A stretch of DNA of 50,859 nucleotides from Armatimonadota bacterium (GCA_029553475.1 JAKPKV010000033.1:1-50859); one strand, 5' to 3'. Numbered from the stretch's first letter, positions 1 to 50,859 are shown. Numbers and translations are program-made. Notes: a model not told the origin generated them from the letters alone.

Positions 1-179
1 GCGCGTATCCCTCCTGCCAGCACGACGCCCCTCCCCATCTACTCCTATCCTGCGGGCTTTCCCCTCTAACGATGCAGGCGGTGAGCCTGCTGGCGATCAT
101 GTCGACTTTCGGCCATCCTTCACCAGCAGGTATCCTCAGAGCCTGTTGTCACGCGGATGCCGCTCCTCCGCGGGGGGAT

Positions 180-1055
180 TCACCGGAGGGCGATCGAGCG
201 CTGATAGATGCGCGGGCACACCCCCATGATGGCGGTGAATTGTCGGGTGAAATAATTGCTGTCGGTGAACCCGACTTGCTCGGCGGCGCACGCCACACTG
301 ACGGCGTCATCGCGCAAGAGCTCGGCGGCCTTGTGGATGCGCAGGCGCAGCAGGTAGCTGATGGGCGAAAAACCCGTGGCCCGTTTGAACGCGCGCGAAA
401 AGGTGCTGACCGACATGCACGCGGCGTTGGCCAGCTCCTCCAGCCGCAACGGCGTCATGTATTGGCGTTCGAGCAGGCTCAGCGCCGCGCCGAGCTGCAG
501 CAACTGCTGCGACGACGGGGTGCTCATCCGCGCGTAACAGCGCGCCAGATAGACCAGCAGCTGGGCGAAATGCGCGGTCAGGACGGCCTCGTACCCCGCT
601 TCTCGATGGCTTAATTCCACCTCCATCGCCGAGACGAGGGTGTGCAGATAGCGCAGATCCGCGGCGGTGACATGCAGGCGGCTCTGAAATTCATGACGCC
701 GGCGGAGGGCCGGTTCCAGCGTGAGCAGGGCCTGATAGCCGGGGAGGACGCGGAGAGCGCTCCATGGCAGTTCGAGCAGCGCCGGCCGAAACAGGAGGTT
801 GACGTAGGAGAAACCCCACTGCTCGCGAAAGCTATGCGTTTGCCTCCCCTGCAGCAGGAAGATATCGCCCGCCTTGAGGGTGTAGGTCTCTTCGTCCGTG
901 GTATGGGTGGCGGCGCCGCGGAGCACGAGGACGAGCTCGTCGAAATCATGGCTGTGGCTGGGGCAGAGCGTCGGACGCTTATCCGTGATGCGCATGATGG
1001 CTATCGGCTGCGTTGATTCGCGAAAATAATCGGCGGCATGATAGGTGACGGTCAT
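180..1055 (-). CDS. AraC-family transcriptional regulator
   Basis: A 291-residue regulator with an N-terminal cupin-like sensor (HSHDFDELVLVLRG followed by LKAGDIFLLQGRQTH, roughly residues 30-75) and a C-terminal double helix-turn-helix typical of AraC/XylS proteins (LRLEELANAACMSVSTFSRAFKRATGFSP and AAEQVGFTDSNYFTRQF). The architecture suggests a sugar- or small-ligand-responsive activator. The frame stays open about 100 codons further upstream, but that extension is rich in Ser/Met, runs into the neighbouring gene and looks non-coding, so the start is set at MTVTYHAADYF. The Shine-Dalgarno site there is weak (GAG just before the ATG). It is divergent from the pseudopilin pair, which is a possible target. 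The ligand cannot be read from the sequence. Confidence 0.9.
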   Translation of the reverse strand: MTVTYHAADYFRESTQPIAIMRITDKRPTLCPSHSHDFDELVLVLRGAATHTTDEETYTLKAGDIFLLQGRQTHSFREQWGFSYVNLLFRPALLELPWSALRVLPGYQALLTLEPALRRRHEFQSRLHVTAADLRYLHTLVSAMEVELSHREAGYEAVLTAHFAQLLVYLARCYARMSTPSSQQLLQLGAALSLLERQYMTPLRLEELANAACMSVSTFSRAFKRATGFSPISYLLRLRIHKAAELLRDDAVSVACAAEQVGFTDSNYFTRQFTAIMGVCPRIYQRSIALR

Positions 1056-1159
1056 CTCGGCCTGCCCGCGTTGGCGAGGTGTCTGCCAAATAATGCTACT
1101 TCGATTGATATCATACGTAATATTGCCGAGATAGTCAAGGAAAGTATTCGCCGTGCACA

Positions 1160-1174
1160 CCATAATTAGTATGG
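1160..1174. promoter_or_regulatory. Short palindrome in the AraC/pseudopilin divergent region
   Basis: CCATA-ATTAG-TATGG, 5-bp inverted arms, lies in an unusually AT-rich stretch between the divergent regulator and the first pseudopilin. It could be an operator or part of a promoter. No clear -35/-10 pair could be fixed here. Confidence 0.25.
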
Positions 1175-1218
1175 AATTGTGGTGAGGCATTGACATATTT
1201 ATGAAGGAGGAGAAGCCC

Positions 1219-2337
1219 ATGGGACGAGCCATACGAGGGTTTACCCTCATCGAGCTGCTGGTCGTCATCGCTATCATTGGCGTGCTGGCCGCCATCCTGT
1301 TCCCGGTCTTCGCCGCGGCGCGCGAAAAGGCGCGGCAAAGCAGTTGTATGAACAACCAGCGCCAAATCGCGATGGCGATCCAGATCTATGCCCAGGACCA
1401 TGACGAGATGTTCCCCACCGCCGGCATCGTCTGGGGCGCGTTGAAGCTGGATGCTGGGGTGATGCGATGCCCGACCGACGCCGGGAAAGCCAACGGGTAT
1501 GTGTACAACAATGCGCTGTCGGGCCAGGCCCTCGGCGAGATCGCCGATCCGGTCGGGATCTTCGTGACCGGGGATGGCCGGCACGCCGCCACTCCTGCCA
1601 CGGTCGCCTACTATGCGACCTATGACAATGTGGCCTATCTCGGGCGCGACATCGTGCGCCGGCACGGGAATAAAGTCATCCTCTCCTATGCTGACGGGCA
1701 TGTGGCGATCTCGGCGGAGACCCCGCCCACCAGCGGCATGCCGCGCCCGCCGATGCCGGAGCCGCAGCCGGTAGTTTGGAAGTACCCCTCGGGCAGTATC
1801 ACCGCCACCACTCCCGGCCAAATAGACTGCACGTTGCCGGAGACCCCTTCTGGCCAGGTCAACGAAGGCGCGGTGAGCACGAAGGCGCTGCTCGGTGACG
1901 GATATTTTTCCTTCAAGCTCAGCCGGTCATTATTTAATGTAAATCTGGTGGCTAATGGGCCCAGGGTCGGGTTCTCCTCCGGGGACTACCTCTCCGGGCC
2001 GGGGCCATATTCGCATAAAGATTCGTCGGTTGCCTATCGGTATTGGTTCGCCGCCGTCGAATATTTCCCGTACTCCGGCATCTCCTGCACCATCGGGGGA
2101 GGCGACAATTATGCGCCGCTGTATGGCGCGTATGAGTGGGATGCGGATACCGTCTTCAAGCTCGAACGCATCGGCACCACGCTGAGTTGGATCGGCATCC
2201 GCGGCACTACTAATACCGTGCTGCGTACCTGCGAGGTCGATGACCTGGAGCCGTTATTTGTCAATGTCTGGTTCAATTCGGGCGTTGGCCTGCGGGAGTG
2301 TCTGCTGCGCGGATATGAATTCGTCGATGTCCCGTGA
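1219..2337 (+). CDS. Pseudopilin with H-x9-DG motif and C-terminal lectin-like domain
   Basis: A 372-residue protein that begins with a type IV prepilin signal ([26 protein letters not shown]), which would be cut after the Gly by prepilin peptidase to leave a hydrophobic helix for membrane or fibre insertion. After about 60 residues the family H-x9-DG motif appears ([12 protein letters not shown]). The last 170 residues, from [20 protein letters not shown] onward, look like a beta-sandwich of the concanavalin/lectin type: a GAxSTK...GDGYFSFK strand, a VGFSSGDY strand, then [14 protein letters not shown] and a [11 protein letters not shown] strand. The start is the ATG behind a strong AAGGAGG at 1204-1210; an upstream ATG at 1201 would place that site inside the coding region. 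It is followed by a paralogue on the same strand. The ligand and true localisation are unknown. Confidence 0.88.
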
Positions 2338-2450
2338 GGACGCACGTTACTCCCCCGGCATCGGCCAGGTTGTCTCAGGTGGGCTTCACAGGGAGCCTGG
2401 GGCAAGGCAACTGGACTACCGCCGGGTGATATTAATTGAGGAGGTCTGTG

Positions 2451-3593
2451 ATGCTACGCAGGCAAGGATTTACCTTGATCGAATTGCTGGTCGTCATCGC
2501 CATCATAGCTGTGCTGGCCGCCATCTTGTTCCCGGTGTTCGGGCGGGTGCGCGAAAAGGGGCGACAGACGAGATGCGTGAACAACTTACGCCAGCAGGCG
2601 CTGGCGCTCACCATGTACGCCCAGGATAACGGCGAGCTATTCTTCCCCAGGCCGGCCAGCGGCACCTGGCCAGCCTATCTGGCCCCCTATCATGAGGACG
2701 GCATCTATGACTGTCCCACCGTGACCGGCCGGGGCTCCGCCTCGGCCCCGGAATATGGATTCAACAGTCACTTGCTCGGCCGCTCGCTGGGGACCATCAA
2801 CCTGGCGGCCGCGCAGCTGCTGATCGCCGACCGCGAGCCTACCGTGGATGGCGCGCTGCTCGACACGCCGAACGACGTGGTTTTCCGCCACCTCAAAGGC
2901 GTCAACGTGGCCTGCGTGGACGGGCACGTGGAGTTCGTCCGCCTGACGGCATCGAACGATGCCGGCGAGGCCATCGATGTCGCGCGCCTCGTCTTCGAAC
3001 CGTACCCTGAGCCCGAAGACGTGGCCTGGAAAAATATCAAATCGACCAGCGATAACACCTCCGCCAACCTGGCCGTCAGCGCCCGCCTCAGCATGGTCTA
3101 CGGCAGTTGCCTCTCCGCCGCGGTCCCGACGGGATGGAACTCGGGCGCCATGTCCACCAAAGCCTTCCCGAGGAATGGCTACTGCACCTTCGAGGTGAGG
3201 CGGATTGATGATGCGGCGAACGTGCTGGTCGGGTTCAGCAAGATTGGTAATCCGGTCAAATATGACTCGACCAGCATCGATTACGCGTTCAGCTTGGGCG
3301 GGTATCCGCCGTACGCGAGGCCGTTGCAGTATGCCATCTCCGGCACCTGGCGCCAGACGATGGATGCGGGGGACATCACCTTCGACCTCAATAGCCCGCT
3401 TACCATCGAACGGCGCGGCTCCCGTATCTATCTCATCAAGGGCAGTTTCACCGACGGCGTCGTCGTGCACACCTTCAAGGATGTGCCCACCAACGCCACC
3501 TATCGCATCGACGCGGTGCTGCAGAACACCGCCAGCGGCGGCCCCATCAGGCTCACCCGCTTCCGGATGGCCGGCAGCTCGGTGACCTACTGA
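2451..3593 (+). CDS. Pseudopilin paralogue with H-x9-DG motif and lectin-like C-terminus
   Basis: A 380-residue paralogue of the preceding gene. It has a prepilin leader ([28 protein letters not shown]), a basic REKGRQ segment and the H-x9-DG motif ([12 protein letters not shown]). Its C-terminal sandwich domain has the same order of landmarks: [38 protein letters not shown], then [15 protein letters not shown]. The start is ATG with GAGGAGG at 2438-2444; a TTG a few codons upstream is unlikely. About 110 bases separate it from its paralogue, so the pair may share a transcript. Such proteins are usually secreted or surface-exposed minor pilins. No pilus assembly gene is in the window. Confidence 0.88.
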
Positions 3594-3659
3594 TCCCGCT
3601 GCGGCGCTGGCCGGGCGCCCGTCCGGTCAATGTACTGCCATCCGCGCAGCAGGGCACGC

Positions 3660-3962
3660 CCGGCCCTGGCATCGACGGGCGTGTATTGGATGCCCGTGAT
3701 GCAAGTGCTCGAGGCGCGTGGCTTCGACGTCGTCCTCGTGAATCCCGCGCACACCAAGCATGTGCCGGGGCGGAAGACCGCTATGGAGGACTGCCAGCGG
3801 CTGCAACAATTGCATAGCTATGGCCTGTTATCCGCTTCGTTTCGTCCGGCCTTTGAGATCATCGTGGTCCGTGCCTATTGGCGGCAGCGAGACCAGCTGG
3901 TCCGGCAAGCCACCACGGCCATTCAGCATATACAGAAAGCGTTAGACCAGATGAATCTCCAT
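3660..3962 (+). pseudogene. IS110-family transposase remnant
   Basis: About 100 codons match the central part of IS110-type DEDD transposases: ALASTGVYWMPVMQVLEARG, VNPAHTKHVPGRKT, LQQLHSYGLL, SFRP and IQHIQKALDQMNL. Both the N-terminal catalytic segment and the C-terminal Ser-containing domain are missing. The conserved glutamate of ESTGVYW is Ala, and the first aspartate of the KTDVxD motif is also Ala, so two of the metal-binding residues are gone. Downstream the frame loses all similarity. This is a decayed fragment in the gap between the pseudopilins and the heme cluster and cannot encode an active enzyme. Confidence 0.8.
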
Positions 3963-4135
3963 TCAATACGGACTGGGATTGGAACGGCATCAGCGCCTCG
4001 ACGGGGACGGTGGATTACCTCAAGTACGATCCGGACCCGGCCTCGCCCTACCACCGGCCAGTCGTGGCGTCTACCTTTGCGGATGTGCTGCACACGGGGC
4101 AACGTGACGCCCCACGACAGAGAGCTGATAGCCGA

Positions 4136-4173
4136 GGGCCGGCATCGGTTTCCGGCCCACACCGAGGCTTTTT
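4136..4173 (+). terminator. Possible terminator hairpin
   Basis: GGGCCGG (4136-4142) pairs perfectly with CCGGCCC (4152-4158) around a 9-base loop. A run of five T follows at 4169-4173, ten bases after the stem. It lies in the gene-free stretch 3963-4315, which otherwise shows nothing recognisable beyond a short open frame of unknown origin. Confidence 0.3.
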
Positions 4174-4315
4174 GCACGGCTTCAAATGGTAGCGGGTCGC
4201 CACGTGATGATCCACGGCAGCTACGCGACCGGTGACGGTTTCGCTGTGACAGGTGCGGGTAGGCGTTGATGAGGAAACCCCGCATACAACCGTTCCGATG
4301 CCAGGGTCGTATGGG

Positions 4316-5419
4316 TTACCGCGACGGTGCCGCCGCTGCCGTGAAACCGGGCGGGAGGTAGGCGCAATCCGGCTCTTCATCGAGGTAATTGCCGGTTTTG
4401 GCGTAGGCGCGGGCGCGGCAGCCCTGGCAGAGTTTGCGGAAGCCGCAGGCGCCGCATTTTCCGGTGAGGGTGGAGACGTCGCGCAGGTTGGCGAAGACGG
4501 CCGACTCGCGCCAGATCTCGCCCAGCGATCGCTCGCGGACGTTGCCGACGACGAGGGGGAGGTAGCCGCAGGGCTGCACCTCGCCGACGCGCGAGACGAA
4601 GCAGACGCCGGAGCCGGCGAGGCAGCCGCGGGTGACGGCGGACAGGCCGTGACCATGCCCCGCGGGCATCTCGTAGCCTTTGCGCATCGCCACCTGGCGC
4701 ATGATGCGCAGGTAGGTGGGGGCGCAGGTGGCCTTGATGTGGAGGCGATCCTTCAAGGCGAAGGATTGCTCGGCCAGCCATTCGAGGACGGCTTCGCTCT
4801 GTTCGGGGGACAGGCGCGTATCCTCACCGATTTCCGCGCCGCATCCCACCGGCACCAGCATGAAGACGTGGAAGGCGTCGGCGCCGCGCTCGAGCAGCAG
4901 CGCGAGGATGTCTTCCAGCTCGGCGAGGTTGTGCTTGGTGATGGTGACGTTCGCCTGCAGCGACATGCCGTGGCGCTTGAGCGCGTCGAACCCGTCCAGC
5001 GCCGCTTGAAAGCTGCCGGGCACGCCGCGGAAGACATCGTGCGTGCCGGGACGGCTGCCGTCCAGGCTGATGCTGACGCGCTGAATGCCGCTCCGCACGA
5101 TGCGGCGGGCGGTATCGTCATCCACCAGCGTGCCGTTGGTGGCCATGGCGACGCGCGTGAAGAGCCGGCTGCACTCCTCGGCGATCTGGAAGAAATCCGG
5201 GCGCGCCAGCGGCTCGCCGCCGGTGAGGATCATGATCGGGTCGGCGTCCTGGCGAATTTCCCAGGCCACGCGCAGCACCTCTTCGGTGGTGAGCTCCCCG
5301 GCGGCGAAGCCCTCCATCGCCTCCGCGCGGCAATGCACGCAGCGCAGGTTGCAGCGCGCGGTGAGCTCCCAGAAAACCAGGCGGAGCGGATATTCCTGTG
5401 CCGGATGGGCGGGATGCAT
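4316..5419 (-). CDS. ahbD: Radical SAM/SPASM protein, AhbD-like heme synthase
   Basis: A 367-residue radical SAM enzyme with the Cx3Cx2C cluster motif CNLRCVHC (residues 23-30), the GGEP motif (ILTGGEPLARPDF) and a C-terminal SPASM-type cysteine set (CGACGFRKLCQGCRARAYAKTGNY...EPDC) for auxiliary clusters. This layout, directly behind ahbC, matches AhbD, which oxidatively decarboxylates two propionates of iron-coproporphyrin III to give heme b in the siroheme-dependent pathway. It starts 3 bases after the ahbC stop, and its GGAGGAA Shine-Dalgarno site lies inside the end of ahbC, so translation is probably coupled. A peptide-modifying SPASM enzyme is the alternative, but no precursor peptide is seen and the neighbours are all heme or cytochrome genes. 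Confidence 0.85.
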   Translation of the reverse strand: MHPAHPAQEYPLRLVFWELTARCNLRCVHCRAEAMEGFAAGELTTEEVLRVAWEIRQDADPIMILTGGEPLARPDFFQIAEECSRLFTRVAMATNGTLVDDDTARRIVRSGIQRVSISLDGSRPGTHDVFRGVPGSFQAALDGFDALKRHGMSLQANVTITKHNLAELEDILALLLERGADAFHVFMLVPVGCGAEIGEDTRLSPEQSEAVLEWLAEQSFALKDRLHIKATCAPTYLRIMRQVAMRKGYEMPAGHGHGLSAVTRGCLAGSGVCFVSRVGEVQPCGYLPLVVGNVRERSLGEIWRESAVFANLRDVSTLTGKCGACGFRKLCQGCRARAYAKTGNYLDEEPDCAYLPPGFTAAAAPSR

Positions 5420-5422
5420 GCG

Positions 5423-6610
5423 TTATTCCTCCAGGCCGATTTCCGCGTCGGTCAGGTAGCAGGCCGGGTCGGGCGCCCAGATGTCGCCGGTGACCGCTTC
5501 CGCGCGCACGCGAAAATTGCCGTTGCAGATGTCCAGGTATTGGCAGGCGGCGCAGCGGCCGTGCAGTTTCTTCTTGCGGTCTTTCAGGCCGTCCAGCACC
5601 GGGTCGGACCGATCCTGCCAGATTGCGCTGAAGGGGCGGCGGCGGACGTTTCCCAGGGAGTAGTGGCGCCAGAACTGGTCGGCGTAGACTTCGCCGTCCC
5701 AGCTCACGCAGCCGATGCCGATGCCAGAGCTGTTGCCGCCGTTCATGCGCAGCAGGCACAGGGCCTCCCCGGCGCGCGCGGGGTTCTCACGCAGCAGGCG
5801 CAGGTAGAGATACGGCCCGTCGCAGTGATTGTCCACGGTGAGCACTTCCGCCGGAAAGCCGTCGCGGTGCAGTTGCGCGGTACGATCCATGATCAGGTCC
5901 ACGGCGGCGCGGGATTCCGCGCCGGTGAGGGCGTCCTTCACCAGTTTCGTGCCGCGCCCGGCGTAGACGAGATGGTAGAAGCAAATGCGCGGGATGCGCT
6001 CGGCGTGCAGCAGGTCAAAAATGCCGTGCAGGTCCTGCACGTTGCGGCGGTTCATGGTGAAGCGGAGGCCCACCTTGATGCCGGCAGCCTGGCAGTTGCG
6101 GATGCCCTCCAGCGCCATGCGGAAAGCGCCTTTCATCCCGCGAAAATGGTCGTTCGTCTCCTCCAGTCCATCCAGGCTGATGCCGACGTAGGAGAGGCCG
6201 AATTCCTTCAGCTTTTCCGCCAGCTCGGCGGTGATCAGCGTGCCGTTCGTAGAGATGACGGCGCGCATGCCGCGCTCCCGCGCGTGACGGATGAGGGCGA
6301 GGATGTCGGGCCGCATCAGCGGCTCGCCGCCGGAAAACAGCATCACCGGCGCGCCGAAGGCGGCCAGATCGTCAAGCAGGCGCCGACCTTCCTCGTGCGT
6401 CAACTCGCCGGTATATTCCAGGTCTCTGGAGTGGGCGTAGCAATGCACGCAGCGCAGGTTGCAGCGCTGGCCCACGTTCCACACCACCACGGGTTTCTTA
6501 TCGCGCGAGAACTGCAGCAGATGCGACGGCAGCGCGTTCGACCGCGCGCCGTAGCGCAGCACGTCCGAGGATTCCACGGTGCCGCAGTAGAGTTTCGAGA
6601 TACCGATCAT
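5423..6610 (-). CDS. ahbC: Radical SAM protein AhbC, 12,18-didecarboxysiroheme deacetylase
   Basis: A 395-residue radical SAM protein with the typical AhbC opening (MIGISKLYCGTVESSDVLRYG, then LPSHLLQFSRDKKPVVVWNV), the cluster motif CNLRCVHC at residues 50-57, GGEP (LFSGGEPLMRPD) and C-terminal cysteines CAACQYLDICNGNFRVRAE. In the alternative heme pathway AhbC removes two acetate side chains from 12,18-didecarboxysiroheme to form iron-coproporphyrin III, the substrate of AhbD encoded next. AhbA and AhbB and the earlier siroheme genes are not in this window. It follows ccsA by 20 bases on the same strand. Confidence 0.9.
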   Translation of the reverse strand: MIGISKLYCGTVESSDVLRYGARSNALPSHLLQFSRDKKPVVVWNVGQRCNLRCVHCYAHSRDLEYTGELTHEEGRRLLDDLAAFGAPVMLFSGGEPLMRPDILALIRHARERGMRAVISTNGTLITAELAEKLKEFGLSYVGISLDGLEETNDHFRGMKGAFRMALEGIRNCQAAGIKVGLRFTMNRRNVQDLHGIFDLLHAERIPRICFYHLVYAGRGTKLVKDALTGAESRAAVDLIMDRTAQLHRDGFPAEVLTVDNHCDGPYLYLRLLRENPARAGEALCLLRMNGGNSSGIGIGCVSWDGEVYADQFWRHYSLGNVRRRPFSAIWQDRSDPVLDGLKDRKKKLHGRCAACQYLDICNGNFRVRAEAVTGDIWAPDPACYLTDAEIGLEE

Positions 6611-6630
6611 ACGCGTCTATCCAGTTTCCG

Positions 6631-7449
6631 TCAGTTCGCGTAAACATGCACGCTCGACGAGGCGGACGGCAGCACGTTCAGCAGCAGCCAGCAGAACGCC
6701 ACCGTCAGTCCCGCGCCGAAGACCAGCGACAACTGCATCCGCGGCGCGAGCTTCACGCGGGCGTCCAGATGCAGATAGAGGAGGATGGCCGCCCACGAGA
6801 CGAAGGCGGCGGTCTCCTTCGGGTCCCAGCTCCAGTAATGTCCCCAGGCGATCTTCGCCCAGTAGGCGCCGAGCAGCATGCCCAGCGTGAGCAGCGGGTA
6901 GGCGATGCGCATGAGCACCCGCAGGTCGTCGAGCACCGGCGCGCCGGGCATCATGTCGGGGACGAATGACGCCACAAAGTACCATAATGCCATCAGGCCG
7001 GCAACGGCCAGCGCCGCGTAGGAGAGCATGTAGACCAGCACGTGCGGGGCGAACCACGGGCTCTGCAGCGCGGGCATCAGCTCTGTGCTGGGCGTCTCGT
7101 TCATCGCCAGCGCGCCGATCAGAAACGCCAGGCCCACCACGAGCGTGGGGACGGCCTGCGCGCGCGTGCGGCGCGTCCATTCCATGCCCAGAGTGACCGG
7201 CGGCAGGAAGAAGGCCGCCCACAGCAGCGTCTGCGGGATGGAGCGCATGGGCGGATGCCCGAGATGCTGCCACAGGTCCACGAGATACACGGCGAGGAGC
7301 ACCCATCCGATGATAAGCGGCAGCGTCGCCAGCAGCCCGCGGGTGCGCTGCTGGAAGGCCGGGATATTGCCGAGCAGATAGCCCGTGAGTGCAACGCACC
7401 AGAGGGCGAACGCCGACCAACCGAGGATGAGAAAATGCTGATGAATCAT
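6631..7449 (-). CDS. ccsA: Cytochrome c biogenesis protein CcsA/ResC-like
   Basis: A 272-residue integral membrane protein with about eight hydrophobic helices and the tryptophan-rich WWD signature (AWGHYWSWDPKET, residues 201-212) that presents heme to apocytochromes. Histidines at about 136 (WFAPHV) and 268 (SVHVYAN) sit where family members carry heme ligands. With ResB it forms the system II synthase, which moves heme across the membrane and ligates it to CXXCH cysteines. The start codon lies one base after the resB stop, so the two are translationally coupled. The size is on the short side of the family but all core elements are visible. Confidence 0.9.
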   Translation of the reverse strand: MIHQHFLILGWSAFALWCVALTGYLLGNIPAFQQRTRGLLATLPLIIGWVLLAVYLVDLWQHLGHPPMRSIPQTLLWAAFFLPPVTLGMEWTRRTRAQAVPTLVVGLAFLIGALAMNETPSTELMPALQSPWFAPHVLVYMLSYAALAVAGLMALWYFVASFVPDMMPGAPVLDDLRVLMRIAYPLLTLGMLLGAYWAKIAWGHYWSWDPKETAAFVSWAAILLYLHLDARVKLAPRMQLSLVFGAGLTVAFCWLLLNVLPSASSSVHVYAN

Positions 7450-7450
7450 A

Positions 7451-8746
7451 TCAGGCGGCCTCCTCCGCGCGCTCCTCCGGCTTTCGTCGCGGCGCCCAAC
7501 AGGCGATGAAGGCGCCGAGCACCATGCAGACCAGTCCGGTATACACGATGGGCAGCGCCGGGTCTCTCACCGCCTGCAGCACGGTATAGGCGGGGACGGC
7601 GCTGTCCTGGTCGTAGCTCGATTGGTACAGGCGCCAGGGGCCGATGCGCGCGGGTTTATTCACCTCGATGACGGTCTCCACCGGCTGTTTGCCGTCTTCA
7701 GCGATGGTCACGAACGACTGATACCGCTTCGGCATGCGGCTCGCGCGCAGCATGAGCACATGGCTGTCGCCGATCCGCAGGATGTGCTCCATGCCTTCCG
7801 CGACCCACCCCATGCCGGTGACGCCGCCCGCGGTGGCGTAGGCGACTTTTGCCGCGGCCAGGCCGTGGTGCGGGCTTTCCCGCCAGGCGCCGTCCTCCGT
7901 CAGGAAGGCGGAGGGGAGATATTCCTGGACGGTGACGGTCATACCGTACGCGGTGAAGACGTGGCCTTTCGTCACCAGCGCCTGGTCCGCGACGTGGAAA
8001 TCCGCTTTGCCGTGCATCATCGCCGGCATGTCAATCGCAAAGAGCGAGGTTTTCGCCGGATAGTAGTCAATGTTGAAGCGATCGAGGGTGACGGAGCCGC
8101 CGAGGCGATGCGTGAGCTTGCGCTCGTCATCGCTAATTGAACTGATGGTCTGGTTCGTGAACAGCGCGAAGGATGGTTTTCGGAGCTGCGCGGAACCGGC
8201 GATCATGCCGCCCATCACCAGCAGCAGCCCGAGGTGATTGAGCATGAAGCCGATGAATCCCGGGCGCGGCGCGGCGAAGCGGCGGCCGATGACCATCGCC
8301 AGGTTCAGCATGATGAGCAGCGACGCCGCCAGGAAGGGCAGCGAGGTGAAGAGATCGCGCAGGCCCCACTCGGACAGCGGATCATGCGTATGCCCTTGCG
8401 CGATGAGGATGCCGGCCAGCCCCAGCAGCGTGTACAACGTGATGCCGGCGACGGCGAACTGCACGCCGGAGAGCCAGCGGATGACGCGGTCGCCGCGGCC
8501 GATGGCGCTCACCGCCATCGCCCCCAGCACGAATGCGCCGGGCAGGATCCAGTTCATCGGGACCGGGATGACGGGGCTGATGCCTCTCCGATGGAGGACG
8601 AATTCCACGCAGAAGGCGACAAACAATATCCCGCCTTGCAGCAGGAACGCCTCGGGCCATCCCCAGGGGAGCTGCCAGACTTCGCGGCGCGAGGGTGGGG
8701 GAGCAGCCGGATGCTCCACCGGGACCGCTTCTTGTGTGTTGACCAT
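7451..8746 (-). CDS. resB: Cytochrome c biogenesis protein ResB/Ccs1-like
   Basis: A 431-residue membrane protein with a cluster of four N-terminal transmembrane helices (about residues 32-51, 65-82, 96-117 and 136-154), the conserved segment NHLGLLLVMGGMIAG (His about 171), a large extracytoplasmic beta-rich domain and one C-terminal helix (IVYTGLVCMVLGAFIACW). This is the ResB/Ccs1 layout of system II cytochrome c maturation, and ccsA follows immediately. The frame is open upstream, but the extension is non-coding in character; MVNTQEAV is the first good start, with AGGA about 14 bases upstream. A 194-base gap separates it from the cytochrome gene before it, so it may also have its own promoter. 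Confidence 0.9.
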   Translation of the reverse strand: MVNTQEAVPVEHPAAPPPSRREVWQLPWGWPEAFLLQGGILFVAFCVEFVLHRRGISPVIPVPMNWILPGAFVLGAMAVSAIGRGDRVIRWLSGVQFAVAGITLYTLLGLAGILIAQGHTHDPLSEWGLRDLFTSLPFLAASLLIMLNLAMVIGRRFAAPRPGFIGFMLNHLGLLLVMGGMIAGSAQLRKPSFALFTNQTISSISDDERKLTHRLGGSVTLDRFNIDYYPAKTSLFAIDMPAMMHGKADFHVADQALVTKGHVFTAYGMTVTVQEYLPSAFLTEDGAWRESPHHGLAAAKVAYATAGGVTGMGWVAEGMEHILRIGDSHVLMLRASRMPKRYQSFVTIAEDGKQPVETVIEVNKPARIGPWRLYQSSYDQDSAVPAYTVLQAVRDPALPIVYTGLVCMVLGAFIACWAPRRKPEERAEEAA

Positions 8747-8940
8747 AGTGTCGTCAATCCTGTTCGTTGCTGATGACGGCAACGGGTATCCGTCCGTTTC
8801 GACCCTATTGTGCCCGCTGCCCTTCCCGGTTACACGAGAATTCAAGTCGTTTTTCTCATGGATGGGAAAAGATTTAACGCCAGGTCGCTCGAACAAGGCA
8901 AGGGCCGGGCGCGACCTAGCGTATGATCCCCCCGGATGCG

Positions 8941-10986
8941 CTAGTCGTTGCCTGGCGGCGGACCGCACGGCGGCAGCACGCGCTTGAGGAACTGGGCAAC
9001 CAGGCTGAGCGCCAGCAGGACGCCGGCCGACCAGAGATGCTGGCGGACATCCGGCATGCCCGCGCGCGACATGATGAAGACGGTGATGAGGATGGTCACC
9101 GCGATGCACAGGCTCATCAGGCTGAGCGCGTTATAGCCTTCCATGAAGCGGTTGGCCGTCTGCACGTCGCCGATATTGCAGAGACGCTGCCGGTACCCGA
9201 GCACAATCAGGCTGAGTAGCGCGAGGATTGCCCCCGCCGCCAGCACTTGGCTGAAGACGCGCGACAGCGGAATCACCACCGTCTTTTCAATCGTAAAGCG
9301 GGCATGGCTGGCGTAGGAAAAGGCGAATTCCCGCGGGTTGCCTTCGTGGCACTTCGCGCAGACCTTCGGCAGGTTGCGGGGGTGGGTGGGCGAGGAGGGC
9401 AGGTGGGCGGGCACGATGCCGTGCAGGCCGTGGCAATCCGTGCAGGTCGCTTCGTCGGTACGCCCCAGCCGCATGACGCCTTTGCCGTGCACGGTCGCCT
9501 CATAGGCGGGCACGGTGTCCGGCAGTTTATTGTAGCGCGCCATGCGCGCGTCATCGCGATGGCACTGTGCGCAGAGTTCCACCTTCTGCCGCGGCGTCAG
9601 ACCCTTCGGCGAGGGGATGGAGTGGCCGACGCCGCCGTGACAGGAGACGCAGGTCGGGTGATCGCCGAGCACTTTATCGGGGCGGGCGTGCACGTCATCT
9701 TTCAGGGCGATGTTCAACTCCGTATGGCAGGAGACGCAGGCGGCCTCGACCTGCTTGCGCGTCTGGCCGGGGTCGGTCGAGATGAGCTTGGGATTCGCCG
9801 GGTGGCAATCCACGCAGCCCGGTTTCTTCGCGTCAGCCGCGCCGCCCGTGCGGCCGTGCACGCTGTGCGCCAGCGTCGTCACCGCGCCGACGTGACAGGC
9901 TTTGCAGGAGGACTCCCTGGTCAGCGGATCTACGGCGGATGACGGGGTGACGGCGTGCTGGTCATGCCCGTGGCAGCTCAAGCAGTTCAGTTTTGCCCCG
10001 CCCTTCACGCGGCCGGGCCCGTGGGCGCCGGAAATGAGGTGCTCGGTCTGGTCGGGGTGGCAGCGCTCGCACAGCGCGGAGCGCTCCGTCTCGGTGAGCT
10101 GTTTCGCGTGTCCGATGGCGTGCGGCTGCGCGCCGTGGCAATCGAAGCAGCCCAGTTGTTTCCCGGTCTTCGCGCCGGCGTGGCCGTGGGCGCTGGACGC
10201 CAGGCGCGCGGCGATGTCACCGTGGCACGTGCGGCACGACGCGTCGGCGTTCGGCGCGGTGGACTTCACCGGAGTAGCAATGCGGTGCGGATTGCCGCCG
10301 TGGCAGGACAGGCAGGAGAGCTGATGATCCTTCCCGCCTTCGGCGGGCCCATGCGCGCTGCCGGTCAGCATCTTCGCCTGCGCGGCGTGGCATTGCCAGC
10401 AGGTGGCATCGCCGGCGACGTGCGCGGCGCGCGGAGCCTGCAGCGTGTGCGGATCGCCGCCGTGGCAGGTGGCACAGTCCGGCGCCCCGGCGCCGGCGCG
10501 CGCGGCGGCGTGCACGCCTGTGCCCAGCCCACGGGCTTCGTCCTGGTGGCAGCGGGCGCAGAACGCCGTGCTTGTCGGCAATTTCGCCGCCGGGGTGATC
10601 TCGTGCGCGTTGCCGCCGTGGCAGGACTGGCAGGCGCCGCCCTTCTTGGCCGACTTCGCATGCACGCTGCGCGAGACCGCGGTCACCTTCCCGGCGTGGC
10701 AGGTCTGGCAGGCCGGCTTCTTCGCGATGGCGCCCTCGGGGTGGGGCACGCGGTCCACGCCGGTGTGGCAGAGCTGGCAGGCCAGCCGTCCATGGGCGGA
10801 GGAGGCGAAGCGCGCCCCATCCATCGTCTCCCCGTGGCAGGCCAGGCACGCCTCGGTGTCCGCCGGCGCGATCATCATCGCCTCGTCGTCATCCGCGCGG
10901 CCGATCTGTACCGTGGCGACGAAGAGGAGACCGAGCACCGCGAAGAGGATCGCGGTTATCCGATACGGACGTTTGAACCGAAACAT
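8941..10986 (-). CDS. 19-CXXCH multiheme cytochrome c with three-helix C-terminal anchor
   Basis: A 681-residue protein. An N-terminal signal anchor (residues 10-27, ILFAVLGLLFVATV) leads into 19 CXXCH motifs counted between residues 47 and 547, many in pairs with SCHGGNPH-type spacing that supplies distal histidines. Three hydrophobic helices follow (about 571-598, 619-640, 650-668). The heme region should be exported and held at the membrane. The last heme block (ATCTDCHGLHG, then CAKCHEGN...F) and the first (APADTEACLACHGE) match its neighbour at 11565-14252, so the two are paralogues with different tails. The start is chosen at MFRFKRPYRI because it gives a proper signal; 43 upstream codons are discarded. 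The partner oxidant or reductant is unknown. Confidence 0.92.
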   Translation of the reverse strand: MFRFKRPYRITAILFAVLGLLFVATVQIGRADDDEAMMIAPADTEACLACHGETMDGARFASSAHGRLACQLCHTGVDRVPHPEGAIAKKPACQTCHAGKVTAVSRSVHAKSAKKGGACQSCHGGNAHEITPAAKLPTSTAFCARCHQDEARGLGTGVHAAARAGAGAPDCATCHGGDPHTLQAPRAAHVAGDATCWQCHAAQAKMLTGSAHGPAEGGKDHQLSCLSCHGGNPHRIATPVKSTAPNADASCRTCHGDIAARLASSAHGHAGAKTGKQLGCFDCHGAQPHAIGHAKQLTETERSALCERCHPDQTEHLISGAHGPGRVKGGAKLNCLSCHGHDQHAVTPSSAVDPLTRESSCKACHVGAVTTLAHSVHGRTGGAADAKKPGCVDCHPANPKLISTDPGQTRKQVEAACVSCHTELNIALKDDVHARPDKVLGDHPTCVSCHGGVGHSIPSPKGLTPRQKVELCAQCHRDDARMARYNKLPDTVPAYEATVHGKGVMRLGRTDEATCTDCHGLHGIVPAHLPSSPTHPRNLPKVCAKCHEGNPREFAFSYASHARFTIEKTVVIPLSRVFSQVLAAGAILALLSLIVLGYRQRLCNIGDVQTANRFMEGYNALSLMSLCIAVTILITVFIMSRAGMPDVRQHLWSAGVLLALSLVAQFLKRVLPPCGPPPGND

Positions 10987-11011
10987 AAGCCCCCCTGCCG
11001 GTCCCGGCGCA

Positions 11012-11554
11012 TCAGCGGACGGATGGCTCGCTGGCCGTGGGCGCCTGGTCGTCCCTATCCAGCATGCGCGCGAACCAGGGAAAGCGCCGTGCGGCCAAGC
11101 CCAGCCAGCGCGCAAGGAGCGGCACGGGCCACGCTTCCGCCCAGGTGATGAAGAGCAGCAGCAGGCCGGTGCCGGCCAGCGCCGCGGGCGCCAGCGGCGG
11201 GCGCGGGTCGAAGATCAGCCGCTCGAGGAGGATCGCCAGGGTGATCTCTTTCATATTCCCGAAGGCGATTTCCAGGTGGATGACGGTGCCGACAAGGCCG
11301 ACAACCATCGCCAGCACGCCGGTCACCCAGGCCTGCCGGCGCAGGCGGCGCGAGAAGGCCGTCGCGACGGAGATGATGGTGGCGACCAGGCAGAAGACCA
11401 CCGGCATCACCGCCATGAAATGGTAGTGGCGATATCCGAAGTGCAGCAGCGCCATGTCAATGCCGAGCATGAAGAAGGTGATGGCGCTGTACAGCGCGAT
11501 CAACGCCCCCCAGGGGAAGCGGATGATCGGGTGCGACGGCTCCTTGTGCAGCAT
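11012..11554 (-). CDS. Four-helix membrane protein of the cytochrome cluster
   Basis: A 180-residue protein with four predicted transmembrane helices (about 16-38, 46-67, 76-96 and 120-141) and a basic, cytoplasmic-looking C-terminus. I do not recognise the family. Several histidines lie at helix edges (LLHFGYRHYHF, TVIHLEI), so a heme-binding or quinone-site role is possible but unproven. It lies 10 bases after the cytochrome-b fusion gene and 25 bases before the second multiheme cytochrome, so it is almost certainly co-expressed with them and may link the two in one membrane complex. Confidence 0.75.
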   Translation of the reverse strand: MLHKEPSHPIIRFPWGALIALYSAITFFMLGIDMALLHFGYRHYHFMAVMPVVFCLVATIISVATAFSRRLRRQAWVTGVLAMVVGLVGTVIHLEIAFGNMKEITLAILLERLIFDPRPPLAPAALAGTGLLLLFITWAEAWPVPLLARWLGLAARRFPWFARMLDRDDQAPTASEPSVR

Positions 11555-11564
11555 ACGTGATACC

Positions 11565-14252
11565 TCATGATGTCAGCGACGCGTCGCCGGCGGATTCGGC
11601 GTCGAGGCGCACTTTTTCCAGCGGGTGCTCGCGCGCCATCTCTTCCTCGCTCATCGTGCCGGTCCACCAGACCGGGTTCATCGGGAACATGTCCGGGTTG
11701 AAGTGCGTATTGTAAAAATGCCAGACGAGAATCGCCATCAGCGCCAGCGTCCCCTCGTAACTGTGGGCGATATAGGCGAAGCCAAAGGCCCAGTCGGGCA
11801 GGTGGTTGCCGATGGCCACCGGGAACCAGAGGATGAATCCGGTGGTGCCCATGACGATGGTCCCCCAGATGTCGGCGAAGTAGTCGAATTTCTCGCGGAA
11901 CTGGAAGCGCTCCCACTCCGGCAGGTGCTTGCGCAAGCCCAGGCCCCATTTGAAGTAATCAATGACGTCGCGCACATCCTTCCAGGTGGGGAACATCGTC
12001 CAGGATTTTAGCGAGAAGCGATGCTTCTTCCAGCGATACAGCAGGTAGAAGAGATGCCAGATCCAGTTCGTCACCATCAGCAGACCGGCGACGCGATGCA
12101 CGATGCGCGCGCCCTCCAGGCCGCCGAAGGGGACGAGCAGGTAACGCGTCCATTCCACCTGCGCGAAGTGCAGCGGGAAGCCGGTGAGCACCAGCAGCGT
12201 GAAGCTGAGCGCGAGCAGACCGTGCTGCCAGCGCTGGCACAGCGTGAAGCGTTGATACACGCGCCCGCCGCCGCCGTGCGCGCCCAGGCGCTTGCGGCGC
12301 AGGTAGTTGAGGGTATAGGCGATGATGGCGATGACCACCGACGCCACCCAGAAAATCCAGGCGAAGGGCAGGTGGAGATAGGCGAAGATAATGCCGCCGA
12401 CCAGCGCGAGCAGCCCGGCGGAGATAAGGAGGGTGATGGGCTTGCCGCACGCGGGCAGGCAGTCCGGATCAAAGAGTTTCCGGCGCAGGTCGAGGAGCAC
12501 CATGATGAAGAGGAAGGACATGGCGCCGTAGATGAGCCACATGAAGGCCATCTCTTCAATACGCAGGATAGGATTCTGCGCGATCTTCAGGCGCAGGTGG
12601 TTTGCGCCGGACATGGCGAAGTTCATCTTCGCGCCGGGGTGGCACTGCCCACAGGTGGCGGCGACATTGGCCGGGTTCACCGGTGAGTCCGCAGCATCGG
12701 GCGCCATCACCGCGTGCAGCCCGTGGCAGTCCGTACAGGTCGCGGAGCCCGCCATCTTGAAGTTGACCACGGCGCGCCCGTGGAAGCTTTGCCGATACGA
12801 GCTGACGGAATCGGTGGTCATCCCGTAGCGCCCCATCAGCGCGGCGTCATCATGGCAGCGGCTGCACAGCACTACCTGGTCACGCGGTGTCGGCGCCGGC
12901 GGTTTGGTGATGCCGTGCGCGCTCGCGCCATGCACGCTGTCGGTGTGACAGGTGAGGCAAGTGGGATGATCGCCGGCGACTATATCCGGCAAGTCATGCT
13001 TGCTGGTGCCGGGCATGGCCACTTTGTCGGCGTGGCAGCGTTGGCAGAGGGCGACGAGCTGCGCGGCCGTGCCGGCGTTGATGGTCTGCACGGCGTGCGG
13101 ACCAGCGCCGTGGCAGGCGAAACAGCTTGCGGGCGTGCCGTTCTCCGTGAACGCATCGCGATGCACGCTGTCGCGCAGGGCGCGCGCGGCATCGGCATGG
13201 CAGGCGCGGCAGGCGGCGTCGCGCGGTTGGGCGGCCAGCGCCGCGGCTTTCGCCACGCCGTGCGCCTTCTCGCCGTGACAGGTCACGCACTGCGGCGCGT
13301 TCGGCTTCCCGACCGCGACGGCGCGGCCGTGCACGCTGGTCGTCATGGCCTGCGCCACCCCGGCATGGCACGCCGCGCAGCGGGCGGAGGCGGCCGCCGC
13401 GTCCCGCGGGGGCGGCTGAATGCGGTGGGCATCGGCATCATGGCAGGCGCGGCAGCTCTGGCCGGCGTGGGCCGTGCCCGCCATCGCCGTCAGGCTCTCC
13501 CGATGACAGGCGCGGCAGGCGGCATCCGTCTTCGCGGAGGGCGCCGGCGCGCGCCGCACGGCATGCATGCTGCCGGTATGGCAGGCGGCGCAGGCCAGCG
13601 CCGCCCCTTTGTGGACGCTGCCGGCCAACGCGGTGTGGACATCATCATGGCAGGCGCGGCAACTCTCCTCTTTCGCGCGGGCGCCCGGCGGGCGGATGGC
13701 GTGCGGGTTGCGCTCGTGGCAGGCGCGGCAGCCCGCGCGCGGCCCGCCGCTGATGCCGGGCTGCCCGTGAATGCTCCGCTTCACCGCGGCGGCTTCTCCC
13801 GCGTGGCAGGCGGCGCAGGCGGCATCCTGCGCCGCCGGCGACTGCGCGCGCGCGCGAGTGATGGCATGGGCGCTGCCGGGGTGGCAGCTCCGGCAGGTGG
13901 GCGCCTTCCCCTTCGCGGCGCCCGCGCGATGGACGCTGCCGGCCATTTGCGCGCCGATCCGCGCGTGACAGCTCGCGCAGGCGGCCTTGTTCGCGACGGC
14001 CTGCTCCGGGTGCGGGAAGCGGTCAACGCCGCGGTGACATGCCTGGCAGGTGACGTTCCCGTGCGCGGATGACGCCAGCTTCGCCATGTCGGCGGCGTCG
14101 CCATGGCAGCCCAGGCAGGTTTCCATGTCCGCGGGCGCGATGATGTCCGCGTCATCCTGGGCCAGGGCGGGGGAAAGGCGGGAGGAGAACGCGGTCAGCC
14201 CTGCCGCCAGCGCAAGGGAGACGACATACAGGAACCAGGCAGCTTTACGCAT
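11565..14252 (-). CDS. 19-CXXCH cytochrome c fused to a b-type cytochrome membrane domain
   Basis: An 895-residue fusion. It has a cleavable-looking signal (residues 1-32, ending SPALAQ), then 19 CXXCH motifs between about residues 46 and 538, then a membrane domain with about seven helices (566-588, 605-625, 628-650, 676-692, 715-738, 797-815, 828-848). The second half of that domain resembles the cytochrome b561/hydrogenase or formate dehydrogenase b-subunit fold: QRWQHGLLALSFTLLVLTG, RIVHRVAGLLMVTNWIWH and AHSYEGTLALMAILVWHFYNTHFNPDMFP, with histidines near 677, 719, 733, 830 and 845 as candidate heme b ligands. The general plan recalls the fused quinone-linked cytochrome CbcL of Geobacter, but with about twice as many c hemes. 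It probably passes electrons between the quinone pool and exported hemes. It is the first gene of the minus-strand cluster. Confidence 0.9.
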   Translation of the reverse strand: MRKAAWFLYVVSLALAAGLTAFSSRLSPALAQDDADIIAPADMETCLGCHGDAADMAKLASSAHGNVTCQACHRGVDRFPHPEQAVANKAACASCHARIGAQMAGSVHRAGAAKGKAPTCRSCHPGSAHAITRARAQSPAAQDAACAACHAGEAAAVKRSIHGQPGISGGPRAGCRACHERNPHAIRPPGARAKEESCRACHDDVHTALAGSVHKGAALACAACHTGSMHAVRRAPAPSAKTDAACRACHRESLTAMAGTAHAGQSCRACHDADAHRIQPPPRDAAAASARCAACHAGVAQAMTTSVHGRAVAVGKPNAPQCVTCHGEKAHGVAKAAALAAQPRDAACRACHADAARALRDSVHRDAFTENGTPASCFACHGAGPHAVQTINAGTAAQLVALCQRCHADKVAMPGTSKHDLPDIVAGDHPTCLTCHTDSVHGASAHGITKPPAPTPRDQVVLCSRCHDDAALMGRYGMTTDSVSSYRQSFHGRAVVNFKMAGSATCTDCHGLHAVMAPDAADSPVNPANVAATCGQCHPGAKMNFAMSGANHLRLKIAQNPILRIEEMAFMWLIYGAMSFLFIMVLLDLRRKLFDPDCLPACGKPITLLISAGLLALVGGIIFAYLHLPFAWIFWVASVVIAIIAYTLNYLRRKRLGAHGGGGRVYQRFTLCQRWQHGLLALSFTLLVLTGFPLHFAQVEWTRYLLVPFGGLEGARIVHRVAGLLMVTNWIWHLFYLLYRWKKHRFSLKSWTMFPTWKDVRDVIDYFKWGLGLRKHLPEWERFQFREKFDYFADIWGTIVMGTTGFILWFPVAIGNHLPDWAFGFAYIAHSYEGTLALMAILVWHFYNTHFNPDMFPMNPVWWTGTMSEEEMAREHPLEKVRLDAESAGDASLTS

Positions 14253-14449
14253 AATGGCAATCTCAATGCTGATGTTGGAGAGCGAAAAGCGCTCTGGACG
14301 ATGGTCCCAATCACGAGCCGACCCGCGGGCGCGGGACCGCCGCACGCGCCGCTGAGCACTATTTCAGCGACCGCAGGTAGACACCTTCACCCGCTGCCTG
14401 CGCGCGTACGCACGGCACGAACCGGCCTGACGTCTCATCCCTCACTCGA

Positions 14450-14479
14450 AAAGTAGCATAGCGGAGCCGATGATGTCAA
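14450..14479 (-). promoter_or_regulatory. Candidate promoter of the cytochrome/heme operon
   Basis: On the minus strand TTGACA (14479-14474) and TACTTT (14455-14450) are 18 bases apart, giving a leader of about 190 bases before the 19-heme fusion gene. It is back to back with the rrf2 promoter, whose -35 is about 110 bases away. Confidence 0.5.
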
Positions 14480-14588
14480 CACTCCCGATGGACTGCATCA
14501 ACTATCAGCGGGCGCATCGCGGGGCTGCGCGCGGTGCGCGCGAGTGCCTGCCCGCGGAGTAAATATTGTGAAAAAATGCGCAAATGCG

Positions 14589-14617
14589 TTGACGATTGCT
14601 GATACTCCGGGTAAACT
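14589..14617 (+). promoter_or_regulatory. Candidate promoter of the Rrf2 regulator gene
   Basis: TTGACG (14589-14594) and TAAACT (14612-14617) have the ideal 17-base spacing. The -10 overlaps an inverted repeat described separately, as expected for autoregulation. Confidence 0.6.
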
Positions 14618-14631
14618 ATATCAGGTAGTTT
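14613..14631. promoter_or_regulatory. Candidate Rrf2 operator
   Basis: AAACTATATCAGGTAGTTT has 6-base perfect inverted arms (AAACTA/TAGTTT) around a 7-base centre and overlaps the -10 element of the regulator's own promoter. Its size and position suit a dimeric Rrf2 repressor. A related half (ACTATCAG) occurs near 14500 in the same divergent region. Confidence 0.4.
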
Positions 14632-14692
14632 GGTGAAGATCGTGTGCGCGCAGGATCCGCACCGCTCGCCGGCCTCGCAAAGGAGGGCATCC

Positions 14693-15139
14693 GTGAAACT
14701 ATCAACCCGCTCGACTTATGGACTGCGCGCGCTGGCCGTGCTGGCCTGTAAATACGGTCAGGGACCGGTACTCCTGCGCGATATCGTGGAAATCCAGCAC
14801 CTTCCCACCACCTACCTGGAGCAGCTGATGGTGCTCCTGCGCAAGTCGGGGTTGGTGACCGCCACCCGCGGCGTCAACGGCGGGTATCGCCTGACGCGCG
14901 ACCCGCGGGAGGTGACGCTGGCGGAAGTCGTGCAAATCCTCGAAGGCCCGATCAACCTCGTCGAATGTTCCGCCATCGTCAATTGCGACCGCCAGCCTGA
15001 ACACTGCGCGCTGCGCCACATTTTGAACGGCGCCAGCCAGGTGCTCACCGACTACCTGAGCAGCATCACCCTCGCCGAGCTGTGCGAGCAGCAGCGCGCC
15101 ATCAACGAACGCCTGGGGCTTGCCACCGCCATCGTCTGA
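14693..15139 (+). CDS. Rrf2-family Fe-S transcriptional regulator
   Basis: A 148-residue Rrf2 protein. The winged helix is clear (STRSTYGLRALAVLA, LRDIVEIQHLPTTYLEQLMVLLRKSGLV, RGVNGGYRL), followed by three cysteines at 92, 98 and 105 (VECSAIVNCDRQPEHC), nearly the positions of the [2Fe-2S] ligands of IscR (92, 98, 104). It is therefore likely to sense redox state, iron-sulfur status or nitric oxide. The start is a GTG behind AAAGGAGG at 14679-14686; the longer upstream frame is not needed. Placed divergently from the heme/cytochrome operon, it is the obvious candidate to control it and itself. Confidence 0.9.
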   Translation: MKLSTRSTYGLRALAVLACKYGQGPVLLRDIVEIQHLPTTYLEQLMVLLRKSGLVTATRGVNGGYRLTRDPREVTLAEVVQILEGPINLVECSAIVNCDRQPEHCALRHILNGASQVLTDYLSSITLAELCEQQRAINERLGLATAIV

Positions 15140-15220
15140 TACCAGATGCGCCCTCACCGGGGCCGCGGCGTTGCACTCCGCACAGACCGGGCCTTCCCGC
15201 AGCACAGCCGCGACGATGCT

Positions 15221-15358
15221 CCGGGCGGGCGAGCGTCCCCGCGAGCCGACGCCGGGAGGAAGTGATCGCATGTCGTGTGTGAAAGACAGTCGTTCTCACG
15301 CACACGACGGATAAGACTTCCTCCCGGCGTCGGCTCGCGGGGACGCTCGCCCGCCCGG
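15221..15358. repeat. Long hairpin with 43-bp perfect inverted arms
   Basis: Bases 15221-15263 and 15316-15358 are exact reverse complements (43 of 43), separated by 52 bases. The loop holds a smaller nested pair, TCGTGTG (15273-15279) with CACACGA (15301-15307). The arm includes GAGCGTCCCCGCGAGCCG. It sits in the 396-base gap between the Rrf2 gene and the GH36-like gene and encodes no protein that I can support. It is most likely a REP- or MITE-like mobile palindrome, though it could also end transcription of the regulator gene. Confidence 0.85.
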
Positions 15359-15535
15359 TCCCTCGGCATCCCGGACACGGGACCTGTCACCCTTTCTTTT
15401 CCCGAGCATACCGCGGCAGGAATACGCGCCGCCGCGGCGTAGTTAGCATGAGGACGCGCATCCCTCGCCATCCCATGCGGGGGCGCATGCGCGGCGTTAT
15501 CCTGCCCGACGCGGTGACGGGGCAGCGAGAAAGAG

Positions 15536-17674
15536 ATGACGATGACTGCTTCGCGGGAACAGGCGAATACGATGCTGGCGCTGGGCAACGGCGTGACCAT
15601 CGAGCTGCTCGTCGAACACGGCGACCTGCGCGGACTGGGCGGCGTCTGGGCGCAGGGCGTGGCGCTGCGCAACGGCGCGGTGCCGCTGGCGCCGTATCTG
15701 AAGTCGGACACGGGGGTGCTCTTCACGCGCTTCCGGCTGGAGCGCACCGAGCCGCTGCCGGAAGGCGGGTATGCGGTCCACACCACTGCCATCGGCATCC
15801 CGACGCTGGAAAGCGCCTACGAGGACGAATACAACGGCGTGCAGGCGCTGGTGGGCCTGCTGGAGCGTCCGCTGGAAGCCGAGGTGGTCTGGCTGCTGCG
15901 GCCGGAAGCGCTGCAGATACAGGAGACAGGCTACACGGGTTTCTCCTACGCCTGGCGCTATCGCTCGACGGATGCCAGGCTCTTCCGCGTGCTGGTCACC
16001 GCCACCTGGGAGATCGGCGGCGCGGCGGACGGCAACACCGTGCTCTCCACCGGACAGGTGACGCCGCCGGTGTATGTCGCGGAGAAAGACACCCATTTCA
16101 CCAGCGCCTGCCTCAAGCAGCTCACGCGCTTTGGCGACCCGCTGGGGATGTCGTTCCAGCTCACCCCGCGCTTCGGGCTGCACCAGCCCTTTGACTTTCT
16201 CGGTCATGCGCGGGGCACGCTGCTCGGCTGCTGGCCGGAGAAGGCGGACGTGCGCGCCTTCCTGCAAAAAAACCCCGGCGAGGACGTGATCTTCGTGGTA
16301 GACGCGACGCATTTCCCGCTGACCGATGCCGTGGAGATCCCGCGCAAGTGCATCCTCTTCGCGCCCGCTGACGCCGCGGACATGCCGGAGCACGTGCTGC
16401 GCAACCGCTGGAAGGACGCACATGATCACTGCGGCGCGGCGGCCCGCGCCCACTTCCAGATCACGCGCTCGCGGCCGCTGCCGGAATCCACCATCGGCTA
16501 CGGCACGCGCCTGATGGACGACGGCAGCGTGCAGATGCGCGTGGGCGACGCCTGGGTGCCGTCGCAGGAGTGGCTCATCGCCATGGCGGATACCTATTTC
16601 GCCGAGCTGGCCGCGCGGGGCATCCGTCGCGTGATTCCGCAGCCCATCGTGCAGACCGACCCCTCCGAGCGCGGGCGAGACTGCAAGCTGCACCGGGGCA
16701 TTCACGGCGACCTGAACGTCGGCTCCGTCTGCTGCGTGCATCGCTACGTGCCGGCGGACATGTGGGGCGGCATGGCGGCGTGGCAGTATTACTACCGCAA
16801 GGCGCACGCATACGGCATGGAAGTCGGGCACTGGATCGGCCCCCACCTCTCCTACCACGCGCCCATCGTGCAGGAGCATCCCGACTGGGTGTGCCGCACC
16901 TCCACCACGCTGGCGGCGTCCGGCGGGTATCCGAATTTTGAGCTGGCGTGCATGAACTGGAACACCGGCGTGCGCCGGTGGATCTTCGAGGATATCGCGC
17001 GCTGGAAAGCGGAGGGCGGGCTGGATTACGTCTGGTTCGACTCGCTGGGCAACCTGGGCATGGTCCCGGTGGATTTTTCCCAGGGTATGCAGCCCAGCAC
17101 CTTCGCGCTGGCCGAATTCATCGCCGACCTGCAACGCATCGGCATCGCGAACATCGCGGTGGAAGGGGTGAGCCCGTTCGGCGTCGCCGGCTGCGGCATG
17201 TTCGATCCCAACCAGGGGCAGATCCGCGACGCGCAGGCCATCGTCGGGCAGAACACGCTGGACTGGCTGGTGGGCAACGAAGACATGTGGCCCGACCAGC
17301 AGCCGCGCATCGAGCTGCACCGCGACCGCACGGAAGAGGAGGCGCGGCAGATCTTCTTCCGCTTCCTCGCCAGCCGTACGGTGCCGATGCTCGGCCGCTT
17401 CTCACGAGGCTTTGGGCCGAAGCCCGCGTGGTTCACGGCGTATCTTGACACGTATTTCGCCGTGGAGGACGATCTCGTGCGCCGGCTATTGCTGCCCGGG
17501 CGCCAGGCGGTGCGCTGGACGGGCGGCGGCGCCGATGTGCTCTTCGCCTTCGCGCCGGTGGCGGTGCCGGCCGCCGGCGCCGTCGAGCGCATAGACGCGG
17601 GCGTCGCCGCGCCGGTGGCGCACGACGGCACGCTGCGCGCGGACCCCTGGACGGTCCACCGCCTGCACCGGTAG
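15536..17674 (+). CDS. Glycoside hydrolase-like TIM-barrel protein (GH36/melibiase-like)
   Basis: A 712-residue protein without a signal peptide. The N-terminal half (to about residue 330) looks like a beta-sandwich domain. The middle looks like an alpha-galactosidase-type TIM barrel: YRKAHAYGMEVGHWIGPHLSYHAPIVQEHPDWV (about 420-452), then GLDYVWFDSLGNLG (about 495-508), where Asp502 takes the place of the family nucleophile, then IANIAVEGVSPFGVAG. A short C-terminal beta domain follows. The match is by overall pattern rather than a diagnostic signature, so GH36-related is the best guess and the substrate is unknown. The start is ATG behind GAGAAAGAG. It is a monocistronic gene between palindromic DNA and the sigma factor region. 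Confidence 0.65.
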   Translation: MTMTASREQANTMLALGNGVTIELLVEHGDLRGLGGVWAQGVALRNGAVPLAPYLKSDTGVLFTRFRLERTEPLPEGGYAVHTTAIGIPTLESAYEDEYNGVQALVGLLERPLEAEVVWLLRPEALQIQETGYTGFSYAWRYRSTDARLFRVLVTATWEIGGAADGNTVLSTGQVTPPVYVAEKDTHFTSACLKQLTRFGDPLGMSFQLTPRFGLHQPFDFLGHARGTLLGCWPEKADVRAFLQKNPGEDVIFVVDATHFPLTDAVEIPRKCILFAPADAADMPEHVLRNRWKDAHDHCGAAARAHFQITRSRPLPESTIGYGTRLMDDGSVQMRVGDAWVPSQEWLIAMADTYFAELAARGIRRVIPQPIVQTDPSERGRDCKLHRGIHGDLNVGSVCCVHRYVPADMWGGMAAWQYYYRKAHAYGMEVGHWIGPHLSYHAPIVQEHPDWVCRTSTTLAASGGYPNFELACMNWNTGVRRWIFEDIARWKAEGGLDYVWFDSLGNLGMVPVDFSQGMQPSTFALAEFIADLQRIGIANIAVEGVSPFGVAGCGMFDPNQGQIRDAQAIVGQNTLDWLVGNEDMWPDQQPRIELHRDRTEEEARQIFFRFLASRTVPMLGRFSRGFGPKPAWFTAYLDTYFAVEDDLVRRLLLPGRQAVRWTGGGADVLFAFAPVAVPAAGAVERIDAGVAAPVAHDGTLRADPWTVHRLHR

Positions 17675-17941
17675 GGGCGACGCTGCCGGTCCCATACGAA
17701 AATCCGGCGTTGCGGCACGCCGATGACTTCGCTGATTTCGCGGCGTGGCATCACGAGGGGGTGGGGAGATGGCCCCGGCCCCCGGCGGCGCCGCCGGCGC
17801 GGCTGGACGGGGCCTGACCCCACGGCTCGATACCCGGAATTCTTGCTGAAAAAGCTCGTTCACGTTTAGCAAATCGCCCCGAGGCGGCGATAGAATAGAC
17901 AGACCACGGCGCGTGGCCAATCCCTGTGAAGGAGGAGTCCG

Positions 17942-17998
17942 ATGTATTTGACTGACATGCACGTCATCGCTATCCCGAATGGAACGCCCCTTCCGTAA
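17942..17998 (+). CDS. Possible 18-residue leader peptide upstream of the sigma factor
   Basis: A short frame encoding MYLTDMHVIAIPNGTPLP starts behind a strong Shine-Dalgarno site (GAAGGAGGAG, 17928-17937) and ends 57 bases before a terminator-like hairpin, which in turn precedes the sigma factor gene. It may be a translated leader controlling readthrough or a small peptide gene of its own. No codon run points to a particular amino acid. The rest of the 17675-18112 gap shows only a small ATCGCC/GGCGAT hairpin near 17873-17891. Confidence 0.35.
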   Translation: MYLTDMHVIAIPNGTPLP

Positions 17999-18055
17999 GG
18001 CAGCCGCGCGCCTGACCCACTGATTCGTCCTCTCGTGGAGGTTGCTCTTTCAGCG

Positions 18056-18098
18056 ACCGGACCCCCGCGGCTGCTCACGTCCTGGTGTCCGGTTTTTT
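18056..18098 (+). terminator. Intrinsic terminator or attenuator before the sigma factor gene
   Basis: ACCGGAC (18056-18062) pairs with GTCCGGT (18087-18093) over a 24-base loop and is followed directly by a T run (18093-18098). The sigma factor start is only 15 bases further on, so the gene must be read through it or be transcribed from a site inside it. Confidence 0.55.
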
Positions 18099-18112
18099 GT
18101 GTTGGAGGAGCA

Positions 18113-18637
18113 ATGTCTACCCTGTGTCTGGAAGACGCGCGGTCGGGAAACCCCGCCGCCACCGAGCGCCTGATTGCCGCGCTGCGGCCGCGCTTGGCGC
18201 GCATGGCCCGCTACTACGCCGCCTGCTCGCGGGAGGATGCCGACGATCTGCTGCAGGAAGCCTGGGCCGGCCTGCTGGAGGCACTGCCGGGCGTAGATGC
18301 GCGCATCGGCAACCCGGAAGCCTACCTGCTGCGGTACGCCCGCTGGCGGGTGCTGGACGCCATCAAGCGCCAGCGGGCGCGCCGGCATCTGCTGCCCGGC
18401 GACGACGCGCTGGACAGCCATTCCGCCCGCGAAACGCTGGACGTGGCGCTGGCCGCCGCCGCGCTGGCGGAGTTTCTCACCCGCCTCACGCTCACGCAGC
18501 GCGCCATCCTCGCCTGCCTGCTGGCGGGCTGCACCTGGCGCGAGACGGGAAGCCTGCTCGGCTGTACCTCGGCGAACGTAGCGTATCACGTGAAGCGGAT
18601 TCAGGCGGCCTACCGCGCGTGGGCGGCGGAGCGATGA
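18113..18637 (+). CDS. Sigma-70-family (ECF-like) RNA polymerase sigma factor
   Basis: A 174-residue sigma factor. Region 2 is visible as REDADDLLQEAWAGLLEALPG and PEAYLLRYARWRVLDAIKRQRARR; region 4 is LTLTQRAILACLLAGCTWRETGSLLGCTSANVAYHVKRIQAAYRAW, with the helix-turn-helix near the end. Regions 1 and 3 are absent, as in ECF-type factors. The start is ATG after GGAGGAG (18104-18110). No anti-sigma factor is adjacent; instead two tiny ORFs overlap or follow its 3' end. The regulon cannot be told from this window. Confidence 0.85.
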   Translation: MSTLCLEDARSGNPAATERLIAALRPRLARMARYYAACSREDADDLLQEAWAGLLEALPGVDARIGNPEAYLLRYARWRVLDAIKRQRARRHLLPGDDALDSHSARETLDVALAAAALAEFLTRLTLTQRAILACLLAGCTWRETGSLLGCTSANVAYHVKRIQAAYRAWAAER

Positions 18638-18732
18638 ATAGGGAGTGCGGGCCTTTAGCGCCAGCCCCCGTCACGGCGATACAGCAAGTGGAGGCGCCGC
18701 CCATACTGGCGTTTCCGGAAGGAGGTGGGTGA
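18634..18732 (+). CDS. Possible 32-residue ORF overlapping the sigma factor stop
   Basis: It starts in an ATGA overlap with the sigma factor stop and encodes a 32-residue, Pro/Ala-rich peptide (MNRECGPLAPAPV...FPEGGG). The overlap suggests translational coupling, but the composition is not distinctive and no relative is recognised. It ends in a TGATG overlap with the next tiny frame. Confidence 0.3.
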   Translation: MNRECGPLAPAPVTAIQQVEAPPILAFPEGGG

Positions 18733-18773
18733 TGAAGGTGAATGCACCTGCCTCGGGAGCGGGCAGCCGGTAG
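18732..18773 (+). CDS. Possible 13-residue peptide ORF with a strong ribosome site
   Basis: It encodes MKVNAPASGAGSR. The ribosome-binding site GGAAGGAGGTGG (18718-18729) is among the strongest in the window, about seven bases before the ATG, which is unusual for random sequence. A GC-rich hairpin follows at 18791. It could be a regulatory micro-ORF or a chance frame. Confidence 0.25.
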   Translation: MKVNAPASGAGSR

Positions 18774-18790
18774 TCCGGCAACAGACTCCC

Positions 18791-18819
18791 CGGCCGCCGG
18801 AGGCCATCTCCGGCGGCCG
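18791..18819. terminator. GC-rich hairpin between convergent genes
   Basis: CGGCCGCCGGAG (18791-18802) and CTCCGGCGGCCG (18808-18819) are perfect inverted arms with a 5-base loop. The hairpin lies between the sigma factor group (+) and the pilin operon (-). There is no T run, so it is at best a weak or protein-assisted bidirectional terminator. Confidence 0.45.
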
Positions 18820-18835
18820 TACGCGCGCATACCGG

Positions 18836-19420
18836 TCAGGGCTGCGAGGTCTGGTTGCGAAAGGCGACGGCGCCGTTGAAGCGGCTTTCATACGTCTGGG
18901 CGCCTTCCTGGCCAAGCAGGGTAATGGCCGTCGAGTACACGGCAAAGACGCGTTCGCTGGAGGAATCCACCTCAAACGTCATGTCCACCACGTTTTCGGC
19001 CAGACGGCGGGAGACCGTCCCGCCGCCAGCCACCGTTTCATCGCGCCAGAGCTCCCGCGGCGCCTCTTCATCTGCTGCATCAGCGACCAGGTAATACCGG
19101 ATTTCCCGTCCGAAGATATGGCGCCCGCTGGCATCGAGGCGATTGACGCCGTCGTCATCCAGGGCGGGCAGGCGAAAGGTCAGGGAATCCCCGTCTGCGC
19201 CGATGGCAATCGCATAGGCGTTCTTCAATTCGCGGCTCAGGCGATCCATGATGAGGAACGCCGGCGGGAAGGCTTGCTGCTGGGAGGCCGTGCGGCGCCA
19301 GACGCGCATGGACGTGATGAACACCGTGACGACGACGATGATGATCAGCGAGAAGACGGTGAGCACCATCATGATCTCGGGGAGGGTGAAGCCCGGACGG
19401 CGCAGTCGTGATACGGTCAT
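18836..19420 (-). CDS. Prepilin-like protein, PilW type
   Basis: A 194-residue protein with a type III-like N-methylation leader (RRPGFTLPEIMMVLTVFSLIIIVVVTVFITSM), but with Pro-Glu in place of Ile-Glu after FTL. The soluble part (FLIMDRLSRELKNAYAIAI...SLTFRLP...) resembles PilW/GspJ-type minor pseudopilins. It is the last of three genes on this strand, 3 bases after the PilV-like gene, so it is surely in the same operon. It probably helps to prime or cap a type IV pilus or secretion pseudopilus whose assembly proteins are elsewhere. Confidence 0.85.
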   Translation of the reverse strand: MTVSRLRRPGFTLPEIMMVLTVFSLIIIVVVTVFITSMRVWRRTASQQQAFPPAFLIMDRLSRELKNAYAIAIGADGDSLTFRLPALDDDGVNRLDASGRHIFGREIRYYLVADAADEEAPRELWRDETVAGGGTVSRRLAENVVDMTFEVDSSSERVFAVYSTAITLLGQEGAQTYESRFNGAVAFRNQTSQP

Positions 19421-19423
19421 AAC

Positions 19424-19813
19424 CTAACCTCCGTGATGGCGGGTGCGAATCGCCACCACCGTCTCCAGGCGAACGGTTTCCGTTTGCGTCCGGCGCCCCG
19501 TCCAGCGGACTTCGACGGTGACGCGGCGCAAATTCAGCTTCGCCGCGCCGTAATTGGCGACCGTCACGTGACGCTGTCCATCGGGCAGCAGGGGTTCGTT
19601 CAGCTCCTCGGACCAGGAGACGAGATCGCCGGAGCTGCGCAGCTCCTCGATGGCGGCTTCCGCCAGCATCGTGGCTAACGCCAGGCGGTTGGCGTGTTGG
19701 GTGGTCAGCAGCGCGGCATTCATCGCCTGGATGGCGGCAAGGAGGCCGATCGCCAGGATGACGATGGACACCAGCAGCTCGAGTAAGGTAATACCGCGTA
19801 ATCGTCGCTTCAT
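19424..19813 (-). CDS. Prepilin-like protein, PilV/GspI type
   Basis: A 129-residue minor pseudopilin. Its leader, RLRGITLLELLVSIVILAIGLLAAIQAMNAAL, keeps the Gly cleavage residue and the Glu at +5 that is needed for assembly. The body (ANRLALATMLAEAAIEELRSSGDL) is typical of PilV/GspI proteins. It lies between the PilX-like gene (10-base gap) and the PilW-like gene (3-base gap). Confidence 0.87.
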   Translation of the reverse strand: MKRRLRGITLLELLVSIVILAIGLLAAIQAMNAALLTTQHANRLALATMLAEAAIEELRSSGDLVSWSEELNEPLLPDGQRHVTVANYGAAKLNLRRVTVEVRWTGRRTQTETVRLETVVAIRTRHHGG

Positions 19814-19823
19814 CGCGTGCCTC

Positions 19824-21377
19824 TTATTTGTACTGCCAGGAGACGACGTCGTACTGGCCGGTCGTCGGGAAATACGGCGGCGGATCGTTCATCATGCGCG
19901 GGTCGTACCGGTAATCCTTGTTGTAGCCGGTCTGCAGCGTATTGTCGCGGAACGTGCCGACCGGACCGCGTTTCTTCTGAATGATGCCGCCGAGCACGTG
20001 CAGGTCGCTGCGTTTGGTGGTGTTCCACCCCGCGTAATAGAGCGACCCGTTGGCGCTGTTGTGCGCGCCGGCGAGGAAGACGCCGTTCAGCGTCATATCG
20101 CTGGGCGTGCCGGACAGGATGATGGATTCGGCGACGGCGCCGAACGTCGCCGCGCGCAGGTTGCTGCTGTGGGTGGGCGGTCTCGTGCTGTCGGGCGGGG
20201 TGCGGTAGGACAGATTATTGGTGATGGTGATGTTTTTCTCCGTCAGCACGTCGGTGGCGACCGTCCAGGCGTTGCGCCGGATAATGGCGCTCCCGCTGTA
20301 ATAATTATCCGCCAGCGTCCCGCTCATCGCGGTGATGTGGCCGGTGCAGTAAATCACGCCGTTCGGCAGCCCCATATACGTCGTCGTCGTGCCGCTGCCG
20401 ACTTTGTATTTCGTCCGCTGATTGACGAGGTCGGTGGTAATGGTGGTGGTGGTGCTGCCGCGCGTGATGGCCACCACCTGATTGTTCGTGCCGCTTTCCA
20501 GGCTGAAGGTGACGGTGCAATCGCCGCGCACGTAAATGCCCGCGGACACCGTGCTGCCGACAGTGGGCAGATACACGCCGTTCGACGTCGGGAAGCCGTA
20601 TGACGCCCCCCACGCGGCGGCCTTTTGCGCGTCCGTCGAGCTGGGAAGCGCGATCTCCGGGACGTTGAAGGTGAAGGCGGACGCCCCGCCGTCCGCGATG
20701 CGGCGCCAATCCTGCCCGCTGGCGGGGGTGCGCGGCGACCATTGCGCGGAGGATTGCGCGCTGGAGATGGTGCCGTAAAAGATGGGGTTCGTCGCCGAGG
20801 TATCCCAGGTGATGTGGAACTGATCATTGCTGTGGGCCGGCCCGTAGATCCGGTCGCGCCCGTAAAACCAGATGGTCTCCCCGGCGACGGCGGACGTCTC
20901 GCTATCGGTGAAGTAGGAATAGAGCGCAAAACTCTGCTGGCCAACCTGCATGATGACTTGGCGCAGCACCGTACGCTCGGTTGCGTCATACACGCCGTCC
21001 GGCGTGAGGTCGGCTTCTCCCCAGGCGCGGATGACGTAGCGCTTGCGCCAGGAGGTCGCGTTATCGGGATGGGCGGAAATCTCCGCCCAACATTCGCCGC
21101 CAGCCAGCACAATGGCGTCGCCATTCGCCGGGTAGAGCAACACTTCATCGCCAGTGAGCGAGGGCGGGGAGGAGAGCGAGCGCAGATACGCTTCCGCGAT
21201 ATCCGCGCCGGCTTCCGCCAGGTTCGCGGCGATGACCGAGCGCTGCTTGCGGGTGGCGTCAAAGAGGCTTTGCGTGCCGGCGCGCAGCGTCACCAGGCAC
21301 AGGATAATCAGCACGACGAGGGCGACGAGTGAAAAGATCAAGATAATGCCGCGGCGTGTATATGACAGCTTTCTCAC
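19824..21377 (-). CDS. PilX-like large pilus-associated protein
   Basis: A 517-residue protein with a short basic N-terminus and one hydrophobic helix (RRGIILIFSLVALVVLIILCLVTLRAG), followed by a region like PilX N-terminal domains (ATRKQRSVIAANLAEAGADIAEAYLR). The long remainder is rich in Ser, Thr, Gly and Asn, with beta-type repeats (TVGSTVSAGIYVRGDCTVTFSLESG, ITITNNLSYRTPP). It is first in the operon before the PilV- and PilW-like genes. A structural, surface-exposed pilus role is inferred; the C-terminal part is not recognised. Confidence 0.75.
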   Translation of the reverse strand: MRKLSYTRRGIILIFSLVALVVLIILCLVTLRAGTQSLFDATRKQRSVIAANLAEAGADIAEAYLRSLSSPPSLTGDEVLLYPANGDAIVLAGGECWAEISAHPDNATSWRKRYVIRAWGEADLTPDGVYDATERTVLRQVIMQVGQQSFALYSYFTDSETSAVAGETIWFYGRDRIYGPAHSNDQFHITWDTSATNPIFYGTISSAQSSAQWSPRTPASGQDWRRIADGGASAFTFNVPEIALPSSTDAQKAAAWGASYGFPTSNGVYLPTVGSTVSAGIYVRGDCTVTFSLESGTNNQVVAITRGSTTTTITTDLVNQRTKYKVGSGTTTTYMGLPNGVIYCTGHITAMSGTLADNYYSGSAIIRRNAWTVATDVLTEKNITITNNLSYRTPPDSTRPPTHSSNLRAATFGAVAESIILSGTPSDMTLNGVFLAGAHNSANGSLYYAGWNTTKRSDLHVLGGIIQKKRGPVGTFRDNTLQTGYNKDYRYDPRMMNDPPPYFPTTGQYDVVSWQYK

Positions 21378-21474
21378 GGTACCCCCCGGGCAGCTTCGTC
21401 GCGACGTCCGGTCTGGCGCGCACGAACAGGTTCAGCAGCGCATGCGCGCTGCGCGACGAAGGCGTCACGACGAA

Positions 21475-21508
21475 TCGTAGTCACGCATAATTCGTAGTCA
21501 CGCATAAT
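21475..21508 (-). repeat. Tandem 17-bp repeat upstream of the pilin operon
   Basis: TCGTAGTCACGCATAAT occurs twice, back to back and without change (21475-21491, 21492-21508), about 100 bases upstream of the PilX-like start. It sits next to an AT-rich stretch (TATATATACCATATT) that could hold the promoter. It is a candidate binding site for a regulator. Confidence 0.6.
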
Positions 21509-21595
21509 ATATACCATATTTTCGTGGTTGAATAGCTCGGTAATCCTGATAAACGGCGAGAAGCGCTCCGCCTGAGCGCTCCGCCGCCGAACGCG

Positions 21596-21639
21596 GCGCG
21601 GGGCGGCCTGCCCGAAAGGAGGGGCAGGCCGCCCCGCGC
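21596..21639. terminator. 18-bp perfect stem downstream of the alpha-mannosidase gene
   Basis: Arms 21596-21613 and 21622-21639 are exact complements with an 8-base loop (GAAAGGAG), located 29 bases past the mannosidase stop on its downstream side. There is no T run on the minus strand. It is a likely transcription end or mRNA stabiliser. Confidence 0.55.
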
Positions 21640-21668
21640 GGACCGCGACGCCGCCACTGTGCCGAGCG

Positions 21669-24581
21669 TCAGCCAATCCGCAGCGTGACGATGCCGTGCG
21701 GGGGGAGCTCCGCGGTGAGCATCTCCCCCTCCAGCGTGGCCGTCGTCCGCGGCAGCGGCCGTTCCAGCACGTCCGTCTCCGTCACCGTCTTTCCGGCTGG
21801 CAGCAGCGCCGGGTCAATGCGCACCCGTGCCGTGGTGGCGCGGCCGTCAACCTCATAAAGGCGAATCACCAGCGCCTCGCTGTCCTCCGCCCGCTTCATG
21901 CCGCTCAACAGCACGTTCGGCGTCAGCACCTCCAGCGCGCCGGCGACGGCCGGCAGCTCGCCGGCGTGCTGGCCGGTATTCACCACGTTGAAGGGAAGGT
22001 TGAAGGCGTAGCCGGCGCGGGCGGCGTCGGCGCGCGTCCACGGGCCGATATGCGGCAGCAGGGCGAAGCGGATGGTATGCTGGCCGAGCTCCGGCAGCGG
22101 GTCGGGATCATAGGAGCTGCGAATCAGGTCGAGGCGCAGCGTGTTCCCATCGGCGCTGTGGCCATATGTGCTGGCGTTGACCAGCGTGGCGCCCACCGGC
22201 TGGCGCGTGTCCGCGCGGGTGCCGGTCAGATCGGCCCACTTCTGCGCCGGCACCATCAGCGGGTATTGCGGCAGCGGCGGCGTGCCGCCGCCATAGCGCG
22301 TGAGCGTGTTATAGGTGTACGAGGGCAGCGTCGTCTGGTCGGTGGGGCGCTCCACCCAGCCGTTCGGCGTTTCGTATGTCGCCGTTGGCTCGGCGATGGC
22401 CAGCGGAAAGACCGCGCGCAGCGTGGGGACGCCGTGGCGGTCATGGCCGCGCTCCAGCCAGTTCATCTCCAGCGTGAAATCCACCCGCGGCACGCCCGCC
22501 GCCAGCGCGATGGTGAGCGTGAAGGTGCTGTCGTTGTAGGTGTGTTTCGCGCGCACCACCGCCAGATACGGCCCGTTGTGCGGACACTCCAGCGTGGCGC
22601 CTTCGCGGAACAGCAGGGTTGTGATCGGCTGCCCGTAGATCCAGGCGCTCATGGCGTGCGGCGCTTCCAGCACGTATTCCAGCGCGCCCAGCTTTTCGCC
22701 CGCCGGCACCAGCTCGAGCCCCGTGGCCTTGTCAATGAGGTGGATGATGGCGCCGGATTCCTGCTCCACCGTGACGCGGAGGAACTCATTTTCAATGGTC
22801 CCGCGCCCGTCGCCGGTGCAGGCGGCCTCCACGACGCCGGGCTCCGGCGCGCGCATCACGCTGACGGTGCGATACCCGAATGCCGGCACCTGATGGACGG
22901 GCAGCGCGACGTTCAGGCAGCTATGCCCCCAGAAACCGCCGCGCTCGAGGAACTGCGCCGGGCAGGTATGGCCGGCGTCGTCGCGGATGATGAGCTGGTC
23001 GGGCTGCCAATCGCGGTCCCACAGCGGCACGGTCACCACTTCCGAGCGCGGCCAGGGGTTCGGATTGAAGATGACGAAGGTGTCGCAGCAGGCGCCGCCC
23101 GCGCCGTAGCGGGTGAGGCCGCCATCGCGCGGCATGTCGCCGTGGCCGGCGCCGACGCCCGCGCCCACGCCGGCCCCCAGGCCCGCCGCCGGCGGCGCGC
23201 ACCCGCAGGCCCCCCGCGTATCTACCTTGCCGGCGATGGCGCGCAGCGCGCGCGTCTTCACCATGCTGGTGATCGCCATGATCTCCTGGAACAGCCCCTG
23301 GGCGTGCTCGTACGTCGCGCCCACGCCGGAGCCGGGCAGGATATCGTGGAACTGGTTGAACATGGCATGGCGCCAGCCGGTGAAAAGGTCGGCGGCGGGG
23401 TAGGGGAGGCCGGCGCGCGCCTGGCCGAGCAGCGCATACATCTCCGCCTCGACCAGCGCGTTTTCGCTGGCGCGGTTGGCGCGCTTGACATTGGTTTGCG
23501 CGGTGTAGCAGCCCTCCAGGATGAAGTTCATCTCCTCGTCGAGCACCGGCAGGTTCTCCGCCGTTTCGGCGACGGCGAAGAAGTCGCGCGCGGTGCTGAA
23601 GGTGATGGTCGGGAAGATGGGCCATGCCATCATCGTGCAGGCCATCACCAAATCGCGCCGGGTGGGGCCGCCGCCGTGATCGCCCACGCCGAAGACGAAG
23701 AGGAAGTCCCGCAGGCCGGTCTGTTCCTCGAACTCGAACAGCAGCCGGGTGATGTCGGCGTTGATGACGCCGTTGTACGCGCGGATGTGGTCGTCAAACG
23801 CCAGCACGCGCGAGCCGTCCTGCCCCTGCCACCAAAAGAGCCAGGGCGCGCGGTCATGGCCGCGGTGGAAGTAGTAGTGCTTCACCCCGCCGCGCGCGAG
23901 AATGCCGGGCAGCGAGTGGGGGTGGCCGAAGGTGTCCGGCTCCCAGTCCACGGTGATGGCGTCGTACGGGAAGCCGAATTCCTCCGCGAAGAAGCGGCGG
24001 GTGTAGAGCAGATGGCGGCAGAGAATCTCGCCGGAGGCCATGTTTTTGTCGCCTTCCACCCACTGGCTGGCGGTGATTTCCCAGCGGCCCTCCGCCACGC
24101 GCGCCTTCACGCGGGCATACAGCTCCGGCAGGTAGTCTTTCAGAATCTGGTAGACGGACGCCTGGCTCTGCGAGAAGCGGAACCCGGGGAACTCGTCCAT
24201 CAATCTATCCACGGTGGTGAAGGTATCGTTGACGGTGGCGACCGTCTCCGGCCAGTTCCACATCCAGTTCATATCAATATGCGCGTGCCCCACGCAGTGG
24301 ATGGTATAGGCCTTCGCCGCCGGCCCCAGCGGCGCCAGCACCGCCTCACCCTCCTCCACCGCCCGGGCGATGGGCGTGCCGTGCGCCAGCGCGTCTTCCA
24401 CGGTTTTGGCGGCACGCAGGATGAGCGCCTCCCATTCAGCCCGCTGTGCCGGGTGCGCCCCCGCCAACCGCGCCGCGAATTGTATCTCGGCGCTGAAGCG
24501 CTCCAGCATCCCCTGCGCGCCAGTGCCCGCCGCCGCCAACTGCCGCACCGCGCCGTCTACCCCTGTCAGAAACGTCGTCAT
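21669..24581 (-). CDS. GH38 alpha-mannosidase
   Basis: A 970-residue cytoplasmic enzyme (no signal). The GH38 zinc motif is GHAHIDMNWMW, with His101 and Asp103 as ligands. The nucleophile is Asp216 in WEPDTFGH, and the later FNQFHDILPGS segment supplies the other conserved His. The family's helical middle domain and long C-terminal beta-sandwich follow (FVIFNPNPWPRSEVVTV, then IENEFLRVTVEQESGAI). A Gly/Ala/Cys-rich insert (CGCAPPAAGLGAGVGAG...) separates the catalytic and beta parts. It probably cleaves alpha-mannosides from imported glycans. Its start lies 100 bases from the alpha/beta hydrolase stop on the same strand. Confidence 0.93.
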   Translation of the reverse strand: MTTFLTGVDGAVRQLAAAGTGAQGMLERFSAEIQFAARLAGAHPAQRAEWEALILRAAKTVEDALAHGTPIARAVEEGEAVLAPLGPAAKAYTIHCVGHAHIDMNWMWNWPETVATVNDTFTTVDRLMDEFPGFRFSQSQASVYQILKDYLPELYARVKARVAEGRWEITASQWVEGDKNMASGEILCRHLLYTRRFFAEEFGFPYDAITVDWEPDTFGHPHSLPGILARGGVKHYYFHRGHDRAPWLFWWQGQDGSRVLAFDDHIRAYNGVINADITRLLFEFEEQTGLRDFLFVFGVGDHGGGPTRRDLVMACTMMAWPIFPTITFSTARDFFAVAETAENLPVLDEEMNFILEGCYTAQTNVKRANRASENALVEAEMYALLGQARAGLPYPAADLFTGWRHAMFNQFHDILPGSGVGATYEHAQGLFQEIMAITSMVKTRALRAIAGKVDTRGACGCAPPAAGLGAGVGAGVGAGHGDMPRDGGLTRYGAGGACCDTFVIFNPNPWPRSEVVTVPLWDRDWQPDQLIIRDDAGHTCPAQFLERGGFWGHSCLNVALPVHQVPAFGYRTVSVMRAPEPGVVEAACTGDGRGTIENEFLRVTVEQESGAIIHLIDKATGLELVPAGEKLGALEYVLEAPHAMSAWIYGQPITTLLFREGATLECPHNGPYLAVVRAKHTYNDSTFTLTIALAAGVPRVDFTLEMNWLERGHDRHGVPTLRAVFPLAIAEPTATYETPNGWVERPTDQTTLPSYTYNTLTRYGGGTPPLPQYPLMVPAQKWADLTGTRADTRQPVGATLVNASTYGHSADGNTLRLDLIRSSYDPDPLPELGQHTIRFALLPHIGPWTRADAARAGYAFNLPFNVVNTGQHAGELPAVAGALEVLTPNVLLSGMKRAEDSEALVIRLYEVDGRATTARVRIDPALLPAGKTVTETDVLERPLPRTTATLEGEMLTAELPPHGIVTLRIG

Positions 24582-24681
24582 GTCTTCATCCCTTCTGCTC
24601 CGCCCGCGCGGATGTCAGCCGTTGTTTCGACGTGAATGGCGGGCGTCCCTGCCGGTGATGGGGGGAAGTTGAGGAAAGATG

Positions 24682-25632
24682 TCAGGGCCGGCGCGCGAGA
24701 AACTGTTCCAGATGATCCGCCACCTGGCGCGGACGTTCTTCCTGCGGCAGATGACCGACGCCGGGGAGGATGAGGAGATCGGTCGCCGGCAGCGCGGTCA
24801 GCATCTCCAGCGCCGCGCGCACGGGGGTCACGCGGTCCTGTGCGCCCCACACCAGCGTGACGGGACAGGTGACGCGCCGCAACAGCGGGGTCAGGTCACC
24901 GTCGGGATAGCTCCGTCCCAGGTGGCGCAACGCCGCATACGTGCCGCGTACGCGCAGCGGTCGCTGGTAGGCGGTAATCATCGTCTCGGTGATGGGAACG
25001 TGCTCGCTATAACTGGCGCGCAGCAACCGCCGGACATCCGCGCCCGACACCGCCAGCCGCGCCACGGTCATGCGCAGCAGCGGCGTGCGCGCCATCGCCC
25101 AGAGAAAGGGATAACGCGACAGCATCTGCGCGCCATCGCTGCCCAGCAACGCGACGCCGCGCACCCGATGACCGGCGGTCGCCGCGCACGTCAGCGCCAC
25201 GCGCCCGCCGATGGAATGGCCCACCAGCGCCGCGTCAGTGATCCCCAGGGCGTCCATCAACCCGAGGAGTTGATCGGTCCAATCGTGCGGCGCCAACGTG
25301 GCCGGCCGCCCGGAACCGCCGAAGCCCCACAAGTCCGGACAGATCACGCGATGCCGTTCGCCCAGCAGCACTTGCAGGGCGCTCCAGGTGCGGTGGCTGC
25401 CGGCGAAGCCGTGCACCATGATGAGGGCCTCCCGTCCGCTGCCGTGATCCGTATAGGCCACGCGCCGGCCGCCGATGTCACGGACGCGCATCCCCGCATC
25501 GCACAGGTCTTCGGGCAGCAGGTCTTCGTGGGATGCCTCCGGAAGCCGGCGCGGCAGGAGCGCCGCCACGGTGTCCAGGGCTCCCGCGAGGCCAGGCCAG
25601 CGCATTCGCCGATTCTCACGCTCGATGCTCAT
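24682..25632 (-). CDS. Alpha/beta-hydrolase
   Basis: A 316-residue alpha/beta-hydrolase. The oxyanion-type HGFAGSHRTW, the nucleophile elbow GHSIGG (Ser), the acid in WGAQDRVTP (Asp) and the catalytic His in LPGVGHLPQEE are all in place, so it should be active. A basic cap segment lies between the Ser and the Asp. The substrate is unknown. An ATG is chosen over the TTG one codon upstream. It stands divergent to the rhodanese gene. Confidence 0.88.
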   Translation of the reverse strand: MSIERENRRMRWPGLAGALDTVAALLPRRLPEASHEDLLPEDLCDAGMRVRDIGGRRVAYTDHGSGREALIMVHGFAGSHRTWSALQVLLGERHRVICPDLWGFGGSGRPATLAPHDWTDQLLGLMDALGITDAALVGHSIGGRVALTCAATAGHRVRGVALLGSDGAQMLSRYPFLWAMARTPLLRMTVARLAVSGADVRRLLRASYSEHVPITETMITAYQRPLRVRGTYAALRHLGRSYPDGDLTPLLRRVTCPVTLVWGAQDRVTPVRAALEMLTALPATDLLILPGVGHLPQEERPRQVADHLEQFLARRP

Positions 25633-25875
25633 CAATACGTTCCATCATGGGACGACGTTATCCAAACTACACACACGGTAGCCATCTCACGCGCGTCTGA
25701 ATGTCGTATCATCGCCAAAACGCGCACAAAGACGGACATGCCGCGTAAGCTGATATCCGTTGCGCTGACCGTCGCATGCGGAAACCGAACCGGTGCCTGC
25801 CTCGCGCATGATGCTCATCCGCTGTCGGCTATCGGCGGCGAGGTGGCGGAGATTGTGAACATACGCCGACGGCCT

Positions 25876-25892
25876 GCCCCGCAAAGCGGGGC
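25876..25892. other. Small hairpin in the hydrolase/rhodanese divergent region
   Basis: GCCCCGC-AAA-GCGGGGC, a 7-bp perfect stem with a 3-base loop. It lies in the 334-base gap 25633-25966, about 75 bases upstream of the rhodanese start. Apart from this the gap shows no gene or RNA that I can recognise. Confidence 0.4.
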
Positions 25893-25966
25893 GCATAGGT
25901 CTACACGTCTGGTATGCGCGTGGTGCGATGCGGGAAACATAAAAAAACGGGTCAAGGAGCGGTACG

Positions 25967-26332
25967 ATGACGCCGACACGCGAAGTGCGGGAAATCTCTC
26001 GGCAGGCGCTGGTCGATAAACGCCGGCGCGGCGAGGCATACGTGCTGGTGGATGTGCTGGCACACGAGCACTTTGTCCACAGACACCTGCCCGGCGCGAT
26101 CAATGTCCCGCTGCATATCCTGCGGGACCTGGCGCCGCTGCTGTTCGGTGAGCATGACGAAATTATCGTGTATTGCGCCAATACCGCCTGCGCGGCCAGC
26201 GCCACGGCCGCGAAAATCCTCGGAGGTCTGGGGTTTACCAATGTCTACGACTACGCCGGCGGCATCAAAGACTGGGAAGAGGCTGGGGAAGCCGTGCTGG
26301 CACACGGAGCGCTGGTCACGCTGAAGGGCTGA
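25967..26332 (+). CDS. Single-domain rhodanese
   Basis: A 121-residue rhodanese domain: VLVDVLAHEHFVHRHLPGAINVPL, a catalytic loop beginning at Cys in YCANTACAAS, and FTNVYDYAGGIKDWEEAG at the end. It would carry a persulfide on the loop cysteine for sulfur transfer or detoxification. A second cysteine in the loop (ANTAC) could form a disulfide. The ATG follows AAGGAG (25954-25959). A 45-residue membrane peptide gene starts 19 bases downstream and is probably co-transcribed. Confidence 0.9.
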   Translation: MTPTREVREISRQALVDKRRRGEAYVLVDVLAHEHFVHRHLPGAINVPLHILRDLAPLLFGEHDEIIVYCANTACAASATAAKILGGLGFTNVYDYAGGIKDWEEAGEAVLAHGALVTLKG

Positions 26333-26351
26333 TACGCCACGGGAGGCAGGC

Positions 26352-26489
26352 ATGGCGGTGATGACGCTGTTGGAGATCGTGCTGCTGCTCGCGATACTGG
26401 CCGTCGCGGGACTGCTGCTCTATCGCCTGCTGACGCATCGGCCCGCGCCGCTGCGCGCGGGACAGGTGCTGCTGAGTCGGCGGTACTAG
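26352..26489 (+). CDS. 45-residue single-pass membrane peptide
   Basis: A short gene behind GGGAGGCAG. The product starts MAVMTLLEIVLLLAILAVAG and is one hydrophobic helix (about residues 5-25) followed by a basic tail (YRLLTHRP...LLSRRY). Its position directly after the rhodanese, a good ribosome site and its clear membrane-helix design favour a real small protein. It may tether or regulate the rhodanese, but nothing proves it. Confidence 0.55.
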   Translation: MAVMTLLEIVLLLAILAVAGLLLYRLLTHRPAPLRAGQVLLSRRY

Positions 26490-26501
26490 GGTGAACACGC
26501 C

Positions 26502-28238
26502 CTAAAAAAGCGTACCTTGTTTTTGCGCCTGGATCTCGTCAAGCACGCCGCTGACGTGTTCCCGCACCGCATCGGTGACGCGTCCGCCGGCCTGCAGGCG
26601 GCCCAGCTCCTCGATTTGCTCGTCCCGCGCGAGGGCGCGCATCCGGCTCATCGTGCGCTCCTCCTCCGTCACTTTCTCCAGCAGGAAGTGGCGGTCAGCG
26701 TAAAACGCGAGCTGCGCCAGGTGGGTGACGCAGATGACCTGCGCGTCGCGCGCGACCTGTGCGAGCTTTTCGCCCACCGTTTCCGCCGTGCGGCCGCCGA
26801 TGCCGGTGTCAATCTCGTCGAAGATGAGGGTGGGGACGCCGGCGCCCCGCGCGGAGACGGCCTTCAGGGCCAGCATCACGCGGGAGAGCTCGCCGCCGGA
26901 GGCGATGCGCGCCAGCGGCTTGGGCGGCTCGCCGACGTTCGGCGAGAGGTGGAAGGCGACGAGGTCAATGCCGTTGTCGGTCACCGCCACCCGCTCGCCG
27001 CCGACGGCGATGCCGGAATCCTGCGGGGCGCGGCCGAGATCCACGCGGAAGACGGCGCGGGGCATGCCGAGGTAGGCCAGCTCCGCCTGCAACTGCGCGG
27101 AGAGCAGCTCCGCTAGCGCCGCCCGGCGCTCCGAGAGCGCCGCCGCGCGGGCGGACAGCTCCGCCTCGATCTGGGCGATCTCCGCCGTGAGCTCATCCAC
27201 GCGCTCGGCGTGATGGGTCAACTGGTGCAGCTCCGCGCGCTTCTCGTCACCGTAGGCCAGCACCGCCGCGATCGTCTCCCCATATTTGCGCTTCAACGCG
27301 GCGATGAGCTCCAGCCGCTCCTCGACTTCCTCCAGGCGCTCCGGATCGAACTGCACCCGGTCGCGGTAATCGGCCAGCTCGCGGCAGACGTCGGCGATGT
27401 GCACGGACGCCGCTTCCAGCGAGGAGGCGAGCGGCTCCAGGTCAGCGTCAATGCGCGCCAGACCGGAAAGCTGCAGCTCGCTTTCTCCCAGCGCATCGAG
27501 CACGGAGCGCCCGTCTTCGCCCTCGTAGAGCAGGCGGTAGACGGCGCTGGCGGCGGCGTGCAGACGCTCGGCATTGGCCAGCCGCACGCGCTCGCTCTGC
27601 AGCGCCGCGTCTTCCTCGGGCTGCAGCTGCGCCTTGGCAATTTCCTTCACCTGGAAGCCGAGCAGGTCAATCATCCGCAGGCGCTCGCGCTCGTCGCGCC
27701 GCAGGCCGTGCCGCTCGCGCAGCAGGGCGCTGCGCCGGCTGTTCAGCGCGGCCACGTCGGCGCGGAGCCCCTGGTAGGCGTCATCCCCCAGCGCGTCGAG
27801 GAAGGCACTGTGATGCTCCTCGCGCAGCAGCGACTGGTGCTCGTGCTGGCCGTGCAGGTCCACCAGCAGGTCGCCGGTCCGGCGGATGACGCTGACCGGG
27901 CTGACGCGGCCATTGATGCGCGCGACGTTGCGCCCTTCGCGCGCCACCTCGCGCGTGAGGATGAGCAGCCCGTCTTCCGGCTCCACGCCGATCTCCGCCA
28001 GCGCCGGCGGCAGGTGCGCGCAGTCCGCCAGGTCGAAGGTGGCCTGCACCACCGCCTTCTGCGCGCCGGTGCGCACCAGGTCGGTGCCCGCGCGCTCACC
28101 CAGCAGCACGTTGATGGCGTCAATTACGATGGACTTCCCCGCGCCCGTCTCGCCGGTGAGGATGTTCAACCCGGGCGCGAAGGTGACGGCGAGCCGGTCA
28201 ATGAGCGCGAAATTCTCGATGTACAACTCGGTGAGCAT
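26502..28238 (-). CDS. recN: DNA repair protein RecN
   Basis: A 578-residue SMC-like ATPase that binds DNA ends during double-strand break repair. The Walker A motif is GETGAGKS (residues 29-36), the ABC signature is IASGGELSRVMLALK and Walker B is TLIFDEIDTGIGG. A long coiled-coil middle separates the two halves, as expected for RecN, and length and order match the family. The start MLTELYIENFALIDRL is the family standard. A TATAAT element (28255-28250, minus strand) lies about 11 bases upstream of the ATG, so the mRNA leader would be very short. Confidence 0.96.
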   Translation of the reverse strand: MLTELYIENFALIDRLAVTFAPGLNILTGETGAGKSIVIDAINVLLGERAGTDLVRTGAQKAVVQATFDLADCAHLPPALAEIGVEPEDGLLILTREVAREGRNVARINGRVSPVSVIRRTGDLLVDLHGQHEHQSLLREEHHSAFLDALGDDAYQGLRADVAALNSRRSALLRERHGLRRDERERLRMIDLLGFQVKEIAKAQLQPEEDAALQSERVRLANAERLHAAASAVYRLLYEGEDGRSVLDALGESELQLSGLARIDADLEPLASSLEAASVHIADVCRELADYRDRVQFDPERLEEVEERLELIAALKRKYGETIAAVLAYGDEKRAELHQLTHHAERVDELTAEIAQIEAELSARAAALSERRAALAELLSAQLQAELAYLGMPRAVFRVDLGRAPQDSGIAVGGERVAVTDNGIDLVAFHLSPNVGEPPKPLARIASGGELSRVMLALKAVSARGAGVPTLIFDEIDTGIGGRTAETVGEKLAQVARDAQVICVTHLAQLAFYADRHFLLEKVTEEERTMSRMRALARDEQIEELGRLQAGGRVTDAVREHVSGVLDEIQAQKQGTLF

Positions 28239-28359
28239 GGCCGTGCCCCATTATACACGCTGGACGGGGAGGAAGGGAAAGGCTCCGGCGAAAAATGGCG
28301 TGCGGCTAGAGGAAATGGTGGGGCGCGAGGCGAAGGAGCGAAGCGCAAAGGAGCCAACG

Positions 28360-29307
28360 ATGTCGCTGACCCGCCGCGAGCTTGTCCAGCGCGCCATCGC
28401 GCATGAAGACTGCGGGCGCATCCCGTATGCCCTGCTGTTCACCGGTGACGCCGCGCGGATGCTGTCGGCGCACTACGGCACGGACGATCTCGATGGCGCC
28501 ATCGGCAACTGCATTCGCGGCGTTGGGGCGCCGTGGTGGACGTTCACCAATTTTCCCGCGGATCAATATGCGCCTGACCCCCCGTCCCGCCTGCCCGACG
28601 TCATGGGCACCGGCAGCTACACCGATTTTTATGACGGCATCACCCGCCTGCGCGACACATCCGATGCCTTTCTCCTCGCCTTTTTCTACGCGTCGCTCTT
28701 CGAGAAAGCGTGGTTCGCACGCGGCATGGAGAACCTGCTGGTGGATATGGCGGTGCACGAGGCATACTGCGAGGCGCTGTTTGAGCGCATTGTCGAAGCC
28801 GACCTGATGATGCTGGAGATGATGCTCGCCGCCGACGTGGACGGCGTGCTGCTCGGCTGCGACTGGGGCAGCCAGCAGGCGCTGCTGATGGGGCCGGAGC
28901 ACTGGCGCCGCTACATCGGCCCGCGCCATGCCCGCATGTTCCGGCGCATCCGCGAGGCGGGCAAATACGCCTTTCTCCACTCCTGCGGCAACATCATCGC
29001 CGTGCTGCCCGACGTGGTGGAGATGGGCGTACAGGTGCTGAACCCGGTGCAGCCGGAATGCCTGGATCTCCGCGAGGTCACGGCGCGCTTCGGCGAGGCG
29101 CTCACCTTTTGGGGCGGCATCAGCACCCAGCAGACGCTGCCGATGGGCACGCCGGACGATGTGCGCCGGGAAGCGCGCGAAGCGGCCTCCGTCCTCGGCG
29201 CCGGCGGCGGGTATATTCTCGCCCCCGCGCAGGCGATTCAGGGCGACGTGCCGCTGGAAAACTGCCTGGCGCTGATTGCGGAGGCGCAGGCGCTGTTCGC
29301 CGGCTGA
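28360..29307 (+). CDS. Uroporphyrinogen decarboxylase-like protein
   Basis: A 315-residue member of the UroD superfamily. The beginning MSLTRRELVQRAIAHEDCGRIPYALLF and the late segments YAFLHSCGNIIAVLPDVVEMGVQVLNPVQPECLDL and LTFWGGISTQQTLPMGTPDDV are typical of the UroD/MtaA-type branch common near sugar or methyl metabolism genes, rather than of true HemE. The HxCGN motif can bind zinc in corrinoid methyltransferases of this fold. It starts with ATG after AAAGGAG (28347-28353). The function is uncertain. A miniature element begins 5 bases after its stop. Confidence 0.8.
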   Translation: MSLTRRELVQRAIAHEDCGRIPYALLFTGDAARMLSAHYGTDDLDGAIGNCIRGVGAPWWTFTNFPADQYAPDPPSRLPDVMGTGSYTDFYDGITRLRDTSDAFLLAFFYASLFEKAWFARGMENLLVDMAVHEAYCEALFERIVEADLMMLEMMLAADVDGVLLGCDWGSQQALLMGPEHWRRYIGPRHARMFRRIREAGKYAFLHSCGNIIAVLPDVVEMGVQVLNPVQPECLDLREVTARFGEALTFWGGISTQQTLPMGTPDDVRREAREAASVLGAGGGYILAPAQAIQGDVPLENCLALIAEAQALFAG

Positions 29308-29312
29308 ACTTA

Positions 29313-29474
29313 GAGGCTGTTTTCAAAGGGATCGGCGTTGGCGCGCGGTGGATGGGGCGTGGCTGGCAAGGCGGATGGCCGAGAGTGTGCTGTGGAGTAC
29401 ATGCCAGGCCAGCCAACGTGGCCAGGCGCGGCCCAGACCCGTGAGACGGCGGCGAGCACGTTGAAAACAGTCTC
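29313..29474. mobile_element. TNA-flanked miniature element, copy 1 (162 bp)
   Basis: Terminal inverted repeats GAGGCTGTTTTCAA (29313-29326) and TTGAAAACAGTCTC (29461-29474) agree at 13 of 14 bases. They are flanked by direct TTA repeats (29310-29312, 29475-29477), as in the TNA target sites of some IS5-group elements. There is no coding capacity. The interior shares blocks with copy 2 at 42077, such as CGTGGCTGGCA, TACATGCCAGG and CCAGGCGCG. The right TTA forms the stop codon (TAA on the minus strand) of the NYN gene. Confidence 0.75.
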
Positions 29475-30971
29475 TTAGCGCTCGCGCCACGTATGCGCCC
29501 CGTGGAACGAGCCGACGCGCACGACGCCGTGCGCGATCGCGGCTTTACGGCGTTCGACCGTCTTCGCGTCGGGCCAATCGTCCATGCGGTCATTGGTGAT
29601 GAGCACGGCGCCGCGGGTTTGCGCTTCGCGGATGAGCACCGGGTCGGCGGAGGTGCCGGGCTCGGTCATGGTGAGAAGGCCGTCGTCCACCATGCGCATC
29701 AGCGCGTCGGGCTGGTCAATCTGATGGCGCAGGCTGGCGTCCACGATGATGAGCACCGGAAAGTAGCCTTCCGCCCAGGCGGAGCGGCGAATCTGCTCCA
29801 GGTATTCCAGCTTCCCACGCGCCTGACGGCTCATATTCGCGACGTTGCTGCCGTCTACCACCGCCGGGCGCAGCGGGCCGGTGAGCACGGCGGCGGGGAT
29901 GCCCGCTTTCGCCAGTTTGTGCAGCGCGCCGTTTTCCTTCGCCGGCTGGTCGGCCAGGCGGGCCAGGCCGTCGCGCACGCGCTCGAGGATGGCCGCGTCG
30001 TTCCGCCGCAGCGCAGTGAGGAGGGCGGCGATGGGGAACGCCCGCGGGCCGCGGGGGCCGGGCAGCATCACCGTCTCCTCCGGCGGCGCGGCCTTGCGCG
30101 CGGGCGCGGGTGTTTTCGGCGCCGGAGGCGGAGGGATCGGTGGGGGAGTGTCCGGCGCCACCGCTTGCAGCCGTTCCAGCCCGTGCCGCAGCAACGCGAC
30201 CGCGTCAGCGATCGTCGCGTCGGGCGCCGGCGGCGGGGTCACCGGGCGCTCGCGAAGCTGCCGGCGCAGCGCATCGGCGTCGTCCTCCGCGCGCTTCGCG
30301 CGGCGGCGTTCACGATCAAGCTGCGCCTCCAGCGCGTCCACCTGCCGGCGCAGCAGCGCTTCCAGCTCGCCGGCGGCGCTCAATTGCCGTTCCAGTGCCG
30401 AGATCCCCTGGGCGGTCAGCTCACGTTCGCGCTCGGCGCGTTTCAGCGCGGCGTGCAGCTCCCGCACCCGCCCGTCGAGCGTCGCGAGCTGCCGTCGCAG
30501 CGCGCCGGTGACCGCCGAATCCGTCTCGGGCGCGGGAGCCGGGCTTGTCGCTTCCAGCAGGGGCATGCGCGCCAGCCGATCAGCCCATGCGCGCAGTTCT
30601 TCGCGGTCGGCGCGCCGCAGCGCATACTGCACCGCGGGCTCCCCGTGCGCCGCCACCAGCGGCGCCAGCGTTTCCGGTGATGGGTGAAATGCTTCGTCGG
30701 CAAGGGTGGCGAGAAGCGGCGCGTAGGCTTCCCGCCAGCAGGCGGTCAGCGCCGCGATGATCTGGGGATGTTTGGGCAGCTCGCGTTCCAGCCGGGCGCG
30801 CACGGCGGGCAGCGCCAGCGATTGCACGCGCGCCGCGAACCCCTGAAAGATGATCCGGGCCACACGCTCCTCTCCCTTGATGACCTCCAGCAGCAGCCGG
30901 TTGGGCAGCGCGTTCAGCAGCAACGGCAGCGCGGCAGATTTTTCGTCGTGTGCGTCATCACCGGCAGGCAT
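29475..30971 (-). CDS. Coiled-coil protein with C-terminal NYN/Zc3h12a-like nuclease domain
   Basis: A 498-residue protein. The N-terminal 180 residues are helical and unrecognised. A strong coiled coil follows (about 190-265, rich in RELHAALKRAERERELTAQ and DRERRRAKRAEDDADALRRQ), then a Pro-rich linker. The last 130 residues are a PIN-like NYN domain: AVVDGSNVANMSR, FPVLIIVDASLRHQID, GTSADPVLIREAQTRGAVLITNDRMDDWPD, with acidic residues placed for metal-dependent RNA cleavage. The start MPAGDDAHD is preferred because a TTGAGT/TATACT promoter sits directly before it, predicting a leaderless mRNA. The target RNA is unknown. Confidence 0.8.
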   Translation of the reverse strand: MPAGDDAHDEKSAALPLLLNALPNRLLLEVIKGEERVARIIFQGFAARVQSLALPAVRARLERELPKHPQIIAALTACWREAYAPLLATLADEAFHPSPETLAPLVAAHGEPAVQYALRRADREELRAWADRLARMPLLEATSPAPAPETDSAVTGALRRQLATLDGRVRELHAALKRAERERELTAQGISALERQLSAAGELEALLRRQVDALEAQLDRERRRAKRAEDDADALRRQLRERPVTPPPAPDATIADAVALLRHGLERLQAVAPDTPPPIPPPPAPKTPAPARKAAPPEETVMLPGPRGPRAFPIAALLTALRRNDAAILERVRDGLARLADQPAKENGALHKLAKAGIPAAVLTGPLRPAVVDGSNVANMSRQARGKLEYLEQIRRSAWAEGYFPVLIIVDASLRHQIDQPDALMRMVDDGLLTMTEPGTSADPVLIREAQTRGAVLITNDRMDDWPDAKTVERRKAAIAHGVVRVGSFHGAHTWRER

Positions 30972-30977
30972 GGTGTG

Positions 30978-31006
30978 AGTATACCAGCCACGCTGCCGCG
31001 ACTCAA
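30978..31006 (-). promoter_or_regulatory. Candidate promoter of the NYN gene (leaderless)
   Basis: On the minus strand TTGAGT (31006-31001) and TATACT (30983-30978) are 17 bases apart. The ATG begins 7 bases after the -10, where transcription should start, so the mRNA would have no 5' leader. Confidence 0.5.
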
Positions 31007-31107
31007 GGCATGGCGGCCGGATCCGCCGCCATCCTCGCGTGTCGCGCTCCCGCATCGTTCGACATAATTTACGCCACCAGTATTGGCGCGTATAATCGCA
31101 TATAGTA

Positions 31108-31139
31108 TAGTATACTAGAATATACGCTAGTATACTGGA
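31108..31139. promoter_or_regulatory. Two palindromic sites 20 bp apart upstream of the histidine kinase
   Basis: The palindrome AGTATACT occurs at 31109-31116 and 31129-31136, each within TAGTATACTRGA and exactly two helical turns apart. The stretch 31089-31142 is AT-rich in a GC-rich genome. It looks like a paired operator overlapping the kinase promoter. Confidence 0.45.
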
Positions 31140-31186
31140 TTACACCGATTGCACCGCCCAGCCCGAGGGAAACCGAGACCGGCGAC

Positions 31187-32254
31187 ATGCTTCCGACAGA
31201 CGAACAATTGCCGTATGATTCCCTGCGCGACGCGCTTGATCGCGTCGCGGACGGGGTTTTGGTCATTGATGCCGCCCGGCACCTCGTGTACGCGAACGAC
31301 GCCATCAGCAAGATGTTGGGGTTCGCCGCGAGCACGGCCTACGGCCAGGATATGTTCGAGATCTTCCCCCGGCTGCACGGCACCGTGTTCGCGGAGCAGT
31401 ATGACGCGGCCAGGCGCGCGCAGGCGCCCGTCACGTTCACCGCCTGGTATGAGCCGTCCAACCGCTGGGTGGAAGTGCGCGCCTTTCCCGCGACGGACGG
31501 CATGACCGTCTTGCTGACGGATATCACCGCGCGCAAGCGTTCGGAAGACGCGCTGCGGCAGAGCGACCAGGCCAAAGAAGAGTTTCTCGCCGTGCTCTCC
31601 CACGAGCTGCAGACACCGCTCACCAGCATACTGGGCTGGTCGGAAATGGCCCTGCTGCACGATTCCCTGGCGCTGTATCAACGCGCGGTGCCGGTGATTC
31701 ATCGCAACGCCCGCCGACAGCAGCGCCTCATCACCGCGCTGTTGGATATGTCGCGACTGCTGCATGGGTGCCTGGCGTATGAGCCGCGAGCGGTGGCATT
31801 CGACAGCCTGATTGCCGAGGTGGCGGCGACGATGGCGCCTGTCGCCGCGGACGCCGGATTGACCCTCGAGCATATTGCCGCGTGCGAGGCGCTGCCGGTC
31901 ACCGCGGATCCCGGTCGCATCAGGCAATGCATCGAGCAGCTGCTGTCCAACAGCATCAAGTTCACCGCTGCCGGCGGCGCGGTGACGCTGCGCTGGTGGC
32001 GCGACGACGCCAACGCGTATTTCGCGGTCGCGGACACCGGTCGCGGCATCGCGCCGAGCGCGCTCCCCTCGCTCTTCACCCCCTTCGCCCAGGTGGACCG
32101 CGACGAGGGCGCGGGCGGCCTGGGGCTGGGGCTGGCGATCACGCGGGGCATCATGGCGCTGCACGGCGGCGCGGTCACCGCTGATAGTCCCGGCGTCGGG
32201 TTGGGCAGCACCTTCACGCTGTCGTTGCCACTCGCGGTGGCACGAGAGGCTTGA
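31187..32254 (+). CDS. PAS-domain sensor histidine kinase
   Basis: A 355-residue soluble kinase. The PAS domain covers about residues 12-118 (ADGVLVIDAARHLVYANDAISKMLGF...VLLTDITARKRSE). HisKA follows with the phosphorylated His139 in FLAVLSHELQTPLTSILGW, then HATPase_c with an N box (IEQLLSNSIKFTAAGG), G1 (VADTGRGIAP) and G2 (GGLGLGLAITRGIM). There is no membrane segment, so it senses a cytoplasmic signal. It lies 21 bases before its likely partner, a lone receiver protein. Paired palindromes upstream may control both. Confidence 0.93.
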   Translation: MLPTDEQLPYDSLRDALDRVADGVLVIDAARHLVYANDAISKMLGFAASTAYGQDMFEIFPRLHGTVFAEQYDAARRAQAPVTFTAWYEPSNRWVEVRAFPATDGMTVLLTDITARKRSEDALRQSDQAKEEFLAVLSHELQTPLTSILGWSEMALLHDSLALYQRAVPVIHRNARRQQRLITALLDMSRLLHGCLAYEPRAVAFDSLIAEVAATMAPVAADAGLTLEHIAACEALPVTADPGRIRQCIEQLLSNSIKFTAAGGAVTLRWWRDDANAYFAVADTGRGIAPSALPSLFTPFAQVDRDEGAGGLGLGLAITRGIMALHGGAVTADSPGVGLGSTFTLSLPLAVAREA

Positions 32255-32275
32255 CCGCCAGACAAGGAGCGCGAC

Positions 32276-32650
32276 ATGCCCACGATTCTGCTGATTGATG
32301 ATGAGGAAGATATACGCGCTTTGGTCAGCATACTGCTGCAAGATGCCGGGTATGCGGTCTGCGAAGCCGGGAATGGCGCGGAAGGTCTGGCGCTGCTCAC
32401 GGCGAACGCTGTAGACCTGATCATCCTCGATGTCGTGCTGCCGGATATCAGTGGGTGGGAGGTGTGCCGCCGCGTCAAGGCCATGCCCGCCACCGCGGCG
32501 ATCCCGGTGGTGATTTTCACCGTACGCAGTCAGATGTATGACGAAGCGCGCCTGGCCAGCGTTCACCCGGACGCGTTCATCAACAAGCCGTTTGCGCGCA
32601 CGGAGCTGCTGGAGACGCTGGTGCGGGTGCTCGCCGGGCGCGGGGCATGA
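32276..32650 (+). CDS. Single-domain response regulator
   Basis: A 124-residue receiver domain with no output domain. The acidic pair is Asp8/Asp9 (LLIDDEED), the phosphoacceptor is Asp52 (LIILDVVLPD), the switch Thr is 82 (VVIFTVRS) and Lys is 104 (AFINKPF). It starts after AAGGAG and follows the kinase gene by 21 bases, so it is probably its substrate. It must act through protein contact, or as a phosphorelay or CheY-like messenger. Confidence 0.93.
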   Translation: MPTILLIDDEEDIRALVSILLQDAGYAVCEAGNGAEGLALLTANAVDLIILDVVLPDISGWEVCRRVKAMPATAAIPVVIFTVRSQMYDEARLASVHPDAFINKPFARTELLETLVRVLAGRGA

Positions 32651-32800
32651 GGGGAGCGCCGGTCGAAAGGAAGCGCACAAGCTTTGCGTGCACCCCATGA
32701 GGCGGAACGGCAGGAATTCGGGGGCAGACGGGGAAAATCGTTGGGAAAGGCATCGCGCGCCGCGGAGCCTGCTCATGCCGGACCCGGCCGGGAGAGATCA

Positions 32801-33961
32801 ATGAATTTTGACGCGATGCGCCTGCCGCGCGCGGCGCTGCTGGACGCATTGGAGGGCCGAATCGCCGCGCGGCGCGCGGCGATTGCCGAACGCGACGCCG
32901 CGTTCGGCGCTGGGCGCATCCGGGTGACCAGCTACATGGAAAATATCGGCTGGCCGGAGTTGTTCGGCTACGATATGAACCGGTTCTTCACCGATCCGGC
33001 TTTCGCCATCGAACAGCGCCTGCGGCAGTTGATCTTCTGGGCGGACAATGTCGCCGACGATACGCTGCCGACGATGACGGTGCCGGCCGACGTGGGGATG
33101 TATTTTGACCTCACGCTTTTCGGACAGCGGATCATCCACACCGGGCAAGGGGTGCCGGAGTTCGCCCCGCATCCGCTGGCCCGCCACCTCTCGCTGGAGG
33201 TGATCGGCGAGTTCGATTTTCACCAGACCGGGGTCATGCCGCAGCTCATCGCCAATTACCGCCGCATGCGCGCGCTCGTCGCCGGCGAATACGACAATCG
33301 CCTCACGGTCACCTTTCCCTGCTTCCATCGCGGGCCGCTGGATATTTTTGTGCAGTTGCGCGGGTACGAGAATTTTCTGGCGGACGTGGCGGAACAGCCG
33401 GCGCTGGTGCACGCGTTCCTCAACTTTTTCGCCGACGCCCGGCTGCGCTATGCGCGCGCGCGCCAGGCCTTCCTGGAGGAAGACGCGCTGCCGCCGACCA
33501 CCTTCATCGCCGATGACTGGGTGAATATTCCCTTCATCAGGCCGGATATGTTCCACGAGTTCGCCGCGCCCGTCTACCGACGCATCCGCGCGCAGGAAGG
33601 CCCCGTGCGCGGTTTTCATACGTGCGGCAATTTTGAGGCGGTGGTCGCCGACCTGCCCGCGCTTTTTCCGGAAATGCGCTGTCTGGAGGTGAGCGGCTGG
33701 AACGACGTGCGTGCCGTCCATGCCCGCCTCGACCCGCGTCTGGCCTTTGAGGTGCACGTGCGGAATGCCGTCTCGTTGAGCGCCGATGCGGACGAGCAGC
33801 GCGCGCTGCTGGAGGCCATCGCCGCGGTGGGGCGCGCGCGCCCGGTTGCGCTGTGCGCGCAGGCCATCGTGAAGCTGTGCCCGACCTATGCGGACACGCT
33901 GGCGCGGCTGAACCGCTTCGTGGCGCTGGCGTACCGCGTATTTTATCAGCAGGGAGTCTGA
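32801..33961 (+). CDS. Uroporphyrinogen decarboxylase-like protein, second type
   Basis: A 386-residue protein of the UroD fold, distantly related to the one at 28360: an N-terminal RRAAIAERDAAFGAGRIRVTSYMENIGWPELFGYDMNRFFTDP, and a late GPVRGFHTCGNFEAVVADLPALFPEMRCLEVSGWNDVRAV with the HTCGN motif. Proteins of this kind usually accompany sugar or polysaccharide genes and have no established reaction. It starts at ATG behind GGAGAG. Its stop is 3 bases before the heparinase-like gene, so the two form an operon. Confidence 0.75.
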   Translation: MNFDAMRLPRAALLDALEGRIAARRAAIAERDAAFGAGRIRVTSYMENIGWPELFGYDMNRFFTDPAFAIEQRLRQLIFWADNVADDTLPTMTVPADVGMYFDLTLFGQRIIHTGQGVPEFAPHPLARHLSLEVIGEFDFHQTGVMPQLIANYRRMRALVAGEYDNRLTVTFPCFHRGPLDIFVQLRGYENFLADVAEQPALVHAFLNFFADARLRYARARQAFLEEDALPPTTFIADDWVNIPFIRPDMFHEFAAPVYRRIRAQEGPVRGFHTCGNFEAVVADLPALFPEMRCLEVSGWNDVRAVHARLDPRLAFEVHVRNAVSLSADADEQRALLEAIAAVGRARPVALCAQAIVKLCPTYADTLARLNRFVALAYRVFYQQGV

Positions 33962-33964
33962 CAC

Positions 33965-36106
33965 ATGACCGCCATCACTGATCCGTCCACGTGCGCCTGG
34001 GTCTGCGCGCATCATGGCCAGCGCGTGCGGCAGCTCTTCGCCGCGCTGAACCTGGAGCTGCCCGCGTTGGCCGCCGTGCGGGCCGCCGTCGCCGCCGAGG
34101 ACTGGGAGCGCGCCGGCGCGGCGCTGCTGGACTATTACCGCGCCGGCGATTCCGGCCAGTGGCTGCGCCACGACCCCGTGCCGCCCGGCGAGGGCACGGA
34201 CCCCGACGCCGAGCGCATGGCCCGGGCCTGCTTCCCCGTGCCCGGCGGCGAGGTGCAACTTCCCCGCCTGCCGTCGGGAAATTTTGACTGGGGGCACGTG
34301 CCCCCGGTCGTCGGCGGTATCGAGTGGAGCTGCGGCGTCAACCGGCACGACTACATGGCGGACCTGCTGCGGGCGTTTTACGCCACCGGCAACCGCGCCT
34401 ACGTCCGCGCGCTGACCGAACAGGTGCATGATTGGTGCGCGACGGTCGCGGAGCCCGACCCCATAGACCGCCACGACGGCTCGTCTCCCTGGGGGACGAT
34501 TCTGGAGGTGGGGCATCGCGCCAAAGCCTGGCCCGCCGTCTTTTACGGCCTCCAGCCGGAAGCGGCATTCACCCCCGCCGCCCGCCTGCTGCTGCTCTGC
34601 CGGGCGCTGGACCACGCGCAATTCCTGCGCCGCCACCATGCCGGGGGCAGCAACTGGATCATCACCGAAATGTGCGGCCTGCTCTCCATCGCCTGCGCCT
34701 TCCCGGAACTCCGCGACGCGGGAGAATGGCGCGACCTCGCGCTGCGCCTGACGCAGGAGGAGCTGGCCGGGCAGCTCTATCCCGACGGCGTGCAGAAGGA
34801 GTTGGCGAGCAACTATCAGCTCGCCGTGCTCTGGCACATGGATTTCTTCGTGGCGACCGTCCGCGGCGCGGGGATGCCCGCGGACCCGGCGTTGTCCGCG
34901 CTGCTGGAGGCGATGTGGAACTACCTCGCCTACGCGCTGTCACCGAACGGGTATGCCCCGCATAACAGCGATTCCGACCGCCCGCTGTCCGACGCGTCGC
35001 AGGCGATCAAGCCGCTGCTAGCACGTGGGCCGATCCTCGCCGCGGCGGACGCATACGACCGCCCGGATTGGCGCTATATCGCCACCAACGGGGAAGAAGG
35101 CGCCCGTCCGCCGAGATCACCCAGCGTGCTCTTTCCCTGGGCGGGGCAGCTCATCATGCGCAGCGGCTGGGAGGCCGAGGCGCAGTGGGGATTCTTCGAT
35201 CTCGGCCCCTGGGGCATCCTGCACCAGCACAACGATATGCTGCACCTGTCCGTCACCGCCGGCGGGCGCGACCTGCTGGTAGACAGCGGCCGGTATACCT
35301 ACCAGCACTACATGGGCGAGGCGGGCACCTGGCGCAGCTACTTCATCGGCTCCGCGGCGCATAACGTGATATGCGTTGACGGCCTGGAACAGACCAATGG
35401 CCCGGCGCTCGCCGCGCGGCCCGTCGAGGCGGTCATCACCCCGGCCTACGATTACGCGCAGGGGACGTACGCCGGGGGATTCACCGATGTGGCAACCGCC
35501 GCCGCCCGTCACAAAGCCTATCTGTACCGGTGGGAGCTGCCGCGCGACGCCGTGCGCGAGGACATCACGCATACCCGCGGCGTGCTCTACCTGCGCGGGG
35601 TGGGGTGGGTGGTGGTGGATCGCGTCACCCTCATGCAGCCGCGCCGCGTCACCCCGCTCTGGCACTTCCACCCCGACTGTACGGTGGCGTGCGAGGCGCA
35701 GTCCGTCGTCACGGTTGACGCGGGGGTGGGGAATCTGCGCATTCAGCCGGTGGCGCCCTTCGAGTGGGAGATCGAACTCGTCCGCGGGCGCGAAGGCCCC
35801 GATTTCCAGGGGTGGTACAGCCCGGAGATGGACGTGCGCCTGCCGAATACCTGCGCGATCTACGCGGCGAACCTGCCGCGAACGGCGACCTTCGCCTGGC
35901 TCCTGCTGCCGGGGAACGGCGCGGTGCCGGCGTGCAGCGTCACCGCGTATGACGCGCCGGAAGGCGCCGTGCATCTGCGGCTGGACATCCCCGGCCAGGC
36001 GCCGCTGGAGATCGCCGTCCGACTGGATGAGGCCCTGCCGCTGCGCTTGACGAGCGGGGAGATGCTGACGGCGCCCTGCGCGGTTCGCCCTGCGGAGGGG
36101 CGGTGA
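33965..36106 (+). CDS. Heparinase II/III-family protein
   Basis: A 713-residue protein without a signal peptide. The N-terminal half is an alpha-helical toroid typical of polysaccharide lyases (HDYMADLLRAFYATGNRAYVRALTEQVHDWC, GGSNWIITEMCGLLSIACAFPE, YPDGVQKELASNYQ). The C-terminal half is the heparinase II/III beta-sandwich (FFDLGPWGILHQHNDMLHLSVTAGGRDLLVDSGRYTY, YFIGSAAHNVICVDG). The conserved His pair of HQHNDM and the Tyr in SNYQ are the likely catalytic residues. Without a signal it would act on imported oligosaccharides. The substrate is unknown. It is coupled to the upstream UroD-like gene. Confidence 0.85.
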   Translation: MTAITDPSTCAWVCAHHGQRVRQLFAALNLELPALAAVRAAVAAEDWERAGAALLDYYRAGDSGQWLRHDPVPPGEGTDPDAERMARACFPVPGGEVQLPRLPSGNFDWGHVPPVVGGIEWSCGVNRHDYMADLLRAFYATGNRAYVRALTEQVHDWCATVAEPDPIDRHDGSSPWGTILEVGHRAKAWPAVFYGLQPEAAFTPAARLLLLCRALDHAQFLRRHHAGGSNWIITEMCGLLSIACAFPELRDAGEWRDLALRLTQEELAGQLYPDGVQKELASNYQLAVLWHMDFFVATVRGAGMPADPALSALLEAMWNYLAYALSPNGYAPHNSDSDRPLSDASQAIKPLLARGPILAAADAYDRPDWRYIATNGEEGARPPRSPSVLFPWAGQLIMRSGWEAEAQWGFFDLGPWGILHQHNDMLHLSVTAGGRDLLVDSGRYTYQHYMGEAGTWRSYFIGSAAHNVICVDGLEQTNGPALAARPVEAVITPAYDYAQGTYAGGFTDVATAAARHKAYLYRWELPRDAVREDITHTRGVLYLRGVGWVVVDRVTLMQPRRVTPLWHFHPDCTVACEAQSVVTVDAGVGNLRIQPVAPFEWEIELVRGREGPDFQGWYSPEMDVRLPNTCAIYAANLPRTATFAWLLLPGNGAVPACSVTAYDAPEGAVHLRLDIPGQAPLEIAVRLDEALPLRLTSGEMLTAPCAVRPAEGR

Positions 36107-36110
36107 CGGG

Positions 36111-36196
<86 letters not shown>

Positions 36197-36210
36197 ACGC
36201 CGCTGGCCAG

Positions 36211-36239
36211 ATTGTACGGAACGGGCGCTATTCCGTCAA
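36211..36239 (-). promoter_or_regulatory. Promoter of tRNA-Leu
   Basis: On the minus strand TTGACG (36239-36234) and TACAAT (36216-36211) are exactly 17 bases apart, 14 bases upstream of the mature tRNA 5' end. This is among the best promoter matches in the window. Confidence 0.7.
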
Positions 36240-36266
36240 TGTGTCGGGCGGAGCGGCCGCGCTTCG

Positions 36267-36545
36267 TCAGGGGATGTGTTCGTTGCCGGGCTGCCACGCC
36301 GTGCCCGCGCGGTGAATGTAAATGACCTCGTGCGGGCCGACGGTGTAGGTGTAGGCGCCGCCCAGCAGCACATCGAGGGCCTGCGCGAGCGACGCGTGAT
36401 GCAGGTCTACGGTGACCGTTCCCTGCACCTCCGGGTAAATGTTGACGGTCACGCCGGTCAGCAGCGCCAGGTCGCCGAGCGCCTGGCGCAGGTCCATGTC
36501 CGTGTACTGCAAATCCACGGAACCGCGGTCGAGATGCAGTGCCAT
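36267..36545 (-). CDS. Stand-alone STN/secretin N-terminal-type domain protein
   Basis: A 92-residue protein made almost entirely of one short domain of the secretin and TonB N-terminus kind: VDLQYTDMDLRQALGDLALLTGVTVNIYPEVQGTVTVDLHHASLAQALDVLLGGAYTYTVGPHEVIYIH. It normally precedes a secretin pore or a TonB receptor, but here there is no pore, no signal peptide and no membrane segment. The start is the ATG behind GGAGGG; a GTG 16 codons upstream is less likely. It lies 69 bases after the zinc-ribbon FHA gene on the same strand. Confidence 0.7.
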   Translation of the reverse strand: MALHLDRGSVDLQYTDMDLRQALGDLALLTGVTVNIYPEVQGTVTVDLHHASLAQALDVLLGGAYTYTVGPHEVIYIHRAGTAWQPGNEHIP

Positions 36546-36614
36546 CACGATGCCCTCCGCGGAGGTTGTTCCCGCCGGCGGCGCGCGATGCACGGGGCCT
36601 GTGGGAGAATCGGC

Positions 36615-37073
36615 TCAGCTCAGGCGGAAAATGAGCTTGTAGACGCCGATGCTGATCTCGTCGCGGTCGCGGAGCAGCTCCTCGCCCACGGTCGCTTCGT
36701 TATTCAGCAGCGTGCCATTGGTGCTGTTGAGGTCGGAGATGAAATACTGGCCGTTCTGATAGCGGATTTGCGCATGGCGGCGCGAGACGGTGTTGCCGGA
36801 CAGGCACACGGCGCAATCCTCGCGCCGGCCGACAATGACCTGCTCGTCGCTGAGTTCGTACACGCGCTCGATGTGCCCGCTGTGTTGATCCAGCAGCCAC
36901 AATTTTCCGATGAGCGCGCTCTCCTGGCCGATTTTACCGTGGCTCTCCAGCAGTTTGATGATGACGGTATCATCGTCCTCTTCCGCGCCGCGCTGCGTCA
37001 GCAGCGTGCCGCACTGCTTGCAGAAACGATGATCGTCGGGATTCGCCGTGCCGCAATTCGTACAGGTAATCAT
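36615..37073 (-). CDS. Zinc-ribbon FHA-domain protein
   Basis: A 152-residue protein. An N-terminal zinc ribbon with two CxxC pairs (CTNCGTANPDDHRFCKQCG, residues 4-22) is joined by an acidic linker to an FHA domain (about 60-150): VIVGRREDCAVCLSGNTVSRRHAQIRYQNGQYFISDLNSTNGTLLN, which keeps the phosphothreonine-binding Arg, Ser and Asn residues. It should recognise a phosphothreonine partner, so a Ser/Thr kinase is expected elsewhere. GGAGG precedes the ATG, and a TTGACA/TACCAT promoter lies upstream. Confidence 0.9.
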   Translation of the reverse strand: MITCTNCGTANPDDHRFCKQCGTLLTQRGAEEDDDTVIIKLLESHGKIGQESALIGKLWLLDQHSGHIERVYELSDEQVIVGRREDCAVCLSGNTVSRRHAQIRYQNGQYFISDLNSTNGTLLNNEATVGEELLRDRDEISIGVYKLIFRLS

Positions 37074-37094
37074 GACCGGGCCTCCACCGGTGAT

Positions 37095-37123
37095 ATGGTA
37101 GAAGTCCGTTGCGCGCTTGTCAA
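37095..37123 (-). promoter_or_regulatory. Candidate promoter of the FHA/STN operon
   Basis: On the minus strand TTGACA (37123-37118) and TACCAT (37100-37095) are 17 bases apart, giving a leader of about 15 bases that just includes the ribosome site. It is back to back with the amrS promoter. Confidence 0.55.
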
Positions 37124-37160
37124 CACGGCGCGGGGGCGGCGAGCGCCGGTCTGTCCGCGA

Positions 37161-37190
37161 TTGACACGCGGAAACGCCCGTTGCTACACT
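37161..37190 (+). promoter_or_regulatory. Candidate promoter of amrS (leaderless)
   Basis: TTGACA (37161-37166) and TACACT (37185-37190) have an 18-base spacer. The tandem ATGATG begins 6 bases after the -10, at the expected transcription start, and no Shine-Dalgarno site is present. Confidence 0.55.
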
Positions 37191-37198
37191 GCCCGATG

Positions 37199-38215
37199 AT
37201 GAACGAGGCGATCCTCTATGATCGGCGCGAGGCGCGTCACGTCCGCTGCCGGGCCTGCCGGCGGATGTGCCGCATCGCGCCGGACGAACGCGGAGCCTGC
37301 GGCGCGCGCGTGAACCGCGACGGGCGGCTCTACACGCTCATCGCCGACCGCGTGAGCGCCGTCAATCTCGATCCGGTCGAGAAAAAACCCTTGTATCACT
37401 TCTACCCGGGCACGCGCGTCTTGTCGTTCGGGACGCTAGGGTGTTGCTTCACCTGTCCCGGCTGTCAGAACTGGGCGATCTCCCGCCGCGCACCGGTGGA
37501 GGACGATCCGTCGCTGCGCCGGCTGACGCCCGCGGAGGCGGTGGCGATGGCGGCGCGCGTCGGCGCCGCCGGCATCTGCTGGACGTATAATGAGCCCGCC
37601 ATCTGGCCGGAGCACACCGTTGAAGCCGCGCGCCTGGCGAAAGCGCGCGGGCTCTATACCGCCTACGTCACCAATGGCATGGCCACCCGCGACCATCTCG
37701 ACGCCGTCGGCCCCTACCTGGATGCCTACCGCGTGGATCTCAAGGCTTTTTCGCGCGATGGCTACCGGACGGTCGCCGGGTACGCGGCCTTTGAGGACAT
37801 TCTTGACGGCGTGGTCTACGCGAAGGAGCGGTGGGGGATGCACATCGAGTGCGTGACGAACGTCATCCCCACCGTGAACGATGGCGAGACGGAGCTGCGC
37901 GGCATCGCCCGCTGGATGGCCACGGCGCTCGGGCCCGACACGCCGTGGCATGTCACGCGCTTTCACCCGTGTGACGGCTTTGCCCACCTGCCGGCGACGC
38001 CGCTGGAGCGCCTCACCCTGGCGCGGGCCATCGGCGCGGAGGCGGGGCTGCGCTACGTCTACCTGGGCAACGTTCCCGAGGGCGACCGGCAAGATACCCA
38101 CTGCCCGGCCTGCGGCGGCGCGGTGATCACGCGCAACGGCTTCACCGCGCTGGCCGGCGGCCTGCGGGAGGGCGCCTGCCGGCGCTGCGGGACGGCCATC
38201 GCCGGCCGCTGGTAA
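37199..38215 (+). CDS. amrS: AmmeMemoRadiSam-type radical SAM enzyme (AmrS-like)
   Basis: A 338-residue radical SAM protein with two cysteine-rich ends. The N-terminal CRACRRMCRIAPDERGACGAR resembles the zinc or cluster site of pyruvate formate-lyase activase-like proteins. The SAM cluster motif is CCFTCPGC (Cys82, 86, 89). The C-terminal HCPACGGAVI...CRRCGTA is a zinc ribbon. This layout is that of the AmmeMemoRadiSam system, whose partners AMMECR1 and MEMO are not in the window. Its reaction is not settled. The ATG at 37199 follows an adjacent in-frame ATG at 37196; either could be used. Confidence 0.85.
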   Translation: MNEAILYDRREARHVRCRACRRMCRIAPDERGACGARVNRDGRLYTLIADRVSAVNLDPVEKKPLYHFYPGTRVLSFGTLGCCFTCPGCQNWAISRRAPVEDDPSLRRLTPAEAVAMAARVGAAGICWTYNEPAIWPEHTVEAARLAKARGLYTAYVTNGMATRDHLDAVGPYLDAYRVDLKAFSRDGYRTVAGYAAFEDILDGVVYAKERWGMHIECVTNVIPTVNDGETELRGIARWMATALGPDTPWHVTRFHPCDGFAHLPATPLERLTLARAIGAEAGLRYVYLGNVPEGDRQDTHCPACGGAVITRNGFTALAGGLREGACRRCGTAIAGRW

Positions 38216-38231
38216 CGCGACGGGAGGGGCG

Positions 38232-38939
38232 TCAGTCCAGGCTCGGCCGGCCGTTCTCGAAACTCTCCACGATTTGCGTGCCCGCGCTGGTGCCCAGCCG
38301 GTCGGCGCCGGCGTTAATCAACGTCCGCGCCTGCTCGACCGTGCGGATGCCGCCGGCCGCCTTGATGCCCAGATCGTAATGCGACATCTCGCGCAGCGCC
38401 ATGACATCTTCGATGGTGACCCCGCGCGGCGCGAAGCCGGTATTGGTGATGATGAAATCGCCCCGATACTCCCCGACCATCGCGCACACGCGGCGCTGTT
38501 GATCGCGGCTGGTGAGGGCGGTTTCCACGGTGATCATCACCGCCACTTCGCCGCCTTCGTCCGTCAGCGCGCGCATCTTCGCGGCGTTCACCACTTCGTG
38601 GATTTCCTTGCGGATCACGTCGTAGTGGTCGGCGACCAGCTCCCCGATATTCACCACCACTTCCACGGCATTCGCCCCGTCATGCACCGCCTGGCGCACT
38701 TGCGCCGCCTTCATCAGCGGGGAGATGAGGCCGAAGGGGAGCCCGATGACCGTGCCGACTTTGACATCGCTGCCGTGCAGCTCGCGCGCGACGAGGCTCA
38801 CCCAGTAGGGATAGACGGTGACGGAGGCGAAATGATATTGCCGAGCGTTGGCACACAGGCGGCGAATATCCTCAGCGGTGGCGTTGCCGCGGAGCGAAGC
38901 GGCGTCAATCATCTTGGCCAATCCGGTCTTCGAAAACAT
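38232..38939 (-). CDS. DeoC-family aldolase-like protein lacking the Schiff-base lysine
   Basis: A 235-residue TIM-barrel protein that follows deoxyribose-phosphate aldolase throughout: LAKMIDAASLRGNATAEDIRRLC, VTVYPYWVSLV, VKVGTVIGLPFGL, DGANAVEVVVNIGEL, LGIKAAGGIRT, GADRLGTSAGTQIV. However, the catalytic KTSTGF is FIITNTGF, so the Schiff-base Lys is Ile, and the Asp of EIDMV is Glu (AVEVV). The second Lys (GIKAAGG) is kept. It probably does not carry out the normal aldolase reaction. The start is MFSKTGLAK, with a TTGTCG/TACACT promoter about 57 bases upstream. Confidence 0.85.
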   Translation of the reverse strand: MFSKTGLAKMIDAASLRGNATAEDIRRLCANARQYHFASVTVYPYWVSLVARELHGSDVKVGTVIGLPFGLISPLMKAAQVRQAVHDGANAVEVVVNIGELVADHYDVIRKEIHEVVNAAKMRALTDEGGEVAVMITVETALTSRDQQRRVCAMVGEYRGDFIITNTGFAPRGVTIEDVMALREMSHYDLGIKAAGGIRTVEQARTLINAGADRLGTSAGTQIVESFENGRPSLD

Positions 38940-38995
38940 GAGCGATGATGTCCTCCGACAGTCGGGCCTGGAACGTCTTCGGCTCCGTGCGGTGC

Positions 38996-39025
38996 AGTGT
39001 AGCATATCCGGCAAGGTCTCGACAA
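38996..39025 (-). promoter_or_regulatory. Candidate promoter of the DeoC-like gene
   Basis: On the minus strand TTGTCG (39025-39020) and TACACT (39001-38996) have an 18-base spacer. Confidence 0.45.
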
Positions 39026-39135
39026 GGCGGGAAAAAAGGCGGATAATTTCCCGCGGAGAGGCCGCTCGCCTGGCTTAGGCGGGGAAGCGCCGGCATCTTT
39101 TCCGCGCTTTCCGCGTCCCGAGGCCGGCTTCGCCC

Positions 39136-39165
39136 TTTACAGGTTGACCGGAAACCCGATAATAT
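39136..39165 (+). promoter_or_regulatory. Candidate promoter of coaD
   Basis: TTTACA (39136-39141) and TAATAT (39160-39165) have an 18-base spacer, 22 bases before the coaD start. Confidence 0.5.
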
Positions 39166-39187
39166 ACCGCCAGAAGTCAGGGACAGC

Positions 39188-39661
39188 ATGCGCGCGCTTT
39201 TTGCCGGATCATTCGACCCCATCACCAATGGGCATATGGATCTCATCACACGTCTGGCCGGTCTGGCGGAGACGCTGGTGGTGGCGGTCGCGATCAACCC
39301 GCGGAAACAGCCGCTGTTCACCCCGGAAGAACGGGTCAGCCTGCTCGCCGAGCTCTGCCGTCCCTGGCCGCACGTGCAGGTGCGGGCGTTCGCCGGGCTG
39401 GTGACGGACGCCGCGCGTGCAGTCGGCGCGGACTGTCTCGCGCGCGGCGTGCGCGACGCGGACGACTATGCCCGCGAAACGCGGATGGCCCTGGCCAACC
39501 GGGCACTCACCGGCATCGAGACGCTGCTGGTGCCCGCCTCGCCGGGGTTGGCGTTCATCAGCGCGAGCCTGGTGAAAGACATTGCCGCCTTCGGCGGCGA
39601 TATCTCGCCCTTCGTCCCGGCCGTGGTGGCCGAGCACCTGCTGGCGCGCCTCGCGCGCTGA
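39188..39661 (+). CDS. coaD: Phosphopantetheine adenylyltransferase
   Basis: A 157-residue CoaD, which makes dephospho-CoA from 4'-phosphopantetheine and ATP in the cytoplasm. It shows the nucleotidyltransferase motif GSFDPITNGH (residues 7-16, His16), the NPRKQPLFTPEERVSLL and RGVRDADDYARETRMALANR segments, and ISASLVKDIA in place of the usual ISSTxVR motif. Length is normal. The coiled-coil gene that follows is a common coaD neighbour. A second CoA gene, coaX, is at 48771. Confidence 0.96.
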   Translation: MRALFAGSFDPITNGHMDLITRLAGLAETLVVAVAINPRKQPLFTPEERVSLLAELCRPWPHVQVRAFAGLVTDAARAVGADCLARGVRDADDYARETRMALANRALTGIETLLVPASPGLAFISASLVKDIAAFGGDISPFVPAVVAEHLLARLAR

Positions 39662-39731
39662 AGTGGTACGCCCGGGTGCATCACCGATACGCGCCCATGA
39701 CTCCCGCATGGGCGGAATGCGAGGTTTCGCG

Positions 39732-40247
39732 ATGGATGTCAATAAATTGTTAGATGAACTGGAAGAGCTGGTCGAACACGGCCAGGGGAACACGATGGGC
39801 CGCATTCGCTGGTTCCGCAAAGCGTTCTTCCTGGATGTGGATGACGTGCTGGACATCACGCATCAGATTCGCGTCTGCCTGCCGCAGCAAATCCAGCGCG
39901 CCGATCAGATCACCCGCGAAAAAGAGCGCATTCTCGCCGAGGCGCACGAACAGGCCGACCGCATGGTCACCGAGGCGGCAGAGCAGGCGGAGACGGCGAT
40001 CCGCAAGGCCCAGGAAGAGGCGCGCATCCTCGTCTCCAATCATGAGATCACCCGCCAGGCGACCCAGGAAGGGCAGCGCATCCTGGATCAGGCGACGAAG
40101 GACGGCGAGGCGATCCGCGAAGGCGCCCGAGAATTCGCGCGGCAACTGCTGGACAATCTCGCGCAGGCCATCACCAATCTCTCGCAGTATACCGGGCAGT
40201 TGCAGCGCGCGGCCGAGCAGGCACGCGAAGACGTGCATCTCTCCTGA
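39732..40247 (+). CDS. Coiled-coil protein, ATP synthase B-subunit-like
   Basis: A 171-residue soluble protein with no membrane segment. It starts MDVNKLLDELEELVEHGQ, a pattern seen in small proteins often encoded after coaD. Residues 65-165 form a long, charged helix (ITREKERILAEAHEQADRMVTEAAEQAETAIRKAQEEARILVSNHEITRQATQEGQ) with spacing like the F0 b subunit or DivIVA-type coiled coils. Its function is not known; a scaffold or cell-division role is possible. The start is the ATG 71 bases after the coaD stop. Confidence 0.75.
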   Translation: MDVNKLLDELEELVEHGQGNTMGRIRWFRKAFFLDVDDVLDITHQIRVCLPQQIQRADQITREKERILAEAHEQADRMVTEAAEQAETAIRKAQEEARILVSNHEITRQATQEGQRILDQATKDGEAIREGAREFARQLLDNLAQAITNLSQYTGQLQRAAEQAREDVHLS

Positions 40248-40275
40248 CGGCTCGCGCCATTGCTTTTCTAAACGC

Positions 40276-40300
40276 GCCGGGTTGGGTATAATGACCCGGC
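40276..40300 (+). promoter_or_regulatory. TATAAT element inside a small inverted repeat
   Basis: GCCGGGT (40276-40282) and ACCCGGC (40294-40300) flank a perfect -10 hexamer TATAAT (40287-40292), about 95 bases before the foldase start. The -35 is weak (TTTCTA, 16-base spacer). The repeat could be an operator. Confidence 0.4.
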
Positions 40301-40387
40301 CCGTGACTCGCGTCCCGCTCGGGTGAGCGGCGGCGTGCGGCGCGTGCTGATGAATCCGGTCTCGTCCAGGTGGAGGGAGAAGCCTTT

Positions 40388-42076
40388 ATGTCCCTGATGA
40401 AGCTGCGCAAGAAACTCGCGTCGCGCCGCACGACCCAGACGATCCTCTGGGCGCTTGTGGTCGTCTTTGTCGCCGGCATCGCCCTCACCGGCCAGTACGG
40501 CGGGGGAGGGAGGAACGGCGATGGACCGGCCGGCAACGCCAATTCCGGCCAGGTGATCGCCACCGTCAACGGCACGGCGGTGAAGTCCGGCGCCATTGAG
40601 ACCTATTACGCCGAGCAGCTGGAAGGCTTGAACGGCAGCGCCCCGGATATTGATCAGGCGCCGGGGATGCGCCAGGCCGCCTTCGCGCGGGCGACCCAGG
40701 ACGTGCTGAAGAAGAAGGCGTTGGCCGAGCTGCGCGCGGGGGTGAACTATTTCACCCTCCGCGACTACGCGAACGAGTATGCGCGCATCCAGGTCGCCGA
40801 CCTGCGCGCCAGCGTGGAAAAAGACCGCAAGGCCCAGGAAGAGGCGGCCACGACCGCGGAAGCGAAAAAGAAGCTGAAAGCCTTCGACGTCATGCTGTCC
40901 GAGGCGTATGAGTCGTTCCTCTCCCGCACCACCGCGGACGGCAAGAGCCCGGTTGCCAAACCGATTGATGACAAGAAGTTCATCAACGCCTACGTGAACG
41001 GGTTCCTGCTTGCGAAAGGCAAGAACGGCATTCACGACCGCTTCGCGGATTACATCAAATCCCAGCGCATCGGGGAAGCTTACGGAAAGCGCTTGCCGGT
41101 AGATCCGTTCAGCGCCGATTTCGCGAAGACCATTCACACCAAAGAAGTTGACGCCAGCATGATCTTCATCAAGGCGGACTATCCCTCGCCCGCCGGCATG
41201 AAGGCGGCGAAAGAGAAGGCGGATACGCTGCGCGACGAGCTGGAAAAAGATCCGAAATCCTTCGCGAAGAAGGCGGAGAGCGTATCGAAGGACATGATGA
41301 CGGCGATGAAGGGCGGCAGCCTGGGCACGCTGCAGTTAGAGCAGCAGGCGGCCCTCGTGGAATACCTGGCCTTCACCACGAAGCCGGGGGAAATCAGCGC
41401 GGTCTATCCCATGGTCATGCAGTCGTATATGGGCAATATGATCGGATACGTGCTCGTCACGACCGCGAAGATCAGCGACCGTGACGAGCCCGATGCGCGC
41501 TGGAAGCAGGGCGCGGACCTCGCCGTGCTGCGCGTGCGCCAGCGCTACGGCCCGGAATTCGGCGCGATGTATGTAGACTTGCAGCAGGCCGAGGCCGATA
41601 TCCAGTGCAAGACGGAAGAGATGGCGACCTACCTGGCTGAGATGCGCGTGGACGTGAACGCCGCCAAAGCGCACCGCGCGAAAGCCCTGCAGGATCCCAA
41701 GGTGCCCGCGGTGGTGCGCGCCGGTTTCGCCTATAAGCTGGGGAACGACACCGGCGATCCGCAGCAGCGTATCGCGTATTACCTGCAGGCGCTGCCGTTC
41801 GCGATGTCGAAGGCGTCGAGCATCTCCTACGATCTCGGCGTCGCCTATGCCGACACGGGGCAGAAGGAGGAGGCGTTGAAGCACTTCCGCAACGCGGAGG
41901 AGCTGGCATCTTCCACCGATCGCAACTTCCGCGAGCGCTTGCAGGAGCAGTTCAGCCAACTCGGCGCGAAAGACGACGCCGCCCGCGTCGATCAGTGGTT
42001 GAAGGATAATCCGGACATCGCGCCGGCCGGTGGCGGCATGGACTTCACGGGCATGAGCGGCTTTTCCCCGCAATAA
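40388..42076 (+). CDS. PpiD/SurA-like parvulin foldase with C-terminal TPR-like repeats
   Basis: A 562-residue protein with one N-terminal transmembrane helix (TTQTILWALVVVFVAGIALTG, about 15-35), a SurA/PpiD-type helical N domain (VIATVNGTAVKSGAIETYYAEQL), a parvulin-like domain (about 260-370: SMIFIKADYPSPAGMKAAKEKADTLRDELEKD, GGSLGTLQLEQ, KPGEISAVYPMV) and C-terminal TPR-like helices (ISYDLGVAYADTGQKEEALKHFRNAEEL). It is anchored to the membrane and probably helps to fold exported proteins, perhaps the cytochromes or pilins. The parvulin part is divergent and may be a chaperone only. Its TAA stop is also the left flank of a miniature element. Confidence 0.8.
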   Translation: MSLMKLRKKLASRRTTQTILWALVVVFVAGIALTGQYGGGGRNGDGPAGNANSGQVIATVNGTAVKSGAIETYYAEQLEGLNGSAPDIDQAPGMRQAAFARATQDVLKKKALAELRAGVNYFTLRDYANEYARIQVADLRASVEKDRKAQEEAATTAEAKKKLKAFDVMLSEAYESFLSRTTADGKSPVAKPIDDKKFINAYVNGFLLAKGKNGIHDRFADYIKSQRIGEAYGKRLPVDPFSADFAKTIHTKEVDASMIFIKADYPSPAGMKAAKEKADTLRDELEKDPKSFAKKAESVSKDMMTAMKGGSLGTLQLEQQAALVEYLAFTTKPGEISAVYPMVMQSYMGNMIGYVLVTTAKISDRDEPDARWKQGADLAVLRVRQRYGPEFGAMYVDLQQAEADIQCKTEEMATYLAEMRVDVNAAKAHRAKALQDPKVPAVVRAGFAYKLGNDTGDPQQRIAYYLQALPFAMSKASSISYDLGVAYADTGQKEEALKHFRNAEELASSTDRNFRERLQEQFSQLGAKDDAARVDQWLKDNPDIAPAGGGMDFTGMSGFSPQ

Positions 42077-42237
42077 GAAATTATCTCAAAATAGATCTGA
42101 GTGGGATGGGCGTGGGATGTTCGTGGCTGGCACGGCGGAGTTCCGTGAGGGTATGAGGCCATACATGCCAGGAACTCCGCCGTGCCAGGCGCGAACAGAT
42201 CGCGAGCAGCCCGCCAGAGATGGTTTGAGAGAGTTTC
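42077..42237. mobile_element. TNA-flanked miniature element, copy 2 (161 bp)
   Basis: Ends GAAATTATCTCAAA (42077-42090) and TTTGAGAGAGTTTC (42224-42237) are inverted repeats with 12 of 14 matches, flanked by direct TAA repeats (42074-42076, 42238-42240). The left TAA is the stop codon of the foldase gene. Inside is a 17-bp perfect inverted repeat (42128-42144 with 42171-42187). The middle shares sequence blocks and near-identical length with copy 1 at 29313. No protein is encoded. Confidence 0.75.
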
Positions 42238-42248
42238 TAAGCGCCACA

Positions 42249-42274
42249 CGGCCCCGGTGACGCGGCCGGGGCCG
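42249..42274. terminator. GC-rich hairpin between the miniature element and maf
   Basis: CGGCCCCGG (42249-42257) and CCGGGGCCG (42266-42274) are perfect arms around 8 bases. No T run follows. It may be the original terminator of the foldase gene, now separated from it by the inserted element. Confidence 0.4.
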
Positions 42275-42295
42275 CCGTGCGGTCTGGGTGCATGT

Positions 42296-42922
42296 ATGCG
42301 GACGCTGTTACGACGCCCACTGGTGCTCGCCTCCGCCTCTCCCCGGCGCGCGGAGCTGCTGCGGCAAATCGGCCTGGACTTTCGCCGCCTGCCCGCGCAC
42401 ACGGCGGAGTCGCCGCCCGCGCCGGGGCAGGAGGTGCTGGCGTGGGCACAACAGGCGGCGCTGGATAAAGCGCGCGCCGCGCTGCCCGCGCTGGATGCGC
42501 CGGCACTCGTCCTCGGCGCCGACACCGTTGTCCTCGCTCCCGCCGATGACCCCGCGCTGCCGCGCCTGCACGGGGGGCCCGTGCGCGTATTGGGCAAACC
42601 CGGAGACGCCGCCGATGCCCGCGCCATGCTGCGCGCGCTGTCCGGCCGCGAACACACCGTCGTGAGCGCGTTCGCGCTGGTCGAGTACCCGGAGGGGCGG
42701 GAGATCACCGACGCCGTGGCGACGCGCGTGCGCTTCCGCCCGCTGACCGACGGCGAGATCGGCGCGTACGTCGCCACCGGCGAACCGCTCGACAAGGCCG
42801 GCGCCTATGGCATCCAGGGGCTGGGCGCCGTGCTGGTGGAATCCATCACCGGCGATTATAGCACCGTGGTTGGCCTTCCGCTCACCCGCCTCTGGCAGCG
42901 CCTGGCGCCCTGGCGGCGGTGA
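42296..42922 (+). CDS. maf: Maf-family nucleotide pyrophosphatase
   Basis: A 208-residue Maf/HAM1-type enzyme that hydrolyses non-canonical or pyrimidine nucleoside triphosphates. The signature LVLASASPRRAELLRQIG opens the protein, followed by VLGADTVV with the catalytic Asp, LGKPGDAADARAML, a SGREHTVVSAFAL segment and GEPLDKAGAYGIQGLGAVLVESITGDYSTVVGLPL. The start at MRTLLRRPLVLASASPRR is set by the family; the ribosome site is weak. It has slightly longer loops than typical Maf (ALPRLHGGP). Confidence 0.93.
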   Translation: MRTLLRRPLVLASASPRRAELLRQIGLDFRRLPAHTAESPPAPGQEVLAWAQQAALDKARAALPALDAPALVLGADTVVLAPADDPALPRLHGGPVRVLGKPGDAADARAMLRALSGREHTVVSAFALVEYPEGREITDAVATRVRFRPLTDGEIGAYVATGEPLDKAGAYGIQGLGAVLVESITGDYSTVVGLPLTRLWQRLAPWRR

Positions 42923-42936
42923 TCGGGCGGGCCATC

Positions 42937-42966
42937 TTGTCATCACCGGCGCGCGCTCGCTATACT
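42937..42966 (+). promoter_or_regulatory. Candidate promoter of the Gfo/Idh/MocA gene
   Basis: TTGTCA (42937-42942) and TATACT (42961-42966) have an 18-base spacer. A GGAGG ribosome site follows at 42991. Confidence 0.55.
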
Positions 42967-43004
42967 GTGTACAGACGCGAATTCCCCTCTGGAGGCATAT
43001 CCAC

Positions 43005-44057
43005 ATGGCGAAAAAGACCCTTGGCGTGGCGATGATCGGCTGCGGCAGCATCGCGACGCACCGGCACGCGCCGGAAGCCGCCGCACATCCCCAGGTGAAG
43101 CTGCTGACGCTGTGCGACCCGGTGCTCGCCCGCGCGAAAGCCCTCGCTGACACGTTCGGCGGCACCCCCTGCGCCGACTGGCGAGCCGCGGTGGCGCAGC
43201 CCGCGGTGGACGCCGTCGTCGTCGCCTGCCCGAACTACCTGCACGCGCCGGTGACCATCGCCGCGCTGCAGGCCGGCAAGCACGTCCTCTGCGAAAAGCC
43301 GATGGCCACCTCCGCCGCGGAGGCGACGGCGATGATGGCCGCCGCGAAAGCCAGCGGCAAGACGCTGATGATCGCGCATAATCAGCGCCTCGCGCCGCTG
43401 CATATCCGCGCGAAACAGCTGCTCAAGAGCGGCATCCTCGGTCGCATCGTCACCTTCCGCACCTCCTTCGCGCATCCCGGACCGGAAGGCTGGAGCGTTG
43501 AAGGCGTGGGCGGCTGGTTCTTCCAGAAGGAGAAGGCGTTCGTCGGCGCCATGGGCGACCTGGGCGTGCACAAGGCGGACCTGGTCCGCTGGCTGCTCGA
43601 TGACGAGGTGGTGGAAGTGGCCGCCTTCGTGGAAGCCATCGCCGGCAAGCGGCAGTCCGACGTGGACGACAACGCCATCTGCCTCCTGCGCATGGCCAGC
43701 GGCGCCGTCGGCTCCCTCACCGCCGGCTGGAGCCACAATCCCGGCTGCGACAACAGCACCGTGGTCTACGGCGAGAAGGGCATCCTGCGCATTGACACCG
43801 ACCCCGTCTACACCGTCATCGTCGAGCTGGCCGACGGCGAGCGCCAGCTCATCAAGACGAAGGCGATGCAGACGAACGACGAAGGCGGACAGACCGACTC
43901 CGGCATCATGGCCACCTTCGTGGAGAGCGTGAATACGGGCAAGTGCCCGATCCCCGGCGAAGAAGGCGCCAAGAGCCTGGCCGTCATCCTCGCCTGTCTG
44001 GAATCCGCCGAGACGAAACGCTTCGTCTCCGTCGGCAGCGTCCTCGCCGGCGTGTGA
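43005..44057 (+). CDS. Gfo/Idh/MocA-family oxidoreductase
   Basis: A 350-residue NAD(P)-dependent sugar or inositol dehydrogenase-type protein. The Rossmann motif is VAMIGCGSIATHRHAPE, followed by VVVACPNYLHAPVTIAALQAGKHVLCEKPMA with the catalytic Lys of EKP, and the second domain has MGDLGVHKADLVRWLL with the conserved His. There is no signal peptide, so it is cytoplasmic. The ATG lies 9 bases after GGAGG. It probably works with the sugar-degrading enzymes of the window, but its substrate is unknown. Confidence 0.92.
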   Translation: MAKKTLGVAMIGCGSIATHRHAPEAAAHPQVKLLTLCDPVLARAKALADTFGGTPCADWRAAVAQPAVDAVVVACPNYLHAPVTIAALQAGKHVLCEKPMATSAAEATAMMAAAKASGKTLMIAHNQRLAPLHIRAKQLLKSGILGRIVTFRTSFAHPGPEGWSVEGVGGWFFQKEKAFVGAMGDLGVHKADLVRWLLDDEVVEVAAFVEAIAGKRQSDVDDNAICLLRMASGAVGSLTAGWSHNPGCDNSTVVYGEKGILRIDTDPVYTVIVELADGERQLIKTKAMQTNDEGGQTDSGIMATFVESVNTGKCPIPGEEGAKSLAVILACLESAETKRFVSVGSVLAGV

Positions 44058-44082
44058 CACGCTCGCGAAACGATGGTACACT
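44054..44082 (+). promoter_or_regulatory. Candidate promoter of argS
   Basis: GTGACA (44054-44059, overlapping the upstream stop codon) and TACACT (44077-44082) are 17 bases apart. Transcription would begin within the 34-bp palindrome. Confidence 0.45.
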
Positions 44083-44084
44083 GT

Positions 44085-44118
44085 CGAAGAACCTTGCGAG
44101 GCCTCGCAAGGTTCTTCG
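44085..44118. repeat. Perfect 34-bp palindrome
   Basis: CGAAGAACCTTGCGAGG (44085-44101) is followed directly by its exact reverse complement (44102-44118), with no loop. It lies between the oxidoreductase and argS. It might terminate the upstream gene (TTCTTCGTTGT follows) or form a structured 5' end on the argS mRNA. Confidence 0.8.
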
Positions 44119-44231
44119 TTGTGAGCCAGCCAGGCGCTGGGCGTGCTCCGCGCCTGACCGCGGCATGCGCCCCGGGAACCGGACGCGCCTCACCGATCAG
44201 AGAAAACGACGGTGTCGTACGAGGAGTCACC

Positions 44232-46004
44232 ATGCGCGAACGATTGCAAGAGCTGATTGCCGACCGGCTGACCGGGTATGCCGCGTCGCTGGGCATCACC
44301 CTGCCGGCGGACCAGATCGAGCTGCCGGCGCCGCCGGACCCCGCCCTGGGCGATTTCGCGATGAATCTGCCCCTGAAGCTGGCGCGCGTCGCCCGCAAGG
44401 CGCCCCTCGCCATCGCCGGGGAGATCGCCGACCTGCTGCGCGACCGGGAGGTCTTCGCGAAAGTCGAAGTGGCGCCGCCGGGGTATATCAATCTGGCCCT
44501 CGCCGAGGGCGCCATCAGCGCGGCGCTCAATGCCATCGTCGCCGATACGCAGCTGCAGCTGCGCACGGACGGCGCGCCGCGGACGGTGGTGCTCGATTAC
44601 TCCGGGGTGAATATCGCCAAGCAGATGCACGTCGGCCATCTGCGCTCGACGATCATCGGCGACGTCATTGGGCGCGTGCTGGAGGCGCGCGGGGAGCGGG
44701 TGATCCGCCAAAATCACCTGGGCGACTGGGGATTGCCCATCGCCATGGTGCTCTGGAAAGCCGGGCCGGCGCTGCGCGACCTCGACGCGCGCGGCGAGGA
44801 CCCGCTGCAGGCGCTCACCGTCGCCGACCTCGAGCAGATGTATCGCGACGCCACCGCCGCCGTCAAGGCTGATCCGCACGCGTCCGACGCGGTGCACCGT
44901 ATCCTCGTCGCGCTGCAGGGCGGCGACCCGCGGCTGCTCGCGGATTGGCAGACCATCACGCGCCTGTCCATGCAGGAAGTGTATCGCGTCTACGCCGAGC
45001 TCGGCGTACTGCTGACCGCGGACGATGAGCGCGGGGAGAGCTTCTATCGCGATCAACTGGCCGGAACGGTCGCCGCGCTGGCCGCGTGCGGCGCGCTCAC
45101 CGAATCGCAGGGGGCCATGTGCGTCTTCCTGGAGCAGTTCACCGGGAAAGACGGCACACCGCTGCCGGTGATCGTGCGGAAATCGGACGGCGGGTATAAC
45201 TACGAGACCTTTGACCTGGCGGCGATCCGCTTCCGCATCGAGGGATTGGGCGCCGACCGCGTCATCTACGTCACCGATGCCCGCCAGGCGCTGCATTTCG
45301 CACAGGTGTTCGCGGTGGCGGAGCGCTGTGGGTGGACGGCCCGCGGCGACGCGCGGGTGGCGCTGGAGCACGTCACCTTCGGCAGCGTGCTCGGCGCGGA
45401 CGGCACGCCGCTGAAAACGCGGGGCGGCGAGAACGTGAAGCTGGCGGACCTGCTCGCGGAGGCCGTCGCCCGCGCCTACGCCGTGGTGCACGAAAAAAAC
45501 CCCGACCTGCCAGACGCGGAGAAGCGGGCGGTGGCGCGCGCGGTGGGCATCGGCGCGGTGAAGTACAGCGATCTCCGCCAGGATCGCCATAACGACTACG
45601 TCTTCGATTGGGACCGCATGCTGGCGCTGGTCGGCAACACCGCCCCGTATTTGCAATATGCGCACGCGCGCATCTGCTCCATCTTCCGCAAGGGTGGGGT
45701 GGAGGAGGAGGCCATCACCGCCGCTCCAGCCGTCTCGCACCCCGCCGAGCGCGCGCTGGCGCTGAAACTGCTCGCCTTCGCCGAGGTGGTGGAAGCGGTG
45801 GAGGCGGAGCTGCGCCCGCATATCCTCTGCACCTACCTTTACGAGCTGGCGACCGCCTTCTCCGGCTTCTACGACCAGTGCCCGGTGCTCACCGCCGAGA
45901 CGGAGGCGAGCAAACAGGCCCGCCTCGCCCTCTGCCGCGCCGCCCGGCGCACGCTGGCGCGCGGCCTGGAGCTGCTGGGCATCGAAGCGCCGCGGGAGAT
46001 GTAA
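44232..46004 (+). CDS. argS: Arginyl-tRNA synthetase
   Basis: A 590-residue class I synthetase that charges tRNA-Arg. The N-terminal Arg-specific domain (MRERLQELIADRLTGYA...PPDPALGDFAMNLPLKLARVARKAP) leads to VVLDYSGVNIAKQMHVGHLRSTIIGDVIGRVLEARG, with HVGH as the HIGH motif, and the all-helical anticodon-binding DALR domain ends the protein (LALKLLAFAEVVEAVEAELRPHILCTYLYELATAFSGFYDQCPV). Length and order are normal. GAGGAG precedes the ATG. No T-box-like leader is visible. Confidence 0.97.
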   Translation: MRERLQELIADRLTGYAASLGITLPADQIELPAPPDPALGDFAMNLPLKLARVARKAPLAIAGEIADLLRDREVFAKVEVAPPGYINLALAEGAISAALNAIVADTQLQLRTDGAPRTVVLDYSGVNIAKQMHVGHLRSTIIGDVIGRVLEARGERVIRQNHLGDWGLPIAMVLWKAGPALRDLDARGEDPLQALTVADLEQMYRDATAAVKADPHASDAVHRILVALQGGDPRLLADWQTITRLSMQEVYRVYAELGVLLTADDERGESFYRDQLAGTVAALAACGALTESQGAMCVFLEQFTGKDGTPLPVIVRKSDGGYNYETFDLAAIRFRIEGLGADRVIYVTDARQALHFAQVFAVAERCGWTARGDARVALEHVTFGSVLGADGTPLKTRGGENVKLADLLAEAVARAYAVVHEKNPDLPDAEKRAVARAVGIGAVKYSDLRQDRHNDYVFDWDRMLALVGNTAPYLQYAHARICSIFRKGGVEEEAITAAPAVSHPAERALALKLLAFAEVVEAVEAELRPHILCTYLYELATAFSGFYDQCPVLTAETEASKQARLALCRAARRTLARGLELLGIEAPREM

Positions 46005-46021
46005 CAGACGAGGGGAGGGGT

Positions 46022-46274
46022 ATGCTCTTTGCCAACGTGTTTCCGCTCTGGTGGGCTGTTCGCTGGGGCCGCGGAGTTGTACTCCGCATACATTGCTACA
46101 CAGGTCTATCAGATAATCCATGTTGCGGATGCGTGCGGAGTACAACTCCGCGGCCCCAGTGTCCCCCGGATTGAAATCCGGGGCTGGAGAAACGAAGTCC
46201 ACCTCCGTGGACTCATCCGGTCGGGCCGACTGACCGGATATCGCGCAACGCGGGGGTCATTTGGCAAAGAGCAT
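46022..46274. mobile_element. 253-bp composite palindromic element
   Basis: The ends are perfect 14-bp inverted repeats, ATGCTCTTTGCCAA (46022-46035) and TTGGCAAAGAGCAT (46261-46274). Inside are four hairpins in a row: 26-bp perfect arms (46063-46088 with 46134-46159), CCCCGGATT/AATCCGGGG (46164-46183), AGTCCAC/GTGGACT (46196-46213) and ATCCGGTC/GACCGGAT (46215-46239). No protein is credible. It fills the 309-base gap between convergent argS and lon. It could be a non-autonomous mobile element or several nested insertions. Confidence 0.7.
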
Positions 46275-46313
46275 CATGCCCCCTGAACCCTTGAAGCTCT
46301 GAAACCCCAAAAC

Positions 46314-48692
46314 TTACCCCATCGCCACCGCCAGTACCTCCGGCATCCGCTCCACGAAGTGGAAGGTCAGCGCGTCGGTGACGTGCGGGGGGAGTTCTTC
46401 CAGGTCTTTCCGGTTCTCCTCGGGGAGGACGATGTCGGTGATGCCGGCGCGGTGCGCGGCGAGCATCTTCTCTTTGATCCCGCCGACGGGGAGCACGTGG
46501 CCGCGCAGGGTGATCTCGCCGGTCATCGCCACGTGGCGGCGCACGACGCGGCCGCTGAAGGCGGAGATGAGCGCCGCCGCCAGCGTGATGCCCGCCGACG
46601 GGCCATCTTTCGGGATCTGCCCGGCCGGCACGTGAATGTGAATATCCACCTCCGCGAAGCGCGCCGGCGCGATGCCCAGCTCATCGGCGTGGGCGCGCGC
46701 GTAGCTCAACGCCGCTTTCGCCGATTCCTGCATCACCTCGCCGAGCTGGCCGGTGAGCTGCAGGCCGCCTTTGCCGTTCATCAGGCTCACTTCGACGCTG
46801 AGGATGTCGCCGCCGACCGGCGTCCAGCCCAGACCGGTGGCCACGCCCACTTCGTCCGCTTCATTGGCCATCCCAAAGCGGAAGCGCGCGGGGCCGAGCA
46901 GCGCGTGCAGGTCTTTCGGTTTGACGGTGACGCGTTTGCGCGCGCCGGAGGCCACCTGGCGCGCCGTCTTTCGACAGATGGCCGCCACCTCGCGCTCCAG
47001 GCTGCGCACGCCCGCTTCGCGCGTATAGCGGCGAATCAGCGCCTGCGACGCTTCCTCGGTGATGCGCAATTGCGTCGGCGTCAGTCCGTGCTCGGCCAGC
47101 TGCTTGGGCACGAGGAACAACTGGGCGATGCGCAGCTTGTCATCCTCGGTATAGCCGGGGAACTCGATCACTTCCATGCGGTCACGCAAGGCCGGCGGAA
47201 TGGGATCCAGCAGGTTGGCGGTGGTGATGAACATCACCTCGGAGAGGTCCAGCGGCACCTCCAGGTAATGGTCGCTGAAGGCCACGTTCTGCTCCGGGTC
47301 GAGCACCTCCAGCAGCGCCGCGGACGGATCGCCGCGAAAATCCTGCCCGATCTTGTCTATCTCGTCCATCATGAAGACGGGGTTGCATTTCCCCGCCGTT
47401 TTCATGCCCTGCACCACGCGGCCCGGCAAGGCCCCCACGTAGGTGCGGCGATGACCGCGAATTTCCCCTTCGTCGCGCACGCCGCCCAGCGACATGCGGA
47501 CGAACTCCCGTCCCAACGCGCGGGCGATCGAGCGGCCGATGGAGGTTTTGCCCACCCCGGGCGGCCCCACGAAGCAGAGGATCGGCCCCTTCATCTTCGG
47601 GTTCAGCTTGCGCACCGCCAGGTATTCGAGGATGCGTTCCTTCGCCTTTGCCAGCCCCCAGTGGTCTTCATTCAGCACGCGCTCGGCGGCCGCCATCTCG
47701 AGCTGGTCCTCGCTGCGCGCGCTCCACGGCATGCCCAGCAGCCAGTCGAGGTAGGTCCGGCAGACCGTCACCTCCGGCGAGGCGGCGGGCATGCGCTCCA
47801 GGCGATCCGCTTCCTTCAGCGCTTTCTCGCGTACGGCATCCGGCATGCCGGCGTCGGTAATCTTGCCGCGCAGCTCTTCGATCTCACTCGTCCGCTCGTC
47901 GCGCTCGCCCAGCTCTTCCTGGATGGCGCGCATGCGCTCGCGCAGGTAATACTCCTTCTGCGCTTCTTCCATCTCCTTGCGCACTTTCGCGTGAATGCGC
48001 TGCTCGATCTCGAGGATTTCCAGCTCCGCCTGCAGCAGCGCCACCAGGCTCTCCAAGCGCTCGGTGGGATCGCAGACTTCCAGCAGCGCCTGCTTGTGAT
48101 GGACGGGGATAGGCATATAGGAGGCGATCAGATCCGCCAGCCGCCCGCCGTCCTCGATGGTTTTCGCGTGTTCCAGCGCTTCCTGGGGCACGCGATTGCC
48201 GATATGGATGCAGCGTTCGAATGTCGTCAGCACGATGCGCATCAGCGCCTGCAGCTGCGCCGGCACGCCTGGGGGCTCCGGCAGCGCGTCCCCGATCACC
48301 TGCAGATACGCCGCGTCGCGCAGGTATTGCCGCACCTGCACGCGCGCGACGCCTTCCACCGTGATGCGGATGGTGCCGTCCGGCAGGTTCAGGAGTTGCA
48401 GGCATTCGGCCACCGTGCCGATCTCATAGAGATCGTGGGGTTCCGGTTCTTCAATCGTGGGGTCGCGCTGGGTGAGGAGCAGGATGTAGCGCTCGCCGGC
48501 CATCGCCGCCTCCAGCGCCAGCCGGGAACGGTCGCGTCCCACGCAGAGCGATTGCACGGTGGAGGGAAAGACCACCATGTCGCGCAGCGGCAGCACCGGC
48601 AGCGAGGATGGCAGGCGTTGCGCGCGTTCATCAAGCTCGGCCGGCAGCACGTCCGGCAGCGAAACATCGTCGGAGAGATTGTTGATAACCAT
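46314..48692 (-). CDS. lon: ATP-dependent protease Lon
   Basis: A 792-residue Lon (LonA type), a cytoplasmic AAA+ protease for damaged and regulatory proteins. The N-terminal substrate domain (LPVLPLRDMVVFPSTVQSLCVGR) and coiled coil (EQRIHAKVRKEMEEAQKEYYLRERMRAIQEELGE) are followed by the ATPase with Walker A GPPGVGKTS and Walker B VFMMDEIDKIG. The protease domain has catalytic Ser about 699 (PKDGPSAGI) and Lys about 740 (PVGGIKEKML). The start MVINNLSDD is preferred for its GAGG site; an ATG seven codons upstream lacks one. It is convergent to argS. Confidence 0.97.
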   Translation of the reverse strand: MVINNLSDDVSLPDVLPAELDERAQRLPSSLPVLPLRDMVVFPSTVQSLCVGRDRSRLALEAAMAGERYILLLTQRDPTIEEPEPHDLYEIGTVAECLQLLNLPDGTIRITVEGVARVQVRQYLRDAAYLQVIGDALPEPPGVPAQLQALMRIVLTTFERCIHIGNRVPQEALEHAKTIEDGGRLADLIASYMPIPVHHKQALLEVCDPTERLESLVALLQAELEILEIEQRIHAKVRKEMEEAQKEYYLRERMRAIQEELGERDERTSEIEELRGKITDAGMPDAVREKALKEADRLERMPAASPEVTVCRTYLDWLLGMPWSARSEDQLEMAAAERVLNEDHWGLAKAKERILEYLAVRKLNPKMKGPILCFVGPPGVGKTSIGRSIARALGREFVRMSLGGVRDEGEIRGHRRTYVGALPGRVVQGMKTAGKCNPVFMMDEIDKIGQDFRGDPSAALLEVLDPEQNVAFSDHYLEVPLDLSEVMFITTANLLDPIPPALRDRMEVIEFPGYTEDDKLRIAQLFLVPKQLAEHGLTPTQLRITEEASQALIRRYTREAGVRSLEREVAAICRKTARQVASGARKRVTVKPKDLHALLGPARFRFGMANEADEVGVATGLGWTPVGGDILSVEVSLMNGKGGLQLTGQLGEVMQESAKAALSYARAHADELGIAPARFAEVDIHIHVPAGQIPKDGPSAGITLAAALISAFSGRVVRRHVAMTGEITLRGHVLPVGGIKEKMLAAHRAGITDIVLPEENRKDLEELPPHVTDALTFHFVERMPEVLAVAMG

Positions 48693-48770
48693 GAATACCT
48701 CGGCTGGTGTCATTCATTCGGGCGCGTGACGGCGGATTCCTGCCGGGGGAGCGCGCGGGAGCGGAAAAGA

Positions 48771-49499
48771 TCACGCGAGGGAGCGGGCGATGCCGCGCGG
48801 CACGAGCAGCGGGTCGCAGAGCGCGACGCCGTCGAGATGCGGCGCCAGCGTCTCCGCCCAGCCGCCGGTGAGCGCGAGCGGCGCGGCGGCGCCGAGCTCG
48901 GCGCGCGTGGCGGCGATCATCGCCCGCAGCCCGCCGAGGGTGGCATGGAAGAGGCCGCTGGCGAGCGACTGCGCGGTCGTGTGGCCGATGGCCGCTTCCG
49001 GTACGGCGAAGGGGGCCGACGGCAGCGCGCTGGCGGCGCGCGCCAGCCCGTCCATGCCGATGGCGATGCCGGGGGCGATCATCCCGCCCAGGTAGACGCC
49101 GTCGGCGGCGACGGCGTCCACCACCGTTGCCGTGCCCAGGCTGATGGGGATGACCGGCGTCCCAAGGCGCTGCGCCGCGGCGACGGCGGCCATCAGCCGG
49201 TCGGGGCCGAGCGTCTCCGGGGTGGCATACGCGTTGCGCAGTGGGGTGGGGGTGGCGCCGGTGATGACGGTCAACGGCAGCGCCGCCATCGCCGCCAGCT
49301 CCGACCAGGCCGGCAGCAGCGCGGGGACGACGGTACTGAGGCCGATGCGCAGGCCGTTGCGCTCCGCGGGGAGCAGCGCGGCGAGCTGCGCGGCGTCCGC
49401 GTCTTTCACCGTGGGCGCGCTCCACGACTCCCACAGCGCCTCACCGTCGAAGAGCGCGCATTTCGTGCGTTGGTTCCCCTGGTCAATCGCCAGCAGCAC
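48771..49499 (-). CDS. coaX: Type III pantothenate kinase
   Basis: A 242-residue CoaX of the ASKHA fold, the first step of CoA synthesis, needing a monovalent cation. Motifs: MLLAIDQGNQRTKCALFDG (phosphate-1), YATPETLGPDRLMAAVAAA (the GxDR substrate loop), PVIPISLGTATVVDAVAADGVYLGGMIAPG (phosphate-2 and dimer region). It is slightly short of the usual 250-260 residues. Its start overlaps the end of the small membrane protein gene by 17 bases. CoaD is at 39188. Confidence 0.92.
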   Translation of the reverse strand: MLLAIDQGNQRTKCALFDGEALWESWSAPTVKDADAAQLAALLPAERNGLRIGLSTVVPALLPAWSELAAMAALPLTVITGATPTPLRNAYATPETLGPDRLMAAVAAAQRLGTPVIPISLGTATVVDAVAADGVYLGGMIAPGIAIGMDGLARAASALPSAPFAVPEAAIGHTTAQSLASGLFHATLGGLRAMIAATRAELGAAAPLALTGGWAETLAPHLDGVALCDPLLVPRGIARSLA

Positions 49500-49815
49500 G
49501 GCCGGGCTCCCGTTTGGCGCTGAAGAAGAGATGCGCGCCTCGCGCGGCGATGAGTGAGCCGAGATACCCCATCACAAACAGCAGCACCAGCCGGAGAAAC
49601 GCCTGGAGATAGACCAGCGTGGGATTGGCCGGCGGCATCGCGCGCAGTTGTTCGAGCGAGATGATCTTATTCGGGTCGTGAAACGCCTGAAACGCCAGCA
49701 TGAAGGCGACGACGAGCATGATGATGCCCGCGAGAAAGACGAGGATGCCGAGGATGCGCCCGAGCGTATGTTCGGAAGGCTCGCGCTCTGGTCGCATGGC
49801 CGATGGCTCTGGCAT
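49483..49815 (-). CDS. Two-helix membrane protein overlapping coaX
   Basis: A 110-residue protein with two transmembrane helices (about 18-44, LGRILGILVFLAGIIMLVVAFMLAFQAF, and 68-92, LVYLQAFLRLVLLFVMGYLGSLIAARG) and short charged ends. No family is recognised. Its last codons overlap the coaX start, indicating translational coupling with CoA synthesis, but no functional link is evident. Confidence 0.75.
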   Translation of the reverse strand: MPEPSAMRPEREPSEHTLGRILGILVFLAGIIMLVVAFMLAFQAFHDPNKIISLEQLRAMPPANPTLVYLQAFLRLVLLFVMGYLGSLIAARGAHLFFSAKREPGRAAGD

Positions 49816-49868
49816 GACTGAATCCCTTTCCGCGCTGGGCGCCGACCGCGCGCCCGGTGGCTGACTGC

Positions 49869-49894
49869 TGAGAAACTGTCAAGACAGTTTCTGA
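49869..49894. mobile_element. Minimal TNA-flanked inverted-repeat element, copy 3
   Basis: GAAACTGTC (49872-49880), AA, GACAGTTTC (49883-49891) is flanked by direct TGA repeats (49869-49871, 49892-49894). The ends resemble the termini of the 161-162 bp elements at 29313 and 42077 and have the same TNA-type flanks, as if two element ends had been joined with the interior deleted. Confidence 0.5.
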
Positions 49895-50034
49895 GAATAT
49901 ACGCGGTAGCAAGCGATCTTCCTTCCGGGGAAGGGAAGTTCTCGCAAAAGCGCGAATGCAATATCTGACGCACAGTGTATACCCGTTCCCACTGCCGGGA
50001 AATCGCTCGCATATCGTCGTGAGAGGAAGAGGAG

Positions 50035-50409
50035 ATGCCGGATCGTCTCGATGAGTTATTCGCCATGCAGGAAGCGCTGAACCGCCGCATCGGCGTGGAT
50101 ACCCGCGCGATGACGGATGAGGAGCGCGCCCGGTGGGTATTGAATTATTGCCGCGCGATCAGCCAGGAGATCGCCGAGCTCACCGACAGCGTGCCGTGGA
50201 AATGGTGGGCGAAATACCAGCAGTTCGATCAGCAGAACTGCCGCGTCGAGGTGATTGACCTGTTCCACTTCCTCATCTCCATCGCCCAGGTGCTGGGGAT
50301 GACGCCGGACGATCTCTACGCGGCCTATCTGAAGAAACACGCGGTGAACGTCGCGCGCCAGGAGGCGGGCTACGCGGAAAAGGACGAAGGCGACAGCCGC
50401 CACATTTAG
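50035..50409 (+). CDS. Dimeric all-alpha dUTPase-like protein
   Basis: A 124-residue protein of the all-alpha NTP pyrophosphatase (MazG/dUTPase-2) superfamily. It shows LDELFAMQEALNRRIG, the metal-binding helix pair AISQEIAELTDSVPWKWWAK and EVIDLFHFLISIAQVLGM, and the tail LKKHAVNVARQEAGY. The order and the WKWW segment fit dimeric dUTPases that make dUMP from dUTP or dUDP. The ATG follows GAGGAAGAGGAG. The 219-base gap upstream contains only the minimal inverted-repeat element. Confidence 0.88.
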   Translation: MPDRLDELFAMQEALNRRIGVDTRAMTDEERARWVLNYCRAISQEIAELTDSVPWKWWAKYQQFDQQNCRVEVIDLFHFLISIAQVLGMTPDDLYAAYLKKHAVNVARQEAGYAEKDEGDSRHI

Positions 50410-50426
50410 CGAAAGTTGCGAGATTC

Positions 50427-50859
50427 ATGAGTCACGACCAGGTTGTGCATCTGCAGTTCCTCCTGCTGATCGCCATCATCATTTTCGTCTCCAAGACGGC
50501 GGGACACCTCGGTAAGCGCTACCTGAAGCAGCCGGTAGTCTTCGGGGAGATCCTCGCCGGCCTCCTCATCGGCCCCTCGCTGCTGAATATCTTCGGATGG
50601 CCGATCTTCCAGCCGCCCGGCGACGCGTACCGGCACTTCCTCGCGCACGGCATCCAGGCGCTGGCGGGTTTCGGCGTGCTGCTGCTCATGTTCATCGCCG
50701 GCATGGAGACGAATCTCGAGCAGATGCGCGCGGTGGGGAAAACCGCGCTCTGGGCGGCCATTGGCGGCGTGATCCTGCCCTTCGGACTGGGGACGGGGGT
50801 CTCGCTGCTGTTCGGCCTGGGCCTGACGGAAGCGGTCTTCATCGGCGCGGTGCTCACCG
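50427..50859 (+). CDS. Cation:proton antiporter, CPA2/Kef type (5' part)
   Basis: The first 144 codons of a membrane transporter that runs off the end of the window. The sequence MSHDQVVHLQFLLLIAIIIFVSKTAGHLGKRYLKQPVVFGEILAGLLIGPSLLN, followed by GFGVLLLMFIAGMETNLEQM, is the CPA2 family N-terminus, with four or so helices visible and the family GEILAGLLIGPS segment. It follows the dUTPase by 17 bases. The ribosome site is weak (GCGAG). Specificity (Na+ or K+) and any C-terminal RCK domain cannot be seen here. Confidence 0.88.
   Translation, partial: MSHDQVVHLQFLLLIAIIIFVSKTAGHLGKRYLKQPVVFGEILAGLLIGPSLLNIFGWPIFQPPGDAYRHFLAHGIQALAGFGVLLLMFIAGMETNLEQMRAVGKTALWAAIGGVILPFGLGTGVSLLFGLGLTEAVFIGAVLT

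Follow-up and report, generated by a model that had tools for sequence, protein, structure and literature searches.

The presence of genes for terminal heme synthesis, for cytochrome c assembly and for very large multiheme cytochromes in one row of an Armatimonadota genome raises the question of whether such a row is an electron transfer module or a set of ordinary heme genes with cytochromes for neighbours. The row lies in a stretch of 50,859 nucleotides (GCA_029553475.1 JAKPKV010000033.1:1-50859), the whole of which is referred to here as the window. The original prediction described an unusually self-contained system that supplies, attaches and uses heme under one regulator. The reading to which the present analysis leads, and which we hold to be marginally probable, is that the locus encodes the half of an extracellular electron transfer system that lies in the inner membrane and periplasm, grouped with the genes for the last steps of heme synthesis and for heme attachment.

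Organization of the locus

Seven minus-strand genes with short gaps had been predicted, and all of these, together with the divergent rrf2 that makes the eighth, were found at nearly the predicted positions. Read 5' to 3', the row starts with the larger cytochrome gene (14252-11565) and ends with the AhbD-like gene (5419-4316). The features are as follows.

3630-4235, plus strand: IS110-type transposase fragment (NF033542 over 109 of 343 positions)
4316-5419, minus strand: AhbD-like radical SAM/SPASM protein (heme b synthase); TIGR04545 is the best NCBIfam model, CX3CX2C at residue 23
5423-6610, minus strand: AhbC, 12,18-didecarboxysiroheme deacetylase (TIGR04546)
6631-7449, minus strand: CcsA, System II heme handling protein (PF01578, 1e-25; TIGR03144 is the best model)
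7451-8746, minus strand: ResB, System II partner (PF05140, 1e-19)
8941-10986, minus strand: 19-heme c-type cytochrome with a signal peptide and C-terminal membrane helices (Cytochrome_C7/Paired_CXXCH)
11012-11554, minus strand: four-helix membrane protein (from its helices)
11565-14252, minus strand: c-type cytochrome with 19 hemes, continued by about seven membrane helices that include a diheme-b domain (PF01292, 3e-10)
14445-14594, no strand: divergent control region (alignment with the same-genus locus L087; consensus scan)
14693-15139, plus strand: Rrf2-family regulator (PF02082, 5e-36; TIGR00738)

The intergenic gaps among the seven minus-strand genes measure 1-25 bp, except for 194 bp between the 8941-10986 cytochrome gene and resB, a gap that could house a separate promoter. 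On the far side of rrf2, positions 15536-17674 encode a 712-residue protein with no Pfam match, whose homologue in a same-genus genome lies about 3.4 kb past the rrf2 of that genome. At the other end, two neighbouring proteins (1201-3593) have prepilin-type N-termini (...FPVF), which are common in Armatimonadota and Planctomycetota.

Heme synthesis and cytochrome maturation genes

The AhbC of the window scores 700 bits against TIGR04546, over the cut-off of 650 bits, and its AhbD-like neighbour scores 423 bits against TIGR04545, under the cut-off of 500 bits. The low score is not disqualifying, since the same model gives just 437 bits for an AhbD that belongs to a complete Ahb cluster, in a Kiritimatiellota genome. 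The ahbD gene adjoins ahbC in the window, in the same genus, in the same family and in Kiritimatiellota. Likewise, CcsA and ResB are adjacent and match their Pfam models over the cut-off, as expected of System II.

Earlier steps of the pathway are encoded elsewhere in the genome. One strand of contig C34 carries HemA, HemB and SUMT-HemD; the opposite strand carries HemL, a SirC-like gene, another HemA and HemC. The two HemA (glutamyl-tRNA reductase) genes of C34 (L242:2636-3910 and L138:12339-13709) lie one in a porin-cytochrome row and the other after HemL and the SirC-like gene. The siroheme decarboxylase subunits AhbA and AhbB are fused in a single ORF of 338 residues on contig C161 (L136:7177-8193), with both subunit models over the cut-off; several genomes of the class and a Kiritimatiellota genome likewise have single ORFs that match the AhbAB profile. 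The Ahb route of this genome thus comprises a fused AhbAB, an AhbC over the cut-off, and an AhbD which is a best-model match below it.

Profile searches of the genome found the window AhbC as the sole AhbC-level match and the window CcsA as the sole PF01578 match, and a protein search found the window ResB as the sole ResB homologue. The AhbC model revealed no second full-length AhbD relative in the whole genome, and ferrochelatase (PF00762), detected in 8 of 14 control genomes, had no match in it. Judged by these searches, the window encodes the last two steps of the single heme route that is evident in the cell, together with the sole evident cytochrome c synthetase. Because AhbC, CcsA and ResB are single-copy and no ferrochelatase was found, the heme genes of the window must supply every hemoprotein in the cell, and they are not dedicated to the 19-heme pair, since NrfHA and other cytochromes also need them. 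NrfHA is encoded on contig C40, unlinked to the module, and heme-copper oxidases are encoded in the genome as well. The claim of a self-contained system is therefore not supported, on two counts: the earlier heme genes are on C34 and C161, and the sole copies in the window serve other cytochromes too.

The same observations favour a simpler reading, namely that these are ordinary heme and cytochrome c genes, beside which the 19-heme pair lies since both are needed at low oxygen, with no dedicated module. The heme-copper oxidases and NrfHA would draw on the same heme, the 194-bp gap before resB separates the two parts of the row, and another genome of the same family (G109) carries an ahbC-ahbD pair without a multiheme neighbour. 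Plain adjacency does not, however, lead one to expect that several families repeat the grouping with different AhbC lineages and multiheme proteins, nor that it would almost never be met in other phyla (both described below). We regard this reading as unlikely, yet as one to be taken seriously.

The multiheme cytochromes

Two membrane cytochromes with 19 CXXCH motifs each had been predicted, and exactly 19 were counted in both 8941-10986 and 11565-14252. Such numbers are not due to chance, because no further ORF in the window exceeds one CXXCH. The two proteins share 38% identity over 582 residues with all 19 hemes in register, and their alignment score is 983 against 39 +/- 20 for shuffled sequence; judged from this alignment, they are paralogues.

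The larger protein has in addition a b-type domain (PF01292) within its membrane helices, which was absent from the original prediction. Its histidines 677, 719, 733, 830 and 845 are invariant in an alignment of 49-51 homologues, and this fits two bis-His b hemes. The module would therefore total about 38 c and 2 b hemes, so that the predicted 38-heme conduit is right for the c hemes and misses the two b hemes. A multiheme c domain and a membrane domain whose His pairs are conserved, two features that mark proteins of the CbcL/Mco type, are thus both present in a single chain.

Elsewhere in the phylum, homologues of the larger cytochrome have 5-11 CXXCH in one chain with the b domain; some have none, their c and b parts being encoded by separate genes. 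Since this is so, the 19 hemes of the b-domain cytochrome look like an expansion specific to the genus; the homologue in the second genome of the genus (G090) has at least 12 CXXCH up to the contig end.

The predicted four-helix protein between the cytochromes was located at 11012-11554, with no match in Pfam or NCBIfam. Among 200 other genomes of the phylum, 8 encode distant relatives of it, none of which was found beside heme or large multiheme genes. AlphaFold without an alignment gave unusably poor models (mean pLDDT of 54 for the large cytochrome's membrane portion and 58 for the four-helix protein, pTM 0.33). Sequence searches of the PDB returned partial multiheme matches alone and no relative of the membrane domain among solved structures.

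The Rrf2 regulator and the control region

A divergent Rrf2 regulator with IscR-like cysteines had also been predicted, and the plus-strand gene at 14693-15139 indeed encodes CX5CX6C. This motif is conserved in G090 and is similar in G058, a genome of the class, and the score of the protein is below the IscR equivalog cut-off. The G090 orthologue is 95% identical and adjoins the cytochrome gene there also. Between the divergent genes, a block at 14445-14510 is conserved with L087 and holds a minus-strand TTGACA-N18-TACTTT, and a block of 33 nt (14562-14594) is identical in G090 and has at its end the TTGACG of a promoter-like site on the plus strand. The two blocks are consistent with divergent promoters. 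The scan for promoter and terminator consensus sequences found site numbers near chance, not above it, and an inverted-repeat search of the rrf2/cytochrome intergenic region gave no clear operator candidate.

Conservation in the genus and a possible route across the outer membrane

G090 retains both ends of the gene row at 75-95% protein identity. One of its contigs carries HemA, a trio of putative porin-cytochrome genes and, 82 bp further, ahbD; next come ahbC, ccsA and resB, where the contig ends (L086); a second contig begins inside the b-domain cytochrome and runs on to rrf2. In the window, the IS110 transposase fragment occupies the site where G090 has the trio. The trio of the window genome lies outside the window, on C34; in both genomes of the genus, then, the trio neighbours heme genes.

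On C34 the trio stands beside HemA and consists of a decaheme protein of the DmsE/GSU2203 type, a protein of 540 residues, and a hexaheme lipoprotein with a lipobox. The 540-residue protein has a signal-peptide-like N-terminus and is GSU2204-like; it has no match to MtrB_PioB and matches NF041027 at 1e-5. Its G090 homologue matches MtrB_PioB (PF11854) at E = 0.003, below the cut-off, and ends in Phe. These matches indicate a porin weakly.

The trio bears on the direction of electron flow. The same hardware could have another use, in that the 19-heme pair might import electrons during Fe(II) or cathode oxidation, or might serve a periplasmic reductase of nitrite or nitrogen oxides. NrfHA is available in the genome, a 28-heme protein at the class level (L070) has an NrfH/NapC-like N-terminus, and a role in iron oxidation has been proposed for MtoAB-like and Cyc2 genes of Armatimonadota MAGs (PMC9671151). 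The location of NrfHA on an unlinked contig and the proximity of the porin trio to heme genes in G090 as well as in the window genome nevertheless speak against such a use, which we consider improbable. NrfH itself is the usual quinol oxidase for NrfA.

Recurrence across the class and the phylum

The original prediction made itself dependent on a conserved neighbourhood. This was looked for and found, as the neighbourhood is kept in the genus and the grouping recurs in other families. The exact gene order was seen in the genus alone, where in G090 it is spread over two contigs with the break in the cytochrome block. Other families of the class have superclusters of 20-25 kb with siroheme-route heme genes, ResB-CcsA, cytochrome b and 28-heme cytochromes. 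For example, L070, L071, L072 with L092, and L073 with L091 combine HemA, ResB, CcsA, cytochrome b, 28-heme proteins, AhbD, HemC, SUMT, AhbC, HemB, AhbAB and HemL, and L073 is headed by an Rrf2 gene. The order in G076 is ResB, 6-heme, CcsA, 9-heme, cytochrome b, 28-heme, AhbD, HemC, SUMT, AhbC, HemB, AhbAB and HemL; in G058 all of this set lies on a single strand and is headed by Rrf2, with HemA beside it. In G083 and G008 the order is HemA, 11-heme, ResB, 7-heme, CcsA, b-domain cytochrome and 28-heme, with AhbC next in G083, where a Rex-like regulator takes the position of the G058 Rrf2. Further versions of the grouping are found in other families of the phylum (G011, G015, G043, G084, G146 and G002) and in one Kiritimatiellota genome. 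Proteins with 28 hemes were observed next to cytochrome b genes across the class and phylum (L070, L071, L072, L073, L096, L069 and L076), and proteins with 32 hemes in L067 and L075.

Of 38 ahbC loci in the phylum, 12 have a gene with at least 5 CXXCH within 10 kb; of 63 such loci in other phyla, 1 does (Fisher p = 2e-5, a test that ignores relatedness and takes as outside loci those closest to the window AhbC). Moreover, in ten genomes from eight families a single contig carries both ahbC and, within about 13 kb of it, a gene homologous to the cytochrome-b cytochrome. The notion that the genes became neighbours by chance and with no functional meaning could appeal to the confinement of the exact order to one genus, on broken contigs. 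It is opposed by the protein identity at both ends of the row in G090, by these two counts, and by recurrence in unrelated genomes. We reject it as highly improbable.

The history of the linkage is less simple than descent from a class supercluster. In the AhbC tree, the family of the window groups with Kiritimatiellota, Lentisphaerota and Methanosarcinales, apart from its own class, and vertical descent of the whole module was rejected for AhbC (family and class held together, AU p = 3e-44). Horizontal transfer is the probable source of the AhbC of this family. The window CcsA matches class copies weakly (59-86 bits), and the window cytochrome shares up to about 50% identity with other families of the phylum against 36-38% with its own class. 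As the AhbC lineage differs from that of the class, the grouping would have been assembled more than once, or its genes replaced in place, and this argues for selection on linkage. It is possible, though on balance doubtful, that the phylum repeatedly merged siroheme-route heme synthesis, System II and giant membrane cytochromes, across AhbC lineages and with horizontal ahbC replacement, into a redox-regulated 'heme production line', the 19+19 pair being a new type of quinol-to-outside conduit with nearly the whole periplasmic path in two membrane-anchored paralogues.

A proposed model of electron export

The locus resembles a module made for electron export. This model stands on the observed gene identities, heme counts, paralogy, b-heme ligands, single copies and neighbourhood conservation; from them we infer the quinol donor, the complex, the direction of flow, the outside acceptor and the joint regulation by Rrf2. 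Electrons from (mena)quinol would enter the diheme-b domain of the 11565-14252 protein, pass from the b hemes to its own 19 c hemes, and from there to the paralogous protein 8941-10986. Both cytochromes and the four-helix protein probably form one membrane complex, and the exit across the outer membrane would be by the trio of decaheme protein, putative porin and hexaheme lipoprotein. AhbC and AhbD would complete heme b from siroheme, ResB and CcsA would export and then attach it, and Rrf2, a putative [2Fe-2S]-type regulator, probably tunes heme supply and use jointly. Electrons could pass to nitrite or oxygen instead, because the genome has NrfHA and heme-copper oxidases.

Compared with the original prediction, which is partly supported, the grouping is wider, with the porin trio and the class superclusters, yet less self-contained. 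Multiheme respiration demands many hemes per protein, and the matching of heme supply to demand is poorly known. In several rearranged forms, this family of loci keeps the genes for heme supply, attachment and use side by side, which makes their coupling testable by comparing linked with unlinked genomes. Multiheme genes beside ahbC, ccsA and resB also offer a compact way to spot electron transfer loci in uncultured lineages.

Comparison with known systems

Multiheme genes have been described in Armatimonadota MAGs, for which iron metabolism was suggested (PMC9671151). A full-text literature search, with most subscription journals outside its scope, found no paper on the linkage of Ahb, ResB/CcsA and multiheme genes. 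In Ahb clusters of Methanosarcinales and Desulfobacterota, AhbC is often accompanied by AhbD, HemB and SUMT, and the window AhbC groups with such lineages. Such loci differ from the window in that just 1 of 63 has a multiheme cytochrome within 10 kb. The trio of C34 and G090 resembles MtrCAB and GSU2203-2204 in combining a decaheme protein, a barrel-like protein and a surface multiheme lipoprotein, and differs from them in its weakly recognised porin and its position outside the window.

In CbcL of Geobacter, a periplasmic multiheme c domain of about nine hemes is joined to a diheme-b domain in the membrane, of the type known from hydrogenase/formate-dehydrogenase cytochrome b. The 11565-14252 protein is likened to it by layout, not by sequence, and departs from it in its 19 c hemes, the extra helices before the b domain, the adjacent 19-heme paralogue and the heme genes in the row. 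Quinol:cytochrome c oxidoreductases of this kind (cytochrome b with a multiheme protein, as in CbcL and Mco) are a known entry point of such systems (PMC9012536). The Mco clusters of ANME encode a cytochrome b with 7- or 11-heme proteins and are proposed to act as a membrane-carrier:cytochrome c oxidoreductase (PMC9012536). The window likewise encodes a cytochrome b together with a large multiheme protein, but it is bacterial, has a single fused chain, and is linked to ResB/CcsA and Ahb rather than to Ccm. Similarly, the maturation protein CcmF2 of ANME lies beside the giant MHC-B cytochrome as a duplicated, specialised copy (PMC9012536). The window also places maturation proteins next to giant cytochromes; unlike CcmF2, its maturation genes are the only copy in the genome, and heme synthesis genes accompany them.
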